A DNA stretch of 39,771 nt, taken from assembly GCA_007121655.1 (NCBI GenBank), contig SKKD01000180.1, positions 1 to 39,771 of the forward strand, written 5' to 3'. The DNA comes from Desulfonatronovibrio sp. Lineage in GTDB: Bacteria; Desulfobacterota; Desulfovibrionia; Desulfovibrionales; Desulfonatronovibrionaceae. Position 1 is the first letter of the stretch. Each line of letters starts with the position of its first letter. The translations under genes and the position numbers were made by a program. Positions 1 to 39,771 of this stretch are shown here, piece after piece. The notes under the pieces were generated by a model. The model ran no database searches. It saw nothing but the letters and a program-made list of their open reading frames with translations, and was not told the origin of the DNA.

Positions 1-48
1 CTCGTTCCACTGATCAAACAGTTTTGCGATTTCTTCCTTGAATTTCAT
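1..48 (-). CDS. 5' end of an unidentified gene (runs off the window)
   Basis: Only the first 16 codons lie in the window. They read MKFKEEIAKLFDQWNE from an ATG at 48-46 on the minus strand, preceded at a good distance by a GGAG ribosome-binding site (minus strand, about positions 56-59). The gene follows the anion symporter in the same direction after about 160 bases, so it may belong to that transcription unit. The start is charged and looks cytoplasmic, without a signal peptide. Too little is visible to name a family. Confidence 0.5.
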   Translation of the reverse strand, partial: MKFKEEIAKLFDQWNE

Positions 49-209
49 GGTGACTTCTCCGTTGTCAGTTTAAATTAAATGCTAATTATAATTATTAATC
101 CGCCAACTGTCATCTTCTTCGATGTTATTGCTGCCGGCATGCCCGGGGCGGGGTTATTTCCGCGGTCCGGACAGGCCGGTAGTTTCCAAATTCTCATGCT
201 CATGTCTTC

Positions 210-1667
210 CTATAGAAGAATGGGCATTCCCATGATGGGCCAGATTAGGATCACTGCCAGACCCACAACTGCCATGAGCAGGATGCTGGCCGGGATGCCA
301 GCGGCAAAGAACTGGCCGCTGGTGAACTGGCCTGAATTGTAGGCAATGGCGTTGGGAGCCGCGCCCACCAGGAGCAGAAAAGGCATGCCGGCGGTTGTCA
401 GGGCGGCAAACAGGATGACCTCGGGTGCCACGCCCAGGTATGGGGCCACCACCAGAGCTACTGGCAGGGAAATGGCAATGGCGGCAACGTTCATGATGAA
501 GTTGGTCATGATCATGACAAAGAAGGCGATGCTTAAAACAAAGATGAACCAGTGGGCATCCTGAAAAAAGCCCAGCCAGTTGATGGCCAGCCATTCCGCG
601 GCCCCGGTCTGCCACAGGCAGAAGCCGATGCTCATGGCCCCGGCGAACAGCAGGATGATGTTCCAGGGGATGTCCTCAAGGTCCTTGATATCCAGGATCC
701 TGAGTACAAAGAACAGGATGGTGGATACCAGGAGGACGGCGGCCTTGTTGAAGACTTCCAGGGCCGGGATGAAGGACTGCAAAGAAAGGAAAAGAATGAC
801 CCCGCCGATAATGACCACGGCGATTATTTCGTGGCGGGTGATGGACCCCATATCCTGGCTGAGCTTGCGGGCCTTTTCCCTGAGTCCGGGTATGGTGGCC
901 TTCTCCGGCTTGAAAAAGACCATGAAGAACCCCCAGAGCAGAAAGACCATGAGCCAGCCTATGGGGAACATATAAAAAGTGAGTTCAAAAAAAGAGATGT
1001 TTTTGCCGGTGATCTCCTGGAAGAATCCCAGGGCCACGATGCCCCGGGCCGCACCCAAAAGGGTGACGATGCTTCCGGCCCCGGCTACAAAGGCCATGCC
1101 GATGAACAGGCCCTTACCAAACCTGGTGGGCTTGTTGCCTTCGCCGTACAGGGCGTAAATCGACAAAAGCAGGGGATACATAGTAGCGGCCACCGCGGTA
1201 TGGGCCATGAGATGGGTCAGAAGGGCGGTGACTACGAAGCAGCCCAAGTATATCATGCTGGTGCGCTCGCCCACAATGATAAGCATCTTGTAGGCCAGGC
1301 GCCTGGTGATGCCCACCTTGGTGAACACGGCTCCGATGACCAGAGATCCGAAAATAAAGAGCACCGCCGGGTCCATGAAGTCATTGAACGCGTCCTTGGC
1401 CGGGCGGATGAAAAACAGAGCCTGGGTGACACCGATGGTCAGGCCGGTCACTCCGATGGGCACCACTTCAAACACCCACCAGATCCCGGCCATGAGAAAA
1501 AGGCCCAGGGCGGCCTTGCCCTGGGGAGAAAGATTGAAGGCTGTGCCCATGGGGTCTATGGCATCGGGCCAGGGAGGTGAATAATAGACTACAAGGAAAA
1601 CTACGATCCCCAGGATAAGAAAAAACGTTTTAGTCAGATTGATTTTGTTGTCTACGGCGGCAGTCAT
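210..1667 (-). CDS. DASS/SLC13-family sodium-coupled anion symporter
   Basis: A 485-residue polytopic inner-membrane protein with roughly a dozen hydrophobic segments, starting about residue 13. Length and layout fit the divalent anion:Na+ symporter family (SLC13, CitT/DASS), whose members import dicarboxylates, tricarboxylates, sulfate or thiosulfate with sodium. Family-like features include WWVFEVVPIGVTGL near residue 63 and the repeated amphipathic-plus-helix halves. The ATG at 1667 has a strong AGGAGG site that overlaps the stop of the upstream CBS gene 12 bases away, so the two are surely co-transcribed. In a sulfate reducer, sulfate uptake is an attractive role, but the substrate cannot be read from sequence and C4-dicarboxylates remain possible. 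Confidence 0.85.
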   Translation of the reverse strand: MTAAVDNKINLTKTFFLILGIVVFLVVYYSPPWPDAIDPMGTAFNLSPQGKAALGLFLMAGIWWVFEVVPIGVTGLTIGVTQALFFIRPAKDAFNDFMDPAVLFIFGSLVIGAVFTKVGITRRLAYKMLIIVGERTSMIYLGCFVVTALLTHLMAHTAVAATMYPLLLSIYALYGEGNKPTRFGKGLFIGMAFVAGAGSIVTLLGAARGIVALGFFQEITGKNISFFELTFYMFPIGWLMVFLLWGFFMVFFKPEKATIPGLREKARKLSQDMGSITRHEIIAVVIIGGVILFLSLQSFIPALEVFNKAAVLLVSTILFFVLRILDIKDLEDIPWNIILLFAGAMSIGFCLWQTGAAEWLAINWLGFFQDAHWFIFVLSIAFFVMIMTNFIMNVAAIAISLPVALVVAPYLGVAPEVILFAALTTAGMPFLLLVGAAPNAIAYNSGQFTSGQFFAAGIPASILLMAVVGLAVILIWPIMGMPILL

Positions 1668-1679
1668 TTATTTTTCCTC

Positions 1680-2228
1680 CTATGTTTTATCCAGTTTGCA
1701 TACTTCAATTTGTGAACGGATGAGGTTGAACAGATCAATGGACCTGATGATACCTGCAAATTCCCTGTTCTCATCAAAAACCATCAGGCTGTGGAGCTGG
1801 TTGACCACGATCTTATGAATGGCCGAGTTAAGATTATCGTCTATACGGATAGTTTCCGCCTTGGAAAACTTGAGGATGATATCCCTGACGATTATCTGAG
1901 GGGACTTGGAACAAAGATCTTCCAGAGGATTTGCCCATGGAGCGCTTTCCCGGAAAATCTGCTCCACCAGGTCGCCGCTGATGCCGAATCTTGAAAGCCC
2001 GGATACCTGACTGTACTTGGGTTCGATGCCGCGCATGACATCAAAGATATTCAGGTGAGAAATGATTTTGCCGGAATCGTCCTTGACCAGGATCGTGCTG
2101 TGCGCCTTATCTCCTTTTTCCTTCTGGTGCTTGTTCAGCTCCATGACGGCATCAAACAGGGATGCCGAATCAGAAATGGTGATATATTCATCTTTTGGCA
2201 CCATAAATTCCCTGACTGTCTGTTCCAC
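1680..2228 (-). CDS. CBS-domain-pair protein
   Basis: A 182-residue soluble protein with two CBS motifs, about residues 5-68 and 112-172, separated by a roughly 40-residue insertion. CBS pairs usually bind adenine nucleotides (AMP, ATP, S-adenosylmethionine) and act as energy sensors, often gating a transporter or enzyme. The start is GTG at 2228, chosen because AGGAGG (minus strand, 2238-2243) sits at a normal distance. It lies 12 bases upstream of the DASS symporter in the same direction, so control of that transporter by cellular nucleotide state is the simplest inference. The insertion between the domains and a catalytic role, if any, are not recognised. Confidence 0.85.
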   Translation of the reverse strand: MEQTVREFMVPKDEYITISDSASLFDAVMELNKHQKEKGDKAHSTILVKDDSGKIISHLNIFDVMRGIEPKYSQVSGLSRFGISGDLVEQIFRESAPWANPLEDLCSKSPQIIVRDIILKFSKAETIRIDDNLNSAIHKIVVNQLHSLMVFDENREFAGIIRSIDLFNLIRSQIEVCKLDKT

Positions 2229-2404
2229 TTTGATAAACCTCCTGAAAATAGTGTTAGGGCATTAGAATACATGAAGTTTCTTCCATTATCCCGGTTATGG
2301 AGAAATATTAACGCATTGATACGGTTAAAGGGTTATAGAGTTTTCCATGCGAATGTTCAGCCCCTGCCATCCAATTCTATTTTTCATAAACCAGCTCGCA
2401 TCCT

Positions 2405-2448
2405 AAAAAATATTTGTCTTGCTTTCAAAAAATATTTGTCTTGCTTTC
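2405..2448. repeat. 22-bp perfect tandem duplication
   Basis: A 22-base AT-rich unit ending in TTGTCTTGCTTTC is present twice head to tail with no mismatch. It lies about 180 bases upstream of the CBS gene start. It could be a recent replication slip or a doubled binding site. Confidence 0.85.
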
Positions 2449-2618
2449 TAAGTCGTTTGATCCAGGACTGAACTAGAGTTGCTCCGAACAGTCAGTTCTT
2501 TGTTATTTTTTTCTCAAAGCTTGAGCTGTCTTTTATTATTGTGAATTTAGCGTAAAAAATAAGTATTGATTTAATATCAGGTAACGAATGTTCCTAATGG
2601 ATGCACCTTGTAAAAGAG

Positions 2619-2678
2619 TCCTGCGGGCAGGAGTATTTCAGATGCTCAGGGGGGTGGTATTGTCCACCGTTTTGTTTT
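2619..2678 (+). ncRNA. Possible small RNA 3' end with terminator
   Basis: Three hairpins lie in a row: TCCTG-CGGG-CAGGA (2619-2632), GAGTAT-5 nt-ATGCTC with one G-T pair (2631-2647), and GGTGG-6 nt-CCACC (2653-2668), the last followed by GTTTTGTTTT as in a Rho-independent terminator. The first two share two bases, so they compete. No open frame ends here, and the next plus-strand gene is 800 bases away. A free-standing small RNA of perhaps 100 bases is possible. It matches no riboswitch class I know. Confidence 0.3.
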
Positions 2679-3109
2679 ACTTTCACTTTTTGTGTGAAGT
2701 TTATCTCAATTTTTCAGACAGTTCCAGCTATTGTATGATTTTGCCCTGCAGATAAGGACCAGGCAGGATATCCCGCAAGTCCGAAACAAATATAAATGTC
2801 CTTTTATGACTGGTTGTAGCCGGATAAATTTGGAAAGGAACTAACCTGTTTTTTTAACGCATGCAACATAAAAAAACCCTCTGTCGCAAATTGCAACTGG
2901 GAAAAATGCCAGTGAAAAAGCCCCTGTCTGTCATGATAATGATTTGACAAGCCATAATGAAAAGATAAATATCCGTCAGATTGGCAAGTTGTTGAAAATA
3001 TTTTCAATTCCTGCCTCGCTGCAGGTTGTGTTAAACATTGAAGTTGAATCTTTTGAATAAGGAATCTACAACACTCTTCTACGTAATACGTAACTTGAAA
3101 CACTTAAAA

Positions 3110-3421
3110 AACAAATTCAGCATTTTAAAGTTTTGTCATGGAGATTGCTTTGGTCGCTGCGCTCCCTCGCAATGACAGCTGAGGCGTAACCAGGACCGTG
3201 ACTGTAAGGTGTTATTGCGAGCGAGTCTTCTTGCCCTGCCTGCCCAGTTGAATCTCTTCCATTCAACCGGGGTTGAATACACGAAGTGCAGGCGCAAGCC
3301 ACTCAACCGGGGCGAGCGCGGCGGCAATCTAACTGTCAAAGAGGGTTGCGGGCAAGGCGAAGCAATCCAGGCGCACAGGTCATTTAAAGTTATTTGCAGG
3401 TTCGATCCCGGGCCGCCCGGG
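3110..3421 (+). repeat. BIME/REP-like dispersed repeat, copy 1 (with insertion)
   Basis: It shares its left boundary (AACAAATTCAGCAT), its core (CTCGCAATGAC facing GTTATTGCGAG) and its right boundary (CCCGGGCCGCCCGGG, 3407-3421) with the copy at 39337-39548, in the same orientation. Compared with that copy, this one has about 90 extra bases after GCGAGCGAGTCTTC. The extra piece holds the palindrome ATTCAACC-GG-GGTTGAAT. Such paired inverted GC-rich units are typical of REP/BIME or MITE-like elements. They carry no genes, and the open frames across them are spurious. Confidence 0.75.
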
Positions 3422-3471
3422 TGAGATGCTTTTGAGAATACCAAGAAAAACAATTATCCGGAGCAGAAATT

Positions 3472-4542
3472 ATGAAACGGGTTCTGGAAGGGCCTGCGGG
3501 AGGCACAGGAAAAAAACTGGTGACTGTGGAGGGACCCATAGCGGCAAATAAGTGGACATGGGTCGTTGAATCCGGTCTGTATTCCATTGGTCTGGAGTCA
3601 GTCATTCATTTCCATGACTCTCCTGAGCCATTATCCAGGATTTCCAACCAGATGCACAACCTGCTGAAAAGGTTCGGCCTGCCCGGAACCTTCGTGGACT
3701 GGAAAACCATGTCCAACCACCGCCTGCGGGACATGGTAAATAAAAACAAGACCCCTCTGGTCATCAGTCTGCAGGGAATGATTGACAAGAAGACTGTGGA
3801 GGATATCCGCGGGCTCAACCCCATCATCAGGATCATTTACTGGTGGGGGCCTCCTGTGCGCCGGGAAGATCAGATCCTGAGAATCATGGAAGTGGATGGT
3901 TTTGTTGATATCCTGGCCCTTTCCTTTGAGAAGGATGTTCAGCTTTTGCGATCCAGAGGGGCCAAAAGGATAGCGCACATGCCTTTTGCCTCCTGTCCTT
4001 ACCATCACAAGCTCAAACTGAAGGTGACATCAAGATCGCGGCGCAGGTACGGCCGGGAAGTAATGCTTATCGCCCCTCATGGCGAGTACGAAGAAGAGCT
4101 GGTTTGCAGGACAAGCGAAGTTCTTGGCAGAAAGGTGGATGTCTGGGGGCCGGGATGGTCCGATAATCAATGGGTAAAACACAATGGCCTGATTTTCCCC
4201 CCCCGGAACCTTGAAGCATACGCCACTTCAAGCATAGTCCTCAACCTTCATGGAAAAGACTTTGCAGAACACAACGGACTGAATCCGGCTTTTTTTGAAA
4301 TCCCTGCCGCCGGAGGATTTCAGATCACCGAGGAACAGCCGGTTCTTGATGATCAGCCGTTTTTCCCTCTGGTGGCTACTTTTGGGGATTCCAGGGAACT
4401 TGCCGAAAAGGTCCGCTATTACCTTCACGACCAGGGCGCAAGGGAAGACATGCGTTCCAGACTTCAGGCCCATATCCTGGAAAAAGAAACATATGGACAA
4501 CGTTTTTATGATTTATTCCGGTCCATGGAATTTTCTCTTTAG
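3472..4542 (+). CDS. CgeB-like glycosyltransferase
   Basis: A 356-residue soluble protein resembling the CgeB/YkvP glycosyltransferase group (GT-B fold, Glyco_trans_1_2 C-terminal domain). The clearest signature is in the C-terminal half, where NLHGKDFAEHNGLNP is followed by FEIPAAGGF and TEEQP (about residues 257-290). This matches the nucleotide-sugar-binding end of the family. The N-terminal half (1-150) would bind the acceptor. GGAG at 3460-3463 supports the ATG. It stands alone, with a BIME repeat upstream and a regulator gene downstream, so pathway and acceptor are unknown; cell-surface or flagellin glycosylation are typical jobs of relatives. Confidence 0.65.
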   Translation: MKRVLEGPAGGTGKKLVTVEGPIAANKWTWVVESGLYSIGLESVIHFHDSPEPLSRISNQMHNLLKRFGLPGTFVDWKTMSNHRLRDMVNKNKTPLVISLQGMIDKKTVEDIRGLNPIIRIIYWWGPPVRREDQILRIMEVDGFVDILALSFEKDVQLLRSRGAKRIAHMPFASCPYHHKLKLKVTSRSRRRYGREVMLIAPHGEYEEELVCRTSEVLGRKVDVWGPGWSDNQWVKHNGLIFPPRNLEAYATSSIVLNLHGKDFAEHNGLNPAFFEIPAAGGFQITEEQPVLDDQPFFPLVATFGDSRELAEKVRYYLHDQGAREDMRSRLQAHILEKETYGQRFYDLFRSMEFSL

Positions 4543-4660
4543 GCTGTCTTGCTAACAGCGTGAGTTTGGGGTAATATTAAAACAGTTTGCCAGAGTCAGG
4601 TTAACGGTTAAGCGATGTTTTATTCTTTTTCAGGGCGTTTTTACACCTAATCCATAATCC

Positions 4661-6013
4661 ATGCCTTTTATGTCGCCAAAAACAAAAAATAAAGAGCCGT
4701 GCAGCGGTTTCAACTGTTCCATTCTGGAAAGCGTCTCCGATGGGGTGTTTACCGTTGATGGACAGTGGCTTATTACTTCCTTCAACCGGGCAGCCGAGTT
4801 AATTACCGGCATTTCCAGGAAAGAGGCTGTTGGTCGTCCATGCTGGGAAGTTTTTCATTCCAGCCTGTGCGAATCGGAATGCGCCCTGAGATATACCAGA
4901 AAAACCGGAAAAACGGTGGTGGGAAAAACCTGCTACATTGTGGACGCCAGGGGAAGACGTATCACCATCAGCGTTTCCACTGCCCTGCTGAAAAATGTCC
5001 ATGGCGAGGTGGTGGGCGGTGTGGAAACCTTCAGGGATTTGAGCGAAATGGAAAGTCTGCGCTTGAAATTCAAGGGTGATTTTGACATGGGCGATCTTAT
5101 CAGCCACAGTCCGGCAATGCAAAAGGTACTTGAAGTCACGCCGGCTGTGGCGGAAACCGCCACTACAGTCCTGATTCAGGGTGAGACCGGGACCGGCAAG
5201 GAACTGGTGGCCAAGACCATCCATGCTTTGAGCCTTGGAGGCAAAGCCCCTTTCGTGGCCATTAATTGCGCCGCTCTTCCTGACACTCTCCTGGAGTCGG
5301 AACTGTTCGGGTACAAAGCCGGAGCTTTTACCGGGGCGCAGAAAAACAAGCCCGGCAAGTTCGCCCAGGCCAGGGGAGGAACCCTCTTTCTGGATGAAAT
5401 AGGAGACATGAGCCTGAGCATGCAGACCAAGCTTTTGCGGGTGCTGCAGGAGAAGTGCTTTGAGCCTTTGGGGGCCTTTGCTTCGGAAAAAACCGATGCC
5501 CGGATCATCGCCGCCACCAATAAGGACCTTAAACATCTGGTGGATATCGGAGCGTTTCGTCAGGATCTTTTCTACCGCGTCAATGTCGTTCGCATCGATC
5601 TCCCCCCCCTGAGAGACCGGAAAGAGGATATCCCTTTTCTGGCCGGGCATTTTGTGGAACGGTTCAACCGTTTGTTCAACCGGGAAATTACCGGCGTGGA
5701 TCCCCAGGTTTTGTCCCTGTTCATGGCTTATGAATGGCCCGGTAACATCCGTGAACTGGAAAACATTATGGAAAGGGCCTTTGTGCTTTGTCGTCATGGT
5801 GAGATAAAACGCAGCCATCTGCCCCGTGACCTGATCCTCAAGGAAGGAAAAGCCGGTGAAGTCCCCAGCATGTCAACCATCAAGCAGGGCCTGGAAGCCG
5901 GCAACATTTCAAGAGCCCTGAAGCAGACTCAAAATAATCTGTCCCAGGCGGCCAAACTGCTGGGCATACACAGAAGCACCCTCCATCGCAAGATCAAAAA
6001 GCTTGGTCTTTAG
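4661..6013 (+). CDS. Sigma-54-dependent activator, PAS-AAA+-Fis HTH
   Basis: A 450-residue enhancer-binding protein in the usual three parts. A PAS sensor domain (about 16-130) is followed by a sigma-54 AAA+ domain (about 145-375) with Walker A GETGTGKE (174-181), the sigma-54-contacting GAFTGA loop (221-226) and Walker B TLFLDE (241-246), then a Fis-type helix-turn-helix (about 415-448). There is no receiver domain, so it senses through PAS rather than by phosphorelay. The PAS domain has a C-x3-C pair (C70, C74) plus C61 and C91, which suggests redox or metal sensing. No clear ribosome-binding site precedes ATG 4661, and the in-frame ATG at 4670 is a possible start. The nearest sigma-54 promoter is at 6241-6257, so the downstream NifX-like gene is the likely target. 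Confidence 0.93.
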   Translation: MPFMSPKTKNKEPCSGFNCSILESVSDGVFTVDGQWLITSFNRAAELITGISRKEAVGRPCWEVFHSSLCESECALRYTRKTGKTVVGKTCYIVDARGRRITISVSTALLKNVHGEVVGGVETFRDLSEMESLRLKFKGDFDMGDLISHSPAMQKVLEVTPAVAETATTVLIQGETGTGKELVAKTIHALSLGGKAPFVAINCAALPDTLLESELFGYKAGAFTGAQKNKPGKFAQARGGTLFLDEIGDMSLSMQTKLLRVLQEKCFEPLGAFASEKTDARIIAATNKDLKHLVDIGAFRQDLFYRVNVVRIDLPPLRDRKEDIPFLAGHFVERFNRLFNREITGVDPQVLSLFMAYEWPGNIRELENIMERAFVLCRHGEIKRSHLPRDLILKEGKAGEVPSMSTIKQGLEAGNISRALKQTQNNLSQAAKLLGIHRSTLHRKIKKLGL

Positions 6014-6127
6014 CCTTCCCCTTTCTCCATTGACTTCTAAAAACCGCTTAAAAAAAATTAGCTGAAATTCTGCATTAATGTCCTAACCTGAGAGTATTTT
6101 CAGGCTATTGAAGCAGTCTTTCAAATT

Positions 6128-6154
6128 GCTACAGTTGCACTGCTCAACTGTAGC
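6128..6154. promoter_or_regulatory. Perfect inverted repeat, likely activator binding site (UAS)
   Basis: GCTACAGTTG and CAACTGTAGC are perfect 10-base arms around a 7-base centre. It lies about 115 bases after the activator gene and about 90-115 bases upstream of the candidate -24/-12 promoter, the normal distance for an enhancer bound by a Fis-type regulator. No T-tract follows, so a terminator is less likely. Confidence 0.6.
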
Positions 6155-6240
6155 TTCTCTGCGACAGGCAGGCAAAGATCCCGTCCCAAAAAATATAAGC
6201 ATATCAACGTCTTGTGATCAAGAGACAGACCAAAGCTCCA

Positions 6241-6257
6241 TCGGCATGTTTAATGCT
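6241..6257 (+). promoter_or_regulatory. Sigma-54 (-24/-12) promoter candidate
   Basis: CGGCATG-TTTA-ATGCTT keeps the invariant GG (6243-6244) and GC (6255-6256) with the required 10-base spacing, and fits most of TGGCACGN4TTGCW. Transcription would start near 6268, giving a 20-base leader that contains the GAGGT ribosome-binding site (6275-6279) of the NifX-like gene. Confidence 0.6.
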
Positions 6258-6287
6258 TTTTCCTGATTTTAATCGAGGTCAAAGCTG

Positions 6288-6701
6288 ATGATGATCGGAA
6301 TATGCACATGGAACAATCTCGTGGCTCCTGTATTCGATGTGTCCGGCACAATACTTCTGGTGCAGACATCTCCTGGCCGCAGAGACATCCTGGAACAGGA
6401 AGACATATCTGTCTGCGACAATCTGGACAAAATCCGCCGTCTGACCTCCATGAACATTGAACTGCTGGTCTGTGGCGCCGTATCAAGGCTCTGGCATGAT
6501 ATACTCACCGCCTGCGGCATCCAGGTCATCTCATATATGGCCGGTCCCTGGGACAGGGTACTCCAGGCACTTGATGAAGACAGGCTGGAATCATCCGAGT
6601 TCCGCATGCCTGGTTGCCCTCCGTATATGCAGACCCGCAACCGGGAAGCAATTAATAAAGTGGCTGCGGTCAAAAAAGCATGGATGCGGCAATCTTCATA
6701 A
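6288..6701 (+). CDS. NifX/NifB-C-terminal-like (FeMo-cofactor-binding family) protein
   Basis: A 137-residue protein of the dinitrogenase iron-molybdenum cofactor family (Nitro_FeMo-Co fold). It shows the start IGICTWNN, the family's PVFD at 14-17, the VCGAVSR element at 61-67 and a C-terminal MPGC at 107-110. Members bind or carry metal-sulfur clusters, and many in anaerobes have nothing to do with nitrogenase. No nif genes lie in the window. GAGGT at 6275-6279 selects the ATG at 6288, though the next codon is also ATG. It sits behind the sigma-54 promoter and next to the activator, so it is probably expressed only when the PAS signal is present. A role in metal-cluster handling or signalling is inference. 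Confidence 0.8.
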   Translation: MMIGICTWNNLVAPVFDVSGTILLVQTSPGRRDILEQEDISVCDNLDKIRRLTSMNIELLVCGAVSRLWHDILTACGIQVISYMAGPWDRVLQALDEDRLESSEFRMPGCPPYMQTRNREAINKVAAVKKAWMRQSS

Positions 6702-6888
6702 ACAACCGGGTAAGGTATTACGGTTTATCCACATTTAACAACTAAGAGTGGACAACTCGGACCAAATAATTCGTTGAAATTTGCTGAATAGAATTTCTTT
6801 ATAGAACCTGGCGGAAACCCCTGGAAGTCGCAGGCCGCTCACCAGGCTGTGAATAATAAACGGAACGATATAAAAAAAGGAGGATATT

Positions 6889-7983
6889 ATGTCTAAATGG
6901 CTGAAGCCGCCCTGGCTCGAACTGAACATCATGCTTTTATTCGCGGTTGTGACTTACCTGGTTATTTTCATCGTGGTCACTGCTACGCCAACTCCTGAAG
7001 GAGGCATGGCCGGCGGAGTAATCTGGGGATGGCTGGTGGGCTTTTTCATCATCAGTACCATCATCGCCCTGGTTGCCACCGTGGGAGGAATAGGTGGCGG
7101 AGTTCTCTTCACTCCGTTCATACTGGCCTTTACCCCTATTGACAGCCTCATAGCCCGCGGCACCGGGCTCATAGTGGCCATGTTCAGCGGGCTCATGGCC
7201 ACCGGACCTGTGTGCCGCACCGGCCTGGCCAATGTGAAGATGTGCATCTTCTTGTGCGTGGCCTTTGGTGTTTCCTGCTTCGGAGGGGCCATGGGAGCGG
7301 TGGCGGTGGCCGAGCATCTGGGCGAGTTTGGTGAAGCCGCTGTGCGCATGTTACTGGGTCTGGTCATTGGAGGCCTGATTCTTTATTTTATTTTTGGCGG
7401 TAAAAAAATTGAATGGCCGGATGTCAAGGTCTCAGACAAAATCACCAGGACCCTGGATCTTCGCCAGCCCTTTTACGAGCCGTCCCTGAAAAAAGTTGTT
7501 GATTACGGACTGACCCGCATGGGCTGGCTCTTTTTCGGGATCATGTTCGTGGGCACCGGCTCCGGGTTCTTCGGCATGGGGGCCGGATGGGCTATTGTCC
7601 CTTTTCAGAACGTCATCGCGGGAACACCCATAAAAGTGGCCGCGGCCAACAGCGTTGTCCTGCTGGGCATGGGCGACTGTGTTGCGGTCTGGCCGTACTT
7701 CATGATGGGCGCTCTTGTTCCAATCCTGGCCGCACCCTGGCTGGCCGGCCAGGTGGTTGGGGGTCTCCTGGGCGCGCTGGTCCTGGTCCAGATCAAGGCC
7801 GGATTCGTGCGCTGGCTGCTCATCGGGCTCATGGGCTTTTCCTGCTGGGGTCTCATCACCAGGGCCCTTTCCATGTGGAATGTTATAGAACGTCCGCCGC
7901 ACTGGATGAACGGACTGGTTCTGCTGATACTGCTGAGCTTTGTGATGGTGAACATAGTCAGGGAGTTCAGAAATAATGATTAG
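6889..7983 (+). CDS. TSUP-family (TauE/SafE) sulfite/organosulfur exporter
   Basis: A 364-residue inner-membrane protein with about nine hydrophobic segments and the two-fold repeat of the TSUP family. The glycine-rich start of repeat one (VGGIGGGVLFTPF, about residues 66-78) recurs in repeat two as TGSGFFGMGAGWAIVPF (about 223-239). Family members export sulfite, sulfoacetate or related anions. The large loop between the halves (about 175-210) is polar. The ATG has AAGGAGG nine bases upstream. A small membrane protein follows after 30 bases in the same direction. Sulfite or thiosulfate balance would suit this host, but the substrate is unproven. Confidence 0.85.
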   Translation: MSKWLKPPWLELNIMLLFAVVTYLVIFIVVTATPTPEGGMAGGVIWGWLVGFFIISTIIALVATVGGIGGGVLFTPFILAFTPIDSLIARGTGLIVAMFSGLMATGPVCRTGLANVKMCIFLCVAFGVSCFGGAMGAVAVAEHLGEFGEAAVRMLLGLVIGGLILYFIFGGKKIEWPDVKVSDKITRTLDLRQPFYEPSLKKVVDYGLTRMGWLFFGIMFVGTGSGFFGMGAGWAIVPFQNVIAGTPIKVAAANSVVLLGMGDCVAVWPYFMMGALVPILAAPWLAGQVVGGLLGALVLVQIKAGFVRWLLIGLMGFSCWGLITRALSMWNVIERPPHWMNGLVLLILLSFVMVNIVREFRNND

Positions 7984-8013
7984 TACTAAAAGAATATATG
8001 GAGGAATAAGATT

Positions 8014-8442
8014 ATGACCGAAGACAGACCACTCGCGCCCCTGCACAATAGAGTTTACGGAGAAATCGTCTACTGGATCACTTTCACCTCTTGCCTCATA
8101 TGTTTTGTGGGCCCCATGTTCTCAATGATCTGGCCGGATAAAAACGCCATGAACCCATATTTTACCTACGCCATGGTTTTTGAAGGCATGACCGGATCGG
8201 AGATATGGATGGCCCTCTACGGGGACTGGCCATGGTTTCACAGCGTGTGGTGGAATAACTTCTTTACCGGGGACGGCTTCACCATGTTCGGGATAACCCT
8301 GGGAACCACAGTGGCCGTCTGGGCACTGATTCCCACCATGTTTGTTTTTGCCGGAAACAAGCAGCCCCAGTACGTTATTTTCAGCCTCATTGTGGTTTTT
8401 ATGGTTATATTTGCCGCATCAGGGATAGTGCGCATCGGATAA
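8014..8442 (+). CDS. Small membrane protein, partner of the TSUP transporter
   Basis: A 142-residue protein with three clear hydrophobic segments (about 20-40, 90-110 and 117-138) and a tryptophan-rich loop between the first two (MALYGDWPWFHSVWWNN). The ATG at 8014 has a GGAGG site nine bases upstream, and the gene starts 30 bases after the TSUP gene, so they form one unit. I do not recognise a named family. A stabilising or regulatory subunit of the transporter is the simplest guess. Confidence 0.75.
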   Translation: MTEDRPLAPLHNRVYGEIVYWITFTSCLICFVGPMFSMIWPDKNAMNPYFTYAMVFEGMTGSEIWMALYGDWPWFHSVWWNNFFTGDGFTMFGITLGTTVAVWALIPTMFVFAGNKQPQYVIFSLIVVFMVIFAASGIVRIG

Positions 8443-8455
8443 TGAAAAGTCCTGT

Positions 8456-8509
8456 CCCGGGTCCAGACGGTCCACCGGGCTGTTTTAAGATTACTGTCCC
8501 TGCAGGGAC
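8456..8509. promoter_or_regulatory. Two inverted repeats before the stress-protein gene
   Basis: CCCGG/CCGGG arms (8456-8479, followed by CTGTTTT) could form a weak terminator for the TSUP unit. Next comes the perfect 14-base palindrome GTCCCTGCAGGGAC (8496-8509), 59 bases before the universal stress protein start. The palindrome may be an operator or part of the leader structure. Confidence 0.35.
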
Positions 8510-8567
8510 CATCCTGCGGGAACCCATCACTTTAACGTCAGCCAGCGTGCTGTAAAGGAGATAATTC

Positions 8568-9020
8568 ATGCCTAAAATCAAAAGGATCCTGCTGCCGGTT
8601 GCTTTTTCCGAAAATGATCTCCTGGCCGCGGAATATGCCCAGGATATTGCCAGGTGCTCGGGGGCTGAAATAGTCCTGCTGCACATTACCAGGCCCTCTG
8701 ATTTTCTCGGCGAAGACGTCCTGCAGACCTTGCACAAGGATTACGTGAGCTATGAGAAAGAAGCAGCGGACAAGCTCATGGAGGCCTTTATTCAAAAGTC
8801 ACTGGAAGGGGTCAGAGTGACCGGCAGGGAAGTGGTCAGGGGAAACCCGTCGGACGAGATCCTGAAGTACGCCCTGCACAATGATATTCAGATGATCGTC
8901 ATCGCTACCCACTGCCGCAGGGGACTGGAGACCATGTTTGTGGGATCGGTGGCTGAAAGGGTGATCAAGAAGGCCTCCTGCCCGGTTTTGGCCGTACATC
9001 CTCCGTGCAGGCTGGAGTAA
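8568..9020 (+). CDS. Universal stress protein (UspA family)
   Basis: A single-domain Usp of 150 residues, the usual family length, starting KIKRILLPVAFSEN and ending with the beta-strand ASCPVLAVHPP. Usp proteins dimerise in the cytoplasm. Those with G-x2-G-x9-G-(S/T) bind ATP. Here the final GS (126-127) is kept, but both earlier glycines are replaced: A113-T-H-C116. This predicts weak or absent ATP binding. A GGAG site six bases before the ATG supports the start. The gene stands after the TSUP pair with its own 125-base leader and is followed by a 30-base palindrome. Confidence 0.92.
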   Translation: MPKIKRILLPVAFSENDLLAAEYAQDIARCSGAEIVLLHITRPSDFLGEDVLQTLHKDYVSYEKEAADKLMEAFIQKSLEGVRVTGREVVRGNPSDEILKYALHNDIQMIVIATHCRRGLETMFVGSVAERVIKKASCPVLAVHPPCRLE

Positions 9021-9087
9021 ATATCAGGCCCGCCCTGCTGATACACCGAGATAGAGATTCAACTGAAGAGGAAGTTGGTTTGTGCCG

Positions 9088-9117
9088 TCACCGTAAGACC
9101 TGCAGGTCTTACGGTGA
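9088..9117. terminator. Perfect 30-bp palindrome after the stress-protein gene
   Basis: TCACCGTAAGACCTG meets its exact complement with no gap, so a 13-base stem with a TGCA loop can form in RNA. A run of seven T (9130-9136) follows 12 bases later, not directly as in a canonical terminator. It may end the stress-protein transcript or be a two-sided protein site. Confidence 0.5.
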
Positions 9118-9177
9118 ATTGTTCGGAAATTTTTTTACCCAAACTGAGCGATTCTGTATGTGACTGCCCAGCATCAC

Positions 9178-9256
9178 TGTCATGGCGAGAACCCGAAAGG
9201 TGCCTGACAATCTCATGCATAATTAGCAGAGACTGCTGCGCTTTGCTCCAATGACA
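9178..9256. repeat. REP-like element, diverged third copy
   Basis: TGTCATGGCGAG at the left faces CTCCAATGACA at the right, with the internal pieces GACAATCTC and CTGCTGCGCTTTGCTC. These are the hallmark words of the CTCGCAATGACA repeats at 3110 and 39337, in a shorter and more mutated form. No coding capacity. Confidence 0.55.
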
Positions 9257-9393
9257 GGGAAAATCACTAAGTTTAGGTTTTAATAAAATATGTTCACGGC
9301 GGATGTCTGCAAGTGTTTATTGTTTACATTGGGAAACATTTAAAAGTTTCAATCCAGATTCTTCTTTCGGATGAAAACTAAATAGAGAAACTT

Positions 9394-9762
9394 ATGCAGG
9401 AAAGAAAGCGTCACCCCTTCCTTACTCTTTGGCTGGTAGTCATCATCGGGGCGAATTCCATAGAAGCCTTCAGGCAGTTTTATTTCCCGGAAATGTTCTT
9501 GGAAACATACCCTGAGACACCTGAATGGTTATTTGTAGGCATAGGTCTGCTGGCCGGAGTAAACATAGCTTTGGGTACAGCACTGTTTTTCTGGAAAAAA
9601 TGGGCTTTCTGGGGTTTTTTTGTCTTCAGTCTTGGTGGAGTGCTGCTGTATCTTCAAGCCGGAGTGGGGTTGCAGGCACTGTTCGGATTAATGGGTGTAG
9701 CCGTATTATATATCGCCCTTCAAATGGGGGGGGTGAATAAAGGCTGGATTCAATTGGACTAA
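9394..9762 (+). CDS. Small integral membrane protein, unknown function
   Basis: A 122-residue protein with four hydrophobic segments (about 8-24, 45-66, 69-87 and 92-110). It has the pattern FLTLWL near the N-terminus, WKKWAFWGFF in the middle and ALQMGG..KGW near the C-terminus. I have the impression of a widespread but uncharacterised small membrane family with this pattern, without an assigned function. The ribosome-binding site is weak (GAGAAAC before the ATG). It stands alone between a repeat and the long sat leader. The final lysine-containing tail is probably cytoplasmic. Confidence 0.7.
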   Translation: MQERKRHPFLTLWLVVIIGANSIEAFRQFYFPEMFLETYPETPEWLFVGIGLLAGVNIALGTALFFWKKWAFWGFFVFSLGGVLLYLQAGVGLQALFGLMGVAVLYIALQMGGVNKGWIQLD

Positions 9763-9868
9763 AGAACCATGTACCTGCAAAAATTTGTTTGCGCCATGGC
9801 GTAATTTTTTTGCCGGTTCTGGAAAAATAAATAAAGTCAAGCTCCTGATGAACATAAAAAAGTCTAAA

Positions 9869-9888
9869 AATCTTTTATTAAAAAGATT
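9869..9888. terminator. AT-only hairpin after the small membrane gene
   Basis: AATCTTTT and AAAAGATT are exact 8-base arms with an ATTA loop, followed two bases later by TTTTTT. The stem has only two GC pairs, so it is a weak terminator or an operator. It lies in the 400-base gap before sat, which is otherwise AT-rich. Confidence 0.35.
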
Positions 9889-10009
9889 GATTTTTTATGT
9901 GAAAAAAAGTATTATCTATTTTTCTACACAATGAACAGGATGAAAAGCCTTTTTTTCTGGGCAATTGTTTTCAATTCGCTGTCAGCCTTTTCAGCAGGCT
10001 GTTTATAAT

Positions 10010-10042
10010 TAATCCGGTGACCTGTTATAATCCGGTGATCTG
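10010..10042. repeat. Direct repeat upstream of the sat promoter
   Basis: TAATCCGGTGACCTG (10010-10024) recurs 18 bases later as TAATCCGGTGATCTG (10028-10042), with one mismatch. The repeats end 45 bases before the proposed -35 element of sat, so they could be tandem sites for an activator. Confidence 0.4.
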
Positions 10043-10086
10043 AAAGACAATCAATTATTTTTATAATTTCCGGCCAAAATTAAATG

Positions 10087-10115
10087 TTGCAAGTTGTAAA
10101 ATTTGTCTATAACAT
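10087..10115 (+). promoter_or_regulatory. Candidate sigma-70 promoter of sat
   Basis: TTGCAA (10087-10092) and TAACAT (10110-10115) are 17 bases apart. Transcription would begin near 10122, about 50 bases before the sat start. The match is moderate and chosen by eye. Confidence 0.4.
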
Positions 10116-10131
10116 GTTCTTAAATTCACAA
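10114..10131. promoter_or_regulatory. Rex-like operator candidate at the sat start site
   Basis: ATGTTCTTAAATTCACAA matches the Rex consensus TTGTG-N8-CACAA at 8 of 10 half-site positions and overlaps the -10 element and predicted start point of sat. Rex is an NADH-responsive repressor known to control sat in Desulfovibrio vulgaris. The 5' half is imperfect, so this is only a candidate. Confidence 0.35.
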
Positions 10132-10171
10132 GGCAATAAACTCAAAATAAACAATTTAAGGAGGTTTGACA

Positions 10172-11470
10172 ATGTCCAAACTGTTACCCCCTCATGGAGG
10201 GAAAGGTTTAACCGTAACTCTGCTGGAAGGTTCCGAAAGGGACGCTGAGCTTAAGAAAGCTCAGGGTCTTAGGAAAGTAGAAATAAGCCGCGGCGAGCGC
10301 GGAGATCTGATCATGATCGGCACCGGCGGATTCAGCCCCCTGGGTGGTTTTATGACCAGGGAAGACTGGAAGGGCGTATGTGAGAACATGCTCCTGGCCG
10401 ACGGTACCTTCTGGCCGGTTCCTGTCAACCTTTCCGTATCCAAGGAAGATTTTGACGCAATAAATGACGGCGACGAGGTTGCTCTGTATTTCGCTGAAAA
10501 AGACGAATTCATGGCTACCATGAAGATCACCCAGAAGTGGGAAAAATCCGAAGACGACAAGAAGTGGGAATGCGAGACGGTCTACAAGGGTCAGGGCGAA
10601 GAAAGCGCGGACGACGTTTTCTGGAAAATAGCCATGGAAGATCATCCCGGGGTTCAGCGCGTAATGGCCGACAAGAATTATTTTCTGGCCGGACCTGTTA
10701 AGGTTTTGAGCGAAGGAGACTTTCCCACCAAGTTCAAGGGTACATATATGCGTCCTGCCGATGCCAGGGCGGAATTCGACAAGCGCGGATGGGGCACGGT
10801 CGCGGCCCTGCAGCTCAGGAATCCCATGCACCGCTCTCACGAGCATCTGGTAAAAATCGCCATTGAAGTCTGCGACGGAGCATTCATTCATTCACTCATC
10901 GGTGCCCTTAAGCCCGGCGACATTCCGGCTGAAGTGCGCATCGAATGCATCAACACCCTGATTGACGGCTATTTTGTAAAAGACTTCGCGGTTCAGGGCG
11001 GATATCCCCTGGACATGCGCTATGCCGGTCCCAGGGAAGCCCTGCTGCATGCCACCTTCAGGCAGAATTACGGCGTGTCTCACATGATCATCGGCCGTGA
11101 CCACGCAGGCGTGGGCGACTTTTATACCCTGTTTGAAGCCCAGGAGATCTTTGACCGCATTCCCTACGCCCAGGAAGGTTGCCCGGATCCAGGAAAGGCA
11201 CTGCTCTGCAAGCCTTTGAAGATCGACTGGACCTTCTACTGCAAAAAGTGCGACGGCATGGCCTCCATGAGGACCTGCCCCCACGGCAAGGACGACCGGG
11301 TAATCCTTTCCGGAACCAAGCTGCGCAAGGCCCTGTCCGATGGTGAGCCTGTGGTTGACCACTTCGGACGCGAGGAAGTTCTGGAAATTCTGCGTGAATA
11401 CTATGCCGGCCTGACCGAAAAGGTCGAGGTCAAAATGCAGAAGGCCGCTTCCGGCGCAGATATGAAGTAG
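10172..11470 (+). CDS. sat: Dissimilatory ATP sulfurylase (sulfate adenylyltransferase)
   Basis: The enzyme makes APS and pyrophosphate from sulfate and ATP, the first cytoplasmic step of sulfate reduction. The 432-residue length fits the prokaryotic homo-oligomeric form. Visible hallmarks are [11 protein letters not shown] (214-224) with the H-x2-H of the adenylyltransferase site, GRDHAGVG (308-315), and a zinc ribbon C357-x2-C360...C369-x-H371 typical of sulfate-reducer and archaeal enzymes. The start is ATG 10172, seven bases after AAGGAGG (10158-10164); a TTG two codons earlier is too close to that site. It is the first of the sat-apr-qmo series and has its own leader and terminator. Confidence 0.98.
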
Positions 11471-11486
11471 TTTGTTTTTGAAACAA

Positions 11487-11527
11487 GCCGGGTATGGGCT
11501 TGGGGCTTATGCCCGGCATTTTGTTTT
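11487..11527 (+). terminator. Terminator of sat
   Basis: GCCGGGTAT (11487-11495) pairs with ATGCCCGGC (11509-11517, one G-T pair) around a 13-base loop and is followed by ATTTTGTTTT. It lies 17 bases after the sat stop, so aprBA is probably transcribed from its own promoter. Confidence 0.75.
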
Positions 11528-11530
11528 GCC

Positions 11531-11560
11531 TTGACAAGGAAATCTGAACAAAGCTAAACA
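11531..11560 (+). promoter_or_regulatory. Candidate sigma-70 promoter of aprBA
   Basis: TTGACA (11531-11536, consensus) and TAAACA (11555-11560) are separated by 18 bases. This gives an untranslated leader of about 120 bases. The leader contains a bulged hairpin, GGCG-G-ACGG facing CCGT-CGCC (11599-11624), of unknown role. Confidence 0.5.
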
Positions 11561-11686
11561 CGATTTACTCGACAGATTTGTGTACTTTGTTGGGGTGAGG
11601 CGGACGGAAATGTAACCCGTCGCCTGTAGTAGCCCGGATTTAGGGCAAGTTAGAGTTAAAAAAACCTATTATTAAGGAGGACCTCT

Positions 11687-12178
11687 ATGCCAACCTTTGT
11701 ACTTCCAGACAAATGTGACGGCTGCAAGGGCGGAGAAAAAACAGCATGCATGTACATCTGTCCAAATGATCTGATGATTTTGGATCCCGAGGCGATGCTG
11801 GCTTACAACCAAGAGCCTGATGCCTGCTGGGAATGTTACTCATGTGTGAAAATTTGCCCCCAGGGCGCCATCGAAGCCCGTCCCTACGCTGACTTCGCTC
11901 CCATGGGCGGAACCAGTATTCCTATGCGCAGCGGTTCCGACATTATGTGGACCATTCAGTTCCGCAACGGTAACATCAAGCGCTTCAAGTTCCCCATCAG
12001 GACAACCGAGGAAGGCTCCATCAAGCCTTACGAGGGCAAGCCCGAGGCCGGCGACCTGAATAATGAACTGCTGTTCACCATGAGTGAGTTGCCGAAGCCT
12101 ACTAACGTGATCAACAAAAAGATTGAAATCCAAAATCCCGACTATACCGAGACTTGGGTAAATCCTGCTAAATCGTAA
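11687..12178 (+). CDS. aprB: APS reductase beta subunit (ferredoxin-like)
   Basis: AprB passes electrons through two [4Fe-4S] clusters to the FAD of AprA. The 163 residues hold two cluster-binding sets: C10-x2-C13-x7-C21-x3-C25, with the insertion characteristic of AprB, and C47-x2-C50-x2-C53-x3-C57. After about residue 70 comes the cluster-free tail that wraps around AprA in known structures. AAGGAGG lies before the ATG. aprA follows after 44 bases, in the order usual for sulfate reducers. The electron donor is QmoABC, encoded next. Confidence 0.98.
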   Translation: MPTFVLPDKCDGCKGGEKTACMYICPNDLMILDPEAMLAYNQEPDACWECYSCVKICPQGAIEARPYADFAPMGGTSIPMRSGSDIMWTIQFRNGNIKRFKFPIRTTEEGSIKPYEGKPEAGDLNNELLFTMSELPKPTNVINKKIEIQNPDYTETWVNPAKS

Positions 12179-12222
12179 CAATTCGGAAAACTCGATAATT
12201 TTAAGCAAGCAAGGAGGTATTT

Positions 12223-14226
12223 ATGCCTGTTATTCCTTCTAAGAGTCAAAATTTGGGCGTGCCAATCGGCGAGCCGGAGATAAAGGAAATCGATGTTGAT
12301 TGCCTGCTGGTCGGCGGCGGAATGGGGTGTTGCGGCGCTGCGTTCGAAATCAAGCGGTGGGCCGATCCCAATAACATCAGTTATCTGATGGTCGACAAGG
12401 CCTCCCTGGAGCGCTCCGGCGCAGTTGCCCAGGGCCTTTCAGCCATTAACACCTATCTTGGCGACAACACACCTGAAGACTACGCACGCATGGTGCAGAA
12501 CGATCTGATGAAAGTTGTCCGTGAAGACCTGGTCTACGATCTGGGCCGCGTTGTTGACGATTCCGTGCATCTGTTCGAGGAGTGGGGACTGCCCATCTGG
12601 GTAACCGATGATGACGGCAAGCGCCTTGACGGTGCTGTTGCCAAGAAAAAAGGTCTGTCCATCCGCACCGGCGCCAAGCCGGTTCGCTCGGGTCGCTGGC
12701 AGATCATGATCAACGGTGAGTCTTACAAGGTCATCGTGGCCGAGGCCGCCAAAAATGCCATCGGTGAGGAAAATTACATCGAGCGCGTGTTTGTGGTAAA
12801 GCTGCTCCTTGATGCCAACGAGCCCAACCGGGTCGCCGGTGCCGTCGGCTTCTCCGTTCGTGAAAACAAAGTGTACATATTCAAGGCCAACGCCATCCTG
12901 GTAGCCTGCGGCGGAGCGGTCAACGTTTACCGTCCAAGGTCAACCGGTGAAGGTATGGGGCGTGCATGGTATCCGGTTTGGAACGCAGGTTCCACCTACA
13001 CCATGTGTTCCGAAGTAGGCGCAGAAATGACCATGATGGAAAACAGGTTCACGCCCGCCCGCTTTAAGGACGGTTACGGTCCTGTCGGCGCATGGTTCCT
13101 GCTCTTCAAGGCCAAGGCCACCAACGCCCTGGGTGAAGATTACTGCATTAAGAATGACTATATGATCGATCCTTATCGCAAACTTGGCTACGCAACAGGC
13201 AAAGTCATGCCTGCCTGCCTGCGCAATCACATGACCCTCAAGGAAATGAAAGACGGACTCGGACCCATTTACATGGACACCGCCACCGCCCTGCAGGACA
13301 CTTTTAAGACGCTGAGCAAGAAAGAGCAGAAGCATCTGGAGTCCGAAGCATGGGAAGATTTTCTTGACATGTGTGTCGGCCAGGCCAACCTGTGGGCCTG
13401 CATGAACATAGAGCCTGAACATAAAGGCTCCGAGATGATGCCTACAGAGCCCTATCTGCTTGGTTCTCATTCCGGCTGCTGCGGCATCTGGGTATCAGGT
13501 CCCGACGAAGACTGGGTTCCTGATGAGTACAAGGTTAAGGCCGCCAACGGTAAAGCCTACAACCGCATGACCACGGTCATGGGGCTGTGGACAGCTGCTG
13601 ACGGCGTTGGTGCTTCCGGGCACAAGTTCTCCTCCGGTGCTCACGCCGAAGGACGCATTGCCGCCAAGGCCATGGTCCGCTGGTGCGTTGATCACAAGGA
13701 TTTCAAGCCCGCACTGAAGCAGACCCCCGAAGAACTGGTCAAGATGGTTTACCAGCCCTGGTACAATTATGAAGAACACAAAGGCGGATCGACTGCTCCG
13801 GATATCAATCCCAAGTATATCACTCCGCGTAACTTCATGATGCGTCTGATTAAGTACAGTGATGAGTACGGCGGCGGTTGTTCAACGTACTACACCACTT
13901 CTGAAGCCCTGCTGTCCACCTTGAGCGAACACATGGACATGCTGCAGGAAGATTCCCTGAAACTGTGTGCCCGTGATCTTCACGAACTGCTTCGCGCCTG
14001 GGAAAACTACCACAGGCTGTGGACTGTTCGTCTGCATACCATGCACATCAGGTTCCGCAAGGAATCCAGATATCCCGGCTTCTACTACCGGGCCGACTTC
14101 ATGGATCTGAACGAGGAAGAGTGGCTTTGCTTCACCAATTCCAAGTATGATCCTGAAAAAGGCGAGATGACCTTCTTTAAGAGACCATACATCCAGATCT
14201 TTGACCCGACTTGGGATAAGGCATAA
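12223..14226 (+). CDS. aprA: APS reductase alpha subunit (FAD-containing)
   Basis: AprA reduces adenosine 5'-phosphosulfate to sulfite and AMP in the cytoplasm. The 667-residue length is normal for the dissimilatory enzyme. An FAD-binding Rossmann motif lies at LLVGGGMGCCGAA (28-40), followed by the conserved SGAVAQGLSAIN stretch (about 66-77) near the flavin. It belongs to the fumarate reductase flavoprotein superfamily, with the capping and helical domains expected in the C-terminal half. AAGGAGG precedes the ATG. The gene ends the aprBA unit, and a strong terminator follows. Confidence 0.98.
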   Translation: MPVIPSKSQNLGVPIGEPEIKEIDVDCLLVGGGMGCCGAAFEIKRWADPNNISYLMVDKASLERSGAVAQGLSAINTYLGDNTPEDYARMVQNDLMKVVREDLVYDLGRVVDDSVHLFEEWGLPIWVTDDDGKRLDGAVAKKKGLSIRTGAKPVRSGRWQIMINGESYKVIVAEAAKNAIGEENYIERVFVVKLLLDANEPNRVAGAVGFSVRENKVYIFKANAILVACGGAVNVYRPRSTGEGMGRAWYPVWNAGSTYTMCSEVGAEMTMMENRFTPARFKDGYGPVGAWFLLFKAKATNALGEDYCIKNDYMIDPYRKLGYATGKVMPACLRNHMTLKEMKDGLGPIYMDTATALQDTFKTLSKKEQKHLESEAWEDFLDMCVGQANLWACMNIEPEHKGSEMMPTEPYLLGSHSGCCGIWVSGPDEDWVPDEYKVKAANGKAYNRMTTVMGLWTAADGVGASGHKFSSGAHAEGRIAAKAMVRWCVDHKDFKPALKQTPEELVKMVYQPWYNYEEHKGGSTAPDINPKYITPRNFMMRLIKYSDEYGGGCSTYYTTSEALLSTLSEHMDMLQEDSLKLCARDLHELLRAWENYHRLWTVRLHTMHIRFRKESRYPGFYYRADFMDLNEEEWLCFTNSKYDPEKGEMTFFKRPYIQIFDPTWDKA

Positions 14227-14232
14227 TTAACC

Positions 14233-14264
14233 GGCTGCGGGCTCTTCAGCCCGCAGCCTTTTTT
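14233..14264 (+). terminator. Strong Rho-independent terminator after aprA
   Basis: GGCTGCGGGCT and AGCCCGCAGCC form an 11-base perfect stem with a CTTC loop, followed at once by six T. It begins 6 bases after the aprA stop. Confidence 0.95.
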
Positions 14265-14357
14265 ATGGTCTAAGTCCGAGCTGAAGTAGTTTCAGGGTTT
14301 CAGTTTGGCCTTAGGCCATTTTCGTAAGATAAGGCAAATAATCAGGGAGGATTTAGA

Positions 14358-15605
14358 ATGTCCAATAACAGTATTCTTGTAATCGGCGGCGGATTCAGCG
14401 GCTTGACAGCTGCATTGGAAGCCGCGGAAGTGGGACACGAGGTGTTCATTGTGGAGAAAATGCCATATCTTGGAGGACGTGTGGCGCAGCTTAAGCATTA
14501 TTTTCCTAAACTTTGTCCTCCCTCCTGCGGCTTGGAAATTAACTTTCAGAGGATTAAAAATAATCCCAGGGTAAAATTTTTTACCATGGCCGAAGTTGTT
14601 TCCGTTTCCGGTGGTCCCGGCAACTACGAGGTGAAAATTAAAATCAAGCCCAGGTACGTCAACAACAACTGTACGGCCTGCGACAAATGTGTTGAAGTTT
14701 GCCCGGTGGAAAGAGACAGCGACTTCGATTTCAATCTTGATAAAACCAAGGCAATCTACCGGCCGCATCTGATGTCCTTTCCCATGAGATATGTGATCGA
14801 CGATCAGGTTTGCGAAGGTACCGCCTGCGCCAAGTGTGTCGAAGCCTGTGAATACCAGGCCATTGATCTCGAGGAAAAGGAAAAGGAAATTACATTGAAT
14901 GTCGGTTCCCTGATGGTTGCCACCGGCTGGGTTCCCTACGACGTGAAAAAACTGATCCACCTTGGTGGCGGCCAGATATCAAACGTTATCACCAATATGC
15001 AGATGGAAAGGCTGGCTGCTCCCGCCGGACCCACAGACGGGAAAATACAACGACCTTCGGACGGCGCCGAACCAAAGAGAATCGCTTTTGTTCAGTGCGC
15101 GGGATCAAGGGATCAGAATCACCTGGACTACTGCTCTTACATTTGCTGCATGGCTTCTCTTAAGCATTGCACCTATATTCGGGAACAATATCCTGATGCT
15201 GAAGTGGTTGTTTACTACATCGATCTTCGGGCTCCGGGCAGATATGAAAAGTTTCTTCATAAAATCGAACAGGATGAAAAGGTGCTGATGGTCAAGGGCA
15301 AAGTCGCCAAGATCGAAGAAGAGGTTGATACCGGAGATGTTATTGTTACCGCTGAAGACATAATGGGCGGAGTGAAAAAAGAGGAAAAATTTAATCTGGT
15401 TGTTTTAGCCACAGGAATGCAGCCTTCGGTTGCTGTTGAGGAGTCTATCCTTGACGTACCCAAAGATGACCATGGATTTATCATCGGCGGTGAGGAAAAG
15501 GGTGTTTTCGCCGTTGGATGCGCCAAAATGCCGCTGGATGTAATGACATCCGCCGAGACCGCTACCGGCGCGGCCCTGAAAGCTATTCAAACGGTTAGGA
15601 GGTAA
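14358..15605 (+). CDS. qmoA: Quinone-interacting oxidoreductase subunit QmoA
   Basis: QmoA is the HdrA-like flavoprotein of the membrane complex that links the menaquinone pool to APS reductase. The 415 residues start with a Rossmann FAD motif (GGGFSG, 10-15). Two cysteine groups follow, C105-x2-C108-x2-C111-x3-C115 and C152-x4-C157-x2-C160-x3-C164, which can hold clusters. A second nucleotide-binding half ends with the FAVGCAKMPLDVMTSAETATGA segment typical of HdrA-type proteins. GGGAGG before the ATG supports the start. qmoB begins 6 bases after the stop, and its AGGAGG overlaps the end of qmoA, so they are translated together. Confidence 0.97.
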   Translation: MSNNSILVIGGGFSGLTAALEAAEVGHEVFIVEKMPYLGGRVAQLKHYFPKLCPPSCGLEINFQRIKNNPRVKFFTMAEVVSVSGGPGNYEVKIKIKPRYVNNNCTACDKCVEVCPVERDSDFDFNLDKTKAIYRPHLMSFPMRYVIDDQVCEGTACAKCVEACEYQAIDLEEKEKEITLNVGSLMVATGWVPYDVKKLIHLGGGQISNVITNMQMERLAAPAGPTDGKIQRPSDGAEPKRIAFVQCAGSRDQNHLDYCSYICCMASLKHCTYIREQYPDAEVVVYYIDLRAPGRYEKFLHKIEQDEKVLMVKGKVAKIEEEVDTGDVIVTAEDIMGGVKKEEKFNLVVLATGMQPSVAVEESILDVPKDDHGFIIGGEEKGVFAVGCAKMPLDVMTSAETATGAALKAIQTVRR

Positions 15606-15611
15606 GTCACA

Positions 15612-17795
15612 ATGGCTGACAAAAAGATTGGAGTATATATCTGCACCGGTTGTGATATCGGGGAAAATGTTAACATGGAAAAGGTAGTGGAGTACATTGA
15701 AGAAGAGTGTTCTCCAGCTGTTTTAAAACAGGTTCCTTTTTTATGCGGGAAAGAAGGGCTGGCTCAGATTCAAAATGATGTTGAAAACGAAGGAATAAAC
15801 CGGGTTTGCGTGGCCGCCTGTTCTCCGCGGGTCATGTGGGATGTTTTTGATTTTGGACCGGATGTGATTGTAGACCGGGCCAATATCCGCGAACTGGCAG
15901 TCTGGAGCTTTCATGATCCAGGCCTTCCCGAACCCGAAGATGATGAAATGTCAGACCCCCTGACCATGATGGTCCGGGATTACATCAAAATGAGCGTTTC
16001 CAAACTTGACCGCATACTTAAGCCCGAAGCGGAGCCTGTGGATCTTGACAAGACCATTATGATTCTCGGTGGCGGATTCACCGGTCTGACCGCCGCACTG
16101 GATGCCGCAGAAACGGGTTATGATGTCGTGCTGGTTGAAAAAGAGGACAAGCTGGGGGGATTTGCAGCGAAAATGTACAAGCAGACTCCCACGAAACATC
16201 CTTATGAAAAGGCGGAACCGCCCTTTATCAATGAACTGATATCCAAGGTTGAAGGCAACGACAAAATCAAGATCCTGACCAAAACCTCTCTGGAATTGAT
16301 CAAGGGTGCGCCGGGAAGATACAAGGTTACCGTCAAGCAGGGACAGGAAGAGCAGCAACTGAGCATAGGGGCCGTTGTTCTGGCTACCGGCTGGAAGCCT
16401 TACGATTCATCCAAGCTGGATAATCTGGGATACGGCAAAATTAAGAACGTAGTAACCAATATTGAGCTTGAAACAATGGCCAAAGACGGCAAGCTGGCCC
16501 GTCCATCCGATGGAGAGCCTGTCAAAAGCGCCGCCTTTATACAATGCGCCGGACAGAGAGACCCGGAGCATCTGCCTTATTGTTCGTCAGTATGCTGCAT
16601 GGTCTCACTCAAGCAGGCCGGTTATGTTCGCGAACAAAACGATGACGCGATGGCCTACATTTTCTACAAAGATATGCGCACACCTGGAGTATATGAAAGT
16701 TACTACCGGGCGGCCCAGGATGATCCGGGCATTTTCCTCACCAAGTCTGAAATTCAGGAAGTTTCACAGGGCGAAAACGGAAAGGTACTGGTCAAAGTGA
16801 CCGACAGCCTGCTGGGCGAAGACTTCGAGGTGGAAGTCGATCTTCTGGTACTGGCCACGGGAATGGTACCAACCATTTCCGATGAACCGGTCCTGAAACT
16901 TGGATATCGTCAGGGAGAGCAAATACCTGATCTGGATCTTTTCGATGGATTTGCCGATTCAAACTACATCTGTTTTCCTTATGAAACAAGAAGAACAGGC
17001 ATTTATGCAGCAGGTTGCGTGCGTCAGACAATGTCCATGAGCACTGCCAGGGACGACGCCGCCGGAGCGACCCTGAAAGCCATCCAATGTCTGGAGTCCG
17101 TCAACAGAGGAGTCTCTGTTCATCCCAGGGCGGGAGACCCCACATATCCCAAGTTCAACATGGTGCGCTGCACTCAGTGTAAACGCTGCACGGAAGAATG
17201 TCCCTTCGGCGCCCTTGACGATGATGAAAAGGGCACGCCGGAACCCAACACGACCAGGTGCCGCCGGTGCGGAACCTGTATGGGCGCCTGCCCCGAACGG
17301 GTAATCTCTTTTGATGACTACAGCGTATCCATGCTCAATGAAATGATCGCCTCCATCGAGGTTCCCGATGATGAAGAGGAGGGCGGCTACAGGATGCTGG
17401 TGCTGGTCTGCGAGAACGATGCCTACCCCGCTCTTGATATGGCTGCCATGCGCATGAAAAAGTGGTCATCCTATGTAAGATTTATTCCCATCAGGTGTCT
17501 GGGTTCGGTAAACACCCAATGGATTGCGGAAGCCATGAGTAAGGGGATGGACGGTGTACTCCTGCTCGGCTGCAAATACGGGGATGACTATCAATGTCAC
17601 TTTATCAAGGGCAGTGAACTGTGCAACCGTAGAATGGACAATATCGGAGAGACTCTGGAGCGTTTGCAGGTTGAGGCTGAAAGAGTCCAGCAAAAGCAAA
17701 TCTCAATTGATGAGTATGACCAGATACCTAAAATTATAGATGACTTCATTGAAGAGATCGAAGGTTACGGTCCAAATCCATACAAGGGCTTCTAG
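15612..17795 (+). CDS. qmoB: Quinone-interacting oxidoreductase subunit QmoB
   Basis: QmoB, 727 residues, combines an HdrA-like flavoprotein with an MvhD-like tail. After a short cysteine-bearing N-terminal part (C11, C14) comes an FAD motif GGGFTG at about 152-157. Two ferredoxin-type cluster sets follow at C520/523/526/530 and C550/553/556/560. The final 150 residues resemble MvhD (VCENDAYPALDM, then IPIRCLGSVN and LLGCKYGDDYQCHF), the subunit that couples Hdr to hydrogenases in methanogens. That resemblance underlies proposals that Qmo can take part in electron confurcation. The start has AGGAGGT 7 bases upstream. qmoC follows after 11 bases. Confidence 0.97.
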   Translation: MADKKIGVYICTGCDIGENVNMEKVVEYIEEECSPAVLKQVPFLCGKEGLAQIQNDVENEGINRVCVAACSPRVMWDVFDFGPDVIVDRANIRELAVWSFHDPGLPEPEDDEMSDPLTMMVRDYIKMSVSKLDRILKPEAEPVDLDKTIMILGGGFTGLTAALDAAETGYDVVLVEKEDKLGGFAAKMYKQTPTKHPYEKAEPPFINELISKVEGNDKIKILTKTSLELIKGAPGRYKVTVKQGQEEQQLSIGAVVLATGWKPYDSSKLDNLGYGKIKNVVTNIELETMAKDGKLARPSDGEPVKSAAFIQCAGQRDPEHLPYCSSVCCMVSLKQAGYVREQNDDAMAYIFYKDMRTPGVYESYYRAAQDDPGIFLTKSEIQEVSQGENGKVLVKVTDSLLGEDFEVEVDLLVLATGMVPTISDEPVLKLGYRQGEQIPDLDLFDGFADSNYICFPYETRRTGIYAAGCVRQTMSMSTARDDAAGATLKAIQCLESVNRGVSVHPRAGDPTYPKFNMVRCTQCKRCTEECPFGALDDDEKGTPEPNTTRCRRCGTCMGACPERVISFDDYSVSMLNEMIASIEVPDDEEEGGYRMLVLVCENDAYPALDMAAMRMKKWSSYVRFIPIRCLGSVNTQWIAEAMSKGMDGVLLLGCKYGDDYQCHFIKGSELCNRRMDNIGETLERLQVEAERVQQKQISIDEYDQIPKIIDDFIEEIEGYGPNPYKGF

Positions 17796-17806
17796 GAGGT
17801 TAATAA

Positions 17807-18949
17807 ATGGCGACGAGAATAGAACCGAATGTTCAATTTATCCGGGAGATGCAGGCTGCCGGTGGAGAATCACTGAAGAAGTGTTACCAGTGCGCAACCT
17901 GCAGCGTGATCTGTCCGCTTTCTCCGGAGGATGCTCCTTTTCCCAGAAAAGAGATGATCTGGGCGCAGTGGGGTCTCAAGGACAAGCTGGTCAACGACAT
18001 TGATATCTGGCTTTGTCACAACTGCGGAGAATGCTCCGACAATTGTCCCCGCGGAGCCAAGCCTGCCGACCTTCTGGCCGCGCTACGGAATATGGCATAC
18101 AAATCTCTGGCCAAGCCGGCTATCCTGGGGAAGTGGATGAGTTCACCCAAATATCTGCCGCAACTTATCGCAATACCAGCGGTACTCTTTCTGATCGTAT
18201 GGGCCATCTCCACCGGGCTCAGGATTCCGGAAGGAGAGATCATTTTTGCCAAGGTTTTTCCGACTCTGGCAGCCATTGATCCCATCTTTATCCTGGTTAC
18301 CCTTTTTGTGGTCTTTACCTTTATCAGCTCCATAGGGAGTATGTTTTCGTCATTCAAGGCATCAGGGCTGACCCCGAAAGAAGATGCCCCGGGTATTTTC
18401 CGATCCCTGATCATGGTGGTCAAGGATGAAATCATCGATCATCGCAAGTTTAAGGAATGTGAGTCCAATCAGGATCGTTACCCCGGTCATCTGCTTATAT
18501 TTTACGGCTTTATTGCCCTGGCGATCGTAACCGGAACAATCGCTTTGTTCTACTGGACAGACAAGCTTTTCGGGTTCGGCATGACCACTCCGCTGGCTTT
18601 GTGGAATCCGGTTAAGATTTTAGCCAATGTCGGAGGCATAGCACTGATCATCGGGCTGATCTACATGACCAGATCCAGGCTTAACGCCGATACCAGGAAC
18701 GCGATCAATTCCTATTACGACTGGTATATTCTTGGGGTCATCTGGGTTGTGGCCGTCACCGGTTTTCTGGCTCAGATTTTCAGGCTGGCCGACACTGCTA
18801 CTCTGGCTTACTGGGTATACTATGTGCATCTGGTCAGCGTGTTCATGCTCTTTGCCTACCTGCCCTGGTCCAAGCTGGCTCACCTTGTTTACCGGACTGC
18901 GGCTCTGGCTTATGCCAGACAGATCGATAGAAGAGGGTTTGACGAGTAG
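17807..18949 (+). CDS. qmoC: Quinone-interacting oxidoreductase subunit QmoC
   Basis: QmoC anchors the complex and oxidises menaquinol. It is a natural fusion of an HdrC-like iron-sulfur part and an HdrE-like cytochrome b part. The first 90 residues hold C26-x2-C29-x2-C32-x3-C36 and C70-x2-C73-x2-C76-x3-C80. From about residue 115 there are around six membrane helices, with histidines such as the one in HLLIFYGF (near 228) and in YYVHLVSVF (near 343) that could bind heme b. The length of 380 fits the family. The ATG is preceded by TAGGAGGTTAATAA, which overlaps the qmoB stop. A terminator closes the unit. Confidence 0.97.
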   Translation: MATRIEPNVQFIREMQAAGGESLKKCYQCATCSVICPLSPEDAPFPRKEMIWAQWGLKDKLVNDIDIWLCHNCGECSDNCPRGAKPADLLAALRNMAYKSLAKPAILGKWMSSPKYLPQLIAIPAVLFLIVWAISTGLRIPEGEIIFAKVFPTLAAIDPIFILVTLFVVFTFISSIGSMFSSFKASGLTPKEDAPGIFRSLIMVVKDEIIDHRKFKECESNQDRYPGHLLIFYGFIALAIVTGTIALFYWTDKLFGFGMTTPLALWNPVKILANVGGIALIIGLIYMTRSRLNADTRNAINSYYDWYILGVIWVVAVTGFLAQIFRLADTATLAYWVYYVHLVSVFMLFAYLPWSKLAHLVYRTAALAYARQIDRRGFDE

Positions 18950-18979
18950 ACTCAGCTGTTTTTTAACACAATAATTCTG

Positions 18980-19006
18980 GCCCCGCTTCGGCGGGGCTTT
19001 TTTTTT
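18980..19006 (+). terminator. Rho-independent terminator after qmoC
   Basis: GCCCCGC and GCGGGGC form a 7-base stem with the stable TTCG loop, followed by nine T. It separates qmoABC from the flavoprotein gene that follows. Confidence 0.95.
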
Positions 19007-19133
19007 GAAGTTCTTTCCTTATATATCAATCCGGTCACAGCCTGTGACAAGCCATTCCCGGCTTGATGTTTGACTATGACAGCTTAATTATTATATCAGG
19101 TCCTCATATATTAACCTTAAACACAACAAAGAA

Positions 19134-20231
19134 ATGAATTTTACATTTATGTGCAAATCCCCCCCCTCCAAAAATGGCCTGAAAGTGGCCATAATCGGAG
19201 CCGGCCCTTCCGGCCTGGCCGCCACCGGCTACCTGGCCTGCATGGGTTATCAAGTAGAAGTGTACGACAAGCTCCCCAGGGCGGGCGGCCTGATGACTTT
19301 CGGCATTCCCGGTCACAGAATCCCTGCTTCAAACATTGAAGAATCAGTAAAACAGCTTGAAAATGATTATGGTGTGGTGTTTAAGCTCTGCACAAAGATT
19401 TGCGGTTCCGAACCCATGCACCAGGAAGCCGGAGATAATTATGTTTTTGATTATAAAAGCCTTGGAGGCAGGGTGGAAGATAATGACGCGGTCCTCATCT
19501 GTACGGGCACATGGAAGTCAAGAAAGCTGAATATTTCGGGCGGCAGTCTGCCCGGCGTTTATTCGGGGTTGGAGTTTCTTTTTCCGGTGAGGGCGGCCCA
19601 GTATAATATTGCCAAAATGGAAGTTCCGGAAATCAGAGGAAAAAACATCGCTGTGATTGGAGCCGGCTTTACAGCCGTGGATGTTGTTCATTCCGCAGTC
19701 GCTGAAGGCGCCAAGAATGTTTATCTGATCTACCGGCGTACCAGAAACGAGGCACCATGCGGAACCCTTGAAATGGATTTGATGGAAAAATCAGGAGCAA
19801 AGTGTCTGGAACTGGTTTCTCCTGTCAGAATTACGGGCCCTGACAGGGTCCGGATGATTGAACTTGCCCGGTGCAGGCTGGCGGACCCGGATGAGTCAGG
19901 AAGGTGCAGACCTCTGGTTTGCGACGGAGAATTACTTAACCTGGAAGTTGACCTGGTGGTGGCTGCGATAGGCGAGATAGCCACTCCTCCGTTTGCCCAC
20001 GATCTCGGACTGGAAGACGTGCGCAAAGGTCAGATTCGCTGGCTTCACATGACAGGAATGGACTCGGTATTTGTTGCCGGTGACGCTCTCACCGGACCAA
20101 GCAGCATAGGCAAAGCCGTTTATAGCGGGCTTAAAGCGGCAAAATCCCTGGATCAATGGCTTACTCTCAAAAGACAGAATCGTCTGCAGGAGTATACAGG
20201 AGAGATCATCCGGAAAGAGGATCTCAGATAG
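19134..20231 (+). CDS. GltD-like FAD/NAD(P) oxidoreductase, short form
   Basis: A 365-residue flavoprotein related to the small subunit of glutamate synthase and to NfnB-like reductases. It has two Rossmann motifs: GAGPSG (22-27) for FAD and GAGFTA (176-181) for NAD(P). YDKLPRAGGLMTFGIP (45-60) and the VFVAGDALTGPSSIGKAV end are typical. GltD itself is about 470 residues and begins with a cysteine-rich cluster domain. That domain is absent here, and a separate four-cluster ferredoxin starts 64 bases downstream, so the pair may act as one unit. No clear ribosome-binding site precedes ATG 19134; ATG 19149 is an alternative. The terminator after qmoC implies separate transcription. The electron acceptor is unknown. 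Confidence 0.85.
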   Translation: MNFTFMCKSPPSKNGLKVAIIGAGPSGLAATGYLACMGYQVEVYDKLPRAGGLMTFGIPGHRIPASNIEESVKQLENDYGVVFKLCTKICGSEPMHQEAGDNYVFDYKSLGGRVEDNDAVLICTGTWKSRKLNISGGSLPGVYSGLEFLFPVRAAQYNIAKMEVPEIRGKNIAVIGAGFTAVDVVHSAVAEGAKNVYLIYRRTRNEAPCGTLEMDLMEKSGAKCLELVSPVRITGPDRVRMIELARCRLADPDESGRCRPLVCDGELLNLEVDLVVAAIGEIATPPFAHDLGLEDVRKGQIRWLHMTGMDSVFVAGDALTGPSSIGKAVYSGLKAAKSLDQWLTLKRQNRLQEYTGEIIRKEDLR

Positions 20232-20295
20232 GTACCTTCAACAGGATTTTATTAATAATATTTATCTATACGGCTGATCTAAAATAAATTTAAGC

Positions 20296-20793
20296 ATGAA
20301 GACATTATATCTGGATTACAGCAAATGCATTGGGTGCGGTACCTGCGAGGCAGTCTGCAAGTTTCTGTACAAGATTCCGAAGATAGTTATGACCAGGACC
20401 AGCTACGGCCTTACCGTTCCACTTTATTGCCAGCATTGCGAAGATCCCAAGTGCATGAAGGTTTGCAGGCAAAAGGCCATATTCAAGGATAAGCAGGGAA
20501 TCGTCAGGCTCAGGGAAGAGCTTTGCAGTGGATGCAAAACAAAGAACTGTCTTGTTGCCTGCCCTTATGTCGCGATCATGTGCACAGGCAGGGAAAGTCC
20601 AGTTTCCAAGTGTGATATGTGCGTAACCAGGGGTGCCCTCGGTCCGGCGTGTGTGGAAATGTGTCCGTGTGACGCTCTTATGGTCGAAGACAGAAAGGAC
20701 CTGGATAAACGGGAAACACCAGCCGCACGGGAGGCGTATGAAAGGGTCAGAAAATATATTATCTGTCCGGATTGTCCCGCCCCGGGAAGTTGA
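20296..20793 (+). CDS. Four-cluster [4Fe-4S] ferredoxin (CooF/HycB/DmsB-like)
   Basis: A 165-residue electron carrier with four sets of cluster-binding cysteines: 11/14/17/21, 45/48/53/57, 77/80/85/89 and 106/109/119/123. The arrangement matches the iron-sulfur subunits of the DmsB/HycB/CooF group. No signal peptide is present, so it acts in the cytoplasm. It follows the GltD-like flavoprotein by 64 bases in the same direction and probably takes electrons from, or gives them to, that protein. The ribosome-binding site is weak. The partner enzyme is not encoded next to it. Confidence 0.88.
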   Translation: MKTLYLDYSKCIGCGTCEAVCKFLYKIPKIVMTRTSYGLTVPLYCQHCEDPKCMKVCRQKAIFKDKQGIVRLREELCSGCKTKNCLVACPYVAIMCTGRESPVSKCDMCVTRGALGPACVEMCPCDALMVEDRKDLDKRETPAAREAYERVRKYIICPDCPAPGS

Positions 20794-20942
20794 CAGTTTC
20801 CGAACTCCGGACTATCGGAGAATTATTTTTTGTTATAAAAAAACAACAATTGCAAAAAAACCACAGTTGGGAAAATATCTTTTAAAATTAACTTAACAAT
20901 TATAGCAATTTATATGTTCTAAAATTCGGCATGTTTTTTGCT

Positions 20943-20958
20943 TCCCTCTCTTGAGGGA
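20943..20958 (+). promoter_or_regulatory. Hairpin overlapping the lpxC ribosome-binding site
   Basis: TCCCTC (20943-20948) pairs with GAGGGA (20953-20958) around a TCTT loop. The second arm overlaps the GGAGG site (20956-20960) that sits six bases before the lpxC ATG. Closing the hairpin would hide part of the site. Confidence 0.4.
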
Positions 20959-20966
20959 GGGTATTG

Positions 20967-21890
20967 ATGAAGCAGCAAACCATCAAAAAAGAAATCAGGT
21001 GCTCGGGAATTGGACTCCACAGCGGACAAAGAGTTTCATTAAGTCTCAGGCCCGCTGACGAGGATGTCGGCATTATTTTTGTGCATAAGGGTCCGAACGG
21101 GCAGCACAGACTTGATTTGAGTCCCCTCAATGTAACCTCCACTGAACTGGCCACGACCATTGGTAGAAATGGTGTGGGCATCTCCACTGTGGAACATCTG
21201 CTTGCCGCTGTAAGCGGTCTTGGCATCGACAATATTTACATTGAAGTCGATGGCACGGAACTGCCCATTATGGACGGGAGCGCTGCTTCTTTTGTTTTTC
21301 TGATTCGTTCCGCCGGGATAAGAAAACAACGCAAGTCCAGAAGGGTAATGGCTTTTAAAAAGCCGTTGCTGTTTAAGGAAGATAAGCGCTGGATAAGGGT
21401 TACTCCTTATGAAGGCATGAGAATCAAGTACACCATAGAGTTTGATCATCCAATGGTCGGTAAACAGTCATTTCTGTTTGTTCACGATCCTCAGCAGTTT
21501 GTCAGGTCACTGGCCAAAGCCAGGACTTTTGGTTTTCTAAGGGACGTGGAAAAGTTGCAGTCCATGGGATTGGCGCTTGGCGGTTCTCTTGAGAACGCCG
21601 TAGTTCTGGATGATTATGCCGTGATCAATCCCGGGGGCATGCGTTTCAGTGATGAAATGGTAAGACATAAAATTCTTGATTTTATCGGGGATATGACTCT
21701 GATGGGCGTAAGCCTGTGGGGTTCCTTCGAAGTCTATTGTTCAGGTCATGCCTTTAATAATTCATTTTTCCGTTTTCTGTATGATCAAAGAGAAGACTAT
21801 CTCCATCCCGTGCATTTCCACACTCACGGTCTGGGTCATGAAATTCCGGAGGTCAAAACAGCCCCCGGTACTGAACCGGTTATGGCCTGA
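20967..21890 (+). CDS. lpxC: UDP-3-O-acyl-N-acetylglucosamine deacetylase
   Basis: LpxC catalyses the first committed step of lipid A synthesis, a zinc-dependent deacetylation in the cytoplasm. The 307 residues include GIGLHSGQ (15-22), the EHLLAA element with zinc ligand H77, the family-typical ELPIMDGSA (98-106), and the RHKILDFIGD element giving H234 and D238. The general-acid histidine is at 261. These match E. coli His79, His238, Asp242 and His265. ATG 20967 is chosen because GGAGG is six bases upstream; a TTG directly before it is in frame but too close. It stands alone, without other lpx genes, and ends in a terminator. Confidence 0.97.
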   Translation: MKQQTIKKEIRCSGIGLHSGQRVSLSLRPADEDVGIIFVHKGPNGQHRLDLSPLNVTSTELATTIGRNGVGISTVEHLLAAVSGLGIDNIYIEVDGTELPIMDGSAASFVFLIRSAGIRKQRKSRRVMAFKKPLLFKEDKRWIRVTPYEGMRIKYTIEFDHPMVGKQSFLFVHDPQQFVRSLAKARTFGFLRDVEKLQSMGLALGGSLENAVVLDDYAVINPGGMRFSDEMVRHKILDFIGDMTLMGVSLWGSFEVYCSGHAFNNSFFRFLYDQREDYLHPVHFHTHGLGHEIPEVKTAPGTEPVMA

Positions 21891-21921
21891 GTCCACAGCT
21901 CCAACTTATAATTTTTTTTAC

Positions 21922-21946
21922 GCGCCCTGAAAGGGCGCTTTTTTTT
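21922..21946 (+). terminator. Rho-independent terminator after lpxC
   Basis: GCGCCC and GGGCGC form a stem with a TGAAA loop, followed by eight T, 31 bases after the lpxC stop. Confidence 0.93.
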
Positions 21947-22036
21947 GTCCAAGCCGACTTGATTTATTGCCTGTAATATTTCATGTCTTACCCGACCTAC
22001 AAACCCGTGAACAGTATTCATAAAAGGACCGGATTA

Positions 22037-22717
22037 ATGCCCATTGCCACTATTGTTAACGCCATTGCAATAATACTCGGCAGTCTTATAGGAGTGCTTC
22101 TGGGTAGAAATTTTCCAGACAGGGTCAGGAACATTGTTTACCAGGGCATAGGCCTGTGCGTCCTGGTCATAGGCCTTGATATGGCCCTGAAATACGGGAG
22201 CATTATCCTGGTTGTATTCTCGGTTCTGCTGGGAGCGTTAACCGGAGAGCTGTTGCGACTCGATCAGAAGATGACCAGCTTTGGCGACTGGCTCAAGGGC
22301 AGGATTAAGTCAAAAGACGCATATTTCACGGACGGATTTGTAACCGCGTCCCTGATCTTCTGTATAGGTTCCATGGCCATTCTGGGTTCTATAGATGAAG
22401 GAATCAGGAACGACAGGACAATTTTGCTGACCAAGTCCATCCTGGACGGATTCATCAGCATTCCCCTGGCGGCAACATACGGCATAGGAGTCTTGTTTTC
22501 AGCACTGCCGGTTCTTTTGTATCAGGGATCAATAACCATCGCCGCCTCTCAGTCCCAGGCTTTTTTCACCCCTGAAATCATCTCCCAGATAACCTCGGTG
22601 GGCGGATTATTAATTATGGGGATCGGATTGTCCCTTCTGGACGTCAAGAAGATAAACGTGACCAATCTTCTTCCATCCCTTGCCTATGTGGTTTTGTTTG
22701 CCATAATCATGGGGTGA
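22037..22717 (+). CDS. DUF554-family membrane protein
   Basis: A 226-residue inner-membrane protein of the DUF554 family (YdfK-like). It has about six to seven hydrophobic segments and the family's glycine-rich start (IATIVNAIAIILGSLIGVLLGR). The conserved CIGSMAILGSIDEG and the later GGLLIMGIGLSLL are also seen. The function is unknown; a transport role is often suspected. ATG 22037 is preferred because AAAGGA lies eight bases upstream and the protein then begins at the conserved MPIATIVN. An in-frame ATG at 21983 would add 18 polar residues without such a site. The next gene is convergent, 73 bases away, with no clear terminator between. Confidence 0.88.
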   Translation: MPIATIVNAIAIILGSLIGVLLGRNFPDRVRNIVYQGIGLCVLVIGLDMALKYGSIILVVFSVLLGALTGELLRLDQKMTSFGDWLKGRIKSKDAYFTDGFVTASLIFCIGSMAILGSIDEGIRNDRTILLTKSILDGFISIPLAATYGIGVLFSALPVLLYQGSITIAASQSQAFFTPEIISQITSVGGLLIMGIGLSLLDVKKINVTNLLPSLAYVVLFAIIMG

Positions 22718-22790
22718 TCAGCATTCAACCTTCGGTTTGTTCAGAGATTCGACATATAAAGTTAAAGCATGCCGGATTTTTAAATCAGAA

Positions 22791-24317
22791 CTATTTTCCT
22801 TCCGCACTGAGCTTTCTGCAGATTTTTTCCACTTCGCGGAAATTGACTTTGCCTGAACCCATGACCGGTATATCCTCAAGAATGTAAAAATTTTTCGGGA
22901 TGGCAATTTGAGGAAGTTCCCCGCTCATCTGCTTGAGCACCTTTTTCCTGTTGAAGTCGCCGGTTGTAATAGCCGCCACTACATCCGCGCCCTTGGTCGG
23001 ATTGGGGACATCGACCACACAGCACAAAACGTCATCCGGAATAAATTTGTTGAGAACTTCTTCCACCCGAACCAGGGAAACCATTTCCCCCCCAACCTTG
23101 ACAAATCTCTTAAGCCGTCCCTTATGCCACAAAAAACCTTCATCATCCAGCATGCCCATGTCTCCGGTGTCGTACCATCCGCCATGAATACGCAATGAAG
23201 TTTCTTCAATATCACCCAGATAGCCTTTCATTACCATATCGCCTTTAACCAGAATCTTGCCCAGCTGGTTAGAGGGAAGTATTTCGTCAGTGTCAACGTC
23301 CAGAATCTTGACCTCAACTCCTGGAATGGGTTTGCCGACTGTGCCCTTCTTGTTGACATTCGGTGTGTTGATGGAAATCGCCGGACTTGTCTCAGTAGTT
23401 CCATAGGCATCCAGTATCTCGATATTATGTTTTTCCTTAAATCCGTCATAAATCTGGGGGGCCAGGGTATCAGCGCCCGAAAGGGCAACCCTGAGGGAGG
23501 AAAAATCCCCAGGCTGAGACTTTTTCAGATAACCGTGAAAAAATGAAGGAGTTCCGGCCATAATGGTAACTCCGTATTCTTTGGCCAGACCGCTGATAAT
23601 TTTGTATTCCAATGGATTCGGATAGGTGACAATGCTTGTACCGAGAGTGATGGGAAGCCAGAAATTTGCGGTCAGTCCAAAGACATGGAAAAGAGGAAGA
23701 CTGGCCAGAAAAATATCATCAGGACCCAAATCCACGATCTTGGGTATATTATCAACGTTATGGCCGATATTTTTATGGGAAAGCTGAACGCTCTTTGGCT
23801 CTTTTTCGCTGCCGCTGGTAAACAGGATGACGGCTGTTTCATCAATGCCGCCATTATGTACCATTTTTATAATGACCTTTTCAGACATCTTTGATTTGAT
23901 AAGTGCGGGCAGTTTCTCAGACAGACCGATTGATGCCACCATGTCTTCCAGAAAGATCATGCCCTGGACCGGCTCGATGTTTAATTTTTCCAGTAGTTTT
24001 TTACTGGTGATAATGGTTTGAAAGTGGCATTTTTCCTGGGCGTAGATTGCATTTTCCCTGGCGCCAGTGGCATAGTTGATAATCACCGGAATCTTGCCGG
24101 CCATGAGCAGTCCGAGATTTGAAAGCATACAGCCTGCAGAGGTTGGAACCATGATTCCAACATACCTGGTTTTGATCTTTTTAAACCGTTTGGCCAGGAT
24201 GAGGCTGACAATCAACATTCGCTCATAGGTAAGTTTTTTTTCCGTGGCTATGTCATGCACTGCGATTTTACCGGGATATTTTTTAGCCGTTTGAATAAAT
24301 CTCTGGTGTAATTGCAT
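22791..24317 (-). CDS. AMP-forming acyl-CoA/acyl-ACP synthetase
   Basis: A 508-residue adenylate-forming enzyme. It carries the P-loop-like FTSGSEKEPK (166-175), the DAYGTTETSP core motif in the middle, YDTGDMG with the C-terminal hinge lysine region GRLKRF, and a C-terminal GSGKVNFRE holding the catalytic lysine. It activates a carboxylic acid with ATP and then loads it on CoA or acyl carrier protein. Its overall pattern is closest to the ligase half of Aas, which re-acylates membrane lipids, but the acyltransferase half is missing. AGGAG precedes the ATG. Fatty acid activation for membrane repair is inferred, and substrate specificity is unknown. Confidence 0.85.
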   Translation of the reverse strand: MQLHQRFIQTAKKYPGKIAVHDIATEKKLTYERMLIVSLILAKRFKKIKTRYVGIMVPTSAGCMLSNLGLLMAGKIPVIINYATGARENAIYAQEKCHFQTIITSKKLLEKLNIEPVQGMIFLEDMVASIGLSEKLPALIKSKMSEKVIIKMVHNGGIDETAVILFTSGSEKEPKSVQLSHKNIGHNVDNIPKIVDLGPDDIFLASLPLFHVFGLTANFWLPITLGTSIVTYPNPLEYKIISGLAKEYGVTIMAGTPSFFHGYLKKSQPGDFSSLRVALSGADTLAPQIYDGFKEKHNIEILDAYGTTETSPAISINTPNVNKKGTVGKPIPGVEVKILDVDTDEILPSNQLGKILVKGDMVMKGYLGDIEETSLRIHGGWYDTGDMGMLDDEGFLWHKGRLKRFVKVGGEMVSLVRVEEVLNKFIPDDVLCCVVDVPNPTKGADVVAAITTGDFNRKKVLKQMSGELPQIAIPKNFYILEDIPVMGSGKVNFREVEKICRKLSAEGK

Positions 24318-24688
24318 TTTTTCTCCTGTGATGGATTCAGTACATCCTGCTGATAAGCCTGTGGCATCAGCCTCAAAACAAAAATAAAAGTTTTGACATG
24401 CAGACTTTCAGCAGTTTTTTGAATTCGAATATGGCTAAAGTATTGCTTAAAAAAATGCAATGCTTTTTTTGGGGGGACTTAATCGAATATGTCTGCAGCA
24501 GGGAAATTCAACATTAAAAGTCGTTGACAGGAGCAAAACCTCATCACCGGACAATTTAAAGGAGCAGTTATTTTTCCGTAATGGATATGATCAATTGAAA
24601 TCCGTCATGCTGAACCCGGATCTTTCAATGGAAACCGGTTGATCAGGGAAGCTCGGCAGGACAAAAGAATCATATCAGGCAAATATCA
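24318..24688. other. Intergenic region between RND pump and acyl synthetase
   Basis: About 370 bases without a gene. It should hold the minus-strand promoter of the synthetase. Near 24443-24462 ATTGC and GCAAT face each other across an A-rich centre, directly before a run of seven T and six G. I see no convincing terminator for the RND operon. Confidence 0.5.
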
Positions 24689-27600
24689 TTATACCGGTTT
24701 TTTGAGCACATCTTTTTTGGCAATAAATGAATACATGACCGGAACAAACACCAGGGTGATCAGGGTGGAACTGGCAAGTCCGCCGATGATGGCTCTGGCC
24801 ATGGGCGCCTGGGCTTCTCCGCCTTCACCCACTCCCAGGGCCAGAGGCAGAAGTCCGAAAATAGTGGTCAGGGCGGTCATGAGGATGGGACGAAGCCTTC
24901 TGCGTCCCACTTCCCGGATGGCCGCAAACATTTCATATCCTTCCTCTTTTCGAGCCATATTGGTCTGAGCCACCAGGAGTATGGCGTTGTTCACCAGTAT
25001 TCCTCCAAGCATGATACATCCGATATATGACTGGATATTAAAGGTGGTATCAGTAAGAAAGAGCATGAGAACCACCCCGACAATGGCCAGGGGAACTGAA
25101 AACATGACTATGAAGGGATCGCGCAACGATTCGTACAAACAGGCCATGACCATATATACCAGGATCAGGGCCAGAATCAGTCCCAGCGCCAGTTCGTTGA
25201 AAGCCTTCTGCTGTTCTTCGTAGTCGCCGCCAAAGGTTATGCTGAAGCCCTGGGGTATGGCCATCAGGCTCAGGTTTTCCCTGATGTCGCCAATAACCGA
25301 GCTCAAGTCTCTTCCTGTCAAATCCGTGGAGATGGTTATGATTCTTTCCTGGTCTTTTCTTTCAATACTCATGGGCCCAAAACCGGATTGGAAATCTACA
25401 AGGTTGCGCAGGACAACAGGCACTCCGCCCTGACCGGTTATGGTTATATCCAGAAGTTGATCAAGGGGCATGAGTTCAGAGTCTTTAAGCTTGACCAGTA
25501 TGGAGTATTCATCACCCTGATCCCGGTAGTTGCCTGCCGTAGTTCCCGAAAGTACAGTCTGGATTGCGTTGGCCACGGCTGATACGCTCACCCCCATGCT
25601 TTCCGCCCTGGCCCTGTCCACAGTAATATTTTCTTCGGGCATTCCCGACTCCCGGCTTATGCCTGCGTCTCCCACGCCCTCGACCTGCTCCACCATGGCC
25701 TGTATCTGTTCAGCCAGGATAGAGGCTGTCTCCAGATCATAGCCCCTGATTTCTACCTCAATGCGGTCTCCGTCGGACGTGCCCATGCGCAGGATAAAAA
25801 GCCCCTGACCCGCCCTGGTCCTGATGGTGGCGCCGGGAATATTGTTCAGTTTACTTCGAAGATCGGCGGCTATCTCCTGACTTGATCGACCCCTCAGGCT
25901 CTGTTCCACAAGACTCAGCCTGATTTCACCAAGGTATGAACCGGAAAAACGCCATCCAACCCCGCCAAGAAAAGAAATTATATTTTCCACTTCAGGGACT
26001 TCCCTGTTGATGATTTCCTCCACCTTCAGCGCCGTGGAATCCAAAAGAGCCAATTTGGAGCCCACCTCCATTTCAATATTGATCCTGACTTCTCCCTCAT
26101 CCGTCTCAGGCATCATTTCCGTTCCGATAAGCGGTATCAGGGCCAGGCTGGCGATAAGAACAAGTCCGGATAAGCTGATGGTCAAAAACCTGTGCCTCAG
26201 ACAAAAATCCAGGGTTGATTTATATGAGTCTTCAAGGCTTTGAAAGAAGCGGCATGACATGGCATAAACTCTGTTGGAGAAGCAGTTGTCCTTATTTTGC
26301 CGGGTGGTTACAGGTAAAAGATACCTGGAGGAAAGCATGGGGACCAGGGTCAGGGCCACGGCAAGGGAGCACAACAGGGAGAAGCCCACCACAAAGGCAA
26401 GCTGGGAAAACATGATCCCGGCCATGCCCCGGACAAAAATAAGGGGCACAAAAACGGCCAGGGTGGTCAGCGTGCTGGCAATAATGGCTGCAGCGACCTC
26501 ACCTGTTCCCTTGATGGCAGCCTGGGGAGGAGGAGTACCTCCTTCCCGGTGTCTGTGAATGTTTTCAAGAACCACAATGGAGTTATCCACAAGCATGCCT
26601 ACGCCTAGGGCCAAACCTCCCAGAGTCATGAGGTTGATGGTGAATCCGCCGAAATAAATGATTATGAAGGTGGCCACTATGGCAATGGGTATGGCCGCAG
26701 CAACAATGGCCGTTCCTCTCACGCTTCTCAGGAAAAACAAAAGAACTACAACAGCGAAGAATCCACCGTAAAACAGGGCGCGGGTTACATTGCTTATGGA
26801 ACGCTGAATATACTGGGAGGTATCAATAATGGGAATTATGCGCAGTTGGGGAAGGTCGCGGTTAATGCGTTCGATTTCAGCCAGAACCTGTTTGGATATC
26901 TCCACGGTGTTGGTCCCGGACTGTTTGTTTACTGACAGACGAACTCCGGACTCGCCGTTGACCCGAACTATTCTGGTCACTCTTTCCCATGAATCCTCGA
27001 TGTGCGCGATGTCCCGGAGCCTGATCACAGAACCTTCCTGAACAGCAATTATTGTCCGGCCGAGTTCGTCCAGACTGGTAAATTCTCCCAGGGTGCGAAT
27101 AGAAACTTCATAAGGCCCGCTTTCCAGGATTCCGGCGGGCAGGTTGACATTGGCTTCCCTTATGCTGTGGATTATGCTGTCCAGGGGCAATCCAAGGGCC
27201 TGAATCCGTCCCGGAATCAGGCTGACATGAATCTCGCGGTCAAGCCCCCCCCGGATATCCAGGGAAGCCACTCCAGGCACCCGTTCCACACGGTATCGCA
27301 CTTCATCTTCAATCAGGCGCCTTGTCTGGATGGGGTCCAGACGGCTGGAAGCCCCAAGAACCAGTATGGGGAAGCTGGCCAGATCAAACTTGCGCAGAAA
27401 AGGACGGTCTGCCCCATCAGGAAGACTTGAGGCAATCCTGTCCAGGCGATCACGCAGATCATTAGCCGCAGCGTCCAGGTCAGTGCCCCAGGCAAACGTT
27501 ATCCGGATATCGCTCAGACCTTCGTTGGACCTGGAATATATCTGTTCCACCCCGGGAACTGCGCTAAAGGCCCTCTCCAGGGGACGCGTTATCAGGGTTT

Positions 27601-27781
27601 CGATTTCCTGGGGGCCGGCATTGGTATAATTGGTCCTGACACTCAGGGTGGGATAAGTGATATCCGGCATCAGATCTATGGGAACCCTGGAAAGGGATAT
27701 GGCGCCAAGGATAAGAACTATGAGGGTGGCCATGGTCACGAATACCGGCCGGCCTACTGAGAATATGGTCAATTTGTTCAT
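24689..27781 (-). CDS. RND multidrug efflux permease (HAE1-like)
   Basis: A 1030-residue inner-membrane pump with the standard plan. One helix lies at the N-terminus, followed by two large periplasmic loops (about 35-335 and 560-860), each followed by a block of helices. Proton-relay acidic residues sit in the fourth helix as GMLVDNSIVVLEN, with D followed by N instead of the DD pair of AcrB. Length and sequence fit the HAE1/MdtB-like group rather than heavy-metal CzcA proteins, but the substrate is not certain. The ATG abuts the stop of the adaptor gene (TAAATG), so the two are translationally coupled. No TolC-type outer-membrane channel is in the window. Confidence 0.93.
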   Translation of the reverse strand: MNKLTIFSVGRPVFVTMATLIVLILGAISLSRVPIDLMPDITYPTLSVRTNYTNAGPQEIETLITRPLERAFSAVPGVEQIYSRSNEGLSDIRITFAWGTDLDAAANDLRDRLDRIASSLPDGADRPFLRKFDLASFPILVLGASSRLDPIQTRRLIEDEVRYRVERVPGVASLDIRGGLDREIHVSLIPGRIQALGLPLDSIIHSIREANVNLPAGILESGPYEVSIRTLGEFTSLDELGRTIIAVQEGSVIRLRDIAHIEDSWERVTRIVRVNGESGVRLSVNKQSGTNTVEISKQVLAEIERINRDLPQLRIIPIIDTSQYIQRSISNVTRALFYGGFFAVVVLLFFLRSVRGTAIVAAAIPIAIVATFIIIYFGGFTINLMTLGGLALGVGMLVDNSIVVLENIHRHREGGTPPPQAAIKGTGEVAAAIIASTLTTLAVFVPLIFVRGMAGIMFSQLAFVVGFSLLCSLAVALTLVPMLSSRYLLPVTTRQNKDNCFSNRVYAMSCRFFQSLEDSYKSTLDFCLRHRFLTISLSGLVLIASLALIPLIGTEMMPETDEGEVRINIEMEVGSKLALLDSTALKVEEIINREVPEVENIISFLGGVGWRFSGSYLGEIRLSLVEQSLRGRSSQEIAADLRSKLNNIPGATIRTRAGQGLFILRMGTSDGDRIEVEIRGYDLETASILAEQIQAMVEQVEGVGDAGISRESGMPEENITVDRARAESMGVSVSAVANAIQTVLSGTTAGNYRDQGDEYSILVKLKDSELMPLDQLLDITITGQGGVPVVLRNLVDFQSGFGPMSIERKDQERIITISTDLTGRDLSSVIGDIRENLSLMAIPQGFSITFGGDYEEQQKAFNELALGLILALILVYMVMACLYESLRDPFIVMFSVPLAIVGVVLMLFLTDTTFNIQSYIGCIMLGGILVNNAILLVAQTNMARKEEGYEMFAAIREVGRRRLRPILMTALTTIFGLLPLALGVGEGGEAQAPMARAIIGGLASSTLITLVFVPVMYSFIAKKDVLKKPV

Positions 27782-28957
27782 TTATCTTTGCTCTTCAGGT
27801 CCTCTCAATTCAGGAATAACAATTTTCATTCCGTCTTCGAGCAGATGATGGCCCAGGGTGACCACGTATCCCCTGATTTCCGGTTCTGTAATTTCGGCCA
27901 GATTGCCGTCAATCAGCCCCACGGTGACCGGGACAAAGTTTGCCTGCATGTTTTCGACGTCGGCGAGAAATACTCCCTGAAGACCGTTGCGCCTGGCCAG
28001 GGCAACCCTGGGTGCTGAAACAACGTTGTCACGTCTGGAAAATTCAAGCCTTACCCGGGCGAACATGCCCGGTGCAAAAAGGCCGTCCGGGTTGGCAATC
28101 AATACCTCAACCCTTCCCTGGCGTGATGTTTCTTCCAGTACCGGGGCAAAACGAATGATTTTGCCTTCATAGGCTACATCGGGGTAGGCGTCCGTACTGA
28201 CAGTGGCGGTTTGCCCAATCCGGATGAAGGGAAAGTCGCGCTCTATGACATTTACAACTGCAATGAGATTCCGGGTATTTACAATGGAGATGATTGGTTC
28301 ATTGGTCTGCAGCATGGTTCCTTCATTGGTGAACCGCCTGCCTACCACCCTGGTATCGTGACCGCCATCCCATCTGGCAACGATCCTGGTGTAGGCGAGC
28401 CGGACCCGGGCGGCTTCAAGGGCGGCCTCTTTCTGACGAACCTGTGCCTGAGCCACTTCATGCCTGGCTTTGCGGACGTCATAATGGGCCTGAATCTGAT
28501 CCAGTTCAGACTGGGACAGGCTGTTGCTTTCCACAAGGCGCAGAGCTCTGCTTAACTCTCTTTCGGAGACAATGACCTCGCTGGCGCTTTCACCCAGATT
28601 GGCCTGGGCAACCTCGAGTTCGGCCTTTGCACCCTGGACCTGCTGGATGAATTCTTCGCTGTCCAGCTGGGCAATGAGATCTCCTCTTTTGACCTTGTCT
28701 CCGATATCCACATATAATTTTTCAAGCCTGCCTGAAATGTTGGGAGCTACGATGAATTCACTCTCCGGGATAAGACTGCCGGTCAGTTCGGCGTTATGAA
28801 ACAGGGTTGCGGTCCGGACAGGCTCAACTTCTACCGCCTGAGAAGGCACCCGGGACATGCCGGTGCTTTGTGCCGGACTGAATGCTTCGGTGTAGATTTT
28901 ATAGGCTAAAAAGCTCACAGCGGACAAGATGACTATCAGAACGAAAATTTTTTTCAT
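27782..28957 (-). CDS. RND efflux periplasmic adaptor (membrane fusion protein)
   Basis: A 391-residue adaptor of the AcrA/HlyD type. An N-terminal membrane anchor (about 4-20) has no lipobox cysteine. A lipoyl-like half motif (GRLEKLYVDIGDKVKRGDLI, about 80-99) precedes a helical hairpin (about 110-190, rich in E, A, Q). The second lipoyl half, beta-barrel and membrane-proximal parts follow. It bridges the RND permease to an outer-membrane channel encoded elsewhere. The ribosome-binding site is weak (TCTGGAAAC). The permease gene follows directly. Divergent transcription of the cyclophilin gene starts 413 bases away. Confidence 0.92.
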   Translation of the reverse strand: MKKIFVLIVILSAVSFLAYKIYTEAFSPAQSTGMSRVPSQAVEVEPVRTATLFHNAELTGSLIPESEFIVAPNISGRLEKLYVDIGDKVKRGDLIAQLDSEEFIQQVQGAKAELEVAQANLGESASEVIVSERELSRALRLVESNSLSQSELDQIQAHYDVRKARHEVAQAQVRQKEAALEAARVRLAYTRIVARWDGGHDTRVVGRRFTNEGTMLQTNEPIISIVNTRNLIAVVNVIERDFPFIRIGQTATVSTDAYPDVAYEGKIIRFAPVLEETSRQGRVEVLIANPDGLFAPGMFARVRLEFSRRDNVVSAPRVALARRNGLQGVFLADVENMQANFVPVTVGLIDGNLAEITEPEIRGYVVTLGHHLLEDGMKIVIPELRGPEEQR

Positions 28958-29370
28958 GATTGTTTCCAGAGAATTTTATTATCAGAAGATGATCTGATTT
29001 AAAGGACGAAATATTAAACATTAAGCAGATTAAAGTAAACCCGGTTTAGAAGATTAGGGTCAAAGATCAGTAGACAAAATTATGCCGGCCGGATCATAAG
29101 TCGGGCAGAAAAAAGAAAAATCGATAAAAACGGATTTGCCCTGCAAAGCACATCTTGGTAAGTTGCCGCTTGCGGATACCAGGCAGGAGTCAGCAAACCT
29201 TGTGCCAGAAGAATAAAGCATTATATATCAATGCTTTATAAAATAAAAAAAACAAGGGCATTGTTGCTGATGCAGGATTACGCACTTTAGTGCAAGGAGC
29301 AGGGTGGTCCTGTTTCTGCTGCACATCAATTGAGATCAATATACTAACAAAATAACCAAACGGAGATGAC
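28958..29370. other. Divergent intergenic region between RND adaptor and cyclophilin genes
   Basis: It holds promoters for both directions. The best feature is the inverted repeat at 29213-29239. The left part (28980-29160) is AT-rich, and I see no regulator gene, TetR or otherwise, nearby. Confidence 0.6.
29213..29239. promoter_or_regulatory. Perfect inverted repeat in the divergent spacer
   Basis: ATAAAGCATT and AATGCTTTAT are exact 10-base arms around ATATATC. Length and symmetry suit a dimeric repressor operator. It could also be a weak bidirectional hairpin, but there is no good T-run. Confidence 0.45.
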
Positions 29371-29856
29371 ATGAAGGCTTTACTCAGCACTAATTACGGC
29401 GATATCACCATTGATCTGGAAACTGACAGGGCGCCGGTCACAGTGGAGAATTTTCTGAACTATATTGAACAGGAGTTTTATAACGACACTATCTTTCACC
29501 GGGTCATTCCAGGCTTTATGATCCAGGGCGGGGGGATGACAAAGGACATGTCTGAGAAAAAAACCAATCCTCCCATCAAAAATGAAGCCGACAATGGACT
29601 TTTAAACATGCGCGGGACCCTGGCCATGGCCAGAACCCAGGTAAAGGACAGCGCCACCAGCCAGTTTTTTATCAATCTTTCCGACAACCATTTTCTGGAT
29701 CATGGGACAAGAGATTTCGGGTACGCTGTTTTTGCCAGGGTGACTGAAGGTATGGAGGTTGTGGATAAAATTGCAGGGGTTGAAACAGGCAGGCAGGGAT
29801 TTCACGAAAATGTGCCCAGGGAACCTGTTGTGATCAAGAAGGTAGAGCTTATCTGA
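29371..29856 (+). CDS. Cyclophilin-type peptidyl-prolyl isomerase
   Basis: A 161-residue single-domain cyclophilin that isomerises proline peptide bonds during folding. [13 protein letters not shown] (42-54) contains the catalytic arginine R44. LAMART and [10 protein letters not shown] follow in the expected order, and FGYAVFARV provides the conserved aromatic pocket. There is no signal peptide, so it is cytoplasmic, like PpiB. A GGAG site eight bases before the ATG supports the start. It is a single-gene unit between the RND pump and the Liv operon. Confidence 0.96.
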
Positions 29857-29867
29857 TGCTGCGAATT

Positions 29868-30056
29868 TAATTAGTTTTCATCCGGAAACGGTTATTTTTG
29901 GCTGCGTCAATCTCCACAATTATTCTTCAACGTATTAAGCTACGTCTCCTCATAATTGATTGATTTCCTTGCCAAAAGAAAAAAATCCCCGTTTTCCGAA
30001 GAAGACCAACAGTTCCAGGATCCGCAAAGTAAGACTTTCAGGATGAAAACTAATTA
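29868..30056. mobile_element. MITE-like element with 16-bp terminal inverted repeats
   Basis: TAATTAGTTTTCATCC (29868-29883) is exactly inverted at 30041-30056 as GGATGAAAACTAATTA, giving a 189-base unit with no gene. Inside is a piece (GGCTGCGTCAATCTCCACAA, then CTTCAACGTATTAAGCTACG) that looks like a known style of small repeat. A half-match to the end (GGATGAAAACTAA) also occurs at 9369-9381. No flanking target duplication is obvious. Confidence 0.45.
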
Positions 30057-30218
30057 CTTCCTAATGTAGATTATTCTTGATTTGACCATGCATTTCCATT
30101 ATCAACAATCAGCCAGCATGTGAGAATTAATTAACTATTTTGTTATATTACATAATTTCTCCATGATCTAATGAGTCAGACGGCAAATAATTTCAACTTT
30201 CTTTAAGGAGGCAGTCAA

Positions 30219-31343
30219 ATGAAGACACGGATTAAACTGTTGGTACTATCCCTGACAATGGCTCTTTTGCTGTGCGCTGGAAGCGCCTGGGCCGAAATCA
30301 GGATCGGGCTTATGTGTCCCCTTACCGGATCATGGGCCAGTGAAGGCCAGGACATGAGAGACATAGTTCAGCTCATGGCTGATGAGGTAAACGCGGCAGG
30401 GGGGATTAACGGACAGCAGGTGACGGTTCTGGTTGAAGATGACGGGGGCGACCCGAGAACGGCGGTTTCCGCTGCCAATCGTCTGGCCACCAGAAACATA
30501 ACCGCTGTTATTGGAACATATGGTTCCTCAATTACCGAAGCTTCCCAGAATATCTATGATGATTACGGGATCATTCAGATTGCCAACGGCGCCACTTCGG
30601 TCCGGCTGACCCAGAAGGGACTTAAGTATTTCTTCCGCACCTCCCCAAGGGATGACGAGCAGGGTAGAGTGGCCGCGGAAACAATAGCTTCCATGGGTTT
30701 CACCAAAGTAGCCATTCTGCACGACAGCACTTCATACGCCAGGGGACTGGCTGATGAAACCAGAGGTCTGCTGGAACAGGACAACAGGGAAATAGCGTTT
30801 TTCGGCGCTTTGACTCCCGGAGAACGTGATTACAGCACCATTTTATCCCGGCTCAGAAACGCGAATCCGGATGTTGTCTTCTTTACCGGATATTATCCCG
30901 AAGCGGGTCTTTTGCTCAGGCAGAAAAGCGAAATGAACTGGGATGTTCCCTTTCTGGGCGGCGACGCCACCAATAACCCTGACCTGGTTTCCATCGCTGG
31001 CCGCTCAGCTGCTGAAGGTTTCTATTTCCTGAGTCCTCCTGTACCGCAGGACCTGGATACTCCCCAGGCCAGGGATTTTCTTACTTCATTCAATGAAAGA
31101 CATGGCTCAAATCCAGGATCCATCTGGGCCGTCCTGGCCGGAGACGGATTCCTGGTGATTACCGAGGCCATCAAGGCTACAGGTTCCGTGGACAAGGATG
31201 TACTTGCGGAATATATGCACGGAGATCTGAAGATTGAGGGTTTGACCGGAGAGATTACTTTTGATCAGTATGGCGACCGTGCGGGTGAGCTTTACCGCAT
31301 CTACCAGATTGACGGGGAAGGCAATTTTGTAATGCAGGATTAA
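30219..31343 (+). CDS. Liv-type ABC transporter substrate-binding protein
   Basis: A 374-residue periplasmic binding protein with a signal peptide (about 1-25, cut after SAWA). The mature start, IRIGLMCPLTGSWASEGQDM, is typical of the LivJ/HAAT family (type I periplasmic binding fold). It captures branched-chain or other amino acids, or in some relatives amides or aromatic acids, for the importer encoded downstream. AAGGAGG precedes the ATG. The order of the next genes (two permeases, two ATPases) supports the family. A terminator after this gene probably lets it be made in excess over the membrane parts. Substrate cannot be told. Confidence 0.93.
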   Translation: MKTRIKLLVLSLTMALLLCAGSAWAEIRIGLMCPLTGSWASEGQDMRDIVQLMADEVNAAGGINGQQVTVLVEDDGGDPRTAVSAANRLATRNITAVIGTYGSSITEASQNIYDDYGIIQIANGATSVRLTQKGLKYFFRTSPRDDEQGRVAAETIASMGFTKVAILHDSTSYARGLADETRGLLEQDNREIAFFGALTPGERDYSTILSRLRNANPDVVFFTGYYPEAGLLLRQKSEMNWDVPFLGGDATNNPDLVSIAGRSAAEGFYFLSPPVPQDLDTPQARDFLTSFNERHGSNPGSIWAVLAGDGFLVITEAIKATGSVDKDVLAEYMHGDLKIEGLTGEITFDQYGDRAGELYRIYQIDGEGNFVMQD

Positions 31344-31353
31344 AAAATCAATC

Positions 31354-31383
31354 AAAACGCGCCGGTTATCCGGCGCGTTTTTT
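31354..31383 (+). terminator. Attenuating terminator between binding protein and permease
   Basis: ACGCGCCGG and CCGGCGCGT form a 9-base stem with a TTAT loop, followed by a T run. It lies 11 bases after the binding-protein stop and 200 bases before the first permease gene. Confidence 0.9.
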
Positions 31384-31582
31384 AAATTTTGAAAATCAGG
31401 ACAGGGAATTTGAAGCGAAGTGTTGGTGCTCGCCAAATGGTCCCTGCACTTACGTTAATACGTTCCATCAAGTTAAGAAAAATTTTTTAAAGTAAGGCGA
31501 ACATATACATCACAAGAGTGATGAATTTTTTACTTGTTCCCGTGCTCTCCATACCTCAATTCAATAACCCCGGATTAAAGAA

Positions 31583-32488
31583 ATGGAATTTTTCTTTGAA
31601 CAGCTCATCAACGGTCTGGCCGTAGGAGGGATATACGCCCTCATTGCCCTGGGCTATACAATGGTTTACGGAGTAATGAGGCTGATCAATTTTGCCCACG
31701 GCGATCTCTTCACCATAGGATCATATCTGGGCATGACCATTTTGGCCACTTACGCGGTAACTGCTTATCTGGGACCGTTTGTAGGGGTTCTTGTCCTGAT
31801 CGTCATGGTCATGGCGTTGGTGGGGATTATCGGTGTTATTCTGGAGAGGGTTGCTTACCGGCCGGTCAGACAGGCGGACAGATTGTCGGCAGTGGTTTCA
31901 GCTCTTGGCGCTTCAATATTTTTTTCCAATCTGGTCATGCTTATCTGGGGGCCCAGGTTCAGGGTCTATCCGGAAGATATCCTGCCCCGAATCACCCTGA
32001 ACATCCTGGGTCTGGACGTACCACTTTTAAGAATTCTTGTCCTGGTCACTTCCCTGATTCTCATGGGCATTCTTTATTTTTTCGTCCAGAAAACAAGGAC
32101 CGGAACAGCCATCCGCGCTGTTGCCATTGATCACGGCGCAGCCAGACTGATGGGCATTAATGTCAACCGGATCATCTCCATGGTTTTTTTGATCGGCCCT
32201 GCCCTGGGAGGAGCCGCGGGTGTAATGGTCGGTCTTTATTACGGCCAGGTAAACTTCACCATGGGCTGGTCATACGGGCTCAAGGCTTTTATCGCCGCGG
32301 TTCTGGGAGGCATCGGCAACATCCCCGGGGCCATGCTTGGGGGGCTTCTTCTGGGAGTGATCGAAGCCATGGGGGCGGCTTTTATTTCCACGGCCTGGAA
32401 GGACGGAATAGCGTTTATAATCCTGATTCTCATTCTGATTTTCCGGCCAACCGGACTATTGGGCGAGAGGGTCGCGGATAAAGTCTGA
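31583..32488 (+). CDS. livH: Liv-type ABC permease (LivH)
   Basis: A 301-residue inner-membrane permease with about eight hydrophobic segments. It shows the LivH start (QLINGLAVGGIYALIALGYT, residues 7-26), MRLINFAHGDLFTIG soon after, and the ATPase-coupling stretch around IRAVAIDHGAARLMGINV (about 177-194). With LivM it forms the translocation pore. No strong ribosome-binding site precedes the ATG (GGATTAAAGAA). It is the second gene of the import unit, separated from the binding protein by a terminator. Substrate specificity is set by the binding protein and remains open. Confidence 0.94.
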   Translation: MEFFFEQLINGLAVGGIYALIALGYTMVYGVMRLINFAHGDLFTIGSYLGMTILATYAVTAYLGPFVGVLVLIVMVMALVGIIGVILERVAYRPVRQADRLSAVVSALGASIFFSNLVMLIWGPRFRVYPEDILPRITLNILGLDVPLLRILVLVTSLILMGILYFFVQKTRTGTAIRAVAIDHGAARLMGINVNRIISMVFLIGPALGGAAGVMVGLYYGQVNFTMGWSYGLKAFIAAVLGGIGNIPGAMLGGLLLGVIEAMGAAFISTAWKDGIAFIILILILIFRPTGLLGERVADKV

Positions 32489-32546
32489 TTTTTAGACACC
32501 AGCAAACCGCTTCATTGTTGTCCGGCATAAGCATGGAATTATGGAC

Positions 32547-32574
32547 GTTGAACCTTGAACCTAGAATCTTCAGG
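32547..32574. repeat. Short heptanucleotide array between livH and livM
   Basis: Four contiguous 7-base units: GTTGAAC, CTTGAAC, CTAGAAT, CTTCAGG. Their phase and wording match the head of the larger array at 35212-35239 (GTTCAGG, GTTCAAG). It lies 25 bases before the livM start. Confidence 0.5.
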
Positions 32575-32599
32575 ACATTCCAGCAGGAAGACTCCACAT

Positions 32600-33562
32600 A
32601 TGCTAAAACATAAAAATACATTACTGGTCCTGGCTTTCACCGTGGCCATTTTTTCCTGCCCTTTTTTTCTCAACCCCTATTGGATCGACGTAATCAACAA
32701 TATCGGGCTTTATGCCATCCTGGCCCTGAGCCTGAATTTTATTGTAGGCTATACCGGTCTCTTTCACATGGGACATGCAGCCTTTTTCGCGGTAGGGGCA
32801 TATACCGCCGCCGTGCTCAACACTTCTTACAGTATTCCCATCCTGCTGCTCCTGCCGGTCAGCGGAGCCGCCGCCGCCCTGTTCGCGTACCTGGTGGCCA
32901 GGCCGATTATCCATTTGCGCGGTGACTATCTGCTTATAGTAACCATCGCCATTGTGGAGGTAGTGCGCATTGCCCTGGTGAATAATGTATTCGGCCTGAC
33001 CGGAGGGTCCAACGGAATATTCGGGATTTCCAGGCCGGAATTTTTCGGTTTCAGTATTCGCCGTCCACATGAATTTTTTTATTATATCTGGTCATTTCTG
33101 GCCATAAGCGTTTTTTTGTTTCACATGTTGGAAAAATCGCGTTTCGTACGCGCTCTGAACTACATAAAAAACGATGAGGTGGCTGCCGAAGGAAGCGGTG
33201 TGGACGTGGCTTATTATAAGCTTATAGCCTTTGTCCTTGGAGCTTTCTGGGCGGGCATGGTGGGCAATATTTACGCTTCCAAAATGACGCTCATTTCTCC
33301 GGAATCCTTCAACTTCTGGGAATCGGTTATTTTATTCGTCATAGTGATTCTGGGCGGTTCAGGCAGCATCAGGGGAGTTATTCTGGGAGCTTTCCTCATA
33401 GTCGGGCTGCCGGAGATTTTCAGACAGTTTGCCGGAGCCAGGATGCTGATTTTCGGAGCAGCCATGGTGGCCATGATGGTTTTCAGGCCTCAGGGTTTTT
33501 TGCCGCCTGTGCCCAGAAAATATGCCACTCATAAAATAAAACCCGGAGACGAAACGCTATGA
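32600..33562 (+). CDS. livM: Liv-type ABC permease (LivM)
   Basis: A 320-residue permease with about eight to ten hydrophobic segments. The motif GLYAILALSLNFIVGYTGLFHMGHAAFFAVGAY near the N-terminus is diagnostic of LivM. ALNYIKNDEVAAEGSGVD (about 188-205) is the ATPase-coupling loop. ATG 32600 is chosen because AGGAAG lies nine bases upstream. A TTG at 32555 is in frame but falls in heptamer repeat sequence and would add 15 polar residues. livG overlaps the end by four bases (ATGA), so translation is coupled. Confidence 0.94.
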   Translation: MLKHKNTLLVLAFTVAIFSCPFFLNPYWIDVINNIGLYAILALSLNFIVGYTGLFHMGHAAFFAVGAYTAAVLNTSYSIPILLLLPVSGAAAALFAYLVARPIIHLRGDYLLIVTIAIVEVVRIALVNNVFGLTGGSNGIFGISRPEFFGFSIRRPHEFFYYIWSFLAISVFLFHMLEKSRFVRALNYIKNDEVAAEGSGVDVAYYKLIAFVLGAFWAGMVGNIYASKMTLISPESFNFWESVILFVIVILGGSGSIRGVILGAFLIVGLPEIFRQFAGARMLIFGAAMVAMMVFRPQGFLPPVPRKYATHKIKPGDETL

Positions 33563-34329
33563 CCCTGCTTCGCATCAGCAATCTGACCAAGAAATTCGGC
33601 GGTCTTATGGCGGTAAGCGATGTCAGCTTTGATGTTGATCAGGGCAAGATCGTGGGGCTGATCGGACCGAACGGCGCCGGTAAAACAACCGTTTTTAACC
33701 TGATTACGGGCAATTATGTACCGGACCAGGGAGAAATATTTTTTGACGGCCAGAATCTGGTAGGGTTGAAGACTCACAAGATAGTTTCTCTGGGTATTGC
33801 CAGGACTTTTCAGACTATACGTTTATTCAAGAACCTTTCAGTTTTGGAAAATGTACTGGCCGGATGTCATTGCAGGATGCGCTCCGGCATTTTTTCTTCC
33901 ATGTTCAGGTTTCCATATCAACGCAGGGAAGAGAAAATGGCGCTGGCCCGGGCACTAAAAGAGCTTGAGTTTGTCGGGCTTAGAGAGCACATGGATCTGA
34001 AGTCCATGAATCTATCCTACGGCAATCAGAGGCTTCTGGAAATAGGCAGGGCTCTGGCAAGCAATCCCAAGTTGATTGTCCTGGACGAACCTGCCGGAGG
34101 CATGAACGACTATGAAACCCAACAGCTGGTTGGACTGATAAGAAAAATGCAGGACAGGGGTCTTACCGTGTTGCTTATTGAACATGACATGAACCTGGTC
34201 ATGCGCATCTGTGAAGATATAGTTGTTCTGGAACATGGTGCTTTAATAGCGCAGGGAAATGCCGAACAAATCACTCAGGATCAGCGGGTCATTGAGGCTT
34301 ACCTGGGAATAGACGAGGATGAGGAATAG
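33559..34329 (+). CDS. livG: Liv-type ABC ATPase (LivG)
   Basis: One of two ATPases that power the importer. The 256 residues have Walker A GPNGAGKT (36-43), an ABC signature in its LivG form LSYGNQR, Walker B LIVLDEPAGGMN (about 174-185), and the H-loop LLIEHDM. The long insertion between Walker A and signature (RMRSGIFSSMFRFPYQRREE) is standard for LivG. The start overlaps the livM stop. livF begins two bases after the stop, so livM, livG and livF are one translated block. Confidence 0.95.
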   Translation: MTLLRISNLTKKFGGLMAVSDVSFDVDQGKIVGLIGPNGAGKTTVFNLITGNYVPDQGEIFFDGQNLVGLKTHKIVSLGIARTFQTIRLFKNLSVLENVLAGCHCRMRSGIFSSMFRFPYQRREEKMALARALKELEFVGLREHMDLKSMNLSYGNQRLLEIGRALASNPKLIVLDEPAGGMNDYETQQLVGLIRKMQDRGLTVLLIEHDMNLVMRICEDIVVLEHGALIAQGNAEQITQDQRVIEAYLGIDEDEE

Positions 34330-34331
34330 AC

Positions 34332-35039
34332 ATGCTTCTGACAGTTAAGGATCTGTTTGTGAATTACGGCAACGTGGAGGCGTTGCACGGTATTAACCTT
34401 GAAGTGGATGAAGGGGAGATCGTCGCCATTCTCGGGGCCAACGGCGCAGGGAAGTCTACCACACTGATGACCATAAGCGGGCTGGTCAGTCCTAAAAAAG
34501 GAAAAATTTTTTACAAGGACATTGAAATAAGCAAGCTCCAGGGTCATGAGGTTGTTAAATATGGAATTGCTCAGGTGCCCGAGGGCAGAAGAGTGTTCGC
34601 CACCCTGACGGTCCAGGAAAATCTTAATCTTGGAGCATTTATAATAAGAGACAAAGATAAGATCCAGAAGACCCTGGAATGGATATTCGAACTTTTCCCA
34701 CGGATGAAAGAGCGGCGTGAACAGCTGGCCGGAACCCTGTCCGGCGGAGAGCAGCAGATGCTGGCAATAGCCAGGGGCCTGATGGCTAATCCGAGGATTC
34801 TCCTGCTTGATGAGCCAAGCCTGGGGCTCGCGCCCATTCTGGTCAAATCCATATTTGAAACCATCAGGCAGATCAATGAAAGCGGGGTGACCGTCCTTCT
34901 GGTGGAACAAAACGCCCGCGCCGCCCTTAAACTGGCTGACAGGGGCTATGTGATGGAGGTGGGCAAAATAGTACTTGAAGACAGATCGGAGAAGTTGCTG
35001 AAAAATCCCGAAGTGAGCAAAGCCTATCTGGGGGGATAA
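34332..35039 (+). CDS. livF: Liv-type ABC ATPase (LivF)
   Basis: The second ATPase, 235 residues. Walker A is GANGAGKS (35-42), the signature is LSGGEQQ (about 136-142), Walker B is ILLLDEPSLGLAP, and the family-specific VPEGRRVFATLTVQENL lies between. It pairs with LivG on the LivHM pore. It is the last gene of the operon and ends at the border of a heptanucleotide repeat array, with no conventional terminator hairpin in sight. Confidence 0.95.
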   Translation: MLLTVKDLFVNYGNVEALHGINLEVDEGEIVAILGANGAGKSTTLMTISGLVSPKKGKIFYKDIEISKLQGHEVVKYGIAQVPEGRRVFATLTVQENLNLGAFIIRDKDKIQKTLEWIFELFPRMKERREQLAGTLSGGEQQMLAIARGLMANPRILLLDEPSLGLAPILVKSIFETIRQINESGVTVLLVEQNARAALKLADRGYVMEVGKIVLEDRSEKLLKNPEVSKAYLGG

Positions 35040-35060
35040 AAGAGGAGAGGACGGAAAATC

Positions 35061-35192
35061 AGAGGACAGAGGACAGAGGACAGAGGACAGAGGTCAGAGA
35101 CAGAGGACAGAGATTAGAGGACAGAGATCAGAGAGCAGAGATTAGAGGACAGAGATCAGAGAGCAGAGATCAGAGGACAGAGATCAGAAGAC
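35061..35192. repeat. Heptanucleotide tandem array (AGAGNNN), 19 units
   Basis: Eighteen 7-base units and one 6-base unit run without a break: first four exact AGAGGAC, then mixed AGAGATT, AGAGGAC, AGAGATC and AGAGAGC. The last four words repeat as a perfect 28-base block (35109-35136 and 35137-35164). It begins 22 bases after the livF stop. Such heptamer arrays resemble the STRR sequences of cyanobacteria and grow or shrink by slippage. Confidence 0.92.
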
Positions 35193-35211
35193 GGCAAGAC
35201 GAAGTTTCTCC

Positions 35212-35288
35212 GTTCAGGGTTCAAGGCTTGAAGAAGATATGAGCAGTGAGTCGTGAATCATGAGCAATTAGCAGTGAACAGTGAGTAA
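35212..35288. repeat. Second heptanucleotide array (TGAGCAG-like), about 11 units
   Basis: In strict 7-base phase: GTTCAGG, GTTCAAG, GCTTGAA, GAAGATA, TGAGCAG, TGAGTCG, TGAATCA, TGAGCAA, TTAGCAG, TGAACAG, TGAGTAA. The words differ from the first array. A GTG that could start the MoaB-like frame (35281) lies in the last unit. Confidence 0.75.
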
Positions 35289-35346
35289 AGAAATCCGGAA
35301 CCGGGAACGGGAAACGCATTTATTACACTATCAGGAGGGTCCGGGT

Positions 35347-36132
35347 TTGACCGGTATTATCACCATCAGAGGCAGGGGGAATTTTTCCTCAGGACATGAA
35401 TATCTCCTTGGTCCGTATAATCCTGAAGGAAAAGAACCAGGATATGTTGCCGGTTATGAGGTCATAAAGGGTCTTAAGGCTGGCGGTTACTTATCCGCCA
35501 AAGAGCCTGAATTTCAGGTGACCGGTAAATTCTGGATGACTGAACAGGGAGGAAAAGGAAGTATTTTTCTGGAGCTCAGAGCCCTGAATGATTTTTTTGT
35601 TGAACAGAGTCTGGAGCTGAACCCTGCCCGCAAGGGTTTCTCCCTTGCCTGGATCACCCTCAGCGACAAGGGATCAAAGGGACAAAGGCTGGATGAAAGC
35701 GGTCCGCTTATTGAGAATATCTGCTCCTCAACGCTCGATATCAGTCTTGCCAGAGGCTTTATTATTCCGGATGATTATGACATTCTTAAATCGCTTCTTG
35801 TACACCTGTCCCTGAGCTCAGGTTTTGACCTGATCATTACCACGGGGGGGACCGGCCTCAGCCCGAGGGACATAACTCCCGAGGTTACCATGGATATTAT
35901 TGATAAGCGTTTGCCCGGCTTTGAACAGGGCATGTTGAGTTATTCACTGACCAGGACTCCCCATGCCATGATTTCCAGAGCCGTAGCCGGTACTCTGGGG
36001 CAGAGCCTTTTAATCAATCTGCCGGGCAGTCCAAAAGGAGTCAGGGAGAACCTGGGAGTTGTTCTGCCGGCACTGGAACACGCCCTTACAAAATTGTCGG
36101 GCGATCAATCTGATTGCGCAGTAAGAGTCTGA
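35347..36132 (+). CDS. MoaB/Mog-type molybdopterin-binding domain protein
   Basis: The C-terminal 160 residues form a MoCF (MoaB/MogA) fold. The markers are ITLSDKG (103-109), TTGGTG (165-170) followed by SPRDITPE, and LINLPGSPKGVRENL near the end. In MogA this fold adenylates molybdopterin. SRB need the cofactor for formate dehydrogenases and related enzymes. The N-terminal 95 residues are not recognised; they are beta-rich and begin GIITIRGRG. TTG 35347 is preferred as start because AGGAGGGT (35333-35340) lies right before it. The longer frame from GTG 35281 has no such site and begins in repeat sequence. The helicase gene follows after one base, so the two are translated together. Confidence 0.75.
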   Translation: MTGIITIRGRGNFSSGHEYLLGPYNPEGKEPGYVAGYEVIKGLKAGGYLSAKEPEFQVTGKFWMTEQGGKGSIFLELRALNDFFVEQSLELNPARKGFSLAWITLSDKGSKGQRLDESGPLIENICSSTLDISLARGFIIPDDYDILKSLLVHLSLSSGFDLIITTGGTGLSPRDITPEVTMDIIDKRLPGFEQGMLSYSLTRTPHAMISRAVAGTLGQSLLINLPGSPKGVRENLGVVLPALEHALTKLSGDQSDCAVRV

Positions 36133-36133
36133 A

Positions 36134-39100
36134 ATGGAAATATTTATTGCTGATCTTCATGTTCATTCCCGTTTTTCGAGGGCCACCAGCAAAAGTCTTG
36201 ATCCGCTCAGTCTGGCGGCATGGGCGCATGTCAAGGGCATAAACGTGGTGGGCACAGGAGACTTCACCCATCCCGGCTGGATGGATATGCTGGAGAATAC
36301 TCTTTACCAGGGGCAGGACGGGCTCTTATATCTCAAGGATGACCAGGATTTAAATTCCAGGGTGCCTGGCTTCGGACATGAATTAAAACCCAGAACCCGG
36401 TTTATCCTTTCCTCGGAGATCAGTTCCATTTACAAGCAGGGAGGCAAGGTACGAAAGATCCATAACCTGGTCTTTATGCCCGGATTTGAACAGGCCAGAA
36501 AGTTCAATCAGAAGCTGGCCCGGGTGGGAAACCTGGAATCTGACGGAAGGCCCATTCTGGGGCTTGATTCCAGAAGCCTTCTGGAAATGGTCCTGGAAAT
36601 TGATCCCATGGCTTATGTGATCCCCGCCCATATCTGGACCCCATGGTTTTCCCTGTTCGGCTCCAAGTCAGGTTTTGACAGCCTGGAAGAATGTTTCAAA
36701 GACTTGTCACCCCATGTTTTCGCCCTGGAAACAGGACTTTCTTCCGATCCTGAAATGAACTGGATGTGGAGTAAGCTGGACCGTTTTGCCCTGGTTTCCA
36801 ATTCCGATGCCCATTCAGCTGAAAACCTTGGCCGGGAGGCGAATATCTTTCAGGGAGAGATGAGCTATGAAGGGATTTACAGAGCTCTGCGCAGGGAAGG
36901 TCTGGGGCACAGGTTCCTGGGAACACTTGAGTTTTATCCTGAGGAAGGAAAGTATCACCTGGACGGACACAGAAAATGCGGTGTGGTTATGGATCCACGG
37001 CAGACCAGGGCCAATAAGGGACGATGTCCTGTCTGCGGCAAGGAGCTAACCGTAGGAGTCCTTAACAGGATTTTGACTCTTGCTGACAGGGAAACTCCGG
37101 TCAAGCCCGCTTTTCAACCTGACTACTTCTCAATTATACCTCTTAAAGAGATTATCTCCGAGATTTTGTGCGTGGGTCCCAAATCCAAAAAAGTTCAGGC
37201 TTTTTATAATCAGCTTGTTTCCGGCTTTGTCTCGGAAATGAATATTTTGCAAAACGTTCCAATTGAGGACCTGGACAGATGTTCTTCGGTTCTGGGCACG
37301 GCCGTCAAGCGTATGCGCGCCGGAGAGGTTATCAGAGATCCGGGATTTGACGGACAGTTTGGAAAAATCAGCGTCTTTTCACCAAAGGAACACCGTGAGT
37401 TTAAAAAGGGCAGGGGAATTGTGGAAATCACCATCCCCGGGGACAAAAATGAGTATATAAGGTGCGACCCGAATCATTTGACCTTGACTGATCCTGAAAT
37501 TGAAAAGGAGACGAAGATCAGCCTGAACCCCGAGCAGGAACAGGCGGTCAAACACGATCAGAGCCCGGTCCTGGTTCTGGCCGGTCCCGGAACGGGCAAG
37601 ACTCAGACCCTGATGGGAAAAGTGAGCGAGCTTTTGAATAGCGGGGTGAATCCAAGACATATACTTATACTTGCCTTCACCAGGAAGGCCGCACAAGAAC
37701 TAAAAGACAGGCTGGCTGAAGAGCATGGCCCGGATCAGGCTTTGCCCAACGCGGAAACTATCCATGCGGTGGCTTACGAATACTGGCAAAGCATTTATAA
37801 TGATCAACCGATGATTCTGGGAGATGATGAAGCCAGAAAGGTATTTTCCACAGCCAACCCGGAACTTAAGGGCTCGGCATTAAAGGACGCGTGGATGGAG
37901 CTGGGTATTGCCAGGGAGAAGCGCCAAACTATATCCGAACCCGGAGAACTCTATGCCCGCCAAAAACAGGACTGGAATCTGGTTGATTTTAATGATCTGC
38001 TGGAATTCTGGCTGGAAGAGATAGAAAGCGGAAAGTTTGTCCGTCCCTTTACCCATGTTCTGGTGGATGAGATTCAGGATCTGTCCCTGCTTCAGCTTTC
38101 CCTGATCAGAAAACTGCTCCCTGAGAGCGGAGAAGGTTTCTTCGGAATTGGTGACCCCAGGCAGTCCATCTACGGATTCAGGGGGGCCTTGAAAGACGTC
38201 AGGGAAACAATGTCGGGGTTCTGGCCTGATCTTAAAATAATTCGTTTATCCCGAAACTATCGCTCTTCACGTACCCTCCTTGATTTTACACAATCACTTT
38301 TTAAGGATGAACCCAGGCTTACTGCTGAAAAGGATATCCCTGGTAAAATTTATTTTTTTCAGGCAATCAGCGCCTCCCAGGAATGTCTCTGGGTTGGCGA
38401 AAAGATCAAGAACCTGCTGGGAGGAACCTCCCACTGGCAAAGCGACATTGCTTCTGAGAATGGTTCCCTGGCTCCTTCGGATATCGCCGTGCTGGTCAGG
38501 TTCAAAGGTCTTATGCCCTCCCTGGAAAAAGAGCTCCAGCGTATGGGTGTTCCAGTAAGCATGCCTGAAAACCAGCCATACTTCAAAGACCAGAGAGTGG
38601 AATTGATTTTGCGTGCCGTGGCCCAGGTCATGGGCATAACTGATGAAAAAAAGGTCTTTGACTGTCCGGAAAAAATTCTGGCCGGAGGCCCCAAAAGTCT
38701 GGCTGCATATCTTGAGGATGTGCCGCCCTTTGATCAAATCTTCTGGAAGGGAAAGGCATTCAAAACTCTGGAGCAGGAATATTCCAGACTGGATGGATGG
38801 GCGGGATTGATGAGCCACGTCAGTCTGGAGAGTGAACTGGCCCAGGTGGATATCAGGGCTCAAAAGGTTAAGATCATGACCATGCACGCTGCCAAGGGCC
38901 TGGAGTTCGAGGCGGTATTTCTTCCATGTCTGGAGGATGGGATTATTCCCTTTGCAGGAACCGACGTACTCCTTGGTCAGATCAAGCCGGAAGAAAAGAG
39001 ATGGGATCCTGAAGAGGAAAAAAGGCTTTTTTATGTTTCCCTGACCAGGGCTAAAAAGAACCTTTTTCTCAGTCTTGCCGGGTCCAGGAAGATATATGGG

Positions 39101-39217
39101 CGACAGTTGAACCTGAAAAAATCAAAGTTATTGAATGAACTTCCCTTTGGTGATATCCAGGTGACCAGGGGAAAAATTCAAAAAAGCAGGAAGGAAAAGC
39201 AGTTAACCTTATGTTAA
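36134..39217 (+). CDS. Endonuclease Q-like PHP nuclease fused to UvrD-type helicase
   Basis: A 1027-residue two-part protein. Residues 1 to about 415 match endonuclease Q, which nicks DNA 5' of deaminated bases or abasic sites. A PHP metal site begins D7-L-H9-V-H11, with D43/H46, an AHIWTPWFSLFG stretch and D225-A-H227. A cysteine group (C282, C298, C301) marks the zinc finger. From about 450 comes a superfamily 1 helicase: Walker A GPGTGKT (484-490), DEIQD (645-649), GDPRQSIYGFRG, RLSRNYRS, HAAKGLEFE (918-926) and YVSLTRAKKNL. At about 560 residues it is shorter than UvrD (720). One base separates it from the MoaB-like gene. Role in repair of deaminated DNA is inference. Confidence 0.88.
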   Translation: MEIFIADLHVHSRFSRATSKSLDPLSLAAWAHVKGINVVGTGDFTHPGWMDMLENTLYQGQDGLLYLKDDQDLNSRVPGFGHELKPRTRFILSSEISSIYKQGGKVRKIHNLVFMPGFEQARKFNQKLARVGNLESDGRPILGLDSRSLLEMVLEIDPMAYVIPAHIWTPWFSLFGSKSGFDSLEECFKDLSPHVFALETGLSSDPEMNWMWSKLDRFALVSNSDAHSAENLGREANIFQGEMSYEGIYRALRREGLGHRFLGTLEFYPEEGKYHLDGHRKCGVVMDPRQTRANKGRCPVCGKELTVGVLNRILTLADRETPVKPAFQPDYFSIIPLKEIISEILCVGPKSKKVQAFYNQLVSGFVSEMNILQNVPIEDLDRCSSVLGTAVKRMRAGEVIRDPGFDGQFGKISVFSPKEHREFKKGRGIVEITIPGDKNEYIRCDPNHLTLTDPEIEKETKISLNPEQEQAVKHDQSPVLVLAGPGTGKTQTLMGKVSELLNSGVNPRHILILAFTRKAAQELKDRLAEEHGPDQALPNAETIHAVAYEYWQSIYNDQPMILGDDEARKVFSTANPELKGSALKDAWMELGIAREKRQTISEPGELYARQKQDWNLVDFNDLLEFWLEEIESGKFVRPFTHVLVDEIQDLSLLQLSLIRKLLPESGEGFFGIGDPRQSIYGFRGALKDVRETMSGFWPDLKIIRLSRNYRSSRTLLDFTQSLFKDEPRLTAEKDIPGKIYFFQAISASQECLWVGEKIKNLLGGTSHWQSDIASENGSLAPSDIAVLVRFKGLMPSLEKELQRMGVPVSMPENQPYFKDQRVELILRAVAQVMGITDEKKVFDCPEKILAGGPKSLAAYLEDVPPFDQIFWKGKAFKTLEQEYSRLDGWAGLMSHVSLESELAQVDIRAQKVKIMTMHAAKGLEFEAVFLPCLEDGIIPFAGTDVLLGQIKPEEKRWDPEEEKRLFYVSLTRAKKNLFLSLAGSRKIYGRQLNLKKSKLLNELPFGDIQVTRGKIQKSRKEKQLTLC

Positions 39218-39308
39218 CAGGATATTAAAAACTCCCAGTTGCGTGTCGCTTCTTCCGCACTTTCACTTGGGATTATTGATCACATTGCAGTCAAAGATTT
39301 TTTAGCAA

Positions 39309-39328
39309 GCTTCTAAGTAACTAGAAGC
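39309..39328 (+). terminator. Hairpin after the helicase gene
   Basis: GCTTCTA and TAGAAGC form a 7-base stem with a 6-base loop, about 90 bases after the helicase stop. No T-tract follows, so termination here is doubtful. The repeat that follows starts 8 bases later. Confidence 0.3.
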
Positions 39329-39336
39329 GTATAGGT

Positions 39337-39548
39337 AACAAATTCAGCATCTTAAAGGTTTGCCATACAGATTGCTTCGGTCGCTACGCTTCCTCGCAAT
39401 GACAGGTGAGGCGTAGCCAGAACCGTAATTATCCAGTCATTGCGAGCGAGTCTTCGAGCGCGGCAATCCTTGTTGCGAGCAAAGCGAAGCAATCTATAAG
39501 TTCAGGTCAATTCAAGTTACTTATCGGTTTGGTCCCGGGCCGCCCGGG
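39337..39548 (+). repeat. BIME/REP-like dispersed repeat, copy 2 (uninterrupted)
   Basis: It shares the AACAAATTCAGCAT left end, the inverted pair CTCGCAATGAC / GTCATTGCGAG, and the CCCGGGCCGCCCGGG right end (39534-39548) with the copy at 3110-3421. This copy is about 210 bases and lacks the extra 90-base piece, so it shows the basic form. Both copies point the same way. Confidence 0.75.
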
Positions 39549-39771
39549 TGGAGCGCTTATAAAGATTTTTGAAAAATCTAACTGCCTTATCGTGCCCACA
39601 TAATTAAAATGGCACGCCTGGTTGAATTAATTCTGAGCAGATGCAGAACAACGGGTTGAAGATTCGATCTTGTGTACCTTACAGAACGGGCTTAAGAATT
39701 TAGGCGCCCGGGAGGGGGAATGCCGGGAATAGAATGTGACAAAGATTTTAGAGTGATTATTTTAAAAGAAA
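39549..39771. other. Unassigned sequence at the window end
   Basis: About 220 bases after the repeat with no credible gene. The only notable piece is AGGCGCCCGGGAGGGGGAATG near 39703-39723, which resembles a ribosome-binding site followed by ATG, but its frame stops after a few codons. An upstream region of a gene beyond the window is likely. Confidence 0.4.

What the first reader, a model, noticed from the sequence alone, without database searches (positions are those of the whole stretch)
36134..39217. EndoQ-like nuclease and UvrD-type helicase in one polypeptide
The N-terminal 415 residues carry PHP metal ligands and a zinc-finger-like cysteine group as in endonuclease Q. The C-terminal part has all classical SF1 helicase motifs. 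EndoQ is known mainly from Thermococcales and a few bacteria as a stand-alone enzyme that nicks beside uracil, hypoxanthine and abasic sites. A fusion would let one protein nick at a damaged base and unwind the strand from the nick, a short-cut alternative to glycosylase-based repair. The compact helicase may be missing part of the 2B domain.
Basis: partly seen in the sequence, partly recalled or inferred. Interest (0 to 1): 0.65.

Follow-up and report, generated by a model that had tools for sequence, protein, structure and literature searches.

The report
EndoQ nuclease fused to DNA helicase
One bacterial protein joins an enzyme that should nick DNA beside chemically decayed (deaminated) bases to a motor that can peel the nicked strand away; it occurs in at least eleven bacterial phyla, and in the window's own bacterial order nearly every species has it while most lack the usual uracil-repair enzyme, so it may be an overlooked way of mending DNA.

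Summary
ORF 36134-39217 (+) is an intact 1027-residue protein. Residues 1-414 match solved Pyrococcus EndoQ (E 7e-53; model TM 0.88-0.90). Its catalytic and base-selecting residues are invariant in all 218 bacterial relatives aligned; the zinc site is His-Cys3 instead of Cys4. Residues 463-1008 are an intact SF1A helicase with shortened 1B and 2B subdomains. The fusion is no oddity. It is present in 159 of 160 genomes of the window's order (36/36 genera) and fused in at least eleven phyla, from Actinomycetota to Planctomycetota. Elsewhere the same two genes abut, EndoQ first. In the EndoQ tree all fused and abutting cases fall in one strongly supported clade, while older branches stand alone. 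The order is unusual: 117/160 genomes show no UDG-superfamily match and 159/160 no EndoV, against 12/283 and about 58% in the rest of the phylum. Outside the order most carriers keep UDG, so the fusion usually accompanies UDG and seems to have become the main deaminated-base enzyme only there (inference). No match occurs on plasmids, phages or viral contigs, which argues against mobile defence. I found no description of the fusion in the open literature searched. Activity is untested. New variant of a known kind.

The parts
36134..39217 (+). EndoQ-helicase fusion gene, 1027 aa
   Evidence: (ORF)
36134..37375 (+). EndoQ-like part, residues 1-414 (PHP domain, zinc ribbon, C-terminal helical part)
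   Evidence: aligned to PfuEndoQ 5zb8 over 6-414; TM 0.88-0.90 to 5zb8/7k30
36152..36166 (+). PHP motif D7-L-H9-V-H11 (metal ligands)
   Evidence: invariant in 218 relatives
36416..36418 (+). E95 = PfuEndoQ E76 (E76A abolishes cleavage, PMC8307549)
36461..36463 (+). H110 = PfuEndoQ H84 (H84A abolishes cleavage)
36629..36631 (+). H166 = PfuEndoQ H139 (H139A abolishes cleavage; also excludes normal bases)
36728..36742 (+). E199-T-G201-L-S203 = PfuEndoQ E167, G169, S171; G169 and S171 sterically exclude T and A
   Evidence: invariant
36803..36814 (+). S224-D225-A226-H227 (SDAH motif)
   Evidence: D225 and H227 invariant
36968..37036 (+). zinc ribbon H279, C282, C298, C301 (Cys4 in Pyrococcus, His-Cys3 in this bacterial branch)
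37412..37516 (+). linker, residues 427-461, predicted flexible (pLDDT under 50)
37520..39157 (+). SF1A (UvrD/Rep-type) helicase, residues 463-1008
37580..37603 (+). helicase motif I AGPGTGKT
38066..38080 (+). helicase motif II DEIQD
38150..38185 (+). helicase motif III GDPRQSIYGFRG
38609..38800 (+). approximate place of the shortened 2B subdomain (residues about 826-889)
   Evidence: motif III-V 243 residues against 289-291 in own UvrD/Rep type
38879..38908 (+). helicase motif V TMHAAKGLEF
39014..39052 (+). helicase motif VI (EEEKRLFYVSLTR region)
35281..36132 (+). MoaB-like gene directly upstream, 1 nt apart, probably co-transcribed; neighbourhood kept in much of the order

Best explanation
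A two-activity DNA repair enzyme for deaminated bases and abasic sites. Step 1: the EndoQ part kinks the duplex, flips out uracil, hypoxanthine, xanthine or an abasic residue and cuts the bond on its 5' side, leaving a 3'-OH and a 5'-phosphate (known for PfuEndoQ; inferred here from conserved residues and fold). Step 2: the helicase, held by a flexible linker, loads at the nick. A 3'->5' SF1A motor on the unbroken strand would move toward the lesion and peel off the damaged strand from its 5' end (inferred from the polarity of the UvrD family). Step 3: a DNA polymerase extends the 3'-OH, a flap nuclease removes the displaced lesion-bearing strand and ligase seals (inferred from the published EndoQ repair model). 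In most bacteria it would work beside UDG; in the window's order it is the main recognisable enzyme left for uracil and hypoxanthine. Shown here: domains, intact catalytic, selectivity and ATPase residues, conservation and phylogenetic distribution. Inferred: substrate, loading, polarity and downstream steps.
For: Homology and fold of the EndoQ part. Residues whose mutation kills PfuEndoQ (E76, H84, H139) and those excluding normal bases (H139, G169, S171; PMC8307549) are invariant in 218 relatives. Helicase motifs intact. Present in 159/160 genomes of the order. UDG undetected in 117/160 and EndoV in 159/160, against 12/283 and 164/283 in the rest of the phylum. Gene-context link: fused in at least eleven phyla, and abutting in the same order and strand in 13 distinct unfused loci; all fused and abutting cases of the phylum fall in one EndoQ clade. 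The published EndoQ model already called for a helicase to remove the cut piece (PMC4357722).
Against: No activity shown for any member of this fused branch. Under the TIGR00375 cut-off. Most carriers outside the order also have UDG, so it is not generally a replacement. The order keeps ExoIII, a MagIII-like HhH glycosylase and, in some genera, Ung or a divergent UDG-superfamily protein. About 20 proteins of the helicase-linked clade have no helicase next to them, so the EndoQ part can probably act alone; some of these lie near contig ends.
Confidence: 0.6

Rival explanations
1. Scanning order reversed: the helicase moves first, opening DNA at forks, transcription bubbles or R-loops, and presents single-stranded DNA to the EndoQ part, which cuts at deaminated bases it meets.
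For: EndoQ acts on single-stranded as well as duplex DNA (PMC8307549, PMC11354406); EndoQ in Thermococcales is tied to the replication clamp (PMC4858679); flexible linker.
Against: No fork- or RNA polymerase-binding motif was sought or found; in published in vitro work EndoQ cuts duplex DNA without a motor.
Confidence: 0.2
2. EndoQ-like part with a shifted substrate: mainly an abasic-site or oxidised-pyrimidine endonuclease rather than a uracil/hypoxanthine enzyme, with the helicase clearing the cut strand.
For: PfuEndoQ also cuts abasic sites, dihydrouracil and 5-hydroxyuracil (PMC8307549, PMC11354406); most carriers have UDG already; clear divergence from the curated family; His replaces one zinc Cys near the base pocket.
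Against: The three residues reported to exclude normal T and A are invariant; EndoV is absent from 159/160 genomes of the order.
Confidence: 0.15
3. Anti-phage nuclease-helicase, in the manner of Gabija, that attacks uracil-containing or otherwise modified invader DNA.
For: Nuclease plus UvrD-type helicase is a defence theme; PADLOC GajB models match the helicase half; a defence role has been proposed for Bacillus EndoQ (PMC8307549).
Against: No TOPRIM/OLD GajA part; the helicase hits are generic. One copy in nearly every genome of a whole order, which forms one clade. No match in 72,556 plasmid or 50,697 phage records, and none confirmed in viral contigs.
Confidence: 0.05

Closest known systems
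Endonuclease Q of Pyrococcus furiosus (PF1551; PDB 5zb8, 7k30-7k33) and Bacillus pumilus EndoQ
   Same: Fold (TM 0.88-0.90), metal and selectivity residues, zinc ribbon position, C-terminal helical part
   Different: About 32% identity; under the TIGR00375 cut-off; His-Cys3 zinc site; fused to a helicase; PfuEndoQ ends where the linker begins
UvrD/PcrA/Rep SF1A helicases
   Same: All classical motifs, Pfam PF00580/PF13361, fold by Foldseek
   Different: About 209 bits against equivalog cut-offs over 900; 1B about 35 and 2B about 47 residues shorter than own UvrD/Rep type; separate clade from own UvrD with the few outgroups used
Gabija GajA-GajB defence pair
   Same: Nuclease working with a compact UvrD-type helicase
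   Different: No GajA; nuclease is PHP/EndoQ; order-wide core gene, not on mobile elements
AddAB/RecBCD/AdnAB helicase-nucleases
   Same: UvrD-type motor and nuclease in one chain
   Different: Those carry a C-terminal RecB-type exonuclease for double-strand breaks; here the nuclease is N-terminal and EndoQ-like

Membership tests
Endonuclease Q | PHP metal ligands D6, H8, H10, E76, H84, H139, E167, D193, H195 (5zb8 numbering) | tested here: met
   All identical, at 100% over 218 relatives
Endonuclease Q | Residues that exclude normal T and A: H139, G169, S171 | tested here: met
   H166, G201, S203, 100% over 218 relatives
Endonuclease Q | Four-cysteine zinc ribbon | tested here: inconclusive
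   Three Cys kept, first Cys is His279 in nearly the whole bacterial branch; His is a common zinc ligand but binding was not shown
Endonuclease Q | EndoQ fold | tested here: met
   TM 0.88-0.90 normalised to the target, rmsd 2.6-3.8
Endonuclease Q (NCBIfam TIGR00375) | Curated score cut-off 326.6 bits | tested here: not met
   175.7 bits; PfuEndoQ itself 430.1, stand-alone bacterial relatives 185-211. Filed as an EndoQ-like sister branch, not as TIGR00375
Endonuclease Q | Nicks 5' of uracil, hypoxanthine, xanthine, abasic sites | not testable with these tools
   needs purified protein
SF1A helicase (UvrD/Rep superfamily) | Motifs I, II, III, V, VI and both UvrD Pfam domains | tested here: met
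UvrD, PcrA or Rep ortholog | Equivalog cut-offs TIGR01073/01074/01075 | tested here: not met
   209.3, 199.3, 184.8 bits against 911, 951, 1144
SF1A helicase | 3'->5' DNA unwinding with ATP | not testable with these tools
   inferred from family
Gabija | GajA ATPase/TOPRIM nuclease with GajB | tested here: not met
   only GajB-type helicase models match; nuclease is EndoQ-like

The most novel reading that the evidence does not exclude
The fusion is a widespread, undescribed bacterial repair machine that nicks at deaminated bases and strips the damaged strand in one polypeptide, and in the window's order it has taken over uracil and hypoxanthine repair after loss of UDG and EndoV, making it a large bacterial group that lives largely without uracil-DNA glycosylase.
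Probability: 0.45. Interest if true: 0.78.

Novelty: new variant of a known kind. Interest (0 to 1): 0.63.

Why it matters
Uracil-DNA glycosylase is regarded as the prime uracil repair enzyme, and how 'UDG-lacking' organisms cope has been an open question in Archaea (PMC6202378). Here is a bacterial order where 117 of 160 genomes show no UDG-superfamily match and 159 no EndoV, but 159 carry this protein, so the question becomes testable in culturable mesophiles. The fused and abutting forms also identify a likely partner for EndoQ: the original EndoQ paper drew a helicase step without naming an enzyme (PMC4357722). Finally, EndoQ-like enzymes turn out to be spread over many bacterial phyla rather than a few groups.

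Tried and rejected
Generic PHP phosphatase: rejected, no significant PHP Pfam match (PHP_C only E 0.006), EndoQ-specific residues kept. Frameshift or assembly fusion: rejected by order-wide conservation. 'Fusion always replaces UDG': rejected, most carriers outside the order have UDG. Defence island or mobile gene: no match in plasmids or phages, none confirmed in viral contigs. PADLOC GajB matches are generic UvrD similarity. Early reading that E-values near 1e-15 for PF03167 were spurious was wrong: L064 is a family-1 Ung and further sequences show the same motifs, so the count of UDG-lacking genomes uses no match at all. Fisher p-values are not used because the genomes of one order are not independent. 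Motif search by regular expression missed one or more motifs in 49 of 158 helicases, some truncated at contig ends; only the lengths from complete sets are used. Papers on EndoQ structure are not held. Literature searches for EndoQ with UvrD, COG1379 with UvrD, and PHP with UvrD returned no paper that a hit list or passage showed to describe the fusion; TIGR00375 gave none.

Full report
Observation. The window has an intact ORF at 36134-39217 (+), 1027 aa. It starts one base after the stop of a MoaB-like gene. Residues 6-414 align with the solved PfuEndoQ structure at E 7e-53, and NCBIfam TIGR00375 matches with E 1.9e-51 but at 175.7 bits, below its 326.6 cut-off; PfuEndoQ itself scores 430 and stand-alone bacterial relatives 185-211, so the whole bacterial branch is a distant sister of the curated family. 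Residues 463-1008 are an SF1A helicase: PF00580 and PF13361, motifs AGPGTGKT, DEIQD, GDPRQSIYGFRG, TMHAAKGLEF and RLFYVSLTRA.

Structure. An AlphaFold2 model on 27 order-level fusions has mean pLDDT 81, pTM 0.65, and a disordered linker at 427-461. Foldseek gives TM 0.88-0.90 (by target) to EndoQ 5zb8/7k30 and about 0.6 to UvrD, PcrA and Rep structures. The lower TM for the helicase fits its different subdomain layout, although domain placement in the model may add to it.

Active site. In an alignment of 218 bacterial relatives (139 fused, 13 abutting, 66 stand-alone or undecided) with PfuEndoQ, 55 positions are identical in Pfu and over 97% of rows. They include E76, H84 and H139, whose alanine mutants are inactive, and H139, G169 and S171, reported to exclude T and A sterically (PMC8307549). 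All of these are 100% conserved. The zinc ribbon keeps three Cys; the first is His279 in nearly all rows.

Helicase size. Motif III to V is 243 residues in the window, 289-291 in the order's own UvrD/Rep-type helicases, and 166 to 333 across the EndoQ-linked family; motif I to II is 161 against 196. So 1B and 2B are cut down here, and some lineages (f58, f81) have lost most of 2B. In a helicase tree the fused and abutting helicases fall together, away from the own UvrD (100 support), but only five outgroup sequences were used.

Distribution in the order. A search of 160 genomes (at least 90% complete, plus the window's own) finds the protein in 159, in 36 of 36 genera; nearly all listed matches lie in open frames of about 1000 residues or more. 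The one missing genome, G014, is a 200-contig assembly.

Distribution in the phylum. In 296 genomes, EndoQ-like proteins occur in 197 by TIGR00375, 195 after two weak matches are dropped. By open frame and profile coverage, 84 are fused (71 outside the order; one of the 13 in the order is cut by a contig end), 7 abut a helicase gene, about 104 were counted stand-alone, and 101 have none. Only 40 stand-alone loci were fetched to look for a neighbouring helicase, so 104 is an upper limit.

Other phyla. Fused members occur in Thermodesulfobacteriota, Actinomycetota (Saccharopolyspora, Saccharothrix, Frankia), Myxococcota, Gemmatimonadota, Planctomycetota, Chloroflexota, Latescibacterota, Binatota, Pseudomonadota, Fibrobacterota and Elusimicrobiota, and in KSB1. 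Many of these are metagenome bins, whose labels may be wrong for single contigs; several are isolates.

Origin of the link. In a 122-row EndoQ tree of the phylum the older branches are all stand-alone. One branch with support 100 holds all 65 fused and 7 abutting rows plus 20 rows without a neighbouring helicase. The simplest reading is one origin of the pairing, EndoQ upstream of helicase, then fusion, then several fissions and losses. The root rests on a single long outgroup branch, and the labels need 16 changes in all, so the exact number of fusions is not settled. Two abutting cases (L113, L132) are separated only by a stop codon in the same frame.

UDG and EndoV. PF03167 gives no match in 117 of 160 genomes of the order, including single-contig genomes 99-100% complete, against 12 of 283 in the rest of the phylum; the same search rings in 13 of 14 control genomes. 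Of the 43 positives, sampled ones are family-1 Ung, family-4 or UdgX-like proteins, or a divergent superfamily protein of unknown activity. EndoV is found in 1 of 160 against 119 of 283 at E under 1e-17. The fusion does not by itself go with loss of UDG: 69 of 71 fused genomes outside the order and 46 of 50 carriers (fused or abutting) from the cross-phylum scan have a PF03167 gene. Loss of UDG is therefore a trait of the order, on a background where the fusion was already present.

What else could handle uracil there. ExoIII is present in 28 of 31 relatives and Nfo is patchy. The window's genome has a MagIII-like HhH protein. A HhH-type UDG is known from Methanocaldococcus (own knowledge), so a glycosylase outside PF03167 is not excluded. 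The window's genome is about 90% complete, but its relatives at 96-98% agree.

Mechanism. The EndoQ cut leaves the lesion at the 5' end of the downstream strand. A 3'->5' motor on the unbroken strand moves toward that side, so it would peel off exactly the damaged strand; on the broken strand it would move away. The published EndoQ model has strand displacement with flap removal, or a second cut followed by helicase removal (PMC4357722). The fusion would supply that motor. This geometry is inference from the family, not shown.

Novelty. Stand-alone EndoQ and its presence in Bacillus and in the genus Desulfovibrio are known (PMC4357722); the 2015 text notes homologs 'along the entire region' and the passages read do not mention a helicase part. 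Searches of 5.39 million open papers returned nothing shown to describe the fusion, but subscription papers and figures could not be read.

Noticed in passing
35281-36132: MoaB-like protein (MoCF domain at residues 123-267, extra N-terminal 120 residues) one base upstream of the fusion; kept next to it in several families of the order, with no obvious functional link.
   Followed up: partly
35046-35192: Array of about ten imperfect 14-bp units (AGAGGACAGAGATC) between livF and the MoaB-like gene.
   Followed up: no
39366-39498: Nested inverted repeats (TACAGATTGCTTCG / CGAAGCAATCTATA and CTCGCAATGACAGG / CCAGTCATTGCGAG) after the fusion gene; looks like a dispersed palindromic element; GCGAAGCAATCT is also in L052 and L187.
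   Followed up: partly
whole order: Endonuclease V is missing from 159 of 160 genomes of the order; the one carrier, G410, also has UDG family proteins, which suggests gene transfer.
   Followed up: partly
L255, L256, L259, L260: Divergent UDG-superfamily protein (motif GEALGYQGGHFSGIAMTSE / GEAAGHRGCALTGM) at the edge of PF03167, activity unknown; may be more common in the order than the search shows.
   Followed up: partly
L136, L144 (families f81, f58): EndoQ-linked helicases with only about 166 residues between motifs III and V, so most of the 2B subdomain is gone.
   Followed up: no
L161 (window's genome), L165, L167-L169: MagIII-like HhH-GPD protein conserved in the order, below NCBIfam cut-offs; a possible non-PF03167 glycosylase.
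   Followed up: partly
L113, L132: EndoQ and helicase separated only by a stop codon in the same frame, possible recent fissions or sequence errors.
   Followed up: no
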